Assembly: GCA_015709495.1 (NCBI GenBank)
Contig: CP054189.1
Location: 496,001 to 560,000, forward strand
DNA from: Chthonomonadaceae bacterium
GTDB taxonomy: Bacteria > Armatimonadota > Fimbriimonadia > Fimbriimonadales > Fimbriimonadaceae
Direction: 5' to 3'
Length of the DNA stretch: 64,000 bases
The notes under the pieces were generated by a model. That model was not told where the DNA came from. It made no database searches and saw only the letters and a list, made by a program, of their open reading frames with translations. Positions 1 through 64,000 of the stretch are shown piece by piece. A program made the position numbers and the translations under genes. Numbering within the stretch: position 1 is the first letter of the stretch; every line of letters begins with the position of its first letter.

Positions 1-734
1 GAGAACCGTTCGTCAGCAAGCAGCCGCCGCAACATCGGAATCATCAATTCCGAACGGCACATCCAGTCGCTCGAGGGCATGAGTTCCAGCCACTGCTGGA
101 TCAAGAGGGGATCGGCGGGGACCGAATCACCCGAGGCGAGGTCATCGAGCAGCAGCGCGAAGTCTTCAGGCCACTGGTGGAGGTTCCAGCGGTTTCGGGT
201 GGCCGCCAGAAGCCGAGAGCCATCGGGCGCTTCCCACCATACGGCAGGCGGGACTTCCAGCGGGACTTCGGGTGTGTGCCAGGTCCACTGAAAGTAGAGC
301 GAGCCGAATTCGAACCCGCACGACGCGAGAATCTGAGGCAGTTGAGGGAAAAAGTCGAATTCCTCTTCCCAAAACACGCGGGGGCGTGCCCCGAGCAACC
401 GCAACACCGCCCGCACGCCATAAACGCGCTGTCGCACGTTGGATTCGCCGCCTTGAAACAGCCCATACGGCTGTCCGTAGGAGCATCCGATGGGCTCGAC
501 GATTCCCGCTTGCACCGACGCCCGCAAGTCGGCGAGGGATTCGGGGGCTTCTGAGGCCAACTTTTCGTAACCCACGCCGTCGAAGTTGACGCAGCCCTTG
601 GCTCCCGTCTCTTCGCAGAACCGCAGCATATCGCGCACGGAACCCGGCAACACGGAGTACCCCCAGAGCCACTCCATATCGACCCAGTGCATGTGGTTAC
701 CGAAGGTGTAACGGATCGGAATGCGCGGCGGCAT
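1..734 (-). CDS. GH38-like alpha-mannosidase N-terminal domain protein (3' end cut by window)
   Basis: The reading frame is open to the left edge, so only the N-terminal ~244 residues are seen. Near the N-terminus HMHWVDMEWLW resembles the zinc-binding H-x-D region of glycoside hydrolase family 38, and GQPYGLFQGGESNVRQ followed by a FWEEEFDFFPQLP segment resembles the GES-x-x-RQ part of that fold. The likely role is hydrolysis of alpha-mannosides or a related glycan; no signal peptide is evident. I chose the ATG at 734 because a CATACT hexamer lies exactly 6 bases upstream, matching the leaderless pattern seen elsewhere in this window. An in-frame ATG at 767 would add 11 residues. Family assignment is by remembered motif, so the exact substrate is unknown. 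Confidence 0.6.
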   Translation of the reverse strand, partial: MPPRIPIRYTFGNHMHWVDMEWLWGYSVLPGSVRDMLRFCEETGAKGCVNFDGVGYEKLASEAPESLADLRASVQAGIVEPIGCSYGQPYGLFQGGESNVRQRVYGVRAVLRLLGARPRVFWEEEFDFFPQLPQILASCGFEFGSLYFQWTWHTPEVPLEVPPAVWWEAPDGSRLLAATRNRWNLHQWPEDFALLLDDLASGDSVPADPLLIQQWLELMPSSDWMCRSELMIPMLRRLLADERF

Positions 735-960
735 GGCGTGAGTATGGTTGATCTCGCTGATTCCCATCGGGGGCGCCCGGTGACCCTCGCAATCTCCCTT
801 ACAGATCGGCCCGATCCGCCCCTATCCTTTCCTTCGCTGTAGACTTTGATTCCCTCGAACTGGCCCCCGTACCCCCGATAGTGGCGCTTATTGACTTAGG
901 GGTCCCCAGGCTCAAACCCAGCGATTCCCGAATCCGGCACCCTTTGGGTATTGTGCTCGC

Positions 961-1572
961 ATGAGCAAAATCGTCCCTGTCTTGATTGGACTACTATCAA
1001 CGGCGCTCGCTCAATCGCAAGAGGTGCCAGTGTTCATCGATGGGATCGAAGAGGAGCTGCGGGAACCGCCTATCCTCAGGGGAGGCCGTACGCTTCTTGG
1101 ACTCAGAAAGACGTTCGACCTTTTGGGTGCCGTCGTGTATTTTGACAGCGCCACCAAACAGATCACGGCTTGGCGAGCCGAGCGAACGATCCAAATTCAA
1201 ATCGGTAACCCTGAGGCGATGATCGACGGCCGGAGCCTACGGATGGACCAGCCCCCGATCATTGAGAACAAATCGACCTATGTGCCGCTGAGGTTCCTTG
1301 GCGAAGCGCTTGGCGCTGGAGTGAAGTACGTGGGCAGCACGAACTCGGTGTACATCGACACGGCCCCGATGGGCTTCTTCAACGAAAAGGCGCCCTTCAA
1401 AGCAGGAGATAAGGTCCTGTACCTTTATCGACGCCAGTGGCTTCCCGCCACCGTGGTGCAGGTTTTCGACAATGACAACGAGGAAGATAGGTACGTCATC
1501 GACTTCGTCGAGCCCTCCGGTAGGAAGATTCGAATCTCTCCAGGCCGTAGGTACATTCGCAAAGCGTCCTGA
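961..1572 (+). CDS. Exported copper-amine-oxidase N-terminal-like domain protein
   Basis: This is a 203-residue protein. It starts with a short signal peptide (MSKIVPVLIGLLSTALA), then has a stalk-like domain of the copper amine oxidase N-terminal type at about residues 23-135, with the characteristic G-x-x-L-R-x-P-P-I-x-x-x-G-R and YVPLRFLGEALGA motifs. This domain is common in exported proteins of Firmicutes and Armatimonadota and is not itself an oxidase. The last 60 residues (FKAGDKVLYLYRRQWLPATV...) look like a small SH3/Tudor-like beta barrel. The start ATG has a TATTGT hexamer 6 bases upstream and no Shine-Dalgarno sequence. Function is unknown; a cell-surface or periplasmic binding role is an inference. 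Confidence 0.75.
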   Translation: MSKIVPVLIGLLSTALAQSQEVPVFIDGIEEELREPPILRGGRTLLGLRKTFDLLGAVVYFDSATKQITAWRAERTIQIQIGNPEAMIDGRSLRMDQPPIIENKSTYVPLRFLGEALGAGVKYVGSTNSVYIDTAPMGFFNEKAPFKAGDKVLYLYRRQWLPATVVQVFDNDNEEDRYVIDFVEPSGRKIRISPGRRYIRKAS

Positions 1573-1675
1573 CGAGTCAGCCTCTGGGATGTCTGGGCCT
1601 GGCGGTATCCTTCGACGCTGCTGGGATTCGCGAACGGACGCATCATAACAGCCACTTGAGCAAAGAAACGAGAGA

Positions 1676-1700
1676 GGGTTCCTGAGAATCTCAGGAACCC
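1676..1700 (-). terminator. Perfect 11-bp stem-loop downstream of the PEP-CTERM gene
   Basis: Arms GGGTTCCTGAG (1676-1686) and CTCAGGAACCC (1690-1700) pair perfectly around a 3-base loop. Read on the minus strand, the hairpin lies 26 bases past the stop of the leftward gene ending at 1726 and is followed by a T-rich stretch (TCTCTCGTTTCTTT). This fits an intrinsic terminator for that gene. It may also insulate it from the rightward gene ending at 1572. Confidence 0.7.
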
Positions 1701-1725
1701 CTTCGCAAGTTGCTCGAACGAGCGT

Positions 1726-2484
1726 TTACTTTCGGCGTCGGCGCAAGAGGGCGGCGACTCCGAGGCCGAGCGTTGCGAGCGTAGCAGGCTCGGGCACGAC
1801 GGCCAAGTTGTCAAAGTAACCGACTCCTAGGCGATCCGTGCTGGTCACATAGTCCGTCCCGAGGTTCAGACCCATCGGTGCCGTCACGGAGGTATATCCC
1901 TGCGAGAACGTGGTGCCGATCTGGTTTGTGATCTCCGCCATTCCGTCGCCGGTTCCGCTATCGAACGTTAGCCGCATATGCAGCCAGCGGTCCATGTACT
2001 CACCAGGACTGAAGGTGCCGATCACTCCAGTAGTGCCGCTGTAGGTGGCGCTCCAAGTCTTCCCTGCGCGCACTTTGCCGTCACCGGCAATGGTCATTCC
2101 CAGGATCGTGGAACCGAGCGTGCCCGTGGCGCTGCTCGATAGGTACAGGCCGTAAAGGCGGTTCGCTTGGGTGTTCCCCGTGACCAAGACGCTGACCGTG
2201 ACCTCAAGCAGAGAAGGCAGCGTGCCCAGCGGCCGACGAACCGAGTAGAAGCTCGTCAAGCTGGAGTTGTCGAACTTCAGGCTCTGGTCTCCGCTTTCGG
2301 CGACGTCGGTGCTCGCGGACTGCGAGTTGCCGCTGCCCGATCCGGCAAACCACCCGTCGACTCCGACGATGCTGGAGCCAGCCGTGTACGTGGGGGCTTC
2401 AAAGCCCGTGGAATACGGGATCTGCGCCTGGCCGGCGACGCAAAGCGCCAAGCTCGCGAGACCCAACAATGCGAGTCGTTTCAT
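1726..2484 (-). CDS. PEP-CTERM sorting domain protein (exosortase substrate)
   Basis: This is a 252-residue exported protein. A signal peptide (MKRLALLGLASLALCVAGQAQ) is followed by a beta-rich, Ser/Thr/Gly-rich middle with no identified catalytic motif. The C-terminus is a classic PEP-CTERM tail: VPEP, a short hydrophobic helix and a final RRRRK. Such tails are recognised by an exosortase, which cleaves and anchors or releases the protein at the surface, often in polysaccharide-producing bacteria. The matching exosortase is at 55051-55980. I chose the ATG at 2484 over an upstream in-frame start at 2532 because a strong GGGAGG lies 9 bases before it and the signal peptide begins there. Confidence 0.85.
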   Translation of the reverse strand: MKRLALLGLASLALCVAGQAQIPYSTGFEAPTYTAGSSIVGVDGWFAGSGSGNSQSASTDVAESGDQSLKFDNSSLTSFYSVRRPLGTLPSLLEVTVSVLVTGNTQANRLYGLYLSSSATGTLGSTILGMTIAGDGKVRAGKTWSATYSGTTGVIGTFSPGEYMDRWLHMRLTFDSGTGDGMAEITNQIGTTFSQGYTSVTAPMGLNLGTDYVTSTDRLGVGYFDNLAVVPEPATLATLGLGVAALLRRRRK

Positions 2485-2740
2485 TTCAAGTGTCCTCCCA
2501 TTTTTACGTAGCCCAGTCAGGGCGACGATCAATTACGGTCTTCCTACTATATGCCAATAGCACGAAAGTACTTGCGAATCGAGGTCGAATCTGGTACTTT
2601 TGCCGGTCACAGTTCGCCGGGAGCCCAACCCACCGGCCGGAGTTTGTGCGTCCCTTGGCTTGAACAGGGCAGCTTTTGGAGAAGAAGCCGTTTGGCAATA
2701 GACCGCTGCGCCATGGCATGGCTATACTTGGAAAACCGCC

Positions 2741-3391
2741 ATGTTCGCCCTTGCCACTCTTTTGTGCCTTAGCTCGTTCGCCCAGTCGCCCCCGCCCGGA
2801 GCGATCGTGCTCTTCGACGGATCGAACACCGACGCGTGGGTTCACCGGGGGTCGATGCAGCCCTGCCAATGGGAGGTCCGCGACGGGGCCATGCTCGTCA
2901 AGTCGGGAACTCCGGACATCATGACCAAGCAGGAGTTCGGCGACTACCGCCTGCACCTGGAGTTTTGGCTTCCTTTGGAGGCCGACAAGAAGGATCAGGG
3001 CCGAGCCAACAGCGGCGTCTACAACCAGGGCCGATATGAAATCCAGATTCTCGACAACTGGCAGAACTCGACCTACGCGATGGGAGGTTGCGGGGCGCTG
3101 TATGGCCTTAAGGACCCCGACTCGAACGCGATCAAGCCCCCTGAGACCTGGAACTCGTATGACATCGTAATGCGCGGCGCGAAGGTGGATCCCATGGGCA
3201 ACCTCATCGCCAAACCGCGCATTTCCGTTTGGCACAACGGGGTTCGGATTCATAACGACTTTGAGATTCCCAAGTCGGCGACGACCGCGGGCCTGGAGGG
3301 TCCTTGGGCGACGAAAGGGCCGATCCTGCTGCAAAACCACGGCTCAGCAATCCGCTTTCGGAATATCTGGCTGGTTCCCCTCGAAAACTGA
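2741..3391 (+). CDS. Exported DUF1080 (3-keto-disaccharide hydrolase-type) protein
   Basis: This 216-residue protein has a short signal peptide (MFALATLLCLSSFAQ) and then a concanavalin-like beta-jellyroll domain of the DUF1080 family. The family signature is visible: FDGSNTDAWVHR near the start, a W-x-V-x-D-G-A-x-x-V segment, a FGDYRLHLEFWLP strand and SGVYNQGRYEIQILD. Members are secreted and are linked to carbohydrate breakdown, including cleavage of 3-keto-glycosides. It stands alone, so the substrate cannot be inferred. A TATACT hexamer at 2723-2728, 12 bases before the ATG, may be its -10 box. Confidence 0.8.
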   Translation: MFALATLLCLSSFAQSPPPGAIVLFDGSNTDAWVHRGSMQPCQWEVRDGAMLVKSGTPDIMTKQEFGDYRLHLEFWLPLEADKKDQGRANSGVYNQGRYEIQILDNWQNSTYAMGGCGALYGLKDPDSNAIKPPETWNSYDIVMRGAKVDPMGNLIAKPRISVWHNGVRIHNDFEIPKSATTAGLEGPWATKGPILLQNHGSAIRFRNIWLVPLEN

Positions 3392-3521
3392 GGTGTTCGC
3401 AGGCTGACTCGGATAGCCGAGGGCCCCGCGCGGGTAGTCCGATCCACCCACTTCCAGAGCCGTCGTGGCAGCGCCGAAGCGATCCGTCGTCGTCAACTCA
3501 GTTCCTTCATAATGCACTTCG

Positions 3522-4811
3522 ATGCCCCGCCGCATTTCGCCGTTGCTGGCCCTGTTCCTGACCGTATTCCTCGATCTCTTGGCGTTCGGGCTCGTGATTC
3601 CCGACATCCAACTCCGGGGCGAGTCGCTCGGGGCGCGGGGGGCGATTCTAGGCCTGCTCATCGCGACGTTCAGCATCGCGCAGCTTGCGTTCGCCCCTGG
3701 AATGGGAAGGCTGAGCGATCGCATCGGGCGTAGGCCCGTCCTGCTCGCGACGACGAGCCTTTCGGCGCTCGCCTTCCTTGCCTATGCGTTTGCCGACAAC
3801 CTGCCCCTGATGTTTTTGGCGAGGGTTCTGTCGGGAATCGCCAGCGCCAACATTGGAGTAGCGTACGCGTATGTGGCCGATGTCACGGCCGCAGAAAACC
3901 GCGCCAAGGGCATGGGCGTCGTCGGGGCGGCGTTCGGGCTCGGATTCATCCTAGGCCCGCCGCTTGGGTCGTTCCTTGTGAGCCTCGACCACGCCCGGCA
4001 TATCGCTGCGCACCCTGATCTTCCTCTTTCCGCCCAATACGCGGCCCAGCCTCTCGTTTTGGGCCTATCGGCGGTGCTGCTCTCGGCCGTGAACTGGGCC
4101 TTTGTGTACTGGATTCTCCCCGAAAGCCGCAAAGGACGCGAGCCCGAACGAAATATCTCCACGATCGCGACTCTCCGGATGGGTTTCAGCACGAAGGGCC
4201 TCGCGCTGTTGCTCGCCCTGTTTTTCGCCTTCAGCTTCGCGTTCTCCAACCTCGAAAGCACCTACTTTCGCTTGTCGGTGAACTGGTTCGGCCTCGAGCA
4301 ATACGAAGGGGCGCTGATTCTTGTCGTGGTGGGGGTCGTAAGCGCTGTGATGCAGGGAGGGGTCGTCAGGTGGGCCGCCCCTCGCTTTGGCGAACCGGCC
4401 TTGGTCCGCTGGTCGTACCTTGCCTTGGGCCCTTGTCTCGCTTTGATCCCCTTTCTGAAGCCATGGGTGCCGCAAATCGCCGTGATCATCGTTACTGGGA
4501 TCGCCACCGGCCTGGCTCAACCTGCGCTAGGGTCGTTGATTTCGAAATCGAGCCCCGCCGCGCTCCAAGGCAGCGTGTTTGGCGCGACGCAAGCCCTCGG
4601 CGCTTTGGCTCGGATTCTGGGCCCGGTCGCGGGAAACAAACTCTATGAACTTCAGCCCTACGCCCCTTATCTGCTGGCTGGGGCCATCATGGCGATCCCT
4701 GCGCTGGGGGCGTGGTGGGTTAAGATGCCCGGCGATGAGCCGGATCGCCCAGTGGCTGAGGAGCGGTATCCTCAGGAGGGAAGCCCCGCGAAAGGCACGC
4801 AGCCAGAATGA
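3522..4811 (+). CDS. MFS transporter, TetA-like DHA1 family
   Basis: This is a 429-residue inner-membrane protein with about 12 hydrophobic segments. The first-loop signature GRLSDRIGRRPVLL (a G-x-x-x-D-R-x-G-R-R motif) and a GFILGPPLGSFL segment in TM5 mark a drug/H+ antiporter of the major facilitator superfamily, closest in feel to tetracycline-type exporters. The real substrate cannot be read from sequence. The start ATG is preceded by CATAAT 8 bases upstream and lacks a Shine-Dalgarno sequence. Its 3' end overlaps the next gene by four bases (ATGA), so the two are probably co-translated. Confidence 0.85.
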   Translation: MPRRISPLLALFLTVFLDLLAFGLVIPDIQLRGESLGARGAILGLLIATFSIAQLAFAPGMGRLSDRIGRRPVLLATTSLSALAFLAYAFADNLPLMFLARVLSGIASANIGVAYAYVADVTAAENRAKGMGVVGAAFGLGFILGPPLGSFLVSLDHARHIAAHPDLPLSAQYAAQPLVLGLSAVLLSAVNWAFVYWILPESRKGREPERNISTIATLRMGFSTKGLALLLALFFAFSFAFSNLESTYFRLSVNWFGLEQYEGALILVVVGVVSAVMQGGVVRWAAPRFGEPALVRWSYLALGPCLALIPFLKPWVPQIAVIIVTGIATGLAQPALGSLISKSSPAALQGSVFGATQALGALARILGPVAGNKLYELQPYAPYLLAGAIMAIPALGAWWVKMPGDEPDRPVAEERYPQEGSPAKGTQPE

Positions 4812-5176
4812 AAACGCAAACTTCCAAGCCAACTTCTGACCTGATGGGATCGCTCATCGGCTTGGCCACCTTCGTCGGCGGCATCGCGTTGCTCGTGGTC
4901 ACGTTTCAACTCGCCTACGCGATGTTCAGCGTTCCACCCGAAGTGGCCATCGCGGGCCGGACGAAAGAAACGATCGATCCGACGGTCGCCGGGCAATCGC
5001 TGGCGGTCATCGTCGTCCGCGTGATCCTGCTCCTCGTGATGTCCGTGGTTGGCTCCGTCATCGCGAACCGAGGAATCCGCCTGTGCGTCTCGTGCCGCTC
5101 CCTGGGGGCGAGCCACACCGAAAAGCCACACAAAGAGCCCGCTGCGGAAAGCCCGCTTGACCCCGATGGGACCTAA
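4808..5176 (+). CDS. Small membrane protein with two predicted TM segments
   Basis: This 122-residue protein has two hydrophobic stretches, at about residues 16-40 and 62-85, separated by a short polar loop. It ends in a Cys-containing, charged tail (LCVSCRSLG...). It is translationally coupled to the MFS gene by an ATGA overlap, suggesting joint expression and perhaps an accessory role. I do not recognise the family. Confidence 0.6.
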   Translation: MKTQTSKPTSDLMGSLIGLATFVGGIALLVVTFQLAYAMFSVPPEVAIAGRTKETIDPTVAGQSLAVIVVRVILLLVMSVVGSVIANRGIRLCVSCRSLGASHTEKPHKEPAAESPLDPDGT

Positions 5177-5229
5177 CGGGGACGATTCATGGCCCCGATG
5201 CGTTCTATAATAGCGAAGATTCGGTACTC

Positions 5230-5625
5230 ATGTTGTCGTTGATTCCTGCGCTGATCCTCGCCGTCCTTCATGGGCCGGCAGCGTTCCACTCGGATGCTAA
5301 ATTCGGATGGAATGCCACGGGGTTTCAGGCCGAAGAGGGCGCGCCAACCGCCAACTTCGACGAAGGAACTTCCCAAGGCGGCGCGCCGACCCTCGCGGAA
5401 GGGCAGCGAACTACGGATCGGTTTTCTTGGAACGAAGGGAACGTCCTTGCCATTTTCAGCCAGTTGCTGAGCCTGCTCGACGTCCAGGCCGCCGACAACC
5501 CTCCGGCAACCGTGTTTCTCACGAGAACTCAAGGGACCGAGGGCACACGCTCCGAGCTCCTGCGCCAGCCGCCTGGCCCTCCAAGTTGCCGCTCGGACCT
5601 CATACGCGACGGACCGCTCGCCTAG
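5230..5625 (+). CDS. Small exported protein encoded just upstream of secA (candidate secretion monitor)
   Basis: This 131-residue ORF starts with a hydrophobic, signal-peptide-like stretch (MLSLIPALILAVLHGPAAF) followed by a polar middle. Its C-terminal segment is proline-rich: RQPPGPPS, and then IRDGPLA at the very end. It ends 94 bases before secA, and two small stem-loops lie between them. The arrangement recalls E. coli secM, an exported arrest peptide upstream of secA whose stall site is IRAGP close to its C-terminus. Only that topology and a short motif agree; the upstream W and F stall residues of SecM are not present. A TATAAT at 5206-5211 may be the shared promoter. The codon pattern looks coding. 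It could instead be an unrelated small protein. Confidence 0.5.
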   Translation: MLSLIPALILAVLHGPAAFHSDAKFGWNATGFQAEEGAPTANFDEGTSQGGAPTLAEGQRTTDRFSWNEGNVLAIFSQLLSLLDVQAADNPPATVFLTRTQGTEGTRSELLRQPPGPPSCRSDLIRDGPLA

Positions 5626-5670
5626 GCGCCTCAAGCGCCCTCAGCGTCGTCGTCTGCGTCCCCCACGACG
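5625..5670 (+). promoter_or_regulatory. Two short stem-loops in the secA leader
   Basis: The first stem pairs GGCGC (5625-5629) with GCGCC (5635-5639) around CTCAA. The second pairs CGTCGT (5645-5650) with ACGACG (5665-5670). They lie between the stop of the small exported ORF and secA, which has no clear Shine-Dalgarno sequence. Stems are short, so a regulatory role is only a suggestion. Confidence 0.3.
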
Positions 5671-5719
5671 GGGCCGCCCCAACCTCCGGATTCGTCCGAA
5701 ACACCGACAAGAACCCCCT

Positions 5720-8700
5720 ATGGTTGACTATCTGAGAAAACTCTTCGACACGAGCAAGCGCGACGTGGAATCCCTCGCGCCGATCGTCGATCGCATCAAT
5801 TCCTACGAGGAAGACTTCGCCGCCAAGTCCGACGAAGAGCTTCAGGAGCTTACGTTGAAGTTCAAGGAGCGCCTCAACGCGGGCGAAACGCTCGAAGACG
5901 TATTGCCCGAGGCGTTCGCCGCAGTACGCGAGGCCAGCAAGCGAACGCTCAAGATGCGGCACTTCGACGTGCAGCTTCTGGGAGGTCTCGTGCTTCATCA
6001 GGGCCGGATCGCGGAGATGAAGACGGGCGAAGGAAAGACCCTCGTTGCCACCCTGCCGATGTACCTGAACGCCCTCACCGGAAAGGGCGTCCACCTCGTT
6101 ACCGTCAACGACTACCTGGCCCGGCGCGACGCCGCATGGATGGGTCCGATCTATCACTTCCTCGGGCTCACCGTCGGCATCATTCAGGGGCAGAGCGAGG
6201 ACTCGGACGAGTTGGGCGGCAGCTTCAAGTATGTGCCGGGGGCCGACGTCGCAGGCGACCCAAGGTACGTCAACCTCGTCCCCTGCTCCCGGCGCGAGGC
6301 CTACCTTTGCGACATCGTTTACGGAACGAACCACGAGTTCGGGTTCGACTACCTCCGCGATAACATGGCGTTTCAGGTCGAACAGCTATCGATGCGGGAA
6401 CTCAACTACGCGATCATCGACGAAGTGGACTCCATCCTGATCGACGAGGCCCGCACGCCGCACATCATCAGCGGCCCTTCGATGGAGGACGTTTCGCTCT
6501 ACAAGCAGATCGACCAGGTGGTGCGGAATTTCAAGGTTGAAGATCACTACACCGCAGATAAGAAGAACCACAGCGTCAGCATGACCGAAGAGGGTCTCGA
6601 TTACGCCGAAGAGCTTCTCGACATCGATAACATCGCCAACGAGCCCAAGCTCTTCCACCACCTCATGGCGAGCGTCAAGGCCTACGCGCTGTTCGACCGC
6701 GACGTGGACTACGTGGTCCGCAACAACGAGGTCGTCATCGTCGATGAGAACACGGGACGGCTAATGTTCGGCAGACGCTATTCCGATGGGATGCACCAGG
6801 CGCTCGAAGCCAAAGAGGGCGTCCCTGTTCAGCGCGAAAGCCAAACCGTCGCCGTCATCACGTTCCAGAACCTCTTCCGGCTCTACAACAAGCTCGCGGG
6901 TATGACGGGAACGGCCAAGACCGAAGAGGACGAGTTCCGTAAGATTTACGGACTCGACGTCGTCACGATCCCCACCCATCGCCCGATGATCCGGACCGAC
7001 CATGCGGACATCATTTACAAGACCCTTGAGGCCAAGTTCAGAGGCATCGCGTTCGAAATCTTGCGGCTTTACACCAAACAACAGCCCGTACTCGTCGGCA
7101 CGCGATCGATCGAAATGTCCGAAAAAGTCTCGGCGCGGTTGACGCCCGACATGCTTCAGAAGTTGATCTTGGTTCAGAAGCTACGCTGGCACAACGAGGT
7201 CAAGAAGGACACCGCCAAGAGCCTGCGAGACGACGTCACGAACACCGTTAACCGCCCGCTCGACGAGGTGGAGCGCAAAGAGCTGTCGGGAATTCTTTCG
7301 AAGGTAGCTGAATCCGGCGATCCCACCTCGGACGAAGTGATGGACTGGTTCCTGAAGGAATACGAGCTGCCTGATTCGGACAAGGAGAACCTCAAGGAGG
7401 CCCTCGAACACGGCATCCCTCACAACGTTCTCAACGCGAAGTTCCACGAACGAGAAGCTCTGATTATCGCTGAGGCCGGAAGGAAGGGCGGCGTGACCAT
7501 CGCCACCAACATGGCCGGGCGCGGCGTCGACATCTTGCTCGGCGGACGGATCGAGGACGAGCAGACCGCCCTCTCCCGCTCGTCCAAGGGCGACGAGGCG
7601 TTTGAAAGCGATTACGCTTCGACGTACGCCAGCTATCGCCGAGGCGGGAAGGAGCGGGCCGCCCCCCCGCTGCCCCTGAACGATCAGGAGAGAAGCTCCC
7701 TGGCGGAGGACGTCCGAAAGCTAGGCGGGGTTTACATCCTCGGAACGGAGCGACACGAAAGCCGGCGCATCGACAACCAGTTGCGCGGACGTTCGGGACG
7801 GCAAGGTGACCCCGGCGAAAGCCGATTCTTCGTCTCGCTCGAAGACCAACTCTGGAAGATCTTCAACGCGAACATGCTCCAGAACCCGCTGCTCAAGGCT
7901 TGGCCGCCGATGGAGCAAGTGGACGCCAAGTTCCTCTCCGGAATGATCCGCAAGACCCAAGAGCGAATCGAAAACCACTTCTTCGAGGCCCGAAAGCACG
8001 TTCTCGAATACGACGATGTCCTCAACCAACAGCGCGAACACATCTACGGGATGAGGCGCGACATTCTCTTTGGGAAGCACGTTCGCGAGGACCTCATCAA
8101 GTACGTCGATTCGATGATTAACGAAGTCGTGGAGAACTGTTGGGCGTTCGATGAGACGAAGGGGGCGCAGGTCTATGACTACGACAAGCTCTTCAGCGAG
8201 CTGAACGAGGTCTTCCCCGCGATGGACTACATCACGGCCGAGGAGTTGAGGCAATACAAACCTGGCGAAGAGATCGCGGTCTACTGCATCGAACTCGCGC
8301 GCAAAGCCTACGACGGTAAGGCCGAAAAGCTGGGTTCCGACCTCATGCAGCAGTTCGAGCAGCACGTCATGCTCCAGGCCGTCAACGACCGGTGGATGGA
8401 ACACCTGCAGATGGTCGATTACATCCGCGAGGGCATCGGCCTGCGGGGATACGGTCAAACCGACCCGCTCATTGCCTATAAACGGGAAACGTACGACCTA
8501 TTCCAGCACACGCTGCGTCAGATTCGCGATCAGGCGGTCCGGACGATCTACCAAGCCGACGTTCAGGTGCGACAGCCCCGCGTCGAGCAGCCCCAGATGA
8601 TGCGAGTCGACGATGCCGAGCAAGGCCCCGGGGCCCCGCAGCCGACCGCAGCGCAGCCCAACGGAGCGCCCGCGAACTTAGACTGGAGAAAGGTGGGTCG

Positions 8701-8782
8701 AAACGACCCCTGCCCCTGCGGAAGCGGCAAGAAGTTCAAAGCCTGCCACTATCCACTGCTCAGGCAAGAAGGCAAGATTTAA
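5720..8782 (+). CDS. secA: Preprotein translocase ATPase SecA
   Basis: SecA is the motor ATPase that pushes unfolded preproteins through SecYEG. This copy has Walker A (MKTGEGKT, about residue 99), the DEAD-like motif IIDEVDSILIDEARTP (about 232), the GMTGTA segment of the preprotein-binding region, ATNMAGRGVDILLGG and RGRSGRQGDPG helicase motifs, and the C-terminal zinc-binding tail CPCGSGKKFKACH. At 1020 residues it is longer than the usual 840-900. Extra sequence lies in NBD1 (about residues 160-190) and between the helicase halves (about residues 470-575). It follows the candidate secretion-monitor ORF and converges on a dehydrogenase gene 12 bases past its stop. Confidence 0.97.
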   Translation: MVDYLRKLFDTSKRDVESLAPIVDRINSYEEDFAAKSDEELQELTLKFKERLNAGETLEDVLPEAFAAVREASKRTLKMRHFDVQLLGGLVLHQGRIAEMKTGEGKTLVATLPMYLNALTGKGVHLVTVNDYLARRDAAWMGPIYHFLGLTVGIIQGQSEDSDELGGSFKYVPGADVAGDPRYVNLVPCSRREAYLCDIVYGTNHEFGFDYLRDNMAFQVEQLSMRELNYAIIDEVDSILIDEARTPHIISGPSMEDVSLYKQIDQVVRNFKVEDHYTADKKNHSVSMTEEGLDYAEELLDIDNIANEPKLFHHLMASVKAYALFDRDVDYVVRNNEVVIVDENTGRLMFGRRYSDGMHQALEAKEGVPVQRESQTVAVITFQNLFRLYNKLAGMTGTAKTEEDEFRKIYGLDVVTIPTHRPMIRTDHADIIYKTLEAKFRGIAFEILRLYTKQQPVLVGTRSIEMSEKVSARLTPDMLQKLILVQKLRWHNEVKKDTAKSLRDDVTNTVNRPLDEVERKELSGILSKVAESGDPTSDEVMDWFLKEYELPDSDKENLKEALEHGIPHNVLNAKFHEREALIIAEAGRKGGVTIATNMAGRGVDILLGGRIEDEQTALSRSSKGDEAFESDYASTYASYRRGGKERAAPPLPLNDQERSSLAEDVRKLGGVYILGTERHESRRIDNQLRGRSGRQGDPGESRFFVSLEDQLWKIFNANMLQNPLLKAWPPMEQVDAKFLSGMIRKTQERIENHFFEARKHVLEYDDVLNQQREHIYGMRRDILFGKHVREDLIKYVDSMINEVVENCWAFDETKGAQVYDYDKLFSELNEVFPAMDYITAEELRQYKPGEEIAVYCIELARKAYDGKAEKLGSDLMQQFEQHVMLQAVNDRWMEHLQMVDYIREGIGLRGYGQTDPLIAYKRETYDLFQHTLRQIRDQAVRTIYQADVQVRQPRVEQPQMMRVDDAEQGPGAPQPTAAQPNGAPANLDWRKVGRNDPCPCGSGKKFKACHYPLLRQEGKI

Positions 8783-8794
8783 GCCGCCGGCTCC

Positions 8795-9769
8795 CTACCG
8801 AACGCCCGCGCTCACAGGCTCGTTCACAGCGTTCGGTGGGGTTCCCGATGCCTCAAAGAACCGGACGATGCGAACGACCTCGTCGGCGACCGCTTGTTGC
8901 GCCTGATCCGTGCTCGCGCCGATATGATGGGTGCAATAGACCTGCGGCTCGTATCGGAGAGTGCCGGAGTAGTCGCCCTCAGGTACGTCAGGCTCACCCT
9001 CAAACACATCCAGCCCGGCGACGACGTCTCGCGTGTGAACGGCTTCCAAAAGGGCAGCTTGGTCCACGACCTCGGCGCGGCTCGTGTTGACGAAGACCGC
9101 ACCCTGCTTGATCTTCGAAAAGAACTCAGGGCCTAGAAGCCCCCTGGTTTCAGGGCGCAAGCTACTATGCACGCTGACGTAGTCGCTTTGCTCTGCGAGA
9201 TCATCAAGCGACACCTTCTCAATTCCCAACTCCTTCGCGGTAGTTTCGTCGAGCCACTGGCTGTGAGCGACCACGCGCATCCCAAACGCCTTGGCTCGGG
9301 GGATCATCTCCTTCCCGATCATCCCCAGCCCGACGAGTCCTAGCGTGCGCCCGCAAAGTCCGCGAGCTTGCGAGAACGCCTTCTTGTTCCATTTCCCGGC
9401 CCTCAAATCGGCTACGTTGTCGGGAATGTGGCGGTCGGCAGAAAGCAACAACCCAAACGCCAATTCCGCCACCGCTTGGCTGTTCTTTCCGGGACAGTTC
9501 GCGACGTAGATTCCCAGACGGGTGGCGGCCGCGACGTCGATGGTGTTGTAGCCTGCGCCTGCCCGAATGACCAACCTCAGCTTCGAGCCCTCCATGACTT
9601 CGGCGGGAACCTTGGTCGAGCGAACGATGAGGACTTCGGCACTGGACTCTATAACCCCGGCCCTCAAAGCGTCGTCCTTCAGTGCGGGCTCATACCGGAC
9701 CTCGTTGCCCAACCCGGCGATCCCGTCGAGCCCCGACTGCTCGAACTTATCCGCAACCAACACAATCAT
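8795..9769 (-). CDS. D-3-phosphoglycerate dehydrogenase-like 2-hydroxyacid dehydrogenase
   Basis: This is a 324-residue NAD-dependent D-2-hydroxyacid dehydrogenase. The Rossmann motif GLVGLGMIG, the catalytic Arg in NTSRAEVVD, the Glu in DVFEGEPDVP and the His in CTHHIGAST are all present. It has no C-terminal ACT or regulatory domain, so it resembles short SerA forms. It could equally act on another 2-hydroxyacid, and serine biosynthesis is the most common role for this type. Its ATG is preceded by TAGAAT (9776-9781 on the plus strand) exactly 6 bases upstream, with no Shine-Dalgarno sequence, suggesting a leaderless message. Confidence 0.85.
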   Translation of the reverse strand: MIVLVADKFEQSGLDGIAGLGNEVRYEPALKDDALRAGVIESSAEVLIVRSTKVPAEVMEGSKLRLVIRAGAGYNTIDVAAATRLGIYVANCPGKNSQAVAELAFGLLLSADRHIPDNVADLRAGKWNKKAFSQARGLCGRTLGLVGLGMIGKEMIPRAKAFGMRVVAHSQWLDETTAKELGIEKVSLDDLAEQSDYVSVHSSLRPETRGLLGPEFFSKIKQGAVFVNTSRAEVVDQAALLEAVHTRDVVAGLDVFEGEPDVPEGDYSGTLRYEPQVYCTHHIGASTDQAQQAVADEVVRIVRFFEASGTPPNAVNEPVSAGVR

Positions 9770-10010
9770 GCATAGATTCTACCGATCCCGGACGACACGT
9801 GCCTGCTAAGAATGTCCGCACAGGGGACGCTGATCGCTATCCGGGGGGCAACAAAGGGAGCGCCCGCGTCTCGCGGGCAGAGTCCCACGAGCGCCCGCGG
9901 ACCGATTGGCTCGGACCGGCGGAGCGTCAAGGCCGTTGGTCCGGGAAAGGCCGGGACTGCGATCATCGGTGCGGGGCGAACTACCTCGGTGCGCGAAGAG
10001 GGCCGGGTGC

Positions 10011-10038
10011 CCCGGTCTGACTCGCAGAGCAGACCGGG
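10011..10038 (+). other. 9-bp perfect stem-loop
   Basis: CCCGGTCTG (10011-10019) pairs with CAGACCGGG (10030-10038) around a 10-base loop. It ends 12 bases before the possible small ORF at 10051. No T-run follows, so it is not a simple intrinsic terminator. It may be an RNA regulatory or stability element. Confidence 0.4.
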
Positions 10039-10050
10039 TATCACTGTCCA

Positions 10051-10269
10051 ATGAGCACGCAGTCTGGGTCTTCTGGGCTTTCCGCGGGCAAGGGGATTGT
10101 CCGGCTTCCGCTGAATGGCCAAGACCTCGACCACAACAACGCGATCAGCCCGTCGAACGGGGTCGGTACGACCTTGAACCCTGGAGAGCAGAAGATCATG
10201 CTCATCCGCATCGCCATTGGGGGAGCAGCCATGCTTCCCGTTTCCATCCATCTAAACCTGGGAGGGTAG
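10051..10269 (+). CDS. Possible small protein, 72 residues
   Basis: An ATG-initiated frame begins 12 bases after a strong hairpin and stops two bases before the ankyrin gene, so it could be a leader or a co-expressed small protein. The product is polar at the N-terminus and mildly hydrophobic near the C-terminus (IMLIRIAIGGAAMLPVSI). It contains the ribosome-binding site of the next gene in its last codons. No family is recognised and the frame could be fortuitous. Confidence 0.3.
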   Translation: MSTQSGSSGLSAGKGIVRLPLNGQDLDHNNAISPSNGVGTTLNPGEQKIMLIRIAIGGAAMLPVSIHLNLGG

Positions 10270-10271
10270 AC

Positions 10272-11111
10272 ATGTTTCTTACTACGATTTCATTCTTGGC
10301 CCTTACCGCTAGGGGGCAGCAGGTCGCCCAAGGCTCTGAAGAACTCTATTCCGCCGTTGAAGCCAGGAGTATACAGGAAGTTGAGCGCATTTTGAAGTCA
10401 GGAGTCCATCCTGATATGACGGAAAGGGGTATAGGGGGGAGCCAGAGTACTGTCCTCTTTAGACTTTGCTTTTGGGCTTCAAGCCCCAATGAACTGGCCT
10501 CCGACCCCAGCAAGGACGAAGAACTCGCCAGCCTCCTCATCGCCCACGGCGCATCGCTTTATCCTGGAAACTCCAGCATTCTTCATCGAGCAGGCAACTT
10601 GGGAGCTCTCGGAGTACTTCGCGCTTGCTTGAAGGCAGGTTGCGACCCGAATGAACTGTTTCATGAGCGGCGCCCCCTATGCGAAGCCCTAGGACCGAAT
10701 CTCGTATTGCAAGGTGAATACCGGAAAAAAGAAGCGCCCGTACGCCCCCTCATGATCAAGGAACTGATCGAGGCCGGGGCGGACGTGCATCTCCCCGTCA
10801 AGGGAAACGGCAGCAAGGCTCTTCATATCGCGGCGTACTACGCCTTTCCTCAGTGCGTGAACATCCTGCTCGACGCCGGGGCGGACCTCAACGAGCAGAC
10901 CTTGGACGATGGATACACCCCCTTGCACTGCGCGCTGCTCAAAGAGGACTCCCAAGATCTCCAGACCGCCCGCATCCTTCTCGACCGGGGCGCGAGGCTC
11001 GACCTTGAAGACGTCTATAACCGCACAGTCGAGCAGATGGTCCGGCAGAAGCGCTATACCGCCGCGATCGAACTGATCGAGGAGTACAAGAAGAAGCGCT
11101 CGCCGCCCTGA
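10272..11111 (+). CDS. Exported ankyrin-repeat protein
   Basis: This 279-residue protein starts with a short signal-like stretch (MFLTTISFLALTARGQQ) and then has about five ankyrin repeats. The clearest are KALHIAAYYAFPQCVNILLD with the linking AGADLNEQ, and YTPLHCALLKEDSQDLQTARILLDRGARLD. Ankyrin repeats bind other proteins; the partner is unknown. The ATG at 10272 has a strong GGGAGGG 5 bases upstream, unlike most neighbours, and I preferred it over longer in-frame starts. The 255 bases after its stop hold no supported gene before the tRNA. Confidence 0.8.
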   Translation: MFLTTISFLALTARGQQVAQGSEELYSAVEARSIQEVERILKSGVHPDMTERGIGGSQSTVLFRLCFWASSPNELASDPSKDEELASLLIAHGASLYPGNSSILHRAGNLGALGVLRACLKAGCDPNELFHERRPLCEALGPNLVLQGEYRKKEAPVRPLMIKELIEAGADVHLPVKGNGSKALHIAAYYAFPQCVNILLDAGADLNEQTLDDGYTPLHCALLKEDSQDLQTARILLDRGARLDLEDVYNRTVEQMVRQKRYTAAIELIEEYKKKRSPP

Positions 11112-11366
11112 CGTGCTTGCGGTTCCAGCCCGTTTCTTGGCAAAGCGGAACCAAGGTCCGCGCCCTCGCCGCCTTGCTCGCGAGCCTCTACTCGGCCCGC
11201 CGACGAGCGACCCGTTCCCCGCGCGCCACAATACTCGACGCTGACCTCCACTGCGGGTCAGATACTCATGAGAAGCATCGATCGCCGTACGGCCAGGAAA
11301 TCTGGGAGGCAGAGTTCCGGGCTTGGGACCCTGGGGAACGAGAAGGTATGATCCCACAGGCCGTTT

Positions 11367-11452
11367 GCCGGGGTGGCGGAATGGTAGACGCGGCGGTCTC
11401 AAAAACCGTTGAGGGAGACCTCGTGCGGGTTCGAGTCCCGCTCCCGGCACCA
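11367..11452 (+). tRNA. tRNA-Leu (anticodon CAA)
   Basis: A full cloverleaf can be drawn. The acceptor stem GCCGGGG (11367-11373) pairs with TCCCGGC, followed by discriminator A and an encoded CCA end. The anticodon stem GCGGT (11393-11397) pairs with ACCGT around a 7-base loop with anticodon CAA at 11400-11402. A long class II variable arm follows (TGAGGGAGACCTCG), as expected for Leu. The T arm is GCGGG-TTCGAGT-CCCGC. It decodes UUG codons. Confidence 0.97.
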
Positions 11453-11460
11453 TCCTTCTT

Positions 11461-12027
11461 TCAATCGAGGTCCTCCGTCAGAGTTCGAAGCGCGCCCTCC
11501 ACATCCTGAATGTTCACCTCGATCACCGACAGCAGGTGCTCGACGCCGCTCGCGCGTCCCACCGGCGTCGATTCCACGATGCTCGAAAGCAGGCCGCGGC
11601 ACTCTTGCAGGTCCGCCAGCGCGTCTTCCGCGGTCAAGGCGTACGATTCCCTCTTCTTCTCGTAGTTCTTGAATTGGACGGCCAGGTCGCTCCTGCTGGG
11701 GACGATGTCGGTGAGTTCGCTGACGATCGAGCCAGCGGAGTCGAGGTAGTCGATCACGTCGACGAGGGCTTCCTTGGTCTCTTCGGAGACTCCGCTTGAC
11801 GCCGCAAGACCCCGCGCTTCGTCGAGCGAGGACTCGATCCCCGTCACCGACGCGGAGAACTGGAACGCCGCAGAGCGAAGCGACTCGAACAGCCTCTCCT
11901 CGGGCGTCGCGGGCGACTCCATCGAGGTCGGGGAGCTCGACGCGGGAGCCGAGACTCCGGCCTTCCTGGAATCCGAACCACAGCCCCCAAGCAGCAGTAC
12001 CGAAACGACGCACATCCAGCGGGACAT
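11461..12027 (-). CDS. Lipoprotein with helical body, unknown function
   Basis: This 188-residue protein has a lipoprotein signal peptide and lipobox (VSVLLLGGC, Cys at residue 16), a Ser/Pro-rich linker, and then a long alpha-helical region (about residues 45-185). That region is rich in Ala, Glu, Ser and Leu and is likely a helical bundle or coiled coil. The ATG at 12027 was chosen because the signal peptide begins there; the longer in-frame extension has no signal sequence. It starts divergently from the ChaN-like gene. TAGCAT 11 bases upstream may be its -10 box. No family recognised. Confidence 0.65.
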   Translation of the reverse strand: MSRWMCVVSVLLLGGCGSDSRKAGVSAPASSSPTSMESPATPEERLFESLRSAAFQFSASVTGIESSLDEARGLAASSGVSEETKEALVDVIDYLDSAGSIVSELTDIVPSRSDLAVQFKNYEKKRESYALTAEDALADLQECRGLLSSIVESTPVGRASGVEHLLSVIEVNIQDVEGALRTLTEDLD

Positions 12028-12048
12028 CACGGAGCAGAATGCTACCCG

Positions 12049-12077
12049 TTGACAGACAGCCCGGCGGGGGTCAGAAT
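12049..12077 (+). promoter_or_regulatory. Sigma70-type promoter of the ChaN-like gene
   Basis: TTGACA (12049-12054), a 17-base spacer and CAGAAT (12072-12077) form a near-consensus promoter. The ATG of the next gene is at 12083, only 5 bases past the -10 hexamer, so transcription would begin at or next to the start codon. This is the strongest single case for a leaderless transcript in the window. Confidence 0.75.
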
Positions 12078-12082
12078 GGGAC

Positions 12083-12967
12083 ATGCTTACTGCTCTCGCG
12101 CCAGCGGCAATCTTGACCGCGCAAGCCGTCAATCCGCTTCAACTCCCCATCGGCCGACCCGGAACCCTCGAGGTCGGACTGGGAGAGATGCGTTCTACGA
12201 TCACGGGCAAACTCGCAAGTCCCGACGACGTCGCGGCCGCCGCAGACGGGCATCGCTTCGTGTATTTGGGCGAATCTCACGACCGGGCGCGGCACCACGA
12301 AATGCAAGCCGCGATCGTCGAGGCTCTGGTTCGGCGGGGCCGGACTGTGATCGTTGGCTTCGAAATGTTCACGCGCCCGGTTCAAGACGAACTCAACCCG
12401 TGGACGCTCGGATGGCTGTCGGAAGACGAGTTCATCGAGCGGAGCCAGTGGAAGACGCAGTGGGGCTTCGACTACGGGCTCTACCGGCCGATCTTTGAGG
12501 CCGTGAGAAGGGACCGATTGCCGATGGTGGCGCTCAATGTCCCTCGTGATTGGGTGCGCGCGGTCGGCAGGGGCGGGCCTTCGGCGCTCACGCCCGAGCA
12601 GTCCTCGCAAGTTCCTCCGCTGTACTTGGCGAACTCCGACCATCGCAGCGTTTTCGAGGCTCTGATGGGAGGCCATCCGGTCTCGGGAACCCAGGGCGAG
12701 AACATCTACGCCGCGCAGGTGCTTTGGGACGAGGGGATGGCGGACACGGCGCTGAAGTACCTCGACCGCTTCCCCAAGAGCGCGTCAACGGTCTTCGTCG
12801 TGATTGCCGGCTCCGGGCACGTCATGTATGGACAGGGCATCAACTACCGAATTGACCGGCGAACCGGCGAACGAGGCGTTACGGTGATGATGGCGGAAGG
12901 CGAGGGACCGACCCGAGTCGCCCGAGGCATCGGCGAGTTCGTTTATGTCTCTCAACCGGAGTCGTGA
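12083..12967 (+). CDS. ChaN-like (haem-binding uptake / Tiki superfamily) protein
   Basis: This 294-residue protein has a weak N-terminal signal-like segment (MLTALAPAAILTAQA) and a ChaN-type domain. The family motif VYLGESHDRARHHEMQ occurs near residue 55, VIVGFEMFTRPVQDEL follows, and a late GSGHVMYGQGI closes the fold. Characterised ChaN proteins are iron-regulated lipoproteins that bind haem, while related Tiki-like domains are putative metalloproteases. This copy lacks a lipobox Cys, so it is probably periplasmic. Which activity applies is unknown. Its promoter is unusually clear (12049-12077). Confidence 0.8.
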   Translation: MLTALAPAAILTAQAVNPLQLPIGRPGTLEVGLGEMRSTITGKLASPDDVAAAADGHRFVYLGESHDRARHHEMQAAIVEALVRRGRTVIVGFEMFTRPVQDELNPWTLGWLSEDEFIERSQWKTQWGFDYGLYRPIFEAVRRDRLPMVALNVPRDWVRAVGRGGPSALTPEQSSQVPPLYLANSDHRSVFEALMGGHPVSGTQGENIYAAQVLWDEGMADTALKYLDRFPKSASTVFVVIAGSGHVMYGQGINYRIDRRTGERGVTVMMAEGEGPTRVARGIGEFVYVSQPES

Positions 12968-13030
12968 ATGTAGCCGCGCCAAGTCCTTTGTCCCCAAGTC
13001 TCTCCGCCCCATCCGCGCTACAATCCCCTC

Positions 13031-13717
13031 GTGCCATCCGAGCAACAGTTCTTTCAAGAGGACGAAGCCGAGCAGATTCTCCTGCTGGCAGCCCGCAGAT
13101 CCGCCTCAGGAGCGATGTCGAGGGAACAACTCCTCGCCGCGGCCGCCGAAGCGGGAATCTCCCCCGAAGCCGTCCAAGAGGCGGAAACCGAATACCGCGA
13201 GCGGTCCGCCGAAGTCAAAGAACGTCTCCACTACGACAAGCACGTCAAGCACGAGTTCTGGACTCACCTCTCGACCTACTTGCTCGTCAATACCGGACTG
13301 GTGTTCCTCGACCTTCGAGGGGACGGCGGCCTGGACTGGGCCTATTGGCCGGTGATTGGGTGGGGGCTCGGCATGATCGCCCACGCGTGGATGACCCTTG
13401 CCAAAGGCAGCGACGACTATGAGAAGGAGTTCCGGCGCTGGCGAGCCAAGAAGTCCCTAAGGGAAAGCGGCGTGATCGACGACGTTGCCGCCGGGATCAT
13501 CGCGGGAGTCGGGTTGGGCAGCCTGGGGACCGCCCTCTCGGAGGACGCCCTGAATCGAAGCTCCCGCGCCGCCCGCCGCGCGCTCCGGCAAGAGCGCGAA
13601 GCCCGCATCGAACAGCGCAAGCTGGAGGCCATCGAGCACCTACGCACCAAAACCGGTCTCTCCCTGCCGGAAGCCAAGCGGGTGGTCGAAGAGTACTTGG
13701 AAGAGATGGAAGAGTGA
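13031..13717 (+). CDS. 2TM-domain protein
   Basis: This 228-residue protein has an acidic helical N-terminus, then the 2TM domain pattern (FWTHLSTYLLVNTGLVFLDL and a second helix WAYWPVIGWGLGMIAHAWM) at about residues 75-125. A basic, helical C-terminus ends in a ribosomal-protein-like helix (TGLSLPEAKRVVEEYLEE). The start codon is GTG at 13031, with TACAAT 6 bases upstream and no Shine-Dalgarno sequence. The 2TM domain occurs in membrane-anchored regulators, often next to DNA-binding or kinase domains; none is seen here. Function unknown. Confidence 0.7.
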   Translation: MPSEQQFFQEDEAEQILLLAARRSASGAMSREQLLAAAAEAGISPEAVQEAETEYRERSAEVKERLHYDKHVKHEFWTHLSTYLLVNTGLVFLDLRGDGGLDWAYWPVIGWGLGMIAHAWMTLAKGSDDYEKEFRRWRAKKSLRESGVIDDVAAGIIAGVGLGSLGTALSEDALNRSSRAARRALRQEREARIEQRKLEAIEHLRTKTGLSLPEAKRVVEEYLEEMEE

Positions 13718-13743
13718 CGCCTCGCCCCGCGGCGGCAGCAGCG

Positions 13744-13771
13744 TTGTCATGCGTCTACTCTTTGTTATAAT
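13744..13771 (+). promoter_or_regulatory. Promoter of the restriction-modification operon
   Basis: TTGTCA (13744-13749), a 16-base spacer and a perfect TATAAT (13766-13771) precede the first gene of the island, whose ATG is at 13781. The expected transcription start lies within about three bases of the ATG and no Shine-Dalgarno sequence is present. The message is therefore probably leaderless or nearly so. Confidence 0.75.
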
Positions 13772-13780
13772 GAGAGACCG

Positions 13781-16780
13781 ATGCCTGAAGTCGTCATCGA
13801 GAACCCGATCCTAAACTCCGCCTTCGAAGAGCCCACCCGGCACTTCAAGTTCACGGATGTAGGAATAACCGACCAAATCATCAAGGTTCGTCGGAAAAGT
13901 ACGTATTTCATCCCCGTCCCCAAACCCAAGAAGAAGGGTAAGCAGCTCACGCTAGAATCATCTTGGACGAACGACCGCATCCAGCGCAACGAAAACGTCG
14001 ACAACATCCGCGCCCGCGTTGCAGCATGGCGTCTCGGCAAGTACGCCGGCATCACCCCCACCACTCGTCGCCTGCTCGAGCACTGGAAGCATCCCGAACG
14101 CGCCCGGAAACTCTTCTTTTGCCAGATCGAAGCGCTAGAAACCACTATCTACATCACCGAAGTCGCCTCCAAGTTCGGCGACGGCTGGATCGCCGACAAG
14201 CTTCGAGATGCGAACGACCAGGCCAACCCTGGCCTGCCGCGCATGGCGCTCAAGATGGCCACGGGCTCCGGCAAGACCGTCGTCATGGCCATGCTGATCG
14301 CCTGGCAAACCCTCAACAAACTCGCCAACCCGCAAGACACCCGCTTCGGCGACAGCTTCCTAATCGTCACCCCTGGCATCACCATCCGCGACCGCTTGCG
14401 CGTCCTGCTCCCCAACGATCCGCAGAATTACTACCGGGCGCTCGACTTGGTCCCGAACGACCTTTTCGAGAAGCTCCATCGGACGAAGATCCTCATCACG
14501 AACTATCACTCGTTCCTTCTCAAAGAGAAGCTCAAGGCGCCCAAGCTCACCAAGAAGTTTCTCAACCCGAGCGAAGAAGGCAGCCTCTTCAAAGAGAACC
14601 CCAACGAAATGGTCCGCCGTGTCTGCAATGAGTTCGGAACCAAGAAGCAACTCATCGTCATCAACGATGAAGCCCACCACTGCTACCGCCGAAAGCCGGA
14701 CGGCGAAGACGTCGCGCTCGACGCGGACGAGCGACGCGACGCCAAGAAGCGAGAAGAGGAGGCCCGCATCTGGATCAGCGGCATCGAGGCCATCCAGCGA
14801 AAGATCGGCGTCAAGGTCGTCTACGATCTCTCCGCGACCCCCTTCTTCCTGCGCGGCTCCGGCTACAGTGAGGGAACGCTCTTCCCTTGGGTCGTCAGCG
14901 ACTTCTCTCTAATCGACGCCATCGAATCCGGCATCGTCAAGGTCCCGCGCGTGCCCGTTGCCGACAACGCGATGACCGACGAAATGCCGAAGTACCGCGA
15001 GCTCTGGCTGCATATCAAAGACAGCCTTCCCAAGAAGGGCCGCGGCACGGAATCCGTCGCCGGAGGTGATCCCAAGCTTCCCGGAGAGCTCCAGGGCGCG
15101 ATTCACACCCTCTACACCAACTACGAGAAGGCGTACCAGAAGTGGGAGTCCAGCGACGCGCGGCAGCGCGGCCAAACCCCGCCTGTCTTCATCGTCGTCT
15201 GCAACAACACGAACGTCTCTAAGCTCGTCTACGACTACATCGCCGGCTACGAGAAGCCCGCAGGCGATCAAACCGTTCTCGTTCCCGGCGCTCTCTCGAT
15301 CTTCTCCAACGTCCAAGACCGGCAATGGCTGCATCGCCCGAACACCATCTTGGTCGACAGCGAGCAGCTCGAATCCGGCGAGGCCATGACAGCCGAATTC
15401 AAGAAGATGGCGGCGCGGGAGATCGAAGAGTTCAAGCACGAGTACCGCCTGCGCTTCCCCGGAAAGGACGTCGAAAAGCTCACCGACGAGGACATCCTGC
15501 GCGAGGTCATGAACACCGTCGGCAAGCCCGGCAAGCTTGGCGAGAACGTCAAGTGCGTCGTGAGCGTCTCCATGCTCACGGAAGGTTGGGACGCGAACAC
15601 CGTCACCCACATCTTGGGCGTACGCGCGTTCGGGACGCAGCTCCTCTGCGAGCAAGTCGTCGGGCGCGGGCTGCGGCGCACGAACTACGACCCGAACGAG
15701 GACGGGAAGTTCGACCCGGAATACGCCGAGGTCTACGGCGTGCCGTTCTCCTTCATCCCGTGCTCCGGCTCTTCGCCCGACCCCAAACCGCCTAAGCCGA
15801 CGACGCGCGTCCACGCCATGAAGGAGCGAGCGCATTTGGAGATCCGGTTCCCTCGCCTGCTGGGCTACAAGTTCGAGGTCCCGGCCGAGAAGCTCACCGC
15901 AAAGTTCGAGGAGGAATCGGTCCTCACCCTCTCCACCCAGGACATCCCGACCAAGGTGGAGGTCGAACCGATCGCGGGGATGGGCGAGGTGCACACGCTG
16001 GACGATCTGAAGCGCGCGAGGGAGCAGCAGGTCGCCTTCTTCCTGGCCAAGAAGACGCTCGAACGCTACTTCCCCGATGCCGAAGGCTGCTCGCAGGTCC
16101 ACCTCTTCCCCCAGGTCCTGCGCATCGCGCGGGAATGGCTCGAGGGTCAGGTTCGGCTTAAGGACAACACCTTCAAGCAGCTTCTTCTGGTTCATGAACG
16201 GGCCTCCCAGGCGGCCGATAAGATCTATCGCTCCATCGTGCGAGGCAGCGGGGGCGAGCCGCTGCTCAAACCGATCCTGCAACCGTACGACACGTGGGGT
16301 TCGACCAAGTACGTCGACTTCAACACGTCCAAGCCGACGTGGGTGACGAGCGAGGACAAGTGCCACATCTCGCACGTCGTCTCCGATTCGGGCTGGGAGC
16401 AGAAGATGGCGCAGGTCCTGGAGGACATTCCCGAAGTCGTCTGCTACGCCCGAAACGAGAACCTCGGTTTCAAAATCCCGTACACGGTGGACGGCGAAGA
16501 GCGCAACTACTACCCCGACTTCATCGCCGTAATCGCCCCTCTTGTCCCCGAACCCCATCACACATCACCCATCACATGTCACATCAACCTCGTCATCGAA
16601 GTCTCCGGCTACCCCGAGAAGGACAAGGATGCCAAGGTCGCAACGGCGAAGACGATGTGGGTCCCGGCGGTGAACAACCATGGCGGACTGGGGGAGTGGC
16701 GGTTCCTTGAAGTGAAGGACCCTTGGAATTGCCAAGGGGATTTGTTTAGAGTTTCAGACGGGGAGGTGGCGAATGGGTGA
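13781..16780 (+). CDS. Type III-like restriction enzyme Res subunit (SF2 helicase plus nuclease)
   Basis: This 999-residue protein has SF2 helicase motifs: Walker A ATGSGKTVVMAM (about residue 159), NDEAHHCYRR (about 294), LSATPFF, and a late VSMLTEGWDANTVTHILGVRAF with QVVGRGLRR. The C-terminal ~120 residues contain a PD-(D/E)XK-like stretch (WEQKMAQVLEDIPEVVCYARNE, then YYPDFIAVI and an IEVSG strand), as in type III Res proteins. It should translocate on and cut unmodified foreign DNA together with the methyltransferase at 17792. It matches the family that NCBI calls BPTD_3080-type restriction endonucleases. The order is reversed from classical mod-res, and it overlaps the next gene by 8 bases. 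Confidence 0.88.
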   Translation: MPEVVIENPILNSAFEEPTRHFKFTDVGITDQIIKVRRKSTYFIPVPKPKKKGKQLTLESSWTNDRIQRNENVDNIRARVAAWRLGKYAGITPTTRRLLEHWKHPERARKLFFCQIEALETTIYITEVASKFGDGWIADKLRDANDQANPGLPRMALKMATGSGKTVVMAMLIAWQTLNKLANPQDTRFGDSFLIVTPGITIRDRLRVLLPNDPQNYYRALDLVPNDLFEKLHRTKILITNYHSFLLKEKLKAPKLTKKFLNPSEEGSLFKENPNEMVRRVCNEFGTKKQLIVINDEAHHCYRRKPDGEDVALDADERRDAKKREEEARIWISGIEAIQRKIGVKVVYDLSATPFFLRGSGYSEGTLFPWVVSDFSLIDAIESGIVKVPRVPVADNAMTDEMPKYRELWLHIKDSLPKKGRGTESVAGGDPKLPGELQGAIHTLYTNYEKAYQKWESSDARQRGQTPPVFIVVCNNTNVSKLVYDYIAGYEKPAGDQTVLVPGALSIFSNVQDRQWLHRPNTILVDSEQLESGEAMTAEFKKMAAREIEEFKHEYRLRFPGKDVEKLTDEDILREVMNTVGKPGKLGENVKCVVSVSMLTEGWDANTVTHILGVRAFGTQLLCEQVVGRGLRRTNYDPNEDGKFDPEYAEVYGVPFSFIPCSGSSPDPKPPKPTTRVHAMKERAHLEIRFPRLLGYKFEVPAEKLTAKFEEESVLTLSTQDIPTKVEVEPIAGMGEVHTLDDLKRAREQQVAFFLAKKTLERYFPDAEGCSQVHLFPQVLRIAREWLEGQVRLKDNTFKQLLLVHERASQAADKIYRSIVRGSGGEPLLKPILQPYDTWGSTKYVDFNTSKPTWVTSEDKCHISHVVSDSGWEQKMAQVLEDIPEVVCYARNENLGFKIPYTVDGEERNYYPDFIAVIAPLVPEPHHTSPITCHINLVIEVSGYPEKDKDAKVATAKTMWVPAVNNHGGLGEWRFLEVKDPWNCQGDLFRVSDGEVANG

Positions 16781-17795
16781 AGGCGACTTGCTGAGCGGAG
16801 AGATCATCCTCTACCGCACGCCTGAAGGCGCGTCGAAAGTCGAAGTCCTATACGAAGGAGAGACCTTCTGGCTGAACCAAAAGCGGATTGCGGAGTTGTT
16901 TGGCGTCGAAGTCCCCACGGTCAGTTACCACCTCAGAGAGATCTTCTCGTCAGGAGAGCTGAGCGAAGAAGCAACTGTTCGAAAAATTCGAAGAGTTCAA
17001 ACCGAGGGCGCACGGGAAGTCTCTCGAGAAATTGAGTTTTACAACTTGGACGCCATCATCTCCGTCGGGTACCGCGTGAACAGCTACCAGGCTACGCAGT
17101 TTCGCATTTGGGCTACACAGACGCTGCGAGAATTCGTCGTTAAAGGGTTCGCGCTCGACGACGAACGCCTCAAGCTCAACAAGCGGTTTGGAAAGGACTA
17201 CTTCGATCAGCTCATCGAGCGGATTCGTGAAATCCGGGCGAGCGAGAGGCGCTTTTATCTCAAGATTACGGACCTCTACGAGCAGGCGAGCATCGACTAC
17301 GACAAGGACTCGGAAATCACGAAGACGTTTTTCAAGACCGTTCAGAACAAGCTTCATTGGGCCGTTAGCGGAATGACTGCAGCGGAGATTGTCGCTTCCC
17401 GGGCTGACGCAAAGAAGCCGACGATGGGTCTGACAACCTGGAAGAACGCTCCCGGGGGCAAAATCGTGAAGTCCGATGTCGCAGTGGCGAAGAACTACCT
17501 TATCGAGCGCGAAATCAAGGAGCTAGACCGTATCGTGTCCATGTATCTGGACTATGCGGAGCTTCAAGCGACGCGTCAGGTACCCATGCGCATGGCGGAC
17601 TGGGTCGAAAAGCTGGATGCTTTTCTCAAGTTCAACGAATATGACGTCTTGACCAACGCCGGAACCATATCGGCAGAGGTCGCGAAGCAGTTGGCCGAGG
17701 CCCATTATGAGCAGTTCAGGGTCAAGCAGGACCAGGCTTTTGAAAGCGATTTCGAGCGCGAAGTCAAGAGGATTGAGGGCAGGCGGAAGTCATGA
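16773..17795 (+). CDS. rhuM: RhuM family protein inside the restriction-modification operon
   Basis: This 340-residue protein has the RhuM hallmark: an N-terminal helix-turn-helix-like segment (FWLNQKRIAELFGVEVPTV), followed by FYNLDAIISVGYRVNS and FRIWATQTLREFVVKGF. The rest is helical. RhuM was first noted in a Salmonella pathogenicity island and is often found in mobile islands; its biochemical role is not settled. Here it overlaps the Res gene by 8 bases and the methyltransferase gene by 4, so it is an integral operon member. One sampled line of it (16981-17040) is 27/60 G+C, below the neighbouring housekeeping genes, consistent with acquisition. Confidence 0.88.
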   Translation: MGEGDLLSGEIILYRTPEGASKVEVLYEGETFWLNQKRIAELFGVEVPTVSYHLREIFSSGELSEEATVRKIRRVQTEGAREVSREIEFYNLDAIISVGYRVNSYQATQFRIWATQTLREFVVKGFALDDERLKLNKRFGKDYFDQLIERIREIRASERRFYLKITDLYEQASIDYDKDSEITKTFFKTVQNKLHWAVSGMTAAEIVASRADAKKPTMGLTTWKNAPGGKIVKSDVAVAKNYLIEREIKELDRIVSMYLDYAELQATRQVPMRMADWVEKLDAFLKFNEYDVLTNAGTISAEVAKQLAEAHYEQFRVKQDQAFESDFEREVKRIEGRRKS

Positions 17796-20380
17796 GCAAG
17801 GTCGACTACACCAAACACAAAGACAAGCGGGTGAATAACCCTACGATGGAGAACCGGGGGTTCTTTGTGGAGGAAGAGCGGAAGCCTTATGAGGCGCTGT
17901 ATCCGCGCGATCCTTCTCTGGACCCGCAGCTGGTTTGGAAGGGGAAGGACGAGCAGGACCGGGAGGACCTGGCGGTTCCGACCGTGCCGATCTACATTCA
18001 GGAGAAGATCCACCCGGCGGCGATCATCGAAGACTTGCGAAAGCGCAGTGAGGACCGCGCACCGCGTAACGAGGACCAAATCTCCCTCTTTGCCGACTTC
18101 AACGGCGTTGAGGACGACTTCGAGAAGAAGCTGGACTTCTACAGCCATCAGGACGACCGGATGCCGCACTGGTCGAACCGCATGATCCTGGGCGATTCGC
18201 TCGTGGTCATGAACAGCCTGGCCGAGAAGGAAGGGCTCAAAGGCAAGGTCCAGTGCATCTATATGGACCCGCCGTACGGCATCAAGTTCGGCTCGAACTG
18301 GCAGGTGAGCACACGCAAACTTAGAGTCAAGGATGGTCAGTTTGAGGATGCGGCACGGGAGCCTGAGGTTGTCAGGGCTTTCCGAGACACGTGGGTTAGG
18401 GGCATTCATTCTTATCTCAGCTATCTACGCGACCGTTTGAGAGTGGCACAGGAGCTTCTAACTGAGACTGGCAGCGTTATGGTGCAGATCGGCGACGAGA
18501 ATGTGCACCTCGTGAGGTGCTTGTTGGACGAGGTGTTTGGATCGGAGAACTTTGTGTCTGAGATAAGATTTAAGAAAACAGGCGCATCAGGTGCCGAGCT
18601 CCTCGACAATGTTGCTGACGCCATTATCTGGTATGCCAAGGACAAGGAAAACCTGAAATATAGGCCGGTCTATGTAGACCGCGAAGACCGCGAGTCACTA
18701 ATAGGTGCATACCGCCTTAAGGATGAATTCGGGGAGAACTATCGAATTGCACCGCTTACGAGCGGGCGACCGGCTAATGCGGGCGACTTGACCTCGTTTA
18801 CGTACAGGGGCAAGGAGTACGGGCCTGGCGCGGGAACATTTAAGACGGACATTAGCGGAATGCAGAGACTTGCAACGGCCGGCAGGTTGCTTCCGACGGG
18901 CCGCTCACTCAGCTACAAGCGGATGCTGTCGGACTTTACTGTCGCCCCATTATCCAACATGTGGTCTGACACAATGGGAGCAACCACGGAGAAGATTTAC
19001 GTCGTACAAACCGCGCAACGAATTGCCAACCGATGTGTTCTGATGACCACCGACCCAGGCGACCTTGTTCTCGATCCCACTTGCGGCAGTGGGACGACCG
19101 CCTACGTCGCCGAGCAGTGGGGACGTCGCTGGATCACGATCGACACGAGCCGCGTGGCGCTCGCCCTTGCCCGAACGCGGCTCATGGCGGCAAGGTTCCC
19201 CTACTACCTGCTCGCCGACTCTCCCGAAGGGGTGCAGAAGGAGGCCGACGTCACCGGCCAGGTCCCGCCGGGCTACGAAACCTCGGGCGACATCAAGAAG
19301 GGGTTCGTCTATGAGCGCGTGCCTCACGTGACGCTCAAGAGCATCGCCAACAACCCGGACATCCGGGAGGGCATGACCCGTGAGGAGATCGACAAGGCGA
19401 TCCTGAAACACGCCGAGACTGAATACCTCTTCGATAAGCCCTACGAGGACAAGAAGCGCGTCCGCGTGACCGGCCCGTTCACCGTCGAAAGCCTCTCTCC
19501 CCACCGCGTCCTGCCCGCCGAAGAGGAGCGGCCCGAGAGCGAGACGGCCGCCCAGCGCGAGGACACGAGCAACGACTTCGTCGCCATGGTGCTGGACAAC
19601 CTGCGCAAATCGGGCGTGCAGAACAGCAAGAAAGGCGAGCGGCTGAAGTTCGAGGACCTGCAACCGCACGCCGGGCGCTGGATTCAGGCGCGGGGGAGCT
19701 ATGAAGCCGGAGACGGGAGCGTGAAGTCGGTCGCCATCTCGGTCGGACCTGAATACGGCGCCGTCAGCCCGCTCCAAGTGAAGGAGGCGGCGAAGGAAGC
19801 GGTGCTGGGGGCAGGGCATGATGTGCTGCTGATCTGCGGTTACGCCTTCGACCCGCACGTGAACGAAGAGGCGAAGCAGTACGGCAAGCTGACCGTCCTC
19901 CCCGCCAAGATGAACGCCGACCTGCAGATGGCGGACGAACTACTCAAGAAGACCGGCGCGGGGAACCTGTTTATGGTCTTTGGAGAGCCGGACCTTTCCT
20001 ACACGATCAATGACGGGAAGGTGACGGTGGAGCTGAAGGGCTTGGACGTTTTTGACCCGACGACCGGCGAGATTCGGAGCAGCTCGACCGACGATATCGC
20101 GTGCTGGTTCGTGGACACGAACTACGACGGCGAGAGCTTCTTCGTCCGGCACGCCTATTTCGTCGGCGCGGAGGTCACGGACAAGAAGGACGGGCAGAAG
20201 TATGATCCCTATCGAGCGCTGCGCTCGACCCTGCGCGCCGAGATCGACTTGGACGCCTGGTCGTCGCTGTACTCAACCGTCTCCCGGCCGTTCGACCTTC
20301 CCGAGACCGGCAAGTTCGCGGTGAAGGTGATCAACCACTACGGGGACGAGGTGCTGAAGGTGTACGAAGTAACCTGTTGA
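17792..20380 (+). CDS. Site-specific DNA methyltransferase (type III Mod-like, beta class)
   Basis: This 862-residue N6-adenine or N4-cytosine methyltransferase has the catalytic DPPYGIKFG motif (about residue 158) before the AdoMet-binding DPTCGSGTT motif (about 427), the beta-class order. The segment between them is the target-recognition domain and is visibly poorer in G+C than the flanks. Beyond residue ~500 lies a ~350-residue C-terminal extension that is not part of a minimal Mod protein. It contains VSVGPEYGAVSPLQVKEAAKEA-like Rossmann-type alternation but no motif I can name. It methylates host DNA to protect it from the Res protein at 13781 and is joined to rhuM by an ATGA overlap. 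Confidence 0.9.
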   Translation: MSKVDYTKHKDKRVNNPTMENRGFFVEEERKPYEALYPRDPSLDPQLVWKGKDEQDREDLAVPTVPIYIQEKIHPAAIIEDLRKRSEDRAPRNEDQISLFADFNGVEDDFEKKLDFYSHQDDRMPHWSNRMILGDSLVVMNSLAEKEGLKGKVQCIYMDPPYGIKFGSNWQVSTRKLRVKDGQFEDAAREPEVVRAFRDTWVRGIHSYLSYLRDRLRVAQELLTETGSVMVQIGDENVHLVRCLLDEVFGSENFVSEIRFKKTGASGAELLDNVADAIIWYAKDKENLKYRPVYVDREDRESLIGAYRLKDEFGENYRIAPLTSGRPANAGDLTSFTYRGKEYGPGAGTFKTDISGMQRLATAGRLLPTGRSLSYKRMLSDFTVAPLSNMWSDTMGATTEKIYVVQTAQRIANRCVLMTTDPGDLVLDPTCGSGTTAYVAEQWGRRWITIDTSRVALALARTRLMAARFPYYLLADSPEGVQKEADVTGQVPPGYETSGDIKKGFVYERVPHVTLKSIANNPDIREGMTREEIDKAILKHAETEYLFDKPYEDKKRVRVTGPFTVESLSPHRVLPAEEERPESETAAQREDTSNDFVAMVLDNLRKSGVQNSKKGERLKFEDLQPHAGRWIQARGSYEAGDGSVKSVAISVGPEYGAVSPLQVKEAAKEAVLGAGHDVLLICGYAFDPHVNEEAKQYGKLTVLPAKMNADLQMADELLKKTGAGNLFMVFGEPDLSYTINDGKVTVELKGLDVFDPTTGEIRSSSTDDIACWFVDTNYDGESFFVRHAYFVGAEVTDKKDGQKYDPYRALRSTLRAEIDLDAWSSLYSTVSRPFDLPETGKFAVKVINHYGDEVLKVYEVTC

Positions 20381-20400
20381 TTCCTCAAGGCCCCCGGCAT

Positions 20401-20454
20401 GTGCTGGTCCAGGATCGGGCCCCAGCACCCCGCTTCCGACTCCCCGGCGGGGTG
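20401..20454 (+). promoter_or_regulatory. Two overlapping, mutually exclusive stem-loops before rpsU
   Basis: Hairpin A pairs GTGCTGG (20401-20407) with CCAGCAC (20422-20428). Hairpin B pairs CACCCCGC (20426-20433) with GCGGGGTG (20447-20454). They share CAC at 20426-20428 and so cannot form fully together. The region lies 20-74 bases after the methyltransferase stop and 61 bases before the rpsU start. It could be a terminator for the restriction-modification operon or an rpsU leader switch. No T-run follows B. Confidence 0.45.
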
Positions 20455-20515
20455 GGGTTGTCAAGTTTGACGAAAATCAGCCAGAATATAAGTCTGTCGG
20501 AGGAATTAACGAGTT

Positions 20516-20686
20516 TTGGTTTACGTCACCGTCCAATCGAACGAGTCGATCGATGCAGCGCTGAAGCGCTTCAACCTCAAGCTTCAGCAGAGCGGCATCC
20601 TTCGGGACCTGAAAGAGCATTCGGCCTATGAGAAGCCGAGTGAGAAGCGCCGACGCGCCAAGCGGCGACGCCAACTCCGCCAATAG
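20516..20686 (+). CDS. rpsU: 30S ribosomal protein S21
   Basis: This 56-residue basic protein matches bacterial S21: V-x-V-x-x-N-E-S-I-D-A-A-L-K-R-F-N near the N-terminus, then SGILRDLKE, YEKPSEKRRR and a final Arg/Lys/Gln tail. S21 sits on the platform of the small ribosomal subunit near the 3' end of 16S rRNA and helps initiation. The only possible start is TTG at 20516, because an in-frame TAA lies three codons upstream and no ATG or GTG is available. GGAGG sits at 20499-20503, 12 bases before, slightly far. It is followed by ybeY, another ribosome-related gene. Confidence 0.92.
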   Translation: MVYVTVQSNESIDAALKRFNLKLQQSGILRDLKEHSAYEKPSEKRRRAKRRRQLRQ

Positions 20687-20779
20687 TCTTGTCGGGTCCT
20701 GCGGCGAGCAATGAGGCTCGTATGCGCACTGAACTGAATCTCGATCTCCTTCCTTCCCTCCTCCGGCCCCCAGGCATCG

Positions 20780-20802
20780 CTGGCTCGAATCCCTCGAGCC
20801 AG
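20780..20802 (+). other. 9-bp perfect stem-loop between rpsU and ybeY
   Basis: CTGGCTCGA (20780-20788) pairs with TCGAGCCAG (20794-20802) around ATCCC. It lies in the 192-base gap after rpsU. The following bases are only mildly T-rich, so it may be a weak terminator or an mRNA stabiliser that separates rpsU output from the downstream membrane genes. Confidence 0.5.
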
Positions 20803-20878
20803 TCCGTTCGCTCACGAAGTTCTTCCTTCGACGCATCCCCTTGCTCCGTTGAATGATCGGGCATCCCGATCCCTGCGT

Positions 20879-21382
20879 ATGGAACCCCCCAGTACCCACC
20901 GAATCGAAGTTCTTGACACCACGGATAGCGGAGTCTCGCTTGGGCTCGCGGTCGAACTGGTTCGAGCGGTCCTCGACCGTCACTGCACGACCCCGCGTGC
21001 CGTCGAACTCGTGTTGGCGTCCGGTGAGAAGGTTCGGGAGTTGAACCGACGATTCCGTGCCCTCGATTCGGATACGGACGTGCTTTCCTTTCCTGCCGCT
21101 CCTCTGCCCGGCCCCCCAAGCGCCGAGCGCGCACTGGGCGAAATCGTCGTCTCTTGGGATATGGCGCAACGCCAGGCTGCCCTGCGAGGCGTCGAACCCG
21201 AACTCGAAATCGCTTGGCTCGCCCTTCACGGCGCCCTGCATTTGGTGGGCTTCGACGACGAGTCTGAGCCGGACCGGGCGGCCATGCTCGCGGAAATGAA
21301 CTCGATCGCGCAAGATCATGGCTTGGACCCTCAGCAGGAATGGAGCTCGATCTACGCCGAATCTCAAGGGGTGGAATCATGA
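20879..21382 (+). CDS. ybeY: Endoribonuclease YbeY (rRNA maturation)
   Basis: YbeY is a zinc RNase for 16S rRNA 3'-end maturation and ribosome quality control. This 167-residue copy has the D-T-D-V-L-S-F-P segment and the zinc-site region HGALHLVGFDDESE. The usual motif is H-G-x-L-H-L-x-G-Y-D-H; here the third His ligand is replaced by Asp, with the first two intact. I chose ATG 20879; a TTG at 20849 would add ten residues without family similarity. The gene ends in an ATGA overlap with the kinase gene, so the two are coupled. Confidence 0.88.
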   Translation: MEPPSTHRIEVLDTTDSGVSLGLAVELVRAVLDRHCTTPRAVELVLASGEKVRELNRRFRALDSDTDVLSFPAAPLPGPPSAERALGEIVVSWDMAQRQAALRGVEPELEIAWLALHGALHLVGFDDESEPDRAAMLAEMNSIAQDHGLDPQQEWSSIYAESQGVES

Positions 21383-22098
21383 GCATCGAGCGGCGTCACG
21401 GGTTCCTGGAAGCGTTCAACGTCGCCATGCGGGGTCTGGTTTACACGTTCCGCACCCAGCGACACATGCGATTTCACCTCTACGTGGTGCTTGTGGTGAC
21501 GATTGCGGGCGTGTTTTTCGGCCTGCGCCTCCGCGAGTTGCTGGTGCTCCTATTCACGATCAGCTTGGTGCTCGTCGCCGAGATGTTCAACAGCGCGATC
21601 GAGACCACGGTCGATCTGGTGCAACCCACCTACCACCCGCTCGCGAAGTTCGCCAAAGACATCGCTGCGGGCGCGGTGCTCATCACGACCATCATCGCGC
21701 TCGTGGTCGGGTCGCTGCTGCTTCTTGGCGAGAGCCGATGGGAGATGATCAAGCTCAACCTGACCTCCGAATCGATCGGCCTTCCGCTCACGACGAGGTT
21801 CCTCTTGGGTCTGCCCGTGATCTTCGTGTTGATCGTCATCGGCAAGGGCCTGGGCAAGAGGGGTCAAGTTTTCAAGGGTGGGCTCATTAGCGGCCATGCG
21901 GCGTTCGGTTTCTTTATTGCGACGGCCGTGATGTTCCTGACCGATCAGCCTCTTGTCGGGGGACTTGCCATCGCTCTGGCGGCCATCATCGCCCAAAGCC
22001 GGTGGGAGGCCAAGATTCACTCGTTTTTCGAGATCACTCTCGGCGCGGCAGTCGGCATTCTGGTCGGGCTCACGCTGTTTTACATCGTTCCGAAATGA
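21379..22098 (+). CDS. Undecaprenol/diacylglycerol kinase fused to a PAP2-like phosphatase domain
   Basis: This is a 239-residue membrane protein. The first ~125 residues are a DgkA-type kinase: helices around HLYVVLVVTIAGVFFG, the signature AEMFNSAIETTVDL, then HPLAKFAKDIAAGAVLI. The C-terminal ~100 residues resemble a PAP2 phosphatase, with SGHAAFGFF and SRWEAKIH matching the SGH and SR-x5-H signatures, although the first K-x6-RP motif is not seen. In Gram-positive-like systems the kinase part phosphorylates undecaprenol; the fused phosphatase could reverse or complement that in lipid-carrier recycling. The pairing is inferred from domains only. It is coupled to ybeY by ATGA. Confidence 0.85.
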   Translation: MSIERRHGFLEAFNVAMRGLVYTFRTQRHMRFHLYVVLVVTIAGVFFGLRLRELLVLLFTISLVLVAEMFNSAIETTVDLVQPTYHPLAKFAKDIAAGAVLITTIIALVVGSLLLLGESRWEMIKLNLTSESIGLPLTTRFLLGLPVIFVLIVIGKGLGKRGQVFKGGLISGHAAFGFFIATAVMFLTDQPLVGGLAIALAAIIAQSRWEAKIHSFFEITLGAAVGILVGLTLFYIVPK

Positions 22099-22119
22099 AC
22101 TCCAACCCACTCGAAACCC

Positions 22120-23610
22120 ATGAAAGATAAACCCCCTGAACGTGCGCCACGAAAGCCCCATGGCAATCGTGGACTCGAACAATGGATCGGAACGGTCCTT
22201 GCCGTTGCGCTGATCGCTGCGGCCTTCGCGGGCCTGAGGCCCACCGGGGCTTTGGAAGCAAGCGTCTTCACGCTCGACCCTGTGGGCGCGACGACGGTAA
22301 CGCTCCTGATGGCCGGCGTGCTCGTGCTCGTGCTTTTGAACGGGGTCTTCGTGGCCGCAGAGACGGCGATCGAACTGCTCCGGCCGAGGCTCTTTAAGCA
22401 CCTCAAAGACGAGCACCCCAAGAGGTATGAAAGACTGACGGCATTGGCGGACAACTCGGCTCAGAGCGTGGCGGCCTGCTCGCTCGCCAGCCAGACCGCT
22501 CAGCTTGCGATCGTGCTTTTCCTGCTGCTGCTTGCGCCCAACCTGCTTGATGTGCTCTCCACCCGATTTGGGGTTCCAACCACCTACGCTGGAGTCATCC
22601 TTGCGGTCCTTCTCTTGATGGTTCCGGTGGGTCTGGTCCTGATCGTCTTTGGGGTCCTCGTGCCCCGCAGCTACGCGACTCTGCACCCCCATAACGTCGC
22701 ATCGGGCCTGTATCCGGTGGTACGAATCACCTCGATCGTTTTTGCGCTTCCCGCCGGCGCGATCATGGGTCTGGCGAGCCTCTTGACCGCGAGGTTTGGC
22801 GGCCGCGCCAGCTTTGCGAACTTGAACATGGCCGAAGAGGAGATTCTGACGTTGGTCGAGTCGGCTGAGGAATCCGGAGAAATCGAGCAAGAGGAGCGGG
22901 AGTTGATCCGATCCGTGTTCTCGTTTACCGACACCGTCGCTCGCGAGATCATGACCCCGCGCGTCGATCTCGACGCCATGCCGATCTCCACCGAACCCGA
23001 TGAGCTTATCAAGGTGATCCAAGAGACCGGGCACTCGCGCATCCCCCTATACGATAAGACCGACGACCAGATTCTCGGCATCATCCACGCCAAGGACCTG
23101 TTTCTCGCGATGTTCAGTAACAAGGCGCCCAACCTACGTAACCTGATGCGGCCCGCGATCTTCGTTCCTGAGAACAAAAACCTCTACGAGTTGCTCGCGG
23201 AGCTTCGTCAAAGCCGATCCCAAATGGCGATCGTCCAAGACGAGTTCGGGGGAACTGCGGGGATCGTCACCATCGAAGACATCGTCGAGGAGCTTGTCGG
23301 AGACATCGTGGACGAATACGACGTCGAGGAGCCGGAGATCATCGAGGTCGAAGGAACTTGGGTCATCGACGGACGAACGCACATCGACGACGTGAACGAC
23401 GCTTTGCGATCCGAGCTTCAGTCCGACGAGTTCGACACCATCGGCGGCTACTTGTTCGGGTTGTTCGGACGCCAACCCAAGGACGGCGACTTCATCGAGG
23501 TCGAGGGTCTCAAACTCTTGGTCCTCGAAACCGACGGCCGGCGCATCCAGAAGGTCCAGATCGAGCGGGTCAGCGAACCCGCAGAGGCTAACGCCGACAG
23601 CGCCCGGTGA
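22120..23610 (+). CDS. Hemolysin-like CNNM/CorC transporter with CBS domains
   Basis: This 496-residue protein has an extra N-terminal TM segment, then a CNNM membrane domain (about residues 60-250, with LVLLNGVFVAAETAIELLRPR). A pair of CBS domains follows (REIMTPRVDLDAMPIS... and GHSRIPLYDKTDDQILGIIHAKDL), and then a CorC/HlyC C-terminal domain (IDGRTHIDDVNDALRSEL...). Relatives are Mg2+/Co2+ or Na+-linked exporters; the older name hemolysin is historical. It follows the kinase gene by 21 bases and probably belongs to the same transcript. It converges on comM. Confidence 0.9.
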   Translation: MKDKPPERAPRKPHGNRGLEQWIGTVLAVALIAAAFAGLRPTGALEASVFTLDPVGATTVTLLMAGVLVLVLLNGVFVAAETAIELLRPRLFKHLKDEHPKRYERLTALADNSAQSVAACSLASQTAQLAIVLFLLLLAPNLLDVLSTRFGVPTTYAGVILAVLLLMVPVGLVLIVFGVLVPRSYATLHPHNVASGLYPVVRITSIVFALPAGAIMGLASLLTARFGGRASFANLNMAEEEILTLVESAEESGEIEQEERELIRSVFSFTDTVAREIMTPRVDLDAMPISTEPDELIKVIQETGHSRIPLYDKTDDQILGIIHAKDLFLAMFSNKAPNLRNLMRPAIFVPENKNLYELLAELRQSRSQMAIVQDEFGGTAGIVTIEDIVEELVGDIVDEYDVEEPEIIEVEGTWVIDGRTHIDDVNDALRSELQSDEFDTIGGYLFGLFGRQPKDGDFIEVEGLKLLVLETDGRRIQKVQIERVSEPAEANADSAR

Positions 23611-23646
23611 GCACAAAGGTTCGAAGGGCGCCCAATGCCCCGCCTC

Positions 23647-25164
23647 TCAGTCGGGTGGGCGCTCGCGATATTGCACCGCTTCCGCGATATGTCGGGTGTC
23701 GAGCTGCTCCACCCCTTCGAGGTCAGCGATGGTGCGCGCTACCTTCAGTATCCGGTCGAAGACCCGCGCCGACAGGTTCATTCGCCCCATAATCGACCTC
23801 ATAAAGTCGCTGCACGGAGAGTCGAGGGGAACGAGTTCTCGGATTTCTCTCGGGCGCATGGAAGCGTTCAGGCGCGGACGCCCGAGGCGAGCGTGTTGCC
23901 GATTGCGGGCTTGCACGACTCTGGAGCGGATCGCTTGGCTGGTTTCGCCGGTGGGCTTGTCGAGCAGTTCCTCTGGCTTGAGCCGGGGAACCGCGATGTG
24001 CAGATCGATGCGGTCCATGAGCGGGCCGCTGATTCTGCCCGCGTACTTGATGCAGAGCGCAGGGTTGCTCACGCACTTTTGCTCGGGAAGGCCACGATAT
24101 CCACATGGACAAGGGTTCATCGCTCCGACGAGGATGCACTCCGCTGGGAACGTGAGGGTCGCATGGGCGCGCGAGACGGTGACCACACCGTCTTCGAGCG
24201 GTTGACGAAGAGCCTCAAGAACAGGCCGGTCAAACTCGGGCATCTCGTCGAGAAAGAGCACGCCTTTGTGCGCCATGCTGATCTCACCGGGCTTCGGGAA
24301 CTTCCCTCCTCCCACGATCGCAGCGTGGCTGGCCGAATGGTGTGGCGAGCGGAACGGGCGCTCCCATACGAGCCCCTGCCGGCCGCCCTTCTGCCCCGAG
24401 GCGCTGAGAACCCGCGTAACCTCGATGCTCTCCTCGACGGTGAGTTCCGGCAAGATTGTGGGCAGCCTCCGAGCGAGCATCGTCTTTCCCGAACCGGGCG
24501 GACCGGTCATAAGCACGTTGTGCCCCCCTGCGGCGGCGATTTCGAGGGCGCGGATCGCTGGACGCTGGCCCTTCACGTCCGCGTAGTCCACCTCGTACGC
24601 GGGGAGCGAAGATTCGTGGCTCGATTCGATCGGCATCGGCCCCAACAACGTCGAGCCGTTCAAGACCTCGACCATCTCTTGGAGGCTGTTGAGGCCAAAC
24701 ACGGAGACCGTGGAGGAGAGCGCCGCCTCGCCGGCGCTTTGCGAGGGGAGGAGAAGGCGCGAGAAACCCCGCTCCATCGCAAGAATCGCCGCGCTCACCG
24801 CTCCGTCGATGGCTCGGAGCTCTCCATCCAATCCCAACTCGCCTAAGATCAGCGTCGATTCCAACTCGGAGTTCGGGATCTGGCCCGAAGCGGCAAGAAT
24901 CGCCGCGGCGATGGGCAGGTCCAGCGAGGGACCCTCCTTGCGCACGTCACCCGGCGCGAGGTTACAGATGATGTGAACTCGTGGAAAGTCCAGTTCGCTG
25001 TTTCGAATCGCGCTCCGCACCCGAACTTTGCTCTCCGCCACCGCTTGGTCGGGCAGGCCCACAAGGTGAAACTCGGGCGTGCTCGAAGGGCGAAGATCGA
25101 CTTCGACGACGACCGGCACCGCATCGATGCCGATCAGCGTTGCGGCGTTGACCTTCGCGATCAT
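23647..25164 (-). CDS. comM: YifB/ComM-type Mg chelatase-like AAA+ ATPase
   Basis: This 505-residue protein has an N-terminal Lon-protease-like S5 fold (AATLIGIDAVPVVVEVDL, FHLVGLPDQAVAESKVRVRSA), a AAA+ domain with Walker A GPPGSGKTMLARRLP, Walker B FLDEMPEF, a NPCPCGYRG zinc-like motif and a C-terminal MgChl domain. ComM is a helicase that promotes branch migration during natural transformation; YifB homologues are widespread, so DNA uptake is not proven here. The start ATG at 25164 has TACTGT 7 bases upstream and fits the family N-terminus better than an upstream in-frame start at 25227. Confidence 0.92.
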   Translation of the reverse strand: MIAKVNAATLIGIDAVPVVVEVDLRPSSTPEFHLVGLPDQAVAESKVRVRSAIRNSELDFPRVHIICNLAPGDVRKEGPSLDLPIAAAILAASGQIPNSELESTLILGELGLDGELRAIDGAVSAAILAMERGFSRLLLPSQSAGEAALSSTVSVFGLNSLQEMVEVLNGSTLLGPMPIESSHESSLPAYEVDYADVKGQRPAIRALEIAAAGGHNVLMTGPPGSGKTMLARRLPTILPELTVEESIEVTRVLSASGQKGGRQGLVWERPFRSPHHSASHAAIVGGGKFPKPGEISMAHKGVLFLDEMPEFDRPVLEALRQPLEDGVVTVSRAHATLTFPAECILVGAMNPCPCGYRGLPEQKCVSNPALCIKYAGRISGPLMDRIDLHIAVPRLKPEELLDKPTGETSQAIRSRVVQARNRQHARLGRPRLNASMRPREIRELVPLDSPCSDFMRSIMGRMNLSARVFDRILKVARTIADLEGVEQLDTRHIAEAVQYRERPPD

Positions 25165-25247
25165 TAGGTCCACAGTACAACGCACGGGAGCGGTTATCCT
25201 GCCGAGAATCGGAAGGACCTCGCGCAAAGGCGTCGAATTATCCTCAT

Positions 25248-25841
25248 GTGAACGCGCCCCCTCCCGTCGAGTATCCGTTCAATCAGCCGAGCTACTTCCT
25301 CAAGCGCCAGCTCTTCCAGCTTCTCGGGCAGAACTTTCGCATCTACGACCCGTCGGGCAAGCTCGCGCTCTTCTCCCATCAGAAGGCCTTCAAGCTGAAA
25401 GAGGACATTCGAATCTACTCGGACGAATCGAAGGCGACCGAAGTGCTCTCGATCAAGGCGCGGCAGATCATCGACTTTTCGGCAGCCTACGACGTGGTGG
25501 ACGCGCGGCAGGGTCAGAAGGTCGGGGCCCTCAAGCGAAAGGGTTGGAAGTCGATTGTGCGGGACCACTGGATTCTTCTGGACGAATCCGACCGCGAGAT
25601 CGGCACGATTGTGGAGGACCAAGTGGCGTTGGCTATGGTTCGGAGGTTTCTAACGAACCTCGTGCCGCAAAGCTACGACCTGATGGTCGGCCCTCAGAAG
25701 GCGGTCGATTTCACCCAGCGCTTCAACCCCTTCGTCTATCACCTGGACATCAAGTTCGCGCATCAAAACCCGATCGTCGATCGCAGACTCGCGCTCGCCG
25801 GAGCGATCTTGCTCGCCGCGATCGAGGGCAGGCAAAGCTGA
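25248..25841 (+). CDS. LURP-one/scramblase-like beta-barrel protein
   Basis: This 197-residue protein starts with GTG. After a short Pro-rich N-terminus it has the Tubby-like/LURP-one pattern: YFLKRQLFQLLGQNFRIYD, then SGKLALFSHQKAFKLKEDIRIYSDE and LSIKARQIIDFSAAYDVVDA. The last 25 residues are hydrophobic (DRRLALAGAILLAAIEG), possibly a terminal membrane helix. Related domains occur in phospholipid scramblases and plant LURP-one proteins. The bacterial function is unknown. It is divergent from comM and 25 bases upstream of thyX, which has its own -10-like site. Confidence 0.65.
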   Translation: MNAPPPVEYPFNQPSYFLKRQLFQLLGQNFRIYDPSGKLALFSHQKAFKLKEDIRIYSDESKATEVLSIKARQIIDFSAAYDVVDARQGQKVGALKRKGWKSIVRDHWILLDESDREIGTIVEDQVALAMVRRFLTNLVPQSYDLMVGPQKAVDFTQRFNPFVYHLDIKFAHQNPIVDRRLALAGAILLAAIEGRQS

Positions 25842-25866
25842 TCGCCTGCCATGCCAGAATCAGCAA

Positions 25867-26757
25867 ATGGCTCGATTGAAAGTGGAGGCCGCCGAGGCGC
25901 TCGTCGACCAGGAGATTCAGGTCCTCGATAAGGGATTCGTCCGCCTGGTGGACTACTTGGGCGGGGACGAACGCATCGTGCAGTCGGCTCGCGTGAGCTA
26001 CGGGTCCGGGACCAAGTCGTTCCGCCTGGACCGGGGTCTCATCCACTATCTGATGCAGCACCATCACACGTCGCCCTTCGAGCAGGTTCAACTTACGTTT
26101 CACGCCAAGATGCCGATTTTCGTTGCCCGCCAGTGGGTGCGGCACCGTACGGCCCGACTCAACGAGATCAGCGGGCGGTATTCGGTGATGCGGGACGAGT
26201 TTTATTTGCCCGAGCCGGAGCAGATGAGGTTTCAAAGCGAGCGCAACAAACAGGGCCGTTCTGACGAGGCGATTCCGCTGGAAGACGCGCTAGCGATCCT
26301 GAGAAGGATGGAAGAAGAGCAGTCGAGGCTGTACGCCCAATACGAATCACTGCTCGAAGCCAATGTCGCAAGGGAACTCGCGCGGATCAACCTGCCGCTG
26401 TCGCTGTACACCGAGTGGTACTGGCAAATCGACCTTCACAACCTCTTCCACTTCTTGGCGCTAAGGATGGACGAGCACGCGCAATACGAAATCCGGGTGT
26501 ATGCAGAGGCGATGGCAAAATGCGCCCAAGCCGTCGCGCCCATCGCCTACGAGGCGTTCGAGGAGCACATCCTCCACTCCGTGAGGTTCAGCCGCGCCGA
26601 GTGCGTGTCTCTCCAGCAGATGCTGCGCGGGCAGGAGTCCAGCTTGGAAGGAAGGGCCCTCGCTCGGTTTCGTGAGAAGCTCGAACGAATCTCCAAAATG
26701 GCGTCGATCGATGCGCCTGATGAGTTTGAAGGCCCCAAACCGGTAGACATGGGGTAA
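25867..26757 (+). CDS. thyX: FAD-dependent thymidylate synthase ThyX
   Basis: ThyX makes dTMP from dUMP using methylene-tetrahydrofolate and FAD. The ThyX motif RHRTARLNEISGRYS (about residues 93-107) is intact, as is the SPFEQVQLTFHAKMPIFVARQ stretch that precedes it. At 296 residues it is somewhat longer than the common 220-260. The ATG is preceded by CAGAAT 6 bases upstream with no Shine-Dalgarno sequence. No thyA is seen in the window, so this may be the main thymidylate route, but that is inference. Confidence 0.95.
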   Translation: MARLKVEAAEALVDQEIQVLDKGFVRLVDYLGGDERIVQSARVSYGSGTKSFRLDRGLIHYLMQHHHTSPFEQVQLTFHAKMPIFVARQWVRHRTARLNEISGRYSVMRDEFYLPEPEQMRFQSERNKQGRSDEAIPLEDALAILRRMEEEQSRLYAQYESLLEANVARELARINLPLSLYTEWYWQIDLHNLFHFLALRMDEHAQYEIRVYAEAMAKCAQAVAPIAYEAFEEHILHSVRFSRAECVSLQQMLRGQESSLEGRALARFREKLERISKMASIDAPDEFEGPKPVDMG

Positions 26758-26766
26758 CCTCCGCTC

Positions 26767-27363
26767 ATGATCGGACGCCTACGCGGGGAGTTGGCTGAAG
26801 TCGAAGGAAGCACCGTCATCGTCGATGTCGCAGGAGTCGGCTACCAGGTGACGCTTCCCGAATACGTGGCCGCGATGCTGCCCCCTCTTGGAGACGAGGT
26901 GGTCTTTCGGATCCGACAGGTTGTGCGCGAGGATTCCAACACGCTTTACGGCTTCCTCGACGCCGAGCAGTTGAGGCTTTTCGATTTGCTTTGTGAGGTC
27001 AAAGGCTGCGGTCCCAGACTCGCGATGTCGCTCATCGGGCAGCTTGGCGAAGAGACGGTGGCTCAGGCGATTCTCGGCCAAGACGCGAGGGTGCTCGTGC
27101 GGGCGAGCGGAGTGGGGCTGAAACTGGCCGAGCGGATTCTCTTGGAACTCAAGGACAAAGTGCGCGAAGACAGCTTCCTTCGCAGGGCCGGGCAGGTTCA
27201 GCGTGCCGCAGCCCGGACTCCGGAGTCTGACACGCTGGTCGATGCGCTGGTCGCCCTCGGATACCGGCGCCTCGACGCCGAGAGCGTTGCGCGGGAGGTT
27301 AGGGGCCAGGCGGAAACCGTCGAGGAACAACTCAAACTCGCGCTCCGGCAGCTCTCGAAGTAA
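26767..27363 (+). CDS. ruvA: Holliday junction branch migration subunit RuvA
   Basis: This 198-residue RuvA has an N-terminal OB fold (MIGRLRGELAEVEGSTVIVDVAGVGYQV, shown by segments), helix-hairpin-helix motifs (VKGCGPRLAMSLIGQL and ASGVGLKLAERILLELKDK) and a C-terminal RuvB-contacting three-helix domain (DALVALGYRRLDAESVAREV). It binds four-way junctions and loads RuvB. The start has TAACCT exactly 6 bases upstream. It follows thyX by 9 bases and precedes ruvB by 15. No ruvC is seen nearby. Confidence 0.96.
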   Translation: MIGRLRGELAEVEGSTVIVDVAGVGYQVTLPEYVAAMLPPLGDEVVFRIRQVVREDSNTLYGFLDAEQLRLFDLLCEVKGCGPRLAMSLIGQLGEETVAQAILGQDARVLVRASGVGLKLAERILLELKDKVREDSFLRRAGQVQRAAARTPESDTLVDALVALGYRRLDAESVAREVRGQAETVEEQLKLALRQLSK

Positions 27364-27378
27364 AGGAGAATACAAGCG

Positions 27379-28431
27379 ATGGACCGCACGAACACCCAAC
27401 TCACGCCCGAACTGGAGACCGGAGAGCGAACCGCCGAAACCTCGCTTCGGCCTCGAAAGCTATCGGAGTTCATCGGGCAGCCCAAGATCAAGGAGAACCT
27501 CGCTGTGTTTTTGGAGGCGGCCCGAGGTCGCGGCGAACCGATGGACCACTTGCTGCTTTACGGCCCTCCAGGCTTGGGCAAGACCACGATCGCCCACATC
27601 GTCGCCGAAGAGATGGGCGTCGAGATCCACGTCACGAGCGGCCCCGCCATCGAGCGCGCGGGCGACCTCGTGGGAATCCTCACGAACATCGAATCCGGCG
27701 CCGTTTTGTTCATCGACGAGATTCACCGTCTCGGCAGGAGCGTCGAGGAGATCCTCTACCCGGCGATGGAGGACTACAAAGTGGACATCTTGATCGGCAA
27801 AGGCCCCGCCGCCAGGTCGATTCGTCTCGACTTACCGCCCATTACGGTGATCGGGGCGACCACGCGCCAAGGTTTGCTCACAGGCCCCTTGCGGGACCGG
27901 TTCGGAATCGTGACGCACTTTCCGTTCTACGACGAGCAGGCCCTATTTGAGATCGTCTGCCGCTCGGCGGCGATCCTCGGCATGGTGGTCGAATCCGACG
28001 GCGCTCATGAGATCGCCCGAAGGTCCAGGGGGACGCCCCGCATCGCCAACCGGCTTCTCCGCCGCGTTCGGGACTTCGCTCAAGTTGCAGGAAAGGCGGC
28101 CATCGACGACGGAATCGCCGAGTCGGCGCTGGCTCAATTGGAGGTAGACGAAACGGGCCTCGACCGCGTCGACCGGCTCCTTCTCGAAACGATCATCCTC
28201 AAGTTCGAAGGCGGCCCGGTCGGGATCGAAACCCTCGCAGCTGCGACCGGCGAAGACGCGGGAACCATCGAGGACGTTTATGAGCCGTACCTGATGCAGC
28301 AGGGTTTCCTCCAGCGGACCCCGCGTGGCCGATGCGTCACGTCCCGAGCCTACTTGCACATGGGCCTGACCCCTCCCCAAAAGCGGCGCGAGCGCGGACT
28401 CTTCGAAGAAGACGATCCGAAAAACGGGTAA
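27379..28431 (+). CDS. ruvB: Holliday junction helicase RuvB
   Basis: This is a 350-residue AAA+ motor that drives branch migration with RuvA. It has [18 protein letters not shown] at the N-terminus, Walker [11 protein letters not shown], Walker B FIDEIHRL, the [18 protein letters not shown] sensor region and the C-terminal winged helix ([14 protein letters not shown]). A good Shine-Dalgarno AAAGGAG lies before its ATG, unlike the leaderless-type ruvA start, as expected for an internal operon gene. Confidence 0.97.
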
Positions 28432-28473
28432 TCCCTTGGCGCCCGCGGGCCGTAAGGATTGGGGGCGGACGAC

Positions 28474-29313
28474 ATGCTCTTTTCGAAGCGAAAGAAACGA
28501 TACGAGAACTTGGCGGAGTTTCTGGAACGGAACGCCGGCCGGTCCCATACCCCCAATCCTGGCGCTGGGGTGGTCGCCGTCTCGTCGCTCCTTCTTTCGG
28601 GAGCGCTCTACTTCGCGCTCTTACGGTTTCTGGGGCCGATCGGCTCGATGCTCGCGACGGCGTTCGTGGGCCTGCCCTTGATCGGAATCTCGCTCCACCT
28701 AATCCTCCGAGAGGCGTTTCGCCCGAAGGACGCCCGCTCGCAGCGAATCCAGGAAATGGCGCGAATCTATCGCTTGCTTTGGGTGACTCACAAGCAAAAC
28801 CGTCTCACGAAGGACCTCGATCCAACCTTGGCCGAGCTACTGGACGAGTGCGCTCGGCACTGGCTACGCATTCATCGCGCCCTGGGTGGGCCGTTTTGGA
28901 CGCAGGAATCCCTGCCTGTGCATTGGAAGGGAGTGCGGGACCGCGCCATCGAAGCTTCCTCGCTGGCGATGGACGACGTGCTCCTGATCCTCGAATCTCA
29001 CCTTTACAAACGAGAAACGAAGACGAACTGGCAGGACGTCGTCAACGAGTTCGTCGAAGACCTGCTCGACCAACCCCCGAAGCGGAGCCCGATGGCCCAC
29101 CTCCCCCCCGAATACGACCCCGCGCGGGAGGTAGCAGAAAGGCTGAAGCTGCTCGCAGCCGAAGTCGAGCAAGCCGCGAAGGAGGTCTTGCGAGAGGAGG
29201 AGTTCGACGAGGTGTTTGGCGGCTCAAAAGCTCTCGAAGCTTGCCTGAGCGAACTGAAGTCGATCCGGGAAGCGGAAACGGAACTCGACGGCGAGCTTCG
29301 AGTCTCAGAGTGA
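28474..29313 (+). CDS. Membrane protein with two TM segments, unknown function
   Basis: This 279-residue protein begins with a basic segment (MLFSKRKKRYENLAEFLERN). Two hydrophobic helices follow at about residues 28-50 and 52-75, and then a long helical cytoplasmic part rich in Glu, Arg and Leu (LDPTLAELLDECARHWLRIHRAL and later predicted coiled coil). I chose ATG 28474 over a TTG at 28459. It follows ruvB by 42 bases and its last 9 bases overlap the convergent HAD gene. I do not recognise the family. Confidence 0.6.
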   Translation: MLFSKRKKRYENLAEFLERNAGRSHTPNPGAGVVAVSSLLLSGALYFALLRFLGPIGSMLATAFVGLPLIGISLHLILREAFRPKDARSQRIQEMARIYRLLWVTHKQNRLTKDLDPTLAELLDECARHWLRIHRALGGPFWTQESLPVHWKGVRDRAIEASSLAMDDVLLILESHLYKRETKTNWQDVVNEFVEDLLDQPPKRSPMAHLPPEYDPAREVAERLKLLAAEVEQAAKEVLREEEFDEVFGGSKALEACLSELKSIREAETELDGELRVSE

Positions 29314-30096
29314 GCAGCGGGCGAGAATCCCCCGAAGATCGGGGCTCGCAGGGACCCCTTCTGGAGCCGAGGAAGTCACCCCGCATAGAACCAGGTGAAC
29401 CTGACATCCCGCCCTGAGGCCCGAATCGATGTCGGTATCGAGGCGATCGCCGATCACGAGGGTCCGTTCTGCAGGAACGCCGGTCTCCAGAACGAAGCGC
29501 TCTACCATTCGCGGCTCTGGCTTGCCCATCGTCGTCGGACTCGTCTGGCTCGCGGCTTCGATTGCGGCTACGATGGGACCTGCCCCCGGCTGCAATCGGC
29601 CCTGTTCGAGGGGATAGGTAGCGTCCCGGTTCGTCGCGAGGAACCTGGCCCCCGATCGAATCCACTGCATCGCGCCGTCGAGAAGCTCATAGCTGAAGGT
29701 CCGGCAAATGCCGGCGATCACGCAATCTGGAGTCCCTTCAGAAAGCTCCGAAACCACGCCCGGCTCGCCCGCATTCACCACGCCGATCCCCCCGCGTCGC
29801 AACGTGTGGCACAGGCCGGGATCGCCCACGACGAACGCAGACCTCAACCCTTCGGATAGAGCGAACTCAGCGGCGACCCGCGCCGAGGTCAACACCTCGG
29901 CCTCCTCCGCCTCGACCCCCACCCCCCGCAGACGCTCGACGACTTCTTCAGCAAGGATCGCGGAGTTGTTGGTCACGAACCGGACCCTTCGCCCTGAGCG
30001 TCGCAATCGCGCGAGCGTTTCGGCTGCGTCGGGCGTCGGTTCCGTCCCTCGGTAAACGGTCCCGTCCAAGTCGAAAATAAGTAGGTCGATCCCCAT
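29305..30096 (-). CDS. HAD-IIA family hydrolase (NagD-like phosphatase)
   Basis: This 263-residue protein has HAD motif I DLDGTVYRG, motif II FVTNNSA, a GKPEPRMVERF motif III Lys and motif IV GDRLDTDIDSG, in the order of NagD-type phosphatases with a C2 cap. Such enzymes dephosphorylate nucleotides, glycerol phosphate or phosphoglycolate; the substrate is not evident. Its ATG overlaps the stop of the upstream polyprenyl synthase gene by one base (TGATG), so it is the last gene of the long leftward operon. Confidence 0.85.
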   Translation of the reverse strand: MGIDLLIFDLDGTVYRGTEPTPDAAETLARLRRSGRRVRFVTNNSAILAEEVVERLRGVGVEAEEAEVLTSARVAAEFALSEGLRSAFVVGDPGLCHTLRRGGIGVVNAGEPGVVSELSEGTPDCVIAGICRTFSYELLDGAMQWIRSGARFLATNRDATYPLEQGRLQPGAGPIVAAIEAASQTSPTTMGKPEPRMVERFVLETGVPAERTLVIGDRLDTDIDSGLRAGCQVHLVLCGVTSSAPEGVPASPDLRGILARCSL

Positions 30097-31100
30097 CAGG
30101 ACTGGCGGCGAAGAACGTAGTCTGCGATCCCAGAAAGGAGTTCCCCATCGAGAAGCGATTCGCCCTGGACCGCGCTCTTAGCCCTTTCGACGTGCTCCCG
30201 AGCGAGCGTCTCGGCCGCCTCGAACGCCCCTACTTCGCCCATCCACGCGCAAAGCTGCCCGATTTGGTCTTCGGACGCGCCGTTGCCGAACCACCGAATG
30301 ACTTGGTCCTTCCTCGAAGCCTCCACCCTCTGCAAAAGGAGGATCAGCGGCATCGTGGCGCATCCCTCTCGGAAATCCCCCGCCCGGGGTTTGCCCGAAA
30401 CGCTTTCCTCGGAGCGATAGTCGATGAGGTCGTCGACGAGCTGAAACGCCATCCCGAGGTGAAAACCGTAGTTACCCAACGCTTCTCGACACCGGTCGTT
30501 CGCTCCGGCGACCCTTGCTCCGGACTCGCAACAGACCTGAATGAACGACGCCGTCTTGGCTCGAAGGATATCGAAGTGGGTTTCGGGAGTGAGGTCCCAC
30601 CGGCCTCGCTGATCGAGTTCCCAGACCTCTCCCTCGGCGAGATCGACGACGGCGCGCGAAACCGACCGGATTAGGGCGAGATCGCCGTCCTCGGCAAGAA
30701 TCGACATCGCCTTCGAGAGAAGCACGTCACCGCACAGGATCGCGGCGGTGTTTCCAAATTCGGACGAGGCCGTCGCCCTTCCGCGCCGCAGCGTAGCGTG
30801 GTCGATCACATCGTCGTGCATCAGGGTCGCCATGTGGATCATCTCCAGGCAGGCCCCGATCCTCCGGGCGCGATCCTCGTCGAAGTCCCGCGCCACCGAC
30901 CTCGCGCAAAGCAGCGTCAGCGCCGGCCGCAGCCGCTTCCCCCCCGAACGGAGAACATGGGAGCAGATCGTCTCGACGAGTTCGAACGGCGATTGGACGC
31001 TTGATTCCAAAACGACTTCGACCAAGCGGACTTCGTCCTGAATCTCGCTGAGCCTCGTCGCGAAGTCGCTCTCGCTTTCGGGCTCATAAAAGGTCTTCAT
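30096..31100 (-). CDS. Long-chain polyprenyl diphosphate synthase
   Basis: This 334-residue trans-prenyltransferase has the first Asp-rich motif HDDVIDHATLRRGR and the second QLVDDLIDY, plus GGKRLRPAL near the N-terminus. These motifs catalyse chain elongation of isopentenyl diphosphate. Being coupled by ATGA to the menaquinone methyltransferase gene, it most likely makes the menaquinone side chain (heptaprenyl- or octaprenyl-type, length not predictable). The start at 31100 is set by this overlap; a start at 31115 would lie inside menG. Confidence 0.92.
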   Translation of the reverse strand: MKTFYEPESESDFATRLSEIQDEVRLVEVVLESSVQSPFELVETICSHVLRSGGKRLRPALTLLCARSVARDFDEDRARRIGACLEMIHMATLMHDDVIDHATLRRGRATASSEFGNTAAILCGDVLLSKAMSILAEDGDLALIRSVSRAVVDLAEGEVWELDQRGRWDLTPETHFDILRAKTASFIQVCCESGARVAGANDRCREALGNYGFHLGMAFQLVDDLIDYRSEESVSGKPRAGDFREGCATMPLILLLQRVEASRKDQVIRWFGNGASEDQIGQLCAWMGEVGAFEAAETLAREHVERAKSAVQGESLLDGELLSGIADYVLRRQS

Positions 31101-31822
31101 TCCTTGATCCCCCAATGGACGCAGATGTTGCCCAACATGAGGTCCTTCCAGCCGACTCCGCGGAATCCCGCACTCTGAAACGCGGCCGCAAGCTCCTCGC
31201 GCGTCGCGAAGGCCTGCGTGCTTCGCGGAAGATACTCATAGGCGGTCTTCGAGCCGAACATGGCTCCGATGCGAGGGAGCACCGCAACCCCCAGCCACCG
31301 AGAGACGCCACGGATCAGGCGGTTGCGCGGAACCGCCATGTCGACGCTCACGATTCTTCCCCCAGGCCGGAGTACCCGGGCCGCTTCTTGCAGGCCCGCA
31401 TCGAGGTCGGCCAAATTGCGAAGACCCCAACCGACCGTTACGACGTCGAAAGACCCGGCGCGGAACGGCAGTCGGCAGGCGTCGGCGAGCGCGAGCCGGG
31501 CTTGGGGCGCCTTCTTGGAGGCGAGGCTCAGCATAGGAGCGCAAAAGTCGACCCCCGTCGCCTTTCCGCCTTGCCCCAGCCGCCTAAGAGCGGAAACTAG
31601 GAAGTCCCCCGTGCCGCAACACAGATCGAGCACTTGATCCATCGGCCGCAGGCCCACAGCGCGAAGGCCCGCCTGCCGCCACATTCCATGCAGCGACATC
31701 GACATGATCGAGTTCATGCGGTCGTAATGCGGGGCGATCTGGGCGAAAATCCCCCGGACCGCCTCTCGCTTTTCCGAACCTTCGCATTCCCACGGCGCAA
31801 GGGGCGCGGAAGAGGCCGACAT
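31097..31822 (-). CDS. menG: UbiE/MenG-type quinone C-methyltransferase
   Basis: This 241-residue AdoMet methyltransferase has the UbiE family marks VRGIFAQIAPHYDRMNSIMS near the N-terminus, motif I VLDLCCGTGDFL, and GLRNLADLDAGLQEAARVLRPGG. It converts demethylmenaquinone to menaquinone (or the ubiquinone counterpart); the partner prenyl synthase next door and the likely phylum favour menaquinone. TAAACT lies 9 bases before the ATG. A 71-base gap separates it from fabG, so it may have its own promoter within the operon. Confidence 0.88.
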   Translation of the reverse strand: MSASSAPLAPWECEGSEKREAVRGIFAQIAPHYDRMNSIMSMSLHGMWRQAGLRAVGLRPMDQVLDLCCGTGDFLVSALRRLGQGGKATGVDFCAPMLSLASKKAPQARLALADACRLPFRAGSFDVVTVGWGLRNLADLDAGLQEAARVLRPGGRIVSVDMAVPRNRLIRGVSRWLGVAVLPRIGAMFGSKTAYEYLPRSTQAFATREELAAAFQSAGFRGVGWKDLMLGNICVHWGIKE

Positions 31823-31893
31823 TTGGGCACAAGTTTACTCCAGAGAACGACCGAACTTTCAGAAAAGAATGAAAGTACGCTGCCGGGAGGCCG

Positions 31894-32625
31894 TCAGACG
31901 AAAAGGCCGCCGTCGACGACGAGGACCTGGCCCGTCACGTACCCGGACTCAGGCGAGCTCAGGAACAGGACCGGCCCCACGAGGTCTTCGGGAACGCCTA
32001 ACCGCCCCGCGCACGAGTTCTGCTTCACGTGGTTCTGGAACTCCTCGGAGAGCTTGGAGGTCATGTCGGTTTCAATGAATCCCGGCGCGAGGGCGTTGCA
32101 GGTGATTCCTCGACTTCCAACCTCTTTGGCGACCGCTTTGGTCAGACCGATGAGTCCCGCCTTGCTCGCGGCGTAATTCGCCTGTCCCGCCTGACCGTGC
32201 AGCCCCACTACGCTGCTCACGTTCACGATCCGCCCGTAGCGCGCCTTGAGCATCGGCTTCAGACAGGCGCGGATCATCAGAAACGCCCCCTTCAGATTGA
32301 CATCGAGCACGGCTTGCCAATCCTCTTCCTTCATGCGGAGCATCAATGTGTCGCGGGCGATGCCTGCGTTGTTGACGAGAACGGCAGGCGTCCCAAGATC
32401 GGCCTCGATGCGGGGGATCAACGCCTCCACCTCAGATGCTTGACTCACGTCGCAGGCGTAGCCCTTCGCCGAAGGTCCGATTTCCGACGCAGCTCGGTTC
32501 GCGCCCTCCTGAGTCGTGGCGACGCAGGCAACTCGCGCGCCTTGCTCGGCGAACGCTCCTGCTATCGCCCGCCCAATGCCTCGGCTTGCCCCCGTAACAA
32601 TCACCACCTGGCCCGACAAGCTCAC
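31894..32625 (-). CDS. fabG: 3-oxoacyl-[ACP] reductase FabG
   Basis: This 243-residue short-chain dehydrogenase has the cofactor motif VTGASRGIGRAIA, NNAGIARDTLM, and the catalytic YAASKAGLIGL preceded by the Ser of NVSSVVGL. It reduces 3-oxoacyl-ACP with NADPH in fatty acid elongation. The GTG start at 32625 overlaps the fabD stop (GTGA). An ATG-led extension to 32808 would lie within fabD. Unlike many clusters, no acpP follows. Confidence 0.95.
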   Translation of the reverse strand: MSLSGQVVIVTGASRGIGRAIAGAFAEQGARVACVATTQEGANRAASEIGPSAKGYACDVSQASEVEALIPRIEADLGTPAVLVNNAGIARDTLMLRMKEEDWQAVLDVNLKGAFLMIRACLKPMLKARYGRIVNVSSVVGLHGQAGQANYAASKAGLIGLTKAVAKEVGSRGITCNALAPGFIETDMTSKLSEEFQNHVKQNSCAGRLGVPEDLVGPVLFLSSPESGYVTGQVLVVDGGLFV

Positions 32626-33584
32626 GCCGTCACCTCGCTCCGGGAGAGGGCTTCGAGCGTTCGTTCGAGGCTCTCTGAGTCGGCGACGCTGCATGTGGCT
32701 AAGGCGGGAGCGATCCGCTTGACAAGGCCGCAAAGCACGTTCCTCGGGCCGAACTCCACCAGGGTCCGGACGCCGTCGCGAGCCATGTTGAGTACGGATT
32801 CTCGCCACCGGACTGCGCTTCGCAGTTGCGTTTCGAGGAGCCGAGGCCAGGCGCCCGGCAAGTCCACGACCGAAGAAGTGACGTTGGCATAGACCTTCGG
32901 ATCACCGGGAGCCGCTTGAAACTTCGCGGTTCGAAGGACCTTTCCCATCTCTGCGGCGGCCTCGTCCATCAGCGGGCTATGAAACGCGCCGCTGACCTTG
33001 ATCTCGACGATTCTCTTGGCGCCCACCTCTTGCGCTCGCTCCGCGGCCCTTTCGACTCCTTCGGCCGAACCGCTGATGACCTGCTGGCCGGGAGCGTTGT
33101 CGTTCGCGATTACGACGGCCGCCCCTTCACTCGACACCGCCTCGCATAGTGCCGCCAAGGGATCGCGGTCGAGTCCAAGGACCGCCCTCATCGTTCCCGG
33201 GCGCTGTATCCCCGCCTCCGCCATAAGATCGCCCCTGATCTTCACCAGCCTCGCGCCTTCCTCGACGCTCAACGCGCCCGAACAAGCCAGCGCCGCATAC
33301 TCTCCGACGCTATGCCCCGCCATCGCGGCGAACTCGCGCCCCTCGCCGAGCCGCGCTTCCAAGCAGCGATAAGCCGCAACGCCCACCGCATACAACGCCA
33401 GTTGAGCGTTTTGCGTCTGCCTAAGTTCGTCCTCCTCGAGTTCAAAGCAAAGCCGCTCAGGGTCGATTCCCGAGCCTTTGCGGACCGACGCAAACACATC
33501 GCGAGCCTCTGAATAGGTCTCGAAGAGGTCCTTTCCCATCCCAGGAGTTTGGGAGCCTTGGCCGGGGAACATCGCGGCGAGCAT
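32622..33584 (-). CDS. fabD: Malonyl-CoA:ACP transacylase FabD
   Basis: This 320-residue protein has MFPGQGSQTPGMGK at the N-terminus, the nucleophile motif GHSVGEYAAL, the QNAQLALYAVGVA segment and SGAFHSPLMDEA with the catalytic His. It moves malonyl groups from CoA to acyl carrier protein. It starts 9 bases after the unknown 669-residue gene and overlaps fabG, placing it in the lipid operon. Confidence 0.96.
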   Translation of the reverse strand: MLAAMFPGQGSQTPGMGKDLFETYSEARDVFASVRKGSGIDPERLCFELEEDELRQTQNAQLALYAVGVAAYRCLEARLGEGREFAAMAGHSVGEYAALACSGALSVEEGARLVKIRGDLMAEAGIQRPGTMRAVLGLDRDPLAALCEAVSSEGAAVVIANDNAPGQQVISGSAEGVERAAERAQEVGAKRIVEIKVSGAFHSPLMDEAAAEMGKVLRTAKFQAAPGDPKVYANVTSSVVDLPGAWPRLLETQLRSAVRWRESVLNMARDGVRTLVEFGPRNVLCGLVKRIAPALATCSVADSESLERTLEALSRSEVTA

Positions 33585-33593
33585 GGGGCCAAT

Positions 33594-35603
33594 TTACCCA
33601 ACGACGCCTTGCGTGCTGGCGGTCGGCTTCGGCTTCTCAGATGCGGACGGCGCGCTCAAAGGCTCCCAGTAGAGCTCGGCGGTGGACCAGGTCTTTTCGA
33701 ACCAAGTGCCCGAAGGACACACAACGGGAAACCACCATGCGCTGGGGCGACGGCCCGCGCTTTCCAGTCCGCGCGAGGCGATCACGGCCTGTCGGAGCAT
33801 CCGAATCCGTTTGACTTCGGCTTCGATCTCGATGCTCCGCCTGCGATCGTGAAGCTGAAGCACTTCGTCACTCCGCACGACGCCCCGTTGCCTTTGAAGC
33901 GACGCGCGAACATCGATCCGAGCTTGCTCGATGTCCCTCGCCAGGTCCTTGAGAGCGCCTTCGAAGCCCCGCCGTTCTTCGAGCCTTTCGGGTTCGGGCT
34001 CCCGCCGAAAAATGTGAGATCGGAAGTGCTCGCCTTTCTGGACCTCGGTTTGCGCCCGGAGAGTGCGGAGCCGCTTCAACTCCGCGAGGGTTTCCTTGCG
34101 ACGCTCGCGCTCCTGGCTCACCTCCGCAGAAATCGTCGCCAGCCGCTCATGGATGGCTTCGTACTCCTGGGCCAGCGTGTTCCAGGCTCCCCCCACGCGT
34201 TCATCGAGGAACCGGATCAGGTCGAGCGGCCGCCGAATCTCCGCCAACGTCGCCATGAGTTGCGTTTGTTCGGATTTCACCTGTCTCCAACGGGAAGCCA
34301 AGCTCGGCGCGCACAGGTCCCCCGTTCCAAAAGGTCCCTGCAGTTCATCCGGCAAGCGAAACCACAGTCTGCAATCCGCCAAAGCGTCCCATGCGGGGTA
34401 GCGCACCCGCAAAATCGGATGGACCTTCAGGTCGATCCCACGATCCGCCATCTGCCGAAGGAACTTGGCAGTGTGCCGCACGTATCCGCTCGCCCCTTCG
34501 TGAAACACGAACACGAACTCCCGCGCCAACATGGAGATCAGCGTGACCGCCTTGCCTAAAATCACGCAGTTCGGACCGAATTTGCTCTCCAACGCCTTCG
34601 CCAAGTCAAAGACCGAAGTTGCGGGCCGTTCGAGGGGCACAAACTGAGTCTCGGGAGTCATGATGATCGCGCTCCGATTGCCCAAACGAAGCGTGCCCCG
34701 CCCCTTTCCAGGAATCAGAACGTCGAACGGGACCGCTCCCGACCCGAAACGGTCGAGCGTGTAGATTTCTGTGCCTTCGACCGCGCTGTTGTACGCCTCG
34801 GCGGCCAGAGTGGAGCGCTCAGGATCGAGGAACGCGCCAAGCACCTCGAACCGGGGGCGCCCGCAGGTGTGGGTGTTGAACTGAAGCAGGTCCGACGTTC
34901 TCGTGACTTCGATCTCGGTGTGCGCCCCGGACGCAAACGAGTACAGGGAGGGCAAGAGCTCGGCGTAGAGGTCCGCCAGGGTCCGAACGTCGGAGGCCGC
35001 CGTCGTCTGGACGATGGACATGAGTTCGTCGAATTTATGGCCTGCCTCGATGCGCTCGGGCGGTTCGACGCATTGAACGGTTCGGTCGCCCGCCCACTTG
35101 AGGGCTGCGAGCAGTTCCGGGAGAATCGGCTCGAGTTCCAATTCGCACACGACGGGAGGCACGGGATCGAGCGACACAAGGCCTCTCCATCCGAAGGCTT
35201 CCGTCGCCTCATCCAGCAGTCCAGGATGCCGCCGGGCCACCCGGTCCAAATTGGCTCCGTGGAGGGTTAGTTCGTGCCGCGAGACCACCGTTTCCGAGCC
35301 GAACAACGCCGAAAATTCGCCCGCCGCGCTCCATAGGCTCCGAGTGGTGGTGTCGTTATGGGGCAAGGCCACGAACCTCTTGCCGCTGTGATCGGGTGAG
35401 GGGTGTTTGGAAAGATAGTCGGTGTCGTGAACTCCCGCAATGAGCTTACGGGGGGAGCCGCGTCTGGCGAGTTCAAGGGCGAGACCCGCCTTCATGGGCT
35501 CGTCCCAAAGCACGGTTTGCCCGAGCGCCAACAAAGGGGCGTCGGGGGCTCTTCGGTCGAGTTCGTCGACCGCTTCCGCCAAAGAAAACGACTTACAGTC
35601 CAT
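33594..35603 (-). CDS. Unknown 669-residue protein within the fatty-acid operon
   Basis: I do not recognise a family. The first ~330 residues are mixed alpha/beta, with LLALGQTVLWDEPMKAGLALEL and LIAGVHDTDYLSKHP near the start. The middle region (FVFVFHEGASGYVRHTAKFLRQMADRGIDL) looks enzymatic but shows no known motif. Residues ~440-590 are strongly charged and helical, probably a long coiled coil (ISAEVSQERERRKETLAELK). The C-terminus has a small W-rich domain (WWFPVVCPSGTWFEK). No signal peptide or membrane helix is seen. It sits 67 bases after fabH and 9 before fabD, so it is very likely co-transcribed with them. A role tied to lipid synthesis is only positional inference. Confidence 0.75.
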   Translation of the reverse strand: MDCKSFSLAEAVDELDRRAPDAPLLALGQTVLWDEPMKAGLALELARRGSPRKLIAGVHDTDYLSKHPSPDHSGKRFVALPHNDTTTRSLWSAAGEFSALFGSETVVSRHELTLHGANLDRVARRHPGLLDEATEAFGWRGLVSLDPVPPVVCELELEPILPELLAALKWAGDRTVQCVEPPERIEAGHKFDELMSIVQTTAASDVRTLADLYAELLPSLYSFASGAHTEIEVTRTSDLLQFNTHTCGRPRFEVLGAFLDPERSTLAAEAYNSAVEGTEIYTLDRFGSGAVPFDVLIPGKGRGTLRLGNRSAIIMTPETQFVPLERPATSVFDLAKALESKFGPNCVILGKAVTLISMLAREFVFVFHEGASGYVRHTAKFLRQMADRGIDLKVHPILRVRYPAWDALADCRLWFRLPDELQGPFGTGDLCAPSLASRWRQVKSEQTQLMATLAEIRRPLDLIRFLDERVGGAWNTLAQEYEAIHERLATISAEVSQERERRKETLAELKRLRTLRAQTEVQKGEHFRSHIFRREPEPERLEERRGFEGALKDLARDIEQARIDVRASLQRQRGVVRSDEVLQLHDRRRSIEIEAEVKRIRMLRQAVIASRGLESAGRRPSAWWFPVVCPSGTWFEKTWSTAELYWEPLSAPSASEKPKPTASTQGVVG

Positions 35604-35670
35604 CCGCTGGGCTTGGACTCCTCTTACCCATCATACGGCATCCCCGCTCCGGGCGTTGGCAAGCGGCCTA

Positions 35671-36657
35671 TCACCAGCGGATCAGGTTCGCGCCCCACAC
35701 CAAGCCCGCTCCGAACCCGACGGTCATCACGACCATTCCCTCTTGCAGCCTTCCCGACTCCGCCGCTTCTGAAAGCGCCAACGGGATCGAGCCTCCGCTT
35801 GTATTGCCGTACTTCTCGATGTTAAGAAACACCTTGTCTTCCGGTAGGTTGATGCGCTCGGCCGCGGAGAGGATGATGCGAAGGTTCGCTTGGTGCGGCA
35901 CGAAGAGGTCCACATCAGAGGCCTCCATCCCGGCTTGTTCGAGAACCTTGCAGCAGGCGTCGCCCATCGCCTGCACAGCGAAACGGTACACCTCTCGGCC
36001 CGCCATGAAGATCGCCGTTCGAGCGTTCGTTTTTTCGAGCGTGCCGGTGGGAAACCGAGAGCCACCCGCCTGGAGGTCGATATGGACCGCGCCCGCCCCA
36101 TCCGACCGAATGACCGTGTTGATCACCCCTCGATCGGTGTTCGCTCGGGATTCGAGAACGACCGCGCCCGCCCCATCGCCGAACAAAACGCAGGTGGAGC
36201 GGTCGGTCCAGTTCACGAACTTGGTCAGAACGTCCGCGCCGATGACGAGCGCCCTTTTCGCCCGTCCCGATTCGAGCATGGAGGAAGCCACATTGAGCGA
36301 GTAGATGAATCCGGCACAGGCCGCTCCCACGTCGAACGCGGCGGCGTTTTTCGCTCCGATGTTCTCTTGAATCAGGCAGGCCGTCGATGGGAACGGCATG
36401 TCTCCGGTCACCGTCCCGCAGATCACCAGGTCCAAGTCCATCGGGTCGACGCCGGCGCTCGCAAGGGCCTTCTGGGCAGCGCGAGCCCCCAAGACGCTGG
36501 CGGTTTCGTCCTCCGAGGAAATCCGCCGCTCCTTGATGCCCGTTCTCTGGACGATCCACTCGTCCGTCGTATCCACAATTCGTTCGAGGTCCTCATTGGT
36601 CAGGACCTGGTCAGGGACGCTATGCCCGATTCCGACGATTACACTACGAATCGACAT
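35671..36657 (-). CDS. fabH: 3-oxoacyl-[ACP] synthase III FabH
   Basis: This 328-residue KAS III starts fatty acid synthesis by condensing acetyl-CoA (or a branched acyl-CoA) with malonyl-ACP. The Cys-His-Asn triad is visible: VGAACAGFIYSLN, VPHQANLRI and EKYGNTSGGSIPLAL. It follows plsX by 4 bases, the classic plsX-fabH order. Confidence 0.96.
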   Translation of the reverse strand: MSIRSVIVGIGHSVPDQVLTNEDLERIVDTTDEWIVQRTGIKERRISSEDETASVLGARAAQKALASAGVDPMDLDLVICGTVTGDMPFPSTACLIQENIGAKNAAAFDVGAACAGFIYSLNVASSMLESGRAKRALVIGADVLTKFVNWTDRSTCVLFGDGAGAVVLESRANTDRGVINTVIRSDGAGAVHIDLQAGGSRFPTGTLEKTNARTAIFMAGREVYRFAVQAMGDACCKVLEQAGMEASDVDLFVPHQANLRIILSAAERINLPEDKVFLNIEKYGNTSGGSIPLALSEAAESGRLQEGMVVMTVGFGAGLVWGANLIRW

Positions 36658-36661
36658 TCCT

Positions 36662-37651
36662 CTAACCTTTGAGTTCTTCCAAGATGGAGTCGCGTATCTG
36701 CCCCACTAAGTCGAGTTCGACCGCCGCTTGCGCCTGCAACAGCGCGTTGAAGATCGCCTTGGCGTTGCTTCTGCCATGACAGATGATACAGTTTCCGTTC
36801 AATCCGAGCAGAGGAGAACCGCCGACCTCAGCGTAGTCCATCCGCCTTGCCAGTCGCCGCATCAGCCGCTTGAGGGGAGCATACATCAACCGAAGCGCCG
36901 GGTTCTTCGGCACCTCTCTGCGGATCGCCTCGACAAAGAACTCGGCAACGCCTTCGGCTGTCTTCAACACGATGTTGCCGACAAAGGCGTCGCAAACGAC
37001 CACATCGCAGCCGGATCGGAACAGCTCCTTGCCTTCGATGTTTCCCCGAAACCAAGGGTACTTCGACAGCAGCGCGTAGCTCTGTTTGCTGAACGCGTTG
37101 CCTTTGCCCTCCTCTTCTCCGATGTTCATCAAGTGGACGCTGGGCGAAGCTCGGCCCATCATGCTCTTGGCGTAGGCTCGCCCCATCAGCGCGAACTCCA
37201 CAAGGTGCTCGGGGTCGACGTCGGGGCTTGCGCCCGCGTCGAGCAGTAAGAAATGACGATCGATTCCGGGGATCAAGCTGGCGATCGCGGGACGGTGAAA
37301 CCCGTGAATCTGCCGCCAAGCCAAAAGGCACGCAGCGGTGCAGGCTCCGGTGTTCCCAGCCGAAACGACGCATTGCGCCTCGCCCGACTTCACCAGGTTG
37401 GCGGCGACCACGAGCGAGCTGTCCTTCTTCCTGCGAATCGCGTCGAGCGGCTTTTCATGCATCTCGATGTTCTCGGTCGCAGGATGGATCCCGATATTGC
37501 TCGGACAGGCCTCGGCCAAGTGAGGCCGAATCTTGTCAGGGTCGCCCACAAGGAGCACCTCATGCCGCAGCTTCGGCGCAGCCATCAGCGCTCCGCGCAC
37601 GATTTGCTCGGGGGCATGGTCGCCCCCCATGGCATCGAGCGCGATTCTCAA
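36662..37651 (-). CDS. plsX: Phosphate acyltransferase PlsX
   Basis: PlsX converts acyl-ACP to acyl-phosphate for PlsY (present at 62588) in phosphatidic acid synthesis. This 329-residue copy has the N-terminal IALDAMGGDHAP signature, ATENIEMHEKPLDAIRRKKDSS and VVSAGNTGA. The start is TTG at 37651, overlapping the yceD stop (TTGA); the longer in-frame extension to 37990 is in yceD and has no PlsX similarity. No rpmF separates yceD and plsX. Confidence 0.95.
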   Translation of the reverse strand: MRIALDAMGGDHAPEQIVRGALMAAPKLRHEVLLVGDPDKIRPHLAEACPSNIGIHPATENIEMHEKPLDAIRRKKDSSLVVAANLVKSGEAQCVVSAGNTGACTAACLLAWRQIHGFHRPAIASLIPGIDRHFLLLDAGASPDVDPEHLVEFALMGRAYAKSMMGRASPSVHLMNIGEEEGKGNAFSKQSYALLSKYPWFRGNIEGKELFRSGCDVVVCDAFVGNIVLKTAEGVAEFFVEAIRREVPKNPALRLMYAPLKRLMRRLARRMDYAEVGGSPLLGLNGNCIICHGRSNAKAIFNALLQAQAAVELDLVGQIRDSILEELKG

Positions 37652-38187
37652 TGCCGCTCGTCCTCCGTAGGCTCGATGAGGTTCTTGAGCTTCTCGAACT
37701 CGGTGCGCCCCGGAACGTCGCCTCCCAATTGATGGGGGGCGGTGTCGTTCGGACATGGGAGGTCCCAACCGAACTTGCAGAGCGGCTGGATCGGCAGCGA
37801 CACGATAAGGCTCTGCCTGAGCAGGGCGTCGAGGATCAGGCTGTTGCCCTCGAACAAGGGGAACGGTTCGTCCGCCACGACGCGGGCCTGATCGCCGGTT
37901 CCGTAGCAAGCCGCAACGCCCTCGACGGCGAACTGCTCGTCGATCTCGAACGACACGGGCGCCTCCAGAGGGCTTCCGCAGCGCGCGCAAGGAACGATCA
38001 CTCCGGCGGTGAACTCCCCCGACAGCAACAGCAGATTGCCGGTACTCACGGCTTCGAGCCCGCCCTGAACGGAGTCGATCAATTCAACGTCGGAGTCGGG
38101 CCCCAATCGGGAATTCACATCGAATCGGATTTTGCGGCCCGGGTGTTGCAGAGCTTCATTCAGGTCGAGGGTTCCCTGCGATCTCAT
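37648..38187 (-). CDS. yceD: YceD/DUF177 family protein
   Basis: This 179-residue acidic protein matches DUF177: a Cys pair in VPCARCGSPLEAPVSFEIDEQF and a second Cys set in PLCKFGWDLPCPN, with a middle NSLILDALLRQSLIVSLPIQPLC. YceD affects 23S rRNA levels in E. coli and its plant relatives are needed for 23S maturation. It is usually followed by rpmF then plsX; here rpmF is missing and plsX overlaps directly. TACAAT lies 13 bases before the ATG (plus-strand 38201-38206) and probably drives the whole leftward operon. Confidence 0.85.
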   Translation of the reverse strand: MRSQGTLDLNEALQHPGRKIRFDVNSRLGPDSDVELIDSVQGGLEAVSTGNLLLLSGEFTAGVIVPCARCGSPLEAPVSFEIDEQFAVEGVAACYGTGDQARVVADEPFPLFEGNSLILDALLRQSLIVSLPIQPLCKFGWDLPCPNDTAPHQLGGDVPGRTEFEKLKNLIEPTEDERH

Positions 38188-38290
38188 GGAAGTGCGAGAG
38201 ATTGTACCTACGCGGCGCGTTTTGGCTTTGCTGCAACGGCTCAAACCATTGGGGGTTCTGAAAACGTCTGCTAAAAAGAGTCGGGAATCT

Positions 38291-38299
38291 TGCTATACT
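38291..38299 (+). promoter_or_regulatory. Extended -10 promoter of the lipoprotein-proteasome operon
   Basis: TGCTATACT gives an extended -10 (TG-n-TATACT, hexamer 38294-38299). The lipoprotein start lies 52 bases downstream with a GAGGTGATGGAG ribosome site. No good -35 box is apparent, which extended -10 promoters tolerate. It is the only promoter I see for lipoprotein-dop-UBact-prcB. Confidence 0.5.
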
Positions 38300-38351
38300 T
38301 AGACCCGTTTCAGGTAAGCCATCCTGGAAACACGCGTGAGGTGATGGAGTT

Positions 38352-39653
38352 TTGAATCGCTGGGCGAACTTGTTAGCTTGCGCAGTCGTAGTGACTGCGA
38401 TCGGTTGCGCTGGCGCTGGAAATGATCCAGGCGGCGGCGGTGGAGGCGGCGGCGGAGGTGGCGACTCGATCGCCTCCGTGAACTCGGCTCTCTTCAACCA
38501 GCCGGGCCGGGTTGAGGCCACGTACAACAGTGGCCAAGGCCGCGCCGTCGACTCGCCGACGGCCGTGCTTCGACGACTGTACATCGAAGACAATATCGGG
38601 TTGGTCGAGACTTTGCTGCAAAGCGAGGTCAAGATTCAACTCGATGGATACACCTCCCAAAGCATGGAATTGAATCCGCCGATGACGGGATTCAGCGTTC
38701 CGATCGCAAGCCGAAAGTTTGGGATATTCCCGCTCGAAGTGCAGGCCATCGAGGTCGAGCAGTTCGACGGGTCGTTCGTTCGGTACCAGAACACGAACGG
38801 CTCGCCCCTGCTATCGCAACTCTTCCCGACGCGAATTACGGCGATGCCGGGACGAATCACGAGCTTGCAGATCTTCCTCGACGACGCGACCCTGAACCAC
38901 GACGGCTCGGGAGTTCAGTTCGACCGCCCGAGGTTCGAAGGCATCAATTTCGATCCGACCGAAGGCATGATCATGGGCTTCCTTTCGGACTACGTGATGT
39001 TTGACATCACCAACGTCGCGAATAAGCCTGAGATGAGCACCGGTGGTTTCGCCAACCGCGTGTACTTCAGCGGCGACTCGATCGCGCTCAGCCTCGATCC
39101 GGCACAAGGCGGCTCGCCGTTCGAAGTCCTCACTCCTCTGCTCGATCCGATCGAAGGTTTGGTCACCCCGCCGAACGCTCAGTTCAGCGCGCCCGGCCAG
39201 TACACCCTCCGGCAGATTGACCCGAGAGACTTGAGCAATATCGCACGAATCACCGCCCTGCAAGGCATCTGGCGGCCCTATTGGGATCCCAACCCGACCC
39301 AATCGCTGCTGCTGAACGTGGGCGCCTTTGAAGTCATCACCATCCCGAACAGCACCGACGGAGCCAAGCAAGAGATCGTCATGATCGAGCGCAACGGCGC
39401 AGGTCAAATCGTCAACATGCACTTTGGCGAAGTTGACTTTTCCGCCGGTACGTTCGCCGTGTGGCCGATCGACCAGGTCGATACGGGCGATGGCTCGAAC
39501 GAAGTCAACGGCACCGTTACGGACATCGTTTACCGAGCCGGAGTGCCCAGCCCGACCTATCGCGACATCCGCGAAGGCCGGTTCGCGATCACCTCCGGGT
39601 CGGTTCCCGCTGGCTATAGCGCCTCCGGCAGGTTCGTCGTCCTGCGGTTGTAG
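38352..39653 (+). CDS. Poly-glycine-linker lipoprotein, unknown function
   Basis: This 433-residue protein has a lipoprotein signal (LLACAVVVTAIGC, Cys about residue 19) and then an 11-Gly run that tethers the mature domain. The remainder is beta-rich with repeated hydrophobic/Gly patterns and no recognised enzyme motif. The start is TTG at 38352, with a GGTGATGGAG-type ribosome site. Its stop codon directly abuts the dop start, so an outer-membrane or periplasmic lipoprotein is co-transcribed with the cytoplasmic UBact-proteasome genes, an odd pairing. A four-base signal overlap is absent; spacing is zero. Confidence 0.75.
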   Translation: MNRWANLLACAVVVTAIGCAGAGNDPGGGGGGGGGGGDSIASVNSALFNQPGRVEATYNSGQGRAVDSPTAVLRRLYIEDNIGLVETLLQSEVKIQLDGYTSQSMELNPPMTGFSVPIASRKFGIFPLEVQAIEVEQFDGSFVRYQNTNGSPLLSQLFPTRITAMPGRITSLQIFLDDATLNHDGSGVQFDRPRFEGINFDPTEGMIMGFLSDYVMFDITNVANKPEMSTGGFANRVYFSGDSIALSLDPAQGGSPFEVLTPLLDPIEGLVTPPNAQFSAPGQYTLRQIDPRDLSNIARITALQGIWRPYWDPNPTQSLLLNVGAFEVITIPNSTDGAKQEIVMIERNGAGQIVNMHFGEVDFSAGTFAVWPIDQVDTGDGSNEVNGTVTDIVYRAGVPSPTYRDIREGRFAITSGSVPAGYSASGRFVVLRL

Positions 39654-41153
39654 ATGAACCGGATCCTTCTGGGCGCAGAGACCGAGTACGGACTGTTCGT
39701 AGAAGGTCGCTCGCCGGAGGATCAGGTCGAAGATGCGAAAGCGCTCGTCCGGTCATATCCGGGCGAGTGCTTTTTAGGTTGGGACTACCGGGACGAGACG
39801 CCCCGTAGCGATCTCAGGGGATTCGAGGTCGGCCAGCTTAGCGTCGATCCGAACGATCAGAAGTTCGAGCGTGAAGACGCTTCCTCGTGGGACTCTGAAT
39901 CGCGAGCCGACCGGGTCTTGCCGAACGGCGCGAGGCTCTACAACGACCACGGACACCCCGAATACGCCACGCCGGAGTGTTGGAGCGTCGGCGAATTGGT
40001 CCGTCACGATCTGGCGGGAGAGTGGGCGGTTCAAAGGGCGGCTAGAGCCTTTGAGGCCCACACCGAACGCCGCGTTCGCCTCTACAAGAACAACACGGAC
40101 TACCACGGAGCTTCCTATGGCGCTCACGAAAGCTACCTCGCGCCCCGATCATTGGTGTTCGAAGAACTCTACGCAGCCGTGTCTCCGATTCTCGTGGCGA
40201 GAACGGTTCTTTGCGGCGCAGGGAAGGTAGGAAGCGAGTCGGGCAAGGCGTGCGACTATCAGCTAAGCCAGCGGGCGGACTTCCTCACGACTTCTTGCAG
40301 CGTCGATACGCTCTATCGTAGGCCCGTGTTCAACACGCGCGACGAGCCTCACGCCGACCCGACTCATTGGATTCGGCTCCACGTCATCGCCGGGGACGCC
40401 AACTTGAGCCCGGCCGCGATCGCCGCAAGGTTCGGGCTCGTCAAGCTCGCGCTGATGCTCGCCGCAGTGGGTCGCGCTCCGAAGTTTTCGATCTCCGACC
40501 TCCCCCGCGCGCTGAACGGGGTGAGCCGAGACGCAACGCACCGCTTCGAAATCCCGCTCGAAAGCGGCCGGACCACCTCCGCTTACGAGGTCTTGCTGGG
40601 CTATTTCGCGGCGTTCGAGCAGGCGGCCACCGCTGGCGAGGAGTTCTGCGACGAGGACGCGAACGAGATGCTCGCGTTGATTCCAACCTGGAAGAAAGAC
40701 CTCGAATCGCTCCAAGAGGGCTTCGAGCGCTTCGCGGCGCGTTCGGATTGGGCTGCAAAGAAGCTGCTTCTCGATCAGGTCGCCACCGATCTCCCCGGCG
40801 GATGGAAGAGTCGAGACCTGCAATCCTATGACCTCGAATTCCACAATATCGACCCCGACGAGGGGCTCTACTTCGCTCTACTGGAAATGGGCGCGGTCGA
40901 TCCACGCCCCGCTCCCGCGGAACTGGAAGAAAGGCTGGCGCGAGTTCTTGAACCGACGAGGGCCGCCGTTCGATCGGCTCTCGTCCGCAATCACAAGGAG
41001 AACCTCGTCTCGGTGAACTGGCGACGGGTAGCCCTCAGGCATGAAGGCGGGATCGTTGAACTCGATCTTGCGCCCGAGCGAGTCTATCCGCAGGAACTCG
41101 ATGGATTGTCCGACGTAGGTACTCTTGTAGCCCAACTATCGGAGGAGTCATGA
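39654..41153 (+). CDS. dop: Dop-like Pup/UBact deamidase (Pup ligase/deamidase superfamily)
   Basis: This 499-residue protein is of the Dop/PafA glutamine-synthetase-like family. Visible marks are GAETEYGLF (metal-binding Glu pair, residues 9 and 11), the catalytic Asp98 in NGARLYNDHGHPEYATPE, YKNNTDYHGASYGAHESYL, CGAGKVGSESG, and NTRDEPHADPTHWIRLHVIAGDAN. An acidic insert at residues ~45-85 corresponds to the Dop-loop, absent from PafA, so deamidase/depupylase is favoured over ligase. It would convert the C-terminal Gln of the adjacent UBact protein to Glu and may remove UBact from targets. Whether it also ligates is unknown. It is coupled to UBact by ATGA. Confidence 0.85.
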   Translation: MNRILLGAETEYGLFVEGRSPEDQVEDAKALVRSYPGECFLGWDYRDETPRSDLRGFEVGQLSVDPNDQKFEREDASSWDSESRADRVLPNGARLYNDHGHPEYATPECWSVGELVRHDLAGEWAVQRAARAFEAHTERRVRLYKNNTDYHGASYGAHESYLAPRSLVFEELYAAVSPILVARTVLCGAGKVGSESGKACDYQLSQRADFLTTSCSVDTLYRRPVFNTRDEPHADPTHWIRLHVIAGDANLSPAAIAARFGLVKLALMLAAVGRAPKFSISDLPRALNGVSRDATHRFEIPLESGRTTSAYEVLLGYFAAFEQAATAGEEFCDEDANEMLALIPTWKKDLESLQEGFERFAARSDWAAKKLLLDQVATDLPGGWKSRDLQSYDLEFHNIDPDEGLYFALLEMGAVDPRPAPAELEERLARVLEPTRAAVRSALVRNHKENLVSVNWRRVALRHEGGIVELDLAPERVYPQELDGLSDVGTLVAQLSEES

Positions 41154-41335
41154 CGATTCGAGGAGACGAACGAAAGGTCCGCAAGGTGGGACCTGCCCCC
41201 AAGTCCAAGCAGGACGACACAGGCCCAAGCCGCCCTAACGTGCCGAAACCAGGCGGGCCCAACGAACTGATCAAGCGCCTCCGCAAGGTCGATCCCGACC
41301 AAGCCAAGAAGTACCGCCAGCGGTCGGGACAATGA
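41150..41335 (+). CDS. ubact: UBact, Pup-like ubiquitin-like protein
   Basis: This is a 61-residue, highly charged, probably disordered protein. The N-terminal half is basic and Pro/Ser-rich; the C-terminal half carries the UBact signature ending in RKVDPDQAKKYRQRSGQ. Like mycobacterial Pup it ends in Gln, so deamidation to Glu is expected before isopeptide attachment to target lysines. UBact was described in several Gram-negative phyla, including Armatimonadota, as the modifier of a proteasome system. The flanking ATGA overlaps with dop and prcB make this a compact three-gene module. The match is by motif and context; no other small protein family fits as well. Confidence 0.88.
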   Translation: MTIRGDERKVRKVGPAPKSKQDDTGPSRPNVPKPGGPNELIKRLRKVDPDQAKKYRQRSGQ

Positions 41336-42099
41336 AAAGTTCAATTCATCAAACGTTTGCCGAACTCGTCGGCTTCCCGCCTGCGAATTGGGCCGCGGCC
41401 CCCAGCAAAGCGCTTCAGGCGCACGGCACGACGGTCTTGGCGCTCAGGTTCGATGAAGGCGTGATCGTGCTCGGCGACCGCAGGGCGACGGCGGGCAACC
41501 TCGTCATGTACGACCAAGCAGAGAAGATCATGGCCATCGACGACTTCACCTTGTTGGCCCTGAGCGGTTCGTTCGCGAAATCAGTGGAATCCGCCCGATT
41601 CCTGAAGCACTCATTCAAGTACTACCGTAGATTGACCCTCGGCCAGCTCTCTCTCGACGGCAAGCTCCAGGAGATCTCCCGCGTGATGGCTTCGAACTTT
41701 GAACTCGCGATGCAGGGAATCGGGGTGTTCCTCCCCATCGTCGCCGCTTACGACCCGGAGAGCGATAGCTTCCACCTCTACTTCTTTGACGGCGCGGGCG
41801 CCCGGTTCCAGAACCACGCATACGCTTGCGCCGGATCGGGGTCGGAGCGCATTCGAGGGGTGTTCGAGTACCTCACCCGAACCAAGGGACCTTGGGATTC
41901 AAGGCCGCTCGACGACGTTCTGTCAGACGGGCTGATCATGCTCGACATCGCGTCCGAGTTGGACTCGGCGACCGGCGGCTTCCGCAGGGTGTTGCCTACT
42001 GCGCGGGTCTTGCGCCGCGAAGGGGTAGGCCCGATCCCCGACGATCGGCTCGCGGCTGCGGCACAGGCCGTACTCGGCCAAAACGCGGCAAGGTCGTAA
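41332..42099 (+). CDS. prcB: 20S proteasome beta subunit PrcB
   Basis: This 255-residue Ntn hydrolase has a 32-residue propeptide ending HG, cut before Thr33, giving mature TTVLALRF. Counting from that Thr1, Asp17 lies in GDRRAT and Lys33 in QAEKIMA, the full catalytic triad; GSGSERIRG supplies the later serine loop. It is therefore an active peptidase subunit, expected to form the beta rings of a 20S core and digest UBact-tagged proteins. It overlaps UBact by ATGA. The next gene is a glycoside hydrolase, so no prcA follows. Confidence 0.93.
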   Translation: MKSSIHQTFAELVGFPPANWAAAPSKALQAHGTTVLALRFDEGVIVLGDRRATAGNLVMYDQAEKIMAIDDFTLLALSGSFAKSVESARFLKHSFKYYRRLTLGQLSLDGKLQEISRVMASNFELAMQGIGVFLPIVAAYDPESDSFHLYFFDGAGARFQNHAYACAGSGSERIRGVFEYLTRTKGPWDSRPLDDVLSDGLIMLDIASELDSATGGFRRVLPTARVLRREGVGPIPDDRLAAAAQAVLGQNAARS

Positions 42100-42129
42100 C
42101 TCCCGCGCACGAGCGGTCAGAATAGACGC

Positions 42130-43950
42130 GTGAGGTATGGGTTTGCCGCCGTCCGTGGCGTATTCTCGCTCCTGGTTCTGTCGATGGGCGCTTGGGTGGC
42201 TCCTCAATCCCCCCACCAGCCGCGCTTCGTGCTCGCGCGCCCTCTGCCCGGCATCCCTTCGATCTGGATCGACCGAGAGCTCGACGGAAAAGGCATCGCG
42301 CAGCTTGCGGCCCGGGCGTCAGGCCTTCAGGGGCGGGTGCTTTGGGTCGATTGCACGGCAAATATCGACCGATACAACACCGCCGACAAGATCGCTTCCT
42401 TGGTGAGGAAGGTCCGCGAGGTTGGATTCAACACGATCGTTTTCGACGTGAAGCCCATCAGCGGTCAAGTCGTCTATCCGAGCCAACTCGCGCCGAAATT
42501 GCGTGCGTGGAAGGGCAAGGAACTTCCGGCCGATTTCGACCCATTGGGCGCGATGGTGCGCGAGGCGCGGGCGAACGGGCTTTCCCTCCTCATCAGTCTC
42601 AACGCCTTCAGCGAGGGGCATCGCGACTTTCGAGTTGGCCCAGGCTACGAGACCCCGGAGCTTCAAACCGTGCTCTATGAGCCTCAGCCGATGGCGCGGA
42701 TCGACACGGGCGCAGCGGTGCATAGGTTCCCCATTTCCGAAGCCGCCAATCCCCCGCAGTTGATCCCCGAATCGCTGCACGTCTTCAACGATTCTTCCCG
42801 TCGGCCGCAACCCACACCTGGGAACTTCGCCGTCACGATCGACCGCAACTTCCGTATCGTCGATGGGTTCGAATCGGGGGGCTTCGGCTCGGCCCTGCCC
42901 ACCATCCCCCGAGGCGGGAGCCTTCTTGCGGGCAACGGCCCCGCGGGCGAGTTCCTGCGCCAGCACGCGTTGCCCGGACGCAAACTCGAAATCGTCGCCG
43001 ACCCGGTGTTCGTGCCAATTTCAGCGAGGCCCAGGCAGCAAGTGCCGCTCATGATGAACCCCACCCACCCGAAAGTGGTCGAGCGGGCGCTTGCCGTTCT
43101 TGGCGAGGTAGTTGCGAACTACGACGTCGACGGCGTGCTCTATGACGACCGGCTCCGGTACGCGGGAATGAACGCCGACTTCAGCGAGCCGACCCGCGCG
43201 GAGTTCGAGCGAGAGGTGGGCCGACGCCTCACTTGGCCTAACGACGTGTTTCGGTACACCTTCACGCCCGACTTTCGGAGGGGGATTCGCCCAGGTCCCT
43301 ATTACCAGTGGTGGTTGGAGTGGCGGGCCGCAAAGCTCACCGAGTACGTGCGAGCGGCCCGAACGATCGTGAAGTCGAAGAGGCCCCAAGCGGTCTTCGG
43401 AGTGTACGCGGGGTCGTGGTACGGGGAGTACGCCGGCATCGGCTCGAACTACGCTGCGCCGAGCTTCGAAGGCGGTTTCTGGTTCGCCACCTCCGAATAC
43501 CGCCGTTCCGGGTTCGCCGACAGCCTCGATCTGCTGATTACGGGCTGCTACTATCCCACTGCGACCGTTTTTGAAGCGATGGAGACCGACGTTCCGATCG
43601 GCCATTCGGTTGAGTACGCGGGCTACCTCTCGAACCAGATTGCGGGGGACAGGGCGTGGACCTATGCCGGCATTATGCTGATGCAATACCCCGCCGACCC
43701 GCAGGCGTTCGGAAGGGCCCTTTCGGCTGCGTGCGCCTCGACGCAAGGCGTGATGGTCTTTGACCTCTCCCACGACATCGACCGGTACTGGGACGTGATG
43801 GCTGCGGCGTTTCGGGTCCCCGCGCGCGCTCCCCACATGAACCCCCAAGAACTCTCGCGCATCCGGTCCCGACGCGCCGAGGAGGAGGCCAAAGGACGGT
43901 TGCCGGGGCCGCTGGTCGTCGCTGCTGGGGCGCCAGGGACGGGTCAGTAA
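42130..43950 (+). CDS. Exported GHL10-type glycosyl hydrolase-like protein
   Basis: This 606-residue protein begins at GTG 42130 with a signal peptide (SLLVLSMGAWVA). A TIM-barrel-like domain of the family 10-like (GHL10) group follows: GFNTIVFDVKPISGQVVYPS, then PTHPKVVERALAVLGEVV, YDVDGVLYDDRLRY and YQWWLEWRAAKLTEYVR. The C-terminus is Pro/Arg-rich. Family members are thought to act on surface or storage polysaccharides, but substrates are mostly unknown. CAGAAT lies 6 bases before the start, so it may have its own leaderless promoter although it is only 30 bases past prcB. Confidence 0.8.
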   Translation: MRYGFAAVRGVFSLLVLSMGAWVAPQSPHQPRFVLARPLPGIPSIWIDRELDGKGIAQLAARASGLQGRVLWVDCTANIDRYNTADKIASLVRKVREVGFNTIVFDVKPISGQVVYPSQLAPKLRAWKGKELPADFDPLGAMVREARANGLSLLISLNAFSEGHRDFRVGPGYETPELQTVLYEPQPMARIDTGAAVHRFPISEAANPPQLIPESLHVFNDSSRRPQPTPGNFAVTIDRNFRIVDGFESGGFGSALPTIPRGGSLLAGNGPAGEFLRQHALPGRKLEIVADPVFVPISARPRQQVPLMMNPTHPKVVERALAVLGEVVANYDVDGVLYDDRLRYAGMNADFSEPTRAEFEREVGRRLTWPNDVFRYTFTPDFRRGIRPGPYYQWWLEWRAAKLTEYVRAARTIVKSKRPQAVFGVYAGSWYGEYAGIGSNYAAPSFEGGFWFATSEYRRSGFADSLDLLITGCYYPTATVFEAMETDVPIGHSVEYAGYLSNQIAGDRAWTYAGIMLMQYPADPQAFGRALSAACASTQGVMVFDLSHDIDRYWDVMAAAFRVPARAPHMNPQELSRIRSRRAEEEAKGRLPGPLVVAAGAPGTGQ

Positions 43951-43951
43951 G

Positions 43952-46312
43952 GTGAGGGTCACTCGGCTCGAATCTTGGGAGTTTGCCCGCGGAGGCGAGG
44001 AACGTCCGGAATGGCAACCGGCGGAGGTTCCTGGCCACGTCCACCTCGACCTCCTGCGCCTGGGCCGCATTCCCGACCCTTTTTGGGGAGAAAACGAACG
44101 GGAGGTGGCCTGGGTCGACCGGGTGACCTGGGAATATCGTACGAAGTTCGAATGGGCCCCTGATGCGGAGTTCCCCCATCGCGCGCTCCTCTTCGAAGGG
44201 CTCGATACGGTCTGCAGGGTCCTTCTCAACGGCGAGGAAATCGGCACGTTCGACAATATGTTCGTTTCGCACGAGGTTGAGGTCAGCCGGAGGCTACGCA
44301 AAGGACGCAACTGCCTGCACCTGCAATTCTCCCCCGCCGAGCAAGTAGGGAAGTCGCGCCGCGAAGAGTACTTTCGAAGAAACGGGGTCGTGCCAACCGT
44401 TGCGAACTTCGACGCTCGGAGCTTCGTCCGAAAATCGCAGTATATGTTCGGCTGGGACTGGGGCCCCAAGCTCATCTCTTGTGGCATTTGGAAGCCGGTC
44501 AGCCTTGTGGAATACGCACAGCGAGTCCGGGATGTGCGGGTCGCCCAACGCCACGCAAGCGGGCAAGTCGTCCTGCGGGTTCAATCCGCGCTGGAAGGCG
44601 GCGGATCGGCTCGGCACCAGCTATTCGGCCCCGCGGGCGATCTGGTGGAGGAGATCGAAGGCGACGGAGAGATCACGATTTCGAACCCGGTCTTGTGGTG
44701 GACCCACGACCTCGGCCACCCGGCCCTGTATCGTCTGGTAAGCACGTACGGAGGGCACGCCCTTTCGCAAAACATCGGGCTGCGAACGCTCGAACTCCGC
44801 CGCGAACCCGACGCCTACGGCGAGAGTTTCGAGTTCCTGCTCAACGGAGAGCCGATCTGGGCGCGCGGCGCGAACTGGATTCCCGACCACTCGTTTCCCA
44901 GCGCAATTACGCCCGGACGGGTTCGCGGCAAGCTCGAAGAAGCCCAGGCTCTGGGCATGAACATGCTCCGCGTTTGGGGTGGGGGGCTCTATGAATCGGA
45001 CGCCTTCTATGAGGTTGCCGACGAGCTTGGAATCTTGATCTGGCAGGACTTCCCGTATGCTTGCAGCTACTATCCCGACGATGGGGAGTACGCCCGGTCC
45101 GCGCGCGCTGAAGCCGAATCTGCCATCGTCCGGCTTCGCAACCACCCGTCGCTCGCTCTATGGTGCGGCAACAACGAGAACCTGACCATGTACGAGCAGG
45201 CGTGGGGCGGCGAGGACCGAAGGCCCGAAAGGTACTTCGGCGAGCGGCTTTACGACGACGTGCTCCCGGCAGCACTGGCCGAATTGGACCCTCACAGGCC
45301 CTACATTCCCACAAGTCCGTGGGGAGGAGAAGGCGACTGCAACCAAGCAGGCTTCGGGGACCAGCACTACTGGGATGTCTGGCATGGCAGGGGCGATTGG
45401 GTCCACTATGCCGACTCCGGAGCGAGGTTTTGCTCCGAGTTTGGGTTTGCTTCGTCGCCCTCCGAGCGGTGCTGGGACCTTGCGCTTCCGAATGGCGGCC
45501 GCGATCCGCGAGGTGAGGTCGTGAGGTGGCACGACAAGACCGGTAAGGGCCTCGACACGATCCTCGGCCTCGTGGAGATTCACTACCCTCGGATCGAAAC
45601 CTTCGACGACTTCGTGTACAGCACTCAATTCAACCAGCGCGACGCCATGCGATGCGCGATCGAGCGCTTCCGCAGAAGCGAGCACTGCAAGGGGGCGCTG
45701 ATCTGGCAACTCAACGATTGCTGGCCCGTGCTGAGTTGGTCGCTGATCGACTTCGCCGGGGAGCGGAAGGCCGCTGCGGAGGAACTGCCCCGGCTGTTTG
45801 CGCCCCACTTGCTGAGTCTCGTTCTCGACGGCCCTACCGCTCACCTGGTGCTGGTCAACGACGGCCGCGAGCCGATTGCGCGAACCCCCTTTCTCCGCGC
45901 CGTGTCGCTGGCGACAGGAGACGTCTTGCGGGACAAGGTGTTTCGCGTTGCCGAACTTGCACCCAGCGAGCGAAGAGTCGTCGGAAGCCTCGATTTGGGG
46001 GGCCTCGACCCAACAACGACCGTGCTGTGCGCCGCGACGGAAGGCCCCGAAGTCGCCTGGACGCTGCTCTGCGAACCCAAAGAGATAGAGGTCTCGGCGG
46101 CCGCGGTGCGGGCGAGGAGCATCGGCTCCGAACGGGTGTTGCTCGAACCCGCTACGCCTCTCGTCGATGCCCGTGTCACGGCCGGCACCGCGCGTCTCTC
46201 TCCCCGAACTTTCACGCTCCTCGCTGGTTCCCTCGAGGTGCGCGCCGATTCGCCCCTAGAGGACCTCCGACTGCGCTCGGTCGCCGGTTCCCACGAGATC
46301 GACTGGTCCTGA
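43952..46312 (+). CDS. Beta-mannosidase-like glycoside hydrolase family 2
   Basis: This 786-residue GH2 protein has a sugar-binding jelly-roll (WQPAEVPGHVHLDLLRLG, WVDRVTWEYRTKFEW), an immunoglobulin-like domain and a TIM barrel. The barrel carries IWQDFPYACSYYP, acid/base Glu in WCGNNENLTMYEQAW (about residue 406) and nucleophile Glu in CSEFGFAS (about 495). This pattern is that of beta-mannosidases. No signal peptide is seen, suggesting cytoplasmic hydrolysis of imported mannosides; the GHL10 gene one base upstream could act on the polymer outside the cell. The start is GTG. Confidence 0.88.
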   Translation: MRVTRLESWEFARGGEERPEWQPAEVPGHVHLDLLRLGRIPDPFWGENEREVAWVDRVTWEYRTKFEWAPDAEFPHRALLFEGLDTVCRVLLNGEEIGTFDNMFVSHEVEVSRRLRKGRNCLHLQFSPAEQVGKSRREEYFRRNGVVPTVANFDARSFVRKSQYMFGWDWGPKLISCGIWKPVSLVEYAQRVRDVRVAQRHASGQVVLRVQSALEGGGSARHQLFGPAGDLVEEIEGDGEITISNPVLWWTHDLGHPALYRLVSTYGGHALSQNIGLRTLELRREPDAYGESFEFLLNGEPIWARGANWIPDHSFPSAITPGRVRGKLEEAQALGMNMLRVWGGGLYESDAFYEVADELGILIWQDFPYACSYYPDDGEYARSARAEAESAIVRLRNHPSLALWCGNNENLTMYEQAWGGEDRRPERYFGERLYDDVLPAALAELDPHRPYIPTSPWGGEGDCNQAGFGDQHYWDVWHGRGDWVHYADSGARFCSEFGFASSPSERCWDLALPNGGRDPRGEVVRWHDKTGKGLDTILGLVEIHYPRIETFDDFVYSTQFNQRDAMRCAIERFRRSEHCKGALIWQLNDCWPVLSWSLIDFAGERKAAAEELPRLFAPHLLSLVLDGPTAHLVLVNDGREPIARTPFLRAVSLATGDVLRDKVFRVAELAPSERRVVGSLDLGGLDPTTTVLCAATEGPEVAWTLLCEPKEIEVSAAAVRARSIGSERVLLEPATPLVDARVTAGTARLSPRTFTLLAGSLEVRADSPLEDLRLRSVAGSHEIDWS

Positions 46313-46418
46313 CCCGTAAGTCGTTATGTCCAGAGACCCCGCGGAGCCCCCCTTGACGGCCCGCAGTTTCGCGGGGAAAAACCAGTACCCAGCAAAATCA
46401 TCCGGCCTCTATCTTCCT

Positions 46419-47198
46419 TCAGAATTGGGGTTCCCTGTCTTTCTCTATTTCTACCTTTCTATGTAAACCCGGTGTGAGTACCCTCGGGTTGTCGACGTCG
46501 AACTGGAAGCGGCGCGCAACGCCGGATTCCCAGTTGTAGTAAGGGTTCGAAACCTTGAGGATCCCCAACCGACAGCCCTTGTCGATCAGTTGGCTGATCA
46601 GCGTCGCGCTGACCCGAAGCGGGGTCGCCAACTTGCGAACCGGCAGGAGGAACGACTCGCCCTGATTGGCTTCGTGAAGGTAATACGCCGTGCTGAGGAG
46701 CCGGATCAAATGAATGTTGGCCACGCCCTCGAATTCGAGCGGCACGGCGAACGCCTTCCGAACCGCTTGCCCAAGGATGTCCTGCCCCTCGGCGAAGCGG
46801 GTCTTCAGCCAAGTGTGCTCAAAGGCGATGGCCACCTGGTCTTCGTCCTCCCAATCGAGACGTCGATGGTTCCGGCCAATCACCCCCATCTCCCGCAGCG
46901 CAGCCGCCATCACCAGCGCCGAAGGCAAGAACCTCTCAATCAGCCTCTCGTCGTCCGGATTCGGCGAGACGCTCTTGAGTCTTCGCACCAAGGCGAAAAG
47001 GTGCTGGTATTCGGCGTTATCGTCCTCGTCAGCTACGATCGCCTGTTCCTCTGCGACATCCAGCGCGATCTCGACGCACTGCTTGGCGTCCAACGTACAC
47101 AGGTCCGGAAACCGCGCCGAGATTCTCCTCAGCGTAAACTCCCGGTCGAACCTGCCCGTCTTGCGGTCGATAGTCACCAGGGCAAGCGGATTCATCAT
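46419..47198 (-). CDS. Unknown protein with a winged-helix-like C-terminus
   Basis: This 259-residue protein has a mostly helical N-terminal half, with LDVAEEQAIVADEDDNAEYQ and IERFLPSALVMAAALREMG, and no signal peptide. A C-terminal segment (LLPVRKLATPLRVSATLISQLIDKG, then RLGILKVSNPYYNWESG) resembles a winged helix-turn-helix. It stands alone between a GH2 gene and an SRPBCC gene, with GGGGGG before its ATG. It could be a regulator or a replication-associated protein; I do not recognise a family. Confidence 0.6.
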   Translation of the reverse strand: MMNPLALVTIDRKTGRFDREFTLRRISARFPDLCTLDAKQCVEIALDVAEEQAIVADEDDNAEYQHLFALVRRLKSVSPNPDDERLIERFLPSALVMAAALREMGVIGRNHRRLDWEDEDQVAIAFEHTWLKTRFAEGQDILGQAVRKAFAVPLEFEGVANIHLIRLLSTAYYLHEANQGESFLLPVRKLATPLRVSATLISQLIDKGCRLGILKVSNPYYNWESGVARRFQFDVDNPRVLTPGLHRKVEIEKDREPQF

Positions 47199-47362
47199 CG
47201 TGTCCCCCCAGAAAAGGTCTCTTCTATTGTTAGCTCAAAAACCGCCAGATTCCTCTAACGAAATGCTGGCAATTGTTTGGGATTACAGATTTCAAGGGCC
47301 CTGAAACCGCCTTGAACTCCCCCAAATCCGGCCACCGGGAAGAAAAGTCGGCTCCGCTCCAA

Positions 47363-47986
47363 CTACGATCCGCGGGATTCCACGAGCTTCTTAAGGCTGT
47401 CGAGGGCGACGGACCAAGCCGCTCGCGCGCTGTCCGCGTCCGACCGGGTCTGGAGTCTCGTGTGGTTGACCAAGAGGCCAGTTTTTCCTCCCTTGTCCTG
47501 GAACTGCACCTCGACTTGAGACGGCGTCGAATATCCCTCGCACTCGAACGTAAACCTCAGGTCCTTGTTCTCTCGAATCCGCGAGAAGCTGAGGCGCTCC
47601 CCACTCTCGATCTCGACCGCCGCACCTTCGGCAACCTCACCGCTGAGGGCCTTGCCGAGCCACTCGCTCCAGCCCTGTGCGTCGGTCCAAGCTCGGAACG
47701 CGGCAACGACGGGAACGCCCAGCGTCTTGGTCGAGCAGATGAAATAGCCTTCGGGCAGCCCGTCCTTCTTCGTGACCCCCCGCAGCTTCTCGTACTCCAC
47801 GGCTAGGGTCGTGCTCCACCACGGCTCCTTGGTCTGCTCATGAAGAAACTGAACGGCCGCCCGGCGACCCTTGGCGAGCGCGCCTTCCGCATCGAGGCTC
47901 GCATACCAGTCAGCGAGCGTCTTACCCGTGGCCGCCTTGCACGACTCGTCGGTGATAGGAAAATCCGAAGACAAAGAATGGTTCAT
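47363..47986 (-). CDS. SRPBCC (AHSA1-type) protein with N-terminal helical domain
   Basis: This is a 207-residue protein. The first ~75 residues (TGKTLADWYASLDAEGA...AVQFLHEQTKEPWWSTTLAVEY) resemble the DUF4287 helical domain. The C-terminal ~125 residues are an AHSA1/START-like cavity fold (VVAAFRAWTDAQGWSEWLGKAL, GERLSFSRIRENKDLRFTF, VEVQFQDKGGKTGLLVNHTRL). Such proteins bind hydrophobic ligands or assist chaperones. The start ATG at 47986 has a GGTGGAGAGAG ribosome site; the longer frame to 48274 would overlap the divergent ribulokinase gene. Confidence 0.8.
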   Translation of the reverse strand: MNHSLSSDFPITDESCKAATGKTLADWYASLDAEGALAKGRRAAVQFLHEQTKEPWWSTTLAVEYEKLRGVTKKDGLPEGYFICSTKTLGVPVVAAFRAWTDAQGWSEWLGKALSGEVAEGAAVEIESGERLSFSRIRENKDLRFTFECEGYSTPSQVEVQFQDKGGKTGLLVNHTRLQTRSDADSARAAWSVALDSLKKLVESRGS

Positions 47987-48134
47987 GGCTGCACTCTCTC
48001 CACCAGGGCTCGCATCCCCGCGCCCCTGCTTGCCAGATTCAAGGCAGGACCCGGCGTGGGAGCGAAAGAGTACCTCAGCGTAAAGTACGTTCGAATCCGG
48101 CGCATCGCAAGCCAAGATAGAATGCGAAGCAGCG

Positions 48135-49793
48135 ATGAAACAGTACGCCCTCGGACTCGACTTTGGCACCAACAGCGTCCGCGCCTTGCTTGTGGATTGC
48201 CTCGATGGAAGTGAGGTCGGCGTGGGCGTCGTCAACTTTCCCAGCGGCGAGTCGGGCGTTCTCCTCGATCCCAACGACCCGCATCTGGCCCGGCAAGACC
48301 CTGCGGACTACCTAACGAGCACGCCACTCGCCGTGCGGGCCGCCATCGAAGACGCGCAGGGCCGTGATACAGGATTCGCGGCAGATCAAGTGGTGGGAAT
48401 CGGGATCGACACAACGGCGTCCTCGCCCCTTCCGCTGGATGAGCGCTGCCGACCCCTCGCGCTTTCGGAGCGTTTCCGGGGCGACCTCGCAGCGCAATGC
48501 TGGCTCTGGAAGGACCACACCGCCCATGAAGAGGCCGAGGAAATCTCGGAAAACGCGCGGGCTTTGGGCAGGCCCTACCTCGCCAAGTGCGGAGGAGCGT
48601 ATTCGTCGGAGTGGTTTTGGGCGAAGGCGCTCAAGTGCCTGCGGACCGCGCCCACCGTGTTTCGCGCTGCTCGAACCTGGGCTGAATGCCAAGACTTCAT
48701 CCCGGCGTGGCTTTGCGGAATCCAGGACCCCGCGCAAATAAGGCGTGGAATCTGCGCGGCCGGGCACAAGGCGATGTTCCACGAATCCTGGGGCGGACTT
48801 CCCGATGAGGAGTTTCTCGCGGGGCTCGACCCTGCGCTCGCGTCGATCCGGCCGCAGCTATATCAGCTAACGCACACCTCCGACCAAGTTGCGGGGACCC
48901 TCGACCCGAGCATCGCCTCGCAGATGGGACTGCCCGCGGGCATCCCCGTTGCCGTGGGCGCAATCGACGCTCACCTAGGGGGCGTCGGGGCGGGCGTAAA
49001 GCCGGGCCGCCTCGTGAAGATCATGGGCACCAGCACCTGCGACATCATGATCGGCGACGCCTCGACGCCCGACATCCTCGGAGTCTCAGGGATCGTTCCC
49101 GGCTCGGTGGTTCCCGGCTTCCAGGGGATCGAGGCCGGGCAGGCGGCGGTCGGCGATCTTTTTGGGTGGTTTGCGAGCAAGGTGTCCGGACGTGAGCACC
49201 ACGAGTTGGAGGCTGAAAGCACCTCGCTACCCGCGGGAGGATCGGGCCTGCTTTCGCTTGATTGGAACAACGGCAGTCGCAACGTCGTTCTCGACCCAAG
49301 GGTCTCAGGGCTTTTCGTCGGACAAACGCTCCACACGACCGCCGCCGAGATGTACCGCTCGCTCCTCGAAGCCACGGCATTTGGCGCGCGGAAGATCATC
49401 GAGCGCATCGCCGAGTACGGGGTGAAGATCGAAGAAATCGTGGTCTGCGGAGGCATCGCCGAGAAGAGCCCCCTCACGATGCAGATCTACGCCGACGTGT
49501 GCAAACGCCCCATGAAGCTCAGCGGTTCGGCACAGACCTGCGCACTCGGCGCGGCGATCATGGGATCGGTCGTCGGAGGGGCTCACCCCGACGTACCTGC
49601 CGCCATCGAGGCGATGACCCGGGTCCAGGCCCTTCAATACGTCCCCAATCCCGCTTCCCTCGCCGCCTACGACCGGCTCTATGAACTCTATTCCGACCTG
49701 CACGACGCTTTCGGACGCACCGAACGGACGCCCGACCTGCACGGCTTGATGAAGGAACTGATCGCGATCCGCGAACAGGCACGGGCTGGGTAG
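48135..49793 (+). CDS. araB: Ribulokinase (FGGY family)
   Basis: This 552-residue protein begins LGLDFGTNSVRALLVD, the AraB-type phosphate-binding start, and ends with VVCGGIAEKSPLTMQIYADV and LGAAIMGSVVGG, the FGGY C-terminal signatures. The length matches E. coli AraB (566). It phosphorylates L-ribulose in arabinose use. No araA or araD is seen in the window, so the pathway partners are elsewhere or it serves another pentulose. A TAGAAT at 48118-48123 lies 11 bases upstream. It is divergent from the SRPBCC gene. Confidence 0.93.
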   Translation: MKQYALGLDFGTNSVRALLVDCLDGSEVGVGVVNFPSGESGVLLDPNDPHLARQDPADYLTSTPLAVRAAIEDAQGRDTGFAADQVVGIGIDTTASSPLPLDERCRPLALSERFRGDLAAQCWLWKDHTAHEEAEEISENARALGRPYLAKCGGAYSSEWFWAKALKCLRTAPTVFRAARTWAECQDFIPAWLCGIQDPAQIRRGICAAGHKAMFHESWGGLPDEEFLAGLDPALASIRPQLYQLTHTSDQVAGTLDPSIASQMGLPAGIPVAVGAIDAHLGGVGAGVKPGRLVKIMGTSTCDIMIGDASTPDILGVSGIVPGSVVPGFQGIEAGQAAVGDLFGWFASKVSGREHHELEAESTSLPAGGSGLLSLDWNNGSRNVVLDPRVSGLFVGQTLHTTAAEMYRSLLEATAFGARKIIERIAEYGVKIEEIVVCGGIAEKSPLTMQIYADVCKRPMKLSGSAQTCALGAAIMGSVVGGAHPDVPAAIEAMTRVQALQYVPNPASLAAYDRLYELYSDLHDAFGRTERTPDLHGLMKELIAIREQARAG

Positions 49794-49800
49794 GCGGACG

Positions 49801-50973
49801 CTATTTCTTCGACTTGAACTCGCTTAGGGCCGCCTCATAGATTTCGAGCGTCGATTGGTAGGAGGCGTCCGGGCTGTAGGCCCGCAGGTAGTCCAAACGA
49901 GCGCCCTCGGCGCAAACTCGGCGCAACTCGGGATCGCGGTCCATTTCGAGCGCCGCCTCCGCGAGGGCTTGGGGGTCACCCGCGCGAAAGAGAAGCCCCG
50001 TCTTTCGAGGTTCGACCATCGTTCCCATCGCGCCCAAGTCCGAAGCCACGACGGGAAGTCCCGACGCCTTGGCTTCGACCAGCGCCATCGGACACCCTTC
50101 GTAACAGATGGATGGGACCACCAGCACCGTGGCGGACCGCATCAGGTCTTGCACCTCCGACTTCGGCCTTGCCCCCAGCCACGCCACCCCACCCGAACCC
50201 GAGGCAGCGCCGACCTCCGCAGCGAGCGGGCCGTCGCCGGCGATCTTCAAGGGAAGGCTCTCCCCAACGATCTTCCAAGCGTCCAAGAGCGTCGAGACCC
50301 CCTTTTCCACCGACAGGCGGCCCACGAACAGCGCGTAGCCGCCCTCATGAGTCCCCACGCCGGGGTCGGGCACAAAGTTCGGCTTTACGGCCAGCTTCGG
50401 TTCGGGGAGTCCCGCCCGGACAAACCTCTCCCGCGCGAATTCCGTCAGGACGATGTATCGGTCGACGGCCCGCTGCCATGTCCCCCTAGCTCGGTGACGG
50501 TTGACCATCAGCGCCGTCACGAACGAACCGAGGCGGCTCCCCCGGTAGCAGGCGTGGCGCACCGCAGGCCACCCGAAACTCCTCCCCAAGCAGTCCTCGC
50601 ACGGCTTCCCTTCACGAAAAAACAACGCGTTGGCGCAGGCGAGCCGGAAATTGTGGAGGGTTTGCACCACCGCCGCCCCTTGCTCCCGCGCGGCGTAGTA
50701 GCCTGCCGGGGAGATCAGGGGAAAGGTGTTGTGGAAGTGCGCCACGTCGGGTCGGAAACCGGCCGCTACCTCGGCGATCTTGGAGTACATGTCGCCGTTC
50801 CATAAGGTGGCTCTGGCGGCCTGCAACCGGCTCATGTCCTGGATCGCGTCGTTGTGGGCGGTGAATCGGAGGACCTCATGGCCCCGCTCCTCCAGGAGTT
50901 GGCCCTCTGCCTCGAAAACGGAGTCTTCCCCCCCGGCCTGCTGGTAGAAATTGTGAACCAGGAGTATCTTCAC
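49801..50973 (-). CDS. Glycosyltransferase family 4
   Basis: This 390-residue GT-B enzyme has an N-terminal acceptor domain (ILLVHNFYQQAGGEDSVFE, the GGED type) and a C-terminal nucleotide-sugar domain with FVGRLSVEKGVSTLLDAW, VPSICYEGCPMALVEAKASG and VASDLGAMG. It likely adds a sugar to an exopolysaccharide or lipid-linked oligosaccharide; the neighbouring UDP-glucose dehydrogenase and dTDP-sugar genes support that. Donor and acceptor are unknown. Confidence 0.9.
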   Translation of the reverse strand: MKILLVHNFYQQAGGEDSVFEAEGQLLEERGHEVLRFTAHNDAIQDMSRLQAARATLWNGDMYSKIAEVAAGFRPDVAHFHNTFPLISPAGYYAAREQGAAVVQTLHNFRLACANALFFREGKPCEDCLGRSFGWPAVRHACYRGSRLGSFVTALMVNRHRARGTWQRAVDRYIVLTEFARERFVRAGLPEPKLAVKPNFVPDPGVGTHEGGYALFVGRLSVEKGVSTLLDAWKIVGESLPLKIAGDGPLAAEVGAASGSGGVAWLGARPKSEVQDLMRSATVLVVPSICYEGCPMALVEAKASGLPVVASDLGAMGTMVEPRKTGLLFRAGDPQALAEAALEMDRDPELRRVCAEGARLDYLRAYSPDASYQSTLEIYEAALSEFKSKK

Positions 50974-50994
50974 GACGCCCTCGAATCGCCTCGG

Positions 50995-52287
50995 CTACGA
51001 GCTTCCGACGGTGAAATATTCGAAGCCCGCCCGTTCCGCGAGTTGCTTCGAATACACTCTTCGCCCGTCGAACAGCAGACGCTGCCGCATCGGCCCTCCG
51101 AGGCGGTCGAGATCGATCTGTTTGAACTCGTTCCACTCGGTTACGAGCACGAGCGCGTCCGCTTGATCGCTCACTTCGTACACCGAATCGACGTACGTCA
51201 CGCTCGGGTACAGGTCCCTCACATGCTCAGCCGCCACGGGATCGTAAGCCGTAACGTTGCCCCCGCGTTCGAGGATGTACTCGATGATTTCGAGGGACTT
51301 GGCGAAGCGGATGTCGTCGGTGTTGGGCTTGAAGGCGAGCCCCAAAAGGGCGATGTTCTTGTCGGCAAGGCTCCCCAGCCTTGATTCGATCCTGCGCAAG
51401 AAGTGTTGCGTCTGGTCCGAGTTGATGTTCCACGCTTCGCGCAGCAGCCGAAAGTCGTAGCCGTACCGCTCGCTGATCTTGATGAGCCCTTGCACGTCCT
51501 TCGGGAAGCAGCTCCCGCCCCATCCGAGCCCGGCGCCGAGGAATTGCGGGCCGATCCGGTTATCGGCCCCTACACCCTTGGCGACGTCGGCGACGTTCGC
51601 GCCCGTAAGCTCGCAAAGCCGGCTGATCGCGTTGATAAAGCTGATCTTGGTGGCGAGAAGGCTGTTGCTGGCGTACTTGATCATCTCCGCGCTTTCGAGG
51701 TCGGTGATGATCATCGGCTTCTCAATGGGGGCGTAGAGTTCGACCAGCTTTACAGCGGCGTCGCGGCTCTTTGCGCCGATCACGATGCGGTCCGGATTCA
51801 ATGTGTCGTAGATCGCCGAGCCCTCGCGCAGGAACTCGGGGTTGCTGACGACGTCGAACGAACTTCGGTCCGCGCCCTGCTCAGCGATGATCGTTTCGAC
51901 CAGTTCGCCGCTGCCGACGGGCACGGTGGACTTGTTGACGACGACGGTGTACTTGTCGATGGCCTTCCCGATCTCCGCCGCAACCGCGCGCACGGCGGTG
52001 AGGTCCGGCGTGCCGTCGTCGCCGGGTGGCGTTCCGACCGCGATGAAAACGATCTCGCTCGCCCTCGTCGCCTCTCTAATCGAGTCCGAAATCGAGAGGA
52101 ACCCATCCCGTAGGCCCGACTTCAGCATCTCCTCGACGCCGGGCTCGTAGATGGGCGGAATCCCGTTGCGGAGCTTGTCGATCTTTTCTGGGTCGTTGTC
52201 GACGCAGACGACGTCGTTGCCGAGTTCGGCCAACACGACGCCCGTCACCAACCCCACGTACCCCGTTCCAATGACTGCAACCTTCAT
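50995..52287 (-). CDS. ugd: UDP-glucose 6-dehydrogenase
   Basis: This 430-residue enzyme oxidises UDP-glucose to UDP-glucuronate using two NAD+. It has the N-terminal GTGYVGLVTGVVLAELG, NPEFLREGSAI, the catalytic Cys in LGWGGSCFPKDVQGL and a C-terminal TDDIRFAKSLEII region. Glucuronate is a common acidic component of exopolysaccharides. It lies 21 bases upstream of the glycosyltransferase and 70 bases after rmlA. Confidence 0.96.
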   Translation of the reverse strand: MKVAVIGTGYVGLVTGVVLAELGNDVVCVDNDPEKIDKLRNGIPPIYEPGVEEMLKSGLRDGFLSISDSIREATRASEIVFIAVGTPPGDDGTPDLTAVRAVAAEIGKAIDKYTVVVNKSTVPVGSGELVETIIAEQGADRSSFDVVSNPEFLREGSAIYDTLNPDRIVIGAKSRDAAVKLVELYAPIEKPMIITDLESAEMIKYASNSLLATKISFINAISRLCELTGANVADVAKGVGADNRIGPQFLGAGLGWGGSCFPKDVQGLIKISERYGYDFRLLREAWNINSDQTQHFLRRIESRLGSLADKNIALLGLAFKPNTDDIRFAKSLEIIEYILERGGNVTAYDPVAAEHVRDLYPSVTYVDSVYEVSDQADALVLVTEWNEFKQIDLDRLGGPMRQRLLFDGRRVYSKQLAERAGFEYFTVGSS

Positions 52288-52357
52288 ATCAGCACACAGG
52301 ACCGGCTCGAACCGGCCCCTTTCTCATTATTGCCACCCGCGAGCGAATCCAAACGGC

Positions 52358-53422
52358 TCATGGCAAAACTACATGGCTCGAATCCCCGAGCACGAGTTGC
52401 GTCGTCTTCGGAAGGCCGTCCGCCCGCTCCACGACCGCTCCCCGGCCGATGAGCGAGCCCGATACCCGACCCGGAACGCCCTGCAGCGAGCAGTCCGCAA
52501 GCACGATCGAATGCTCGACCTCGGTTCGGACCACCTGGGTGTTCGCATCGATTGCCGTGAACGGACCCACGTAGCTGTCTTCGATCACGCAGTCCTCAGC
52601 GACGGTAACCGGCCCGCGGATCGTGGAGTTCCGCACTTGGGTGCCTTTTCCGATCTTGACCCTGCCCTCGATTCGGGTTTCGCCGTCCACATCGCCCAGA
52701 ATCTCGGGCTGAAGGTCCTCCAATACGAGCCTGTTCGCTTCCAGAATCGCCTCGACCGTGCCCGTGTCCTTCCACCATCCCGTGATCGTATGGGAAAGAA
52801 CCGGGAGCCCGGAGTCGATCAGCGACTGGATCGCGTCGGTGATCTCGAATTCGCCCCTCTTGCTGGGCTGAAGCCGGTCGATGTGTTCGTGAATGCGCTT
52901 GTCGAAGAGGTACACGCCCACCAGCGCGAGGTTCGAGCGGGGGCTAGCGGGTTTCTCTTCGAGGCGAATCACTCTTTCGCCCTCAAGCTCGGCCACGCCG
53001 AACTCGGAAGGGTTGGGGACCTCGGTCAACAGTATCGTCGCGGCGGGGCGGCTTGCCTCGAACTCGTCGATCAGCGCCCGGACGCTCGACTTGATCAGGT
53101 TGTCCCCCAAATACATCACGAAGTCGTCGTCGCCCAAGTAGGTTCGCGCGGTCTTGACGGCGTGGGCCAAACCCAAAGGGTCGGGCTGGGGGATAAAGGT
53201 GAACCGGCACCCCCACCGCGATCCGTCGCCCAGCGCCTCTTTGATCGCCTCGGCGGTGTCTCCGACGATGATGCCGAAGTCCTTGACCCCCGCCTCGGCG
53301 ATGGACTCGATCCCGTATTCGACGACGGGCTTGTTGGCCACCGGGACCAGTTGCTTGGCCATCGAGAACGTGATGGGCCGGAGCCGAGTGCCTTTGCCTC
53401 CGGCGAGGATCAGCGCCTTCAT
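52358..53422 (-). CDS. rmlA: Glucose-1-phosphate thymidylyltransferase (long form)
   Basis: This 354-residue nucleotidyltransferase has LILAGGKGTRLRPIT, AKQLVPVANKPVVEYGIE, MYLGDNLIK, and a C-terminal left-handed beta-helix region (IGKGTQVRNSTIRGPVTVAED). The long form is seen in deoxysugar and antibiotic clusters (StrD-like). It makes dTDP-glucose, the substrate of RmlB. The ATG at 53422 overlaps the rmlB stop (ATGA). A longer frame to 53572 would lie in rmlB. Confidence 0.93.
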   Translation of the reverse strand: MKALILAGGKGTRLRPITFSMAKQLVPVANKPVVEYGIESIAEAGVKDFGIIVGDTAEAIKEALGDGSRWGCRFTFIPQPDPLGLAHAVKTARTYLGDDDFVMYLGDNLIKSSVRALIDEFEASRPAATILLTEVPNPSEFGVAELEGERVIRLEEKPASPRSNLALVGVYLFDKRIHEHIDRLQPSKRGEFEITDAIQSLIDSGLPVLSHTITGWWKDTGTVEAILEANRLVLEDLQPEILGDVDGETRIEGRVKIGKGTQVRNSTIRGPVTVAEDCVIEDSYVGPFTAIDANTQVVRTEVEHSIVLADCSLQGVPGRVSGSLIGRGAVVERADGLPKTTQLVLGDSSHVVLP

Positions 53423-54447
53423 AGGTCGTCTCCGAGCGAGGGGCCGTAGTATTGCCGGACAAACTCCCGATACTTCGGGTCTTCCGCGATCGGCCGCCAC
53501 CACCCTTCGTTGGCGAGATACCACCGAACCGTCTCCCGAAGCGACTCTTCGAACGGCATTTCGGGCCGCCATCCGAGCGCGCGCAGCTTCTGCCCGTCCA
53601 TCGAATACCGTTTGTCGTGCGCCGCGCCGCGCGGATCGGGAATCGGCTTCACGAGTTCCTCACCTCGGCCCGTCTCTTCGAGAAGGACCCTCACCACCTC
53701 GCGATTGCTGCGTTCGTTGCTGTCGGCGACGTTATAGACCTCGCCCAACTCTCCGTGTTCCAGCGCAGCCATCACCCCTGCGGCGTGGTCGCGTGCGTGA
53801 ATCCATTGCCGCACCTGGTTGCCGTCGCCGTAGAGCGGGACCTTCTTTCCTTCGATCAGCCTTGTGACGAAGAAGGGGATCAGTTTCTCGGGGTACTGGT
53901 AGGGTCCATAGGTATTGCCCCCCCTTGTCACGATGACCGGCGCATCGAACGACACTCGAAACGCGCGGCAGAGGAGATCGCCTCCGGCCTTACTCGCGCT
54001 GTAGGGGGTGTTGGGTTCGAGCGGGCTCTGCTCGGTGAACTGCCCGGAGTCGATCGAGCCGTAGACCTCATCGGTGCTGACGTGAACCAACCGCTCGACG
54101 CCGTGCCGCCTGACGGCTTCGAGGAGGACGAACACACCGAACACGTCGGTTTGAATGAACGCGCCGGGGTCGAGCAGCGAGCGGTCGTTGTGCGACTCGG
54201 CGGCAAAGTTGACGACATGGGTGATCCCCTCCGCGCGAATCGTGCCTTCGACCGCCGTACTGTCTTGGACCTTGCCTGCATGGAAGGCGAACCTTGGGTG
54301 CGCCCAGAGGTCCCTGAGGTTATCGAGGTTGCCTGCGTAGGTGAGCGCGTCGAAGACGATCACCCGCGCGTCGGTCCATTTTTCCAGCGCCATGCGGGCA
54401 AAGTGCGACCCGATAAACCCTGCTCCGCCGGCCACGAGTAAGTTCAT
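53419..54447 (-). CDS. rmlB: dTDP-glucose 4,6-dehydratase
   Basis: This 342-residue extended short-chain dehydrogenase has VAGGAGFIGSHFARM at the N-terminus, HVSTDEVYG with the catalytic Asp/Glu pair, and the YSASKAGGDLL Tyr-Lys motif. It converts dTDP-glucose to dTDP-4-keto-6-deoxyglucose. It is ATGA-coupled on both sides (to rmlC-like and rmlA genes). No rmlD is present, so the final sugar may not be rhamnose. Confidence 0.96.
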   Translation of the reverse strand: MNLLVAGGAGFIGSHFARMALEKWTDARVIVFDALTYAGNLDNLRDLWAHPRFAFHAGKVQDSTAVEGTIRAEGITHVVNFAAESHNDRSLLDPGAFIQTDVFGVFVLLEAVRRHGVERLVHVSTDEVYGSIDSGQFTEQSPLEPNTPYSASKAGGDLLCRAFRVSFDAPVIVTRGGNTYGPYQYPEKLIPFFVTRLIEGKKVPLYGDGNQVRQWIHARDHAAGVMAALEHGELGEVYNVADSNERSNREVVRVLLEETGRGEELVKPIPDPRGAAHDKRYSMDGQKLRALGWRPEMPFEESLRETVRWYLANEGWWRPIAEDPKYREFVRQYYGPSLGDDL

Positions 54448-54905
54448 AGTTGGAACGGCGACTCCGGATCGGCCTCATGCCGTATCTCGTCGACAGGCTC
54501 GGCCTTTCCCCAGCCCGCGTACAGTTGATCGGGGAAATTGAGTACGAAGGCTTCGGTTTCGCCGACATTGCGATAGGCGTGAACCACCCCAGGCGGCACC
54601 CAAACGAACACCGGGTTCTCCTCACCTACGATCAGCCGGAACTCATTCGGTTGAAGCCCGCTGCGGTTCTCCCACAACACGAGTTCGAAACGCCCCGAAA
54701 GGAACGCGAAGCCGTCCGTTTGGCGTTCATGTTCGTGAGGGCCGCGCGCGACTTTCGGATGAGTGACGCTGAGGTATCCCATCACCGGACGGAATCCTTC
54801 GGGAAGTTCGTCGTCGCGGAAAAGCTCAGTAAGCCAACCGCGCGAGTCCGCAAACTTGCTCAGGGGTTTGATCAAGACGCCAGGTAGGGGCGCGAGGGAC
54901 TCCAT
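54444..54905 (-). CDS. dTDP-4-dehydrorhamnose 3,5-epimerase-like cupin
   Basis: This 153-residue cupin of the RmlC family has FADSRGWLTELF, a TRG-like KVARGPHEHERQTDGF metal/active-site strand, and VWVPPGVVHAYRNVGE. It is shorter than typical RmlC (about 180), so it may be a 3- or 5-epimerase or a related sugar isomerase. The start at 54905 has TACAAT 10 bases upstream (plus-strand 54916-54921); the in-frame extension towards 55310 lies over the divergent exosortase promoter and gene. Confidence 0.85.
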   Translation of the reverse strand: MESLAPLPGVLIKPLSKFADSRGWLTELFRDDELPEGFRPVMGYLSVTHPKVARGPHEHERQTDGFAFLSGRFELVLWENRSGLQPNEFRLIVGEENPVFVWVPPGVVHAYRNVGETEAFVLNFPDQLYAGWGKAEPVDEIRHEADPESPFQL

Positions 54906-55050
54906 GGACGGCGGGATTGTACCCAAACAGGGTTGGCGAATCTTTGGGGAGTTGAAAGCGTAGGATTGGGGAAGCACAGGCAAAGGTAAAGTAGACTTTT
55001 CAGGTCGGGGGGGTGGGATTTGGCCCCGATCTTGCATTCGAAGCGATCTG

Positions 55051-55980
55051 GTGGAAGGAAGAATAACGATGGCGAACACAACGCCTCTTGAGTCAGAGCC
55101 GACGGCGCCCCGACTTTCGGTGCCCGAGCAAGTCATGGCATTCACGAAGACCATCGTGAGTTCCAAGGCGTTTTGGCCGGGCCTGATTGCCGCGTTGGGG
55201 GTCACGGCGCTGTTCTGGACTCTCTTCCGGAATCTGCTCGATCTTTGGGACAGCGAGGACGGGTACTTCAGCCACGGATTCCTGGTTCCTATCATCTCCA
55301 TCTTCATCATCTACCGATGGTGGCCCCGGCTGAAGACCATTCCCGTGAAGCCGGGCTGGGTGGCCTTGATCCCGCTCGCAGGGCTCCTCGTGCTGACACG
55401 AGCGGCGTTCGCGGCCGACATCTTGTTGATCCTCTCGATCTGCCTGATGATGGTGATTCTCGCCACGATCTGGCTGGTCGCCGGATGGCGGTGGATGGTC
55501 GCGCTCAGCCTCCCCGTGCTGTATTTGGGCTTTGCTCTGCCGCTCTGGACCTTCGCCATCGACGTCTACACCAACCCGCTGCAGATTCTTTCGACCAAAG
55601 CGTCGTTCCAAATGCTCCAACTCGCGGGCTTCCAGCCGTTCATGGACACGGGAACGACCACGATTTATCTGAACAACTTCGTTCTCGATGTCGGCGTGCC
55701 GTGCAGCGGCCTCAAACTGATCGTCGCCGTGACGGCCTTTACGGTCTTCTTCGTTCTGATCGGCGGGCTCAGGTGGTGGGCGAACCTAGTAATGTTCGCC
55801 GTGATCCTGCCCCTGTGCATCTTCATCAACGGCCTCCGGATCGCCCTGATCGGGCTGGTCGGCGAGAACTACGGCCACGACGCTGGAATGGCGTTTCACG
55901 ATTACAGCGGCTATATCACGCTGGTGATCTGTTTCTTTATCCTATTCAAAATAGCAAGAGGTCTCGGATGGAAGGATTGA
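55051..55980 (+). CDS. Exosortase
   Basis: This 309-residue integral membrane protein has about eight TM helices and the exosortase catalytic triad: Cys in VGVPCSGLKLI (about residue 218), Arg in FINGLRIALIG (about 262) and His in FHDYSGYITL (about 282). Exosortases cleave PEP-CTERM tails and are transpeptidase-like. The only clear substrate in the window is the protein at 1726-2484. GGAAGGAAG lies before the ATG. It is divergent from the dTDP-sugar genes and is followed by epsI in an ATGA-type overlap. Confidence 0.93.
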   Translation: MEGRITMANTTPLESEPTAPRLSVPEQVMAFTKTIVSSKAFWPGLIAALGVTALFWTLFRNLLDLWDSEDGYFSHGFLVPIISIFIIYRWWPRLKTIPVKPGWVALIPLAGLLVLTRAAFAADILLILSICLMMVILATIWLVAGWRWMVALSLPVLYLGFALPLWTFAIDVYTNPLQILSTKASFQMLQLAGFQPFMDTGTTTIYLNNFVLDVGVPCSGLKLIVAVTAFTVFFVLIGGLRWWANLVMFAVILPLCIFINGLRIALIGLVGENYGHDAGMAFHDYSGYITLVICFFILFKIARGLGWKD

Positions 55981-56627
55981 TGACTCGTGCGTACATCGCC
56001 GGCGCTCTATTGCTTGTCGCGGGCATTGCGATCAACATTTCGGCTGTGACGGTCAAGCGGCCGAGCAAGACCGAGGAATGGATGGAGCAGAAAGCCCCCA
56101 CGAAGGTGGGGAAGTTCATCTTCCTTCCCGGTACGGAGAATCCCGCCCAGTCCTACCGGATGGACGACCGAACCTACGAGTTGCTCGTGCCCTACGGCAT
56201 CGTCTGTCGGCTGTATCTCGACGCCGCGAAGGGGTTCGATATGGTCCTGATCGCGAGCCAGAGCCGCGCCAGCTTCCACGACCCGCGGGTTTGCTTCTCA
56301 GGCCAAGGCTGGGTGCTCTCCAAACAGCACACGGAGAACGTCGAAACCAAGACGCGCGGCAAAGTCCCGATCACGATCACAGAAATGGACGGTGCGCGGC
56401 GAGGACAGCTCGCGGCATTCTTCTATCGCGGCCCTGGCGGGTTCTACCCAAGCACGAACGGCGTCAAGTGGGACATGTTCAAGCAGGAGCTTTTCGGGGG
56501 TAAGGACGTGGACGGCGTCTTCTACCGGGTCATCCCGCGCCACGCCGATTGCACAGTCGAGGAACTCAAGCAGTTCATCGCCGAGTACCTCGACACGGCA
56601 TACGACACCAGCGACGGGTACTTCTAA
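55980..56627 (+). CDS. epsI: EpsI family exosortase-associated protein
   Basis: This 215-residue protein has one N-terminal TM helix (AYIAGALLLVAGIAINISAV) and an EpsI domain with YASQSRASFHDPRVCFSGQGW-like segments, here DPRVCFSGQGW. EpsI accompanies exosortases in polysaccharide-export loci and is often fused to them. Its ATG at 55980 overlaps the exosortase stop (TGA), so the two are translationally coupled; an ATG at 55968 would add four residues. Its exact job is unknown. Confidence 0.9.
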   Translation: MTRAYIAGALLLVAGIAINISAVTVKRPSKTEEWMEQKAPTKVGKFIFLPGTENPAQSYRMDDRTYELLVPYGIVCRLYLDAAKGFDMVLIASQSRASFHDPRVCFSGQGWVLSKQHTENVETKTRGKVPITITEMDGARRGQLAAFFYRGPGGFYPSTNGVKWDMFKQELFGGKDVDGVFYRVIPRHADCTVEELKQFIAEYLDTAYDTSDGYF

Positions 56628-56630
56628 GGG

Positions 56631-57692
56631 TCAAACAGGACCGCCGCGCTTCTTGAGTTCCTCGACGATCTTGCGCACGTCCTGCGACCGTTGCGCCGTC
56701 GTCAAGAGAAGCGCGTCGGGAGTCACGGCGAGGACGAGGTCCTCCACCCCCAGAAGGCAAACCTTGAGACCCTCGATCTCGGCATAGACGACGTTGTTGC
56801 GGGATTCAAGGCTCAGAACATCCCCCACGAAGGCGTTGCCCGCTGAATCGAGCGGCAATGACCTTCGCAGCGAGTCCCACGCGCCCAAGTCGTCCCACCC
56901 GAAGGTCGCCCTTACGACGTAGGCCGACCGGGTGTTCTCCATCAGTGCGTAATCGACGGACTCGGAAGGGTGCGCCTCGAAGACCTCGGCCGCCCTCGCG
57001 CCATCGCCCGCGCGGATCGCCTCCGCGAGCGCTCGAATGAGCCCGAATACTCCCGGTCGATGCGCGTTGAGCTCCCTCAGAAATGCGTCCTGCGTCCAGA
57101 AGAACATCCCGCTGTTCCAAAGAAACCGGCCGGCTCGAAGGTACTCCCGCGCGGTGATCTCGTCCGGCTTTTCGTGAAACCGCGCGACATTCGAGACGCC
57201 CGGGCCCGCAGTCTCCCCCACCTCGATATAGCCGAATCCCGTGTCGGGCCTCGAAGGAGGGATCCCGAGCGTCACCAAGCCCCCAGTCTGCTCCGCGGCG
57301 GAAAAAGCGATCTCGACGCACTTCCGAAACGCTTCTTCGTCGGAGATGCTGTGGTCGGCGGTCAGCACGGCCCAAGTAGGGTTCTTGCCGCCAGCCTCAA
57401 AGTTTGCGGCGGCCCAAGAAAGGCAACCCAGTGTGTTCTTCTTCGAAGGCTCGGCCCACACGTTGGCCTCAGGAACCAGGTTCGCCTCGACGATCGCGTC
57501 CCGGATCGGCGCGCCGGTGGCTACGATCACGTTTTCAGGACCGACAAGCGGCGCGATCCTCGCAACGGCCTGCTCCAAGAGCGTCCTCTCGGGATCGGCG
57601 AGCCGCAAGAGTTGCTTGGGACGGCGCAATCGGGAGGCCGGCCAAAACCGCTCGCCCGACCCCCCGGCCATGATGACGGCAACTCGGTTCAT
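56631..57692 (-). CDS. manC: Mannose-1-phosphate guanylyltransferase
   Basis: This 353-residue nucleotidyltransferase has VIMAGGSGERFWPASR, PKQLLRL, AVLTADHSISDEEAF and FHEKPDEITA. It lacks the C-terminal phosphomannose isomerase domain of larger ManC proteins. It makes GDP-mannose for exopolysaccharide or glycan synthesis, fitting the mannosidase genes elsewhere in the window. CATAAT lies exactly 6 bases before its ATG (plus-strand 57699-57704), overlapping the galE stop, suggesting a leaderless transcript. Confidence 0.93.
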   Translation of the reverse strand: MNRVAVIMAGGSGERFWPASRLRRPKQLLRLADPERTLLEQAVARIAPLVGPENVIVATGAPIRDAIVEANLVPEANVWAEPSKKNTLGCLSWAAANFEAGGKNPTWAVLTADHSISDEEAFRKCVEIAFSAAEQTGGLVTLGIPPSRPDTGFGYIEVGETAGPGVSNVARFHEKPDEITAREYLRAGRFLWNSGMFFWTQDAFLRELNAHRPGVFGLIRALAEAIRAGDGARAAEVFEAHPSESVDYALMENTRSAYVVRATFGWDDLGAWDSLRRSLPLDSAGNAFVGDVLSLESRNNVVYAEIEGLKVCLLGVEDLVLAVTPDALLLTTAQRSQDVRKIVEELKKRGGPV

Positions 57693-57699
57693 GGACAGA

Positions 57700-58680
57700 T
57701 TATGACGAGGCGTACCCGTTAGGAAACCGAAGTCGCCATTGCCAGGCCGATCGAACCATGGAATCGAGGTCCTGGAACTGGGGTTGCCATCCGAGCTCGT
57801 TGCGAATTTTCGAGGCGTCTGCGATCAGCGCCGCGGGGTCGCCTGATCTACGGGGTCCGACGGCGTAGTCCAACGGCATTCCGGACACCCTTCGGACCGA
57901 CTCGATCACCTCGCGATTCGAGTACCCCCTGCCGACGCCGACGTTGTAGACCGCGCTCGGGAGATCGCCCAACCCCGCCAGCGCGTGGATATGCGCCTGG
58001 GCGATGTCGAGAACATGGATGTAATCCCGCACGCAAGTTCCGTCGGCCGTTGGGTAGTCGTCGCCAAACAGCGTGAAGCTCGCCCTCCGGCCCTGCACGG
58101 CATCGAACAGGATCGGGATGATGTGAGTCTCCTTTTCGCGCCACTCGCCGTATCGGGTCGAAGCGCCGCACGCGTTGAAGTACCGCAAGGAAACGTGCTG
58201 AAGCCCCGCGTGAGAGGCCAAGCGCAACAGCCGCTCGCAAAGGTGCTTGGAGGCGCCATACGGGTTGATCGGCTGAATCGGAAAGCCCTCGTGGATCGGA
58301 GTGGCCTCCGGCTCGCCATACACCGAGGCCGTGGACGAGAAAACGATCTTTCTCGCGCCATGCCGAGCCATCGCATCCAACAGGTTAACCGTCCCCCGCG
58401 CGTTCACCTCGTAGAACAGCGAGGGGTCCCGGACGGACTCTTCGACCTTCGACTCTGCCGCAAGATGGACCACCGCTTCAAAGCCGCCACTCTGGAACGC
58501 GGAATCGAGCGCGGGAGCGTCGAGCAAATCGCCTGCGATCAGCGTCGCTGAGGGATGCACGGCTTCGCGATGGCCATAGCGAAGGTCATCAAACACGGCC
58601 ACCGAATGCCCCGATTCGGCGAGCAATTCGGTGACCACGGAACCGATGTAGCCCGCGCCGCCTGTGACGAGAACTCGCAT
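57700..58680 (-). CDS. galE: UDP-glucose 4-epimerase
   Basis: This 326-residue extended short-chain dehydrogenase has VLVTGGAGYIGSVV, VVHLAAESKVEES and YGASKHLCERLL (YxxxK), with late PRRSGDPAALIADASK typical of GalE. It interconverts UDP-glucose and UDP-galactose (or their N-acetyl forms). The start at 58680 fits the family N-terminus; an ATG three codons earlier adds MNP. Confidence 0.95.
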   Translation of the reverse strand: MRVLVTGGAGYIGSVVTELLAESGHSVAVFDDLRYGHREAVHPSATLIAGDLLDAPALDSAFQSGGFEAVVHLAAESKVEESVRDPSLFYEVNARGTVNLLDAMARHGARKIVFSSTASVYGEPEATPIHEGFPIQPINPYGASKHLCERLLRLASHAGLQHVSLRYFNACGASTRYGEWREKETHIIPILFDAVQGRRASFTLFGDDYPTADGTCVRDYIHVLDIAQAHIHALAGLGDLPSAVYNVGVGRGYSNREVIESVRRVSGMPLDYAVGPRRSGDPAALIADASKIRNELGWQPQFQDLDSMVRSAWQWRLRFPNGYASS

Positions 58681-58696
58681 GGGGTTCAACGCCCGC

Positions 58697-59101
58697 CTAC
58701 TGCTTGACCCGGTTGAACGTAACGACCTGCCCGTCCATATCGAGGGTGAACCGGTCGTTGGACTCCCAAGTGATCTTCGACTTGACCTCTTTCTTGAGTT
58801 GCTTTTCGGCTTCGGACTTGATCATGTCCACGAGCCCTCCGGTTACGCCTTTCACGGATACCGACTCGCCGACCGTCGTCACGCTATCGCCATCGACCGT
58901 GTACTTGCCGACCGCAGTGAACTCCGCAGTCCCTGTGGGGAGCGGAAGCGAGACCAGTACCTTCATCGACCCATCCGAGCCGAAGGTGTACTTCATGGCA
59001 ACAGGGCCGCCGGTGGCGTCCCAAGTGCCGACGAGCTTGTTCCCCGCGCACCCGGCCAGCAGGAGAGAAACGAACAGGGCAAATCCCACGAGCGCCTTCA
59101 T
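58697..59101 (-). CDS. Small lipoprotein with a lipocalin-like beta-barrel
   Basis: This 134-residue protein has a lipoprotein signal and lipobox SLLLAGC, then a beta-strand-rich domain starting KLVGTWDATGG. It looks like a small lipocalin or DUF-type barrel (repeated V-x-V strands, VDGDSVTTVGES). The partner is unknown. An ATG at 59110 would add three residues. CATACT is the nearest -10-like site upstream, divergent from nth. Confidence 0.65.
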   Translation of the reverse strand: MKALVGFALFVSLLLAGCAGNKLVGTWDATGGPVAMKYTFGSDGSMKVLVSLPLPTGTAEFTAVGKYTVDGDSVTTVGESVSVKGVTGGLVDMIKSEAEKQLKKEVKSKITWESNDRFTLDMDGQVVTFNRVKQ

Positions 59102-59144
59102 GTAGCCCATTCTGGCACGTCGCCTTTGAGTATGCTCGTGCGGG

Positions 59145-59909
59145 ATGAGACGCGAGAGGCGGAAGGGCTCGGGCTGGGACGAGGGCCAGGTTCGCGATCT
59201 CGTCGCGAGGCTCGAATCGGACTACGGCGCCCGCCTCGCCCGGCCCATCTACGACCCCGTCAGCGAACTCGTCAGTTGCATCCTCACGCAGCACACGGCC
59301 GACGCCAACGCGTTTCCGGCGTTCGACCGAATGCGGGCGCGCTTTCCGACTTGGCCCGAAGTCGTCGCCGCCGACCCGGAAGAACTCCGAGACACGATTC
59401 GGGCCGCCGGGCTCGCCAACCAGAAAGCGCGGAGCATTCAGGGAGCGTTGCGAGAAATCGCGGTTCGGAACGGGGACTACACCCTTGAGAACCTGCGTGG
59501 AATGCCGATGCTCGAAGCGAGGAAGTGGCTCACTTCGCTTCCGGGCGTGGGGCCCAAAACGGCGTCGATCGTTCTCTGCTTCGCTTTGGGGATGCCGGCG
59601 ATTCCGGTAGATACCCACATCTTTCGGGTCAGTTGGCGCCTCGGCCTGATCGAGAAGTCGCTCGGCGAAGCCAAGGCCCACGACGCGCTTCTCGACCTCG
59701 TTCCCCCGGACCTCGCGTTTCGCTTTCACGTGGCCTTGATCCAACACGGCCGGACCGTCTGCAAGGCTCCGCGCCCGGTGTGCGACCGCTGCCAACTCAC
59801 CGACCTCTGCGCGTGGTACCAAGCGGGCAACCCATCGAGCCTGGATGCCCCAGCAGGACGTTCAGCCAGGGGGAGTCAGAAGGGGCCGCCTCACCAACCG
59901 AAGGCTTGA
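59145..59909 (+). CDS. nth: Endonuclease III-like DNA glycosylase
   Basis: This 254-residue HhH-GPD protein has the hairpin LPGVGPKTASIVL, the catalytic region PVDTHIFRVSWRLG, and four Cys in CKAPRPVCDRCQLTDLC spaced 6-2-5, a [4Fe-4S] cluster. It excises oxidised pyrimidines and nicks abasic sites. A basic C-terminal tail of ~25 residues is extra. TATGCT lies 8 bases before the ATG. The Lys of the classical LPGVGRKTA position is shifted but GPKTAS keeps the key Lys. Confidence 0.92.
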   Translation: MRRERRKGSGWDEGQVRDLVARLESDYGARLARPIYDPVSELVSCILTQHTADANAFPAFDRMRARFPTWPEVVAADPEELRDTIRAAGLANQKARSIQGALREIAVRNGDYTLENLRGMPMLEARKWLTSLPGVGPKTASIVLCFALGMPAIPVDTHIFRVSWRLGLIEKSLGEAKAHDALLDLVPPDLAFRFHVALIQHGRTVCKAPRPVCDRCQLTDLCAWYQAGNPSSLDAPAGRSARGSQKGPPHQPKA

Positions 59910-59933
59910 TTCGTGTAGCATGGACTCATCGCA

Positions 59934-62585
59934 GTGGCGACTTTCCAGGACGAAGAAGCGGCATCGAAGGTCAGGGCCCGATTGGAGAGCCTGACGCATT
60001 CGGATTTGCAGGAGTTCTTTGCGAGGTCGTTCGAGAGGTGCCCGGACCCCGATCAGGCGGCGCGCAACCTCGAACGATGGCTTCGAGCGACTTCGAACCC
60101 GCACGAGCACCTCGCCCACCTCCTCTCCACTCCTCAACTGACGCCCCTTGTCATGTTGCTCCTTGGCGCGAGCCAGCCTCTTGCCGACGCTGTGATTCAG
60201 AACCCCGAGCTTGCGACTTTGCTCACGGACCCCCGCGTCTTGCAGCAGGTCCCGAACACCGTGGAGCTGCTCGCAGAAGGAAGGCGCCTCGCTTCGAGTT
60301 CCACCAGCTACTCCCACACCCTCGACCGCCTGCGCTTCTTGAAGCAGAAGACCCTCTTGCCTCTCACCGTGAGCGACCTCGCAGGGATTCGAGGGCAAGA
60401 GGAGATTTGGCGAGGGCTATCCCACCTGGCCGACGCTCTCATTCGACTTGCGTTCGAGGCCGCCACGCGGCAGGCGCGCGGCTCCCAGGATCAGGATTCG
60501 GGCCCCTCCCCAGACCTCATGGTCGTCGCGATGGGAAAGCTGGGGGGCGAAGAACTCAATTACAGTTCGGACGTCGACCTAGTGTATGTGTGCCCGGACG
60601 GTCTCGAACCCTCGGCGGAGGCCGAGCTTTCCAAGACCTGCGAGATGCTCAACCGCGCCCTTGCCGATCGGATGGGGCGCGGCGCATTGTATCGGGTCGA
60701 CCTGCGTTTGCGCCCGTACGGCCGATCTGGGCCGCTGGTGGCCTCCATGCGCTCGATTGAGAGTTACTACCGGTCGCACGCCGAGACCTGGGAGCTGCAG
60801 GCGCTGATCCGGTCTCGCGCGGTTTTCGGCCCCGAAGAACTCAAACTTCGATGGGAAGGAATGAGGGCGGAGTATTGCTTCGGCCACGGTTGGAGCACAG
60901 CGAGGCTCTCTGAGATCGTCTCGATGAGGACTCGCGTAGAGACTCACGCCGGGCCGGACGACCTCAAACGCGGGCCAGGAGGCATCCGCGATGTGGAGTT
61001 CGCCACCCAGATCCTTCAACTCATCTTGGGCCACCAGGTCCCCGAGGTGAGAGAGCGCCCGACCCTGGATGCGCTTCGAAACATGGAGCGGCTCGGGCTG
61101 ATCGCACCGGAACGCGCCGCTAACCTCATCAGCGGCTACACGTTCCTTCGCAAGCTCGAGCACCGGTGCCAACTCGCAGGCGACGTCCAAACGCACTCCC
61201 TCCCCACTCACCCTCAAGCGCGCGAGCGGCTAGCGGCCGTTATGGAGTTCGGAAGCTGGGACGAGTTGCATCAGCAGGTCGAGCAGGTCCGGGCCGGGGT
61301 TCGCGAAGGATATGCCGCGCTTCTCAGCCCCCTGTCCGACTCGAACTCCGCCCGCGGCCAGGTCTTGGAGGGCCAGTCGCGCGCCAAGGCGGACCTTGCC
61401 CGCTGGTTCGACTCCCTTCCCGATTCCGACCGGTTCTACGAGAGTCTGCTTGTGAACAAGGACAGCCTCCGCAGAGTCGAGCGAATCGCGGTGGCGTCAC
61501 CCGCGGCGATCGACAGTTGCGTTCGAGACGTCGGCCTGACCGAGGCGATTCTGAGTGGCGAGATCGAAGAGGACCTGGACTGCGAATCGTTCGACTTCAA
61601 GTCGGTAGGCGAGGGTTCCCTCGCCGAGATCGCGGCCGCCGCCCGGCGCTGCATCGACAGGCTCAAGATCAAGTGGACATTGGCCCCCGACTTCCCCGTT
61701 TGGGATGCCTTATCGAGGGTGTACGACAGCCTAGTGGGGTCTGTGGCGAACCGGCTGAACGCGGGGTTCAACGTCTTGGCGCTGGGGAGCTACGCCAATC
61801 AATCTGCCGGATTCGTTTCCGATCTCGATCTGATGTTCTTGGCGGAGGACCGCGGGCCTGAGAGCGGGCACGAGAAGCAAGCGCAAGCGTTTTTGGGAGA
61901 GATGAGGGAGTTGCGCTCGTTCGGGATTCCCGTGAACTGCGACCTCCGGCTTCGACCCGAGGGCAGGCATGGAATGCTCGTTCGAACTTACGAGGGCTTC
62001 TCTGCCTACGAACTCGCGGCGATGGACCTGTGGGAGAGGTTTGCGCTGGGCGAGTGCCGAACCGTTTGGGGATCGTCCAGGGCGTTCGAGTTGGTCGTGA
62101 AGGCGGCCTACGCCCTGCCGATTACGCCTGAGCGGCTACAAGAACTCCTCGCCATGAAGAAGCGAATCGAGACCGAGAGGGTCACGGTGAAGTACCGAAC
62201 GAGGAACGTGAAGTTGGGCGTAGGGGGCCTGAGCGACATCGAGTGGTTCGTTCACCTGCACGAAATGCGCTACCCCACCGCCACCGAGGCGGGTACGCTC
62301 CACAGGTTGGACGATCGGCTGCGTCAACTGGCGAGAGCGCGACTTATCAACGCGGTTGAACTCGATGCGCTGTCCGAAGGCCTGCGCCATCTGCTCACCC
62401 TTCGAGAGCGTTTGGCCTTGCTGGGTTTGACGACCGACATCGTCCCGGAAAACCCGGATAGGCTGGACCGTTTGGCGTGGACGTTCGGATTCGAGAGAGG
62501 AAATGAGTTCTTGGCGAAGCACGAGCACATCACGTCTGCAGTTCGGCTCATCTTTCTTGAAGGCATAGAACGTCTGAGGGCTTGA
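59934..62585 (+). CDS. glnE: Glutamine synthetase adenylyltransferase/deadenylase
   Basis: This 883-residue enzyme has two nucleotidyltransferase domains, GKLGGEELNYSSDVDLVYV in the first half and LGSYANQSAGFVSDLDLMFL in the second, each followed by a GlnD/GlnE helical domain. It adenylylates and de-adenylylates glutamine synthetase to match nitrogen supply. The start is GTG 59934. It overlaps or abuts plsY at its end. No glnB or glnA is in the window. Confidence 0.95.
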   Translation: MATFQDEEAASKVRARLESLTHSDLQEFFARSFERCPDPDQAARNLERWLRATSNPHEHLAHLLSTPQLTPLVMLLLGASQPLADAVIQNPELATLLTDPRVLQQVPNTVELLAEGRRLASSSTSYSHTLDRLRFLKQKTLLPLTVSDLAGIRGQEEIWRGLSHLADALIRLAFEAATRQARGSQDQDSGPSPDLMVVAMGKLGGEELNYSSDVDLVYVCPDGLEPSAEAELSKTCEMLNRALADRMGRGALYRVDLRLRPYGRSGPLVASMRSIESYYRSHAETWELQALIRSRAVFGPEELKLRWEGMRAEYCFGHGWSTARLSEIVSMRTRVETHAGPDDLKRGPGGIRDVEFATQILQLILGHQVPEVRERPTLDALRNMERLGLIAPERAANLISGYTFLRKLEHRCQLAGDVQTHSLPTHPQARERLAAVMEFGSWDELHQQVEQVRAGVREGYAALLSPLSDSNSARGQVLEGQSRAKADLARWFDSLPDSDRFYESLLVNKDSLRRVERIAVASPAAIDSCVRDVGLTEAILSGEIEEDLDCESFDFKSVGEGSLAEIAAAARRCIDRLKIKWTLAPDFPVWDALSRVYDSLVGSVANRLNAGFNVLALGSYANQSAGFVSDLDLMFLAEDRGPESGHEKQAQAFLGEMRELRSFGIPVNCDLRLRPEGRHGMLVRTYEGFSAYELAAMDLWERFALGECRTVWGSSRAFELVVKAAYALPITPERLQELLAMKKRIETERVTVKYRTRNVKLGVGGLSDIEWFVHLHEMRYPTATEAGTLHRLDDRLRQLARARLINAVELDALSEGLRHLLTLRERLALLGLTTDIVPENPDRLDRLAWTFGFERGNEFLAKHEHITSAVRLIFLEGIERLRA

Positions 62586-62587
62586 GG

Positions 62588-63277
62588 ATGCAGTTTGCCG
62601 CGCTATTGATTGGAAGCTACCTTTTGGGATCGATCCCCTTCGGCGTGCTGGTGGCTCGGGCCCAAAACGTCGATATCTTCCAGGTCGGCAGCGGCAACAT
62701 CGGCGCGACGAACGTAAAAAGGGCGCTGGGATGGGGCTGGGCGCTCGTGGTGTTTGGGTTCGACGTCGCGAAAGGGGCGCTTCCGGTTTGGGCGGCCAAG
62801 TCGCTCCTCGTCGACCACGTCCAAGAGTGGGGGATCGCGGTCGGCATCGCGGCGGTGTTGGGCCATTGCCTTTCGCCTTGGCTGAGGTTCAAAGGGGGTA
62901 AGGGCGTCGCGACGACTCTGGGGATGCTCCTTGCGCTTCATCCTTGGACCGCGTTGACCGGGCTGGCCGTGTTCTTGGTGGCAGCGATCGCCACCCGGTA
63001 TGTGAGCCTTTCCTCGCTGCTGGCAGGGATTTCGCTGATTCCAGCGGCGTACTTCTGGGGCCAACCGACGATCGTAGTAGGATTCCTCGTGCTCCTCAAC
63101 GTATTCATTGCATATCGGCACAAGTCGAACATCGTGAGGCTTTTGGCGGGCACGGAACCTAAGTTCAACTCGAATTCGCCTAAGGGGGGTGAACCCGAGC
63201 AGCCCAACGAAGGCGACGCGCACACCGACGCGGGCAAGAACTGGATGGGGGAGAGCATTGCGGGTAAACCTCGCTGA
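62588..63277 (+). CDS. plsY: Acyl-phosphate:glycerol-3-phosphate acyltransferase PlsY
   Basis: This 229-residue membrane protein (about five TM helices) has GSYLLGSIPFG, QVGSGNIGATNVKRALG and LRFKGGKGVATTLG, the three conserved PlsY motifs. It uses acyl-phosphate from PlsX (36662-37651) to acylate glycerol-3-phosphate. The ATG at 62588 lies just past the glnE stop; an overlapping TTG at 62582 would add two residues. A polar C-terminal tail of ~50 residues is unusually long. Confidence 0.95.
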   Translation: MQFAALLIGSYLLGSIPFGVLVARAQNVDIFQVGSGNIGATNVKRALGWGWALVVFGFDVAKGALPVWAAKSLLVDHVQEWGIAVGIAAVLGHCLSPWLRFKGGKGVATTLGMLLALHPWTALTGLAVFLVAAIATRYVSLSSLLAGISLIPAAYFWGQPTIVVGFLVLLNVFIAYRHKSNIVRLLAGTEPKFNSNSPKGGEPEQPNEGDAHTDAGKNWMGESIAGKPR

Positions 63278-63295
63278 GACAATGGGGAAGCGGCT

Positions 63296-64000
63296 ATGTG
63301 GCTGGTAGTGATCGAACGGCCGGACATCCTGGTGTTCGGGTGCGCCATCTGGGTTCCCCTTGCCGTCTGGATCATCTCCCTCGTTCACTGGATGGTCACA
63401 GCCGAAATCGACTTCGTGCAAGGCCTGGTCGGCATCGTCGTCGCCGGGGCGCTGGGCTTCTTGACCGTAAACCCTCCGCACCCTTCCCTCCCCCCTCTCT
63501 TCGTGATGGCGGCCGTGGCCACCATCGCGCTCGCGCCTGTGGTTCGGGTAGCGATCAACCGCTCGGAGATGGGCTCGATCGAGGTGGAAGCGATCGATCG
63601 CGCCTACGAACAACTCGCCCACAAGCCCGATAACCTGGGAGCGAAGTTCCGTCTGGCGAAGGCTCTCTACAACAAAGGTATCCGCGCTCACGCGATCGAG
63701 ATCGCCCGCGAGGCCTTGCAGGGCGCGCCGGAGCGACTGTTTACTGAAGAACTTCGGATGCTCGATAAGTGGCAGGACGCGGAGAAACGCGAGCCCACCG
63801 CGCGCCGAATTCGGTGCGTGGAATGCGGGATTCCGAACTTCCCGGGGTCCATGTACTGTACGACCTGTGGCGCGCCCTACCTTCTCGACTACGCCCAAGG
63901 GAGGTGGGTGAAGGCGGGTCTGGTGCGGCGGGTGACTTGGGCGTGGCTGGCAGCCATGTTCGCGGTTGTGGGCATCCCAACCGCCGCTCTCACGCTTCCG
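63296..64000 (+). CDS. Membrane protein with TPR-like helices and zinc ribbon (3' end cut by window)
   Basis: The frame is open to the right edge (235 residues seen). It has two hydrophobic helices near the N-terminus, then a third around FVMAAVATIALAPVV. A TPR-like helical pair follows (AYEQLAHKPDNLGAKFRLAKAL, IRAHAIEIAREALQGAP), then a zinc ribbon with two Cys pairs (CVECGIPNFPGSMYCTTCG), and a further TM helix begins at the end. Function unknown. It follows plsY by 18 bases. Confidence 0.65.
   Translation, partial: MWLVVIERPDILVFGCAIWVPLAVWIISLVHWMVTAEIDFVQGLVGIVVAGALGFLTVNPPHPSLPPLFVMAAVATIALAPVVRVAINRSEMGSIEVEAIDRAYEQLAHKPDNLGAKFRLAKALYNKGIRAHAIEIAREALQGAPERLFTEELRMLDKWQDAEKREPTARRIRCVECGIPNFPGSMYCTTCGAPYLLDYAQGRWVKAGLVRRVTWAWLAAMFAVVGIPTAALTLP

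Follow-up and report, generated by a model that had tools for sequence, protein, structure and literature searches.

Our analysis revealed a dop-UBact-prcB gene cluster that almost certainly belongs to a UBact-proteasome system of conventional type and full gene complement, the other genes of which lie elsewhere on the same chromosome; the evidence comes from gene content, orthology, active-site residues and synteny. The window, i.e. the whole stretch of 64,000 nucleotides that was analysed, corresponds to C1:496001-560000 of a single-contig genome (G000; 2,897,187 bp, 99.63% complete, 0.17% contamination). Positions without prefix refer to the window, those on C1 to the chromosome.

The dop-UBact-prcB cluster

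Three genes on the plus strand make up the cluster. The first gene of the operon, dop (39654..41153), encodes a Dop-type depupylase/deamidase homologue of 499 aa and is followed by the gene for the ubiquitin-like modifier UBact (41150..41335; 61 aa, C-terminus RSGQ) and by prcB (41332..42099), which encodes a 20S proteasome beta subunit of 255 aa. Both junctions, dop/UBact at 41150..41153 and UBact/prcB at 41332..41335, are 4-base ATGA overlaps on the plus strand that can be read from the sequence. UBact was single-copy in a whole-genome search and matched PF20513 with 68.7 bits and the NCBIfam UBact model NF033388 with 81 bits, both above the curated cut-offs, and since these matches coincide with ATGA-joined genes, the three-gene anatomy is real and not a chance pattern of open reading frames. 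Upstream, the stop codon of a 433-aa open reading frame without known family directly adjoins the dop ATG, and 3′ of prcB follow a GHL10-type glycoside-hydrolase-like protein and then a GH2-type protein. The first-pass annotation had described three ATGA-coupled genes with glycoside hydrolases next to them and with no prcA, pafA or Mpa/ARC gene nearby, and this description holds in each respect: the whole-genome searches gave no further PF00227, Pup_ligase or UBact match inside the window, where the Mpa model yielded just a trivial 26-residue AAA match (C1:523547).

Dop and its relative PafA could be told apart by several means. The window Dop matched PF03136 with an E-value of 1.7e-124 and scored higher against the Dop model TIGR03688 (325 bits) than against the PafA model TIGR03686 (267 bits). 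A 40-sequence Dop/PafA tree split the genes located upstream of UBact from those located downstream of prcA with 100/100 support, placing the window gene with this position-defined dop set and a second gene of the genome, at 1536 kb, with the pafA set. An insertion at the place of the Dop-loop, a hallmark of Dop (PMC7947786), is present in the window Dop and absent from the 1536-kb PafA. The modifier ends in RSGQ, a form of the conserved UBact C-terminus R-S-G-E/Q, and by analogy with Pup-GGQ it would need to be deamidated before ligation. Across Armatimonadota the same C-terminus (window 41321-41332) varies between RSGE and RSGQ from genome to genome, and the two are mixed even inside one family (E in G080, Q in most of the family). 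Deamidation by Dop should be needed solely for the Q-form UBacts.

Partner genes elsewhere on the chromosome

One of two readings offered by the first-pass annotation was that the partners are encoded elsewhere, and the complete-genome search bore this out, with prcA, pafA and an Mpa/ARC ATPase gene all found on the same chromosome. The alpha subunit gene prcA (C1:166140-166826, plus strand) was matched by TIGR03691, the model for alpha subunits of bacteria, with an E-value of 5.4e-18 and by a profile of relatives with 3.7e-97, a profile of 13 sequences that includes the PrcA of G000 itself. The Mpa/ARC-type ATPase gene (C1:343387-345042, minus strand; TIGR03689 448 bits, positions 8-509 of 512) is full length and encodes an AAA and two proteasomal-ATPase OB domains (OB_N, OB_C). 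The second Pup_ligase (PF03136) gene of the genome is pafA (C1:1536159-1537622, plus strand), encoding the PafA-type ligase. The UBact-proteasome genes are spread over four chromosomal loci and do not form an all-in-one cluster; a single cluster is the usual layout of the UBact-proteasome system, not its defining function. Downstream of the ATPase gene (C1:337k-343k, L014), Pfam identified genes for a phage-type integrase and an ISL3 transposase with other open reading frames between them; this region is perhaps an integrated element.

PrcA scored 14.1 bits against PF00227, below the cut-off of 22.4, and a general Pfam proteasome search therefore misses it; in G000 this model matches just PrcB and the true HslV. 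A PF00227 search over 291 genomes had likewise suggested a family mostly without alpha subunit, a picture that was overturned by TIGR03691 and the relatives' profile. When the PrcA profile was searched against the PDB, the matches up to an E-value of 0.01 were all alpha subunits, with Rhodococcus and Mycobacterium tuberculosis (Mtb) PrcA at the top. Among the UBact-type components of G000, UBact alone reaches the strict NCBIfam equivalog cut-off, and a relative that has the complete standard cluster shows this pattern as well.

Features of the subunits and of the ATPase

PrcB scored 125.5 bits against TIGR03690, below the cut-off of 191.9. It carries a propeptide of about 32 residues, with Thr33, Asp49 and Lys65 corresponding to the catalytic Thr1, to Asp17 and to Lys33, respectively. 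G32, T33, D49 and K65 did not vary among 17 sequences, of which 16 come from loci with prcB next to prcA, and the protein shares ~41-56% identity with PrcBs encoded beside prcA. The best PDB matches of its AlphaFold model (pLDDT 84) were all Mtb/Rhodococcus PrcB, in agreement with the sequence profile. For PrcA a relative's protein, from family locus L233, was modelled (pLDDT 91); the model has an N-terminal helix and its best matches were Mtb and Rhodococcus proteasome chains, including the Rhodococcus alpha chain 1q5q_A.

The C-terminus of the ATPase departs from the familiar pattern. Among ~50 UBact-type ATPases, most have a basic stretch near the C-terminus and two aliphatic residues at the very end (e.g. 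RRNII, RKTII), the aliphatic pair coming no more than two or three positions behind a basic residue, and these tails are alike in clustered and scattered genomes. The HbYX/GQYL tail, which is used by Mpa and archaeal PAN, occurred in none of the ATPase loci examined (L014, L094-L096, L187-L216, L252-L296). In PrcA, Lys48 is invariant in the aligned sequences, at what we take to be the position of the putative ATPase-tail pocket lysine of alpha subunits. The UBact-type proteasomal ATPases might conceivably use a non-canonical mode of docking to the PrcA ring, an idea that we put forward tentatively and consider somewhat unlikely.

Gene order and gene content across relatives

The first-pass annotation had proposed comparing gene order in relatives and held that a standard cluster there would speak against its own proposal; such clusters were found in Armatimonadota outside Fimbriimonadaceae, which carry, as do Bipolaricaulota, the standard (ATPase-)dop-UBact-prcB-prcA-pafA. 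The full run ATPase-dop-UBact-prcB-prcA-pafA is present in outgroup phylum members (G045, G183, G021) and at L252, L254-L256, L258, L262, L263, L269, L270, L276, L282, L290 and L294-L296. Closer to the window, families f3 and f4 of the same order (G163, G173, G176) have dop-UBact-prcB-prcA(-pafA) with the ATPase elsewhere, and in family f2 (G066/L251) a prcB-prcA pair lies apart from dop-UBact. The other Fimbriimonadaceae loci examined all had dop-UBact-prcB alone (11/11: one more genome of the same species, one from the genus and another nine from the family). Conversely, 33 of the 34 consecutive prcA loci L217-L250, mostly from Fimbriimonadaceae, were without any other component, the exception being L233 with an ATPase ~7 kb from prcA, and conserved neighbours of prcA were seen just in the same-species genome. 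The distance between prcA and UBact exceeds 330 kb in each of the single-contig genomes G000, G135, G080, G119, G126, G150 and G153. Because relatives share the layout and prcA lies far off in single-contig genomes, the scattering is a stable family trait and not a misassembly.

PrcA was detected in 74 of the 77 UBact-positive Fimbriimonadaceae genomes searched (both counts tallied by hand from the UBact and PrcA tables); the three exceptions are 92%, 68% and 73% complete. All UBact-positive family genomes that are at least 90% complete encode at least two Pup_ligase genes, and all except G117 the ATPase. Order-wide, genomes at least 90% complete contained PrcA in 83/88, Pup_ligase in 85/88 and the ATPase in 84/88 cases. 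One UBact-positive family genome (G101, 92% complete) has two Pup_ligase genes and an ATPase and gave no PrcA match, which reflects either an assembly gap or real loss. Two reduced family genomes of 1.5 Mb (G133, G134; 97% complete) gave no match to UBact, Pup_ligase, prcA, ATPase or PF00227, so that the whole system and HslV appear to have been lost together. The dop-UBact-prcB-prcA run at three Bipolaricaulota/Acetothermia loci (L275, L288, L289; with pafA in L275 and L289) shows that the system reaches beyond Armatimonadota. A Candidatus Fraserbacteria locus (L286) reads ATPase-dop-prcB-prcA-pafA, and no UBact was detected between dop and prcB; its modifier may be diverged or of another kind.

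Alternative explanations

The other reading of the first-pass annotation was that PrcB forms a simpler, HslV-like particle of beta subunits only, in a system that is truly minimal. A prcB without adjoining prcA, the lack of an alpha subunit in the generic Pfam proteasome search and ATPases without the canonical HbYX/QYL tail would all fit this idea, which we nevertheless regard as very improbable and which the evidence does not support. The alpha subunit gene is present in G000 and in nearly all UBact-positive family genomes searched, PrcB resembles the PrcBs encoded next to prcA, and genomes in which prcB and prcA adjoin have an ATPase tail of this type too. PrcB is also of the 20S type and far from HslV, with 125 bits against TIGR03690 and 20-26 bits against HslV models (cut-offs 137-158), for which true HslV scores 249-254; it does not show the HslV sequence signature, and the genome does not lack an alpha subunit as an HslV-like particle would entail. 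G000 encodes a separate HslV and HslU, their genes being unlinked (hslV at C1:2605k; hslU at C1:873559-874992, 597 bits) and constituting a system apart from the proteasome. A beta-only particle is needed for none of the observations.

That the layout is an assembly artefact by which prcA, pafA and the ATPase gene became displaced, as the first-pass annotation had allowed for, has a practically negligible probability, and nothing was found in its favour. G000 is a single complete contig, the three-gene layout recurs in the eleven relatives, and the separation of prcA from UBact is seen in independent single-contig genomes; these independent complete genomes rule a misassembly out. A further possibility is that all components are present and the proteasome of the G000 strain is silenced by an IS256/Mutator-family insertion upstream of prcA. 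The transposase gene (C1:164837-166033, L126:6837-8033), with likely terminal inverted repeats, ends ~107 bp before the prcA ATG, and the insertion lies in a T-run ~55 bp upstream of this ATG, at a site that is uninterrupted in the same-species genome G135 (L146). The prcA coding region is intact, however, and a promoter could sit in the remaining 55 bp or come from the element; a promoter/terminator scan around prcA showed no promoter consensus either way. The insertion sequence could alter prcA expression in G000, but we consider silencing of the proteasome unlikely.

Proposed function and significance

For the complete UBact-proteasome system, assembly, enzymatic steps and degradation can be proposed by homology to the Pup-proteasome. 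Dop would convert RSGQ at the UBact C-terminus into RSGE by deamidating the final Gln, and would also strip UBact from substrates, and PafA would join UBact to substrate lysines. A hexameric ATPase would recognise and unfold the UBact-tagged proteins, which would then be degraded by the 20S core after autocleavage of PrcB before Thr33. This core is predicted to consist of 28 subunits, with PrcA alpha rings and PrcB beta rings in the order PrcA7-PrcB7-PrcB7-PrcA7. The odd layout most likely arose in the Fimbriimonadales lineage, when an ancestral cluster of the order ATPase-dop-UBact-prcB-prcA-pafA broke up.

These results remove the false lead of a proteasome without alpha subunits, which arose since PrcA of the UBact type has diverged too far to be caught by the general Pfam model and since prcA of Fimbriimonadaceae has left the cluster. 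Surveys based on synteny or on PF00227 will miscall such bacteria as lacking PrcA. The cluster breakup in Armatimonadota is a clean record of a multi-gene proteolysis system that dispersed with all genes retained. The most open of the side observations is that UBact-type ATPases share a conserved tail other than HbYX.

Comparison with known systems

With HslVU the system has in common that PrcB is a peptidase of the N-terminal-threonine, proteasome-fold type; in contrast to HslV, the PrcB of the window is a 20S beta subunit, and G000 has its own HslV and HslU. The ATPase of the Pup-proteasome of Mycobacterium tuberculosis has a GQYL-type C-terminus, whereas that of G000 ends in ...KTII. The M. 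tuberculosis system (PMC8223512) comprises a homologous ligase, deamidase/depupylase, ATPase and alpha and beta subunits, but its genes are clustered, the modifier in G000 is UBact and not Pup, and the homologous components of G000 have diverged and fall below the NCBIfam equivalog cut-offs. UBact-proteasome systems are already known (Lehmann et al. 2017, BBRC 483:946, as cited in PMC12751074), and like these G000 encodes UBact, Dop, PafA, PrcA, PrcB and an Mpa/ARC ATPase, although at four loci with dop-UBact-prcB alone together. The system is a complete member of this known kind, in a dispersed layout that is common to the family.
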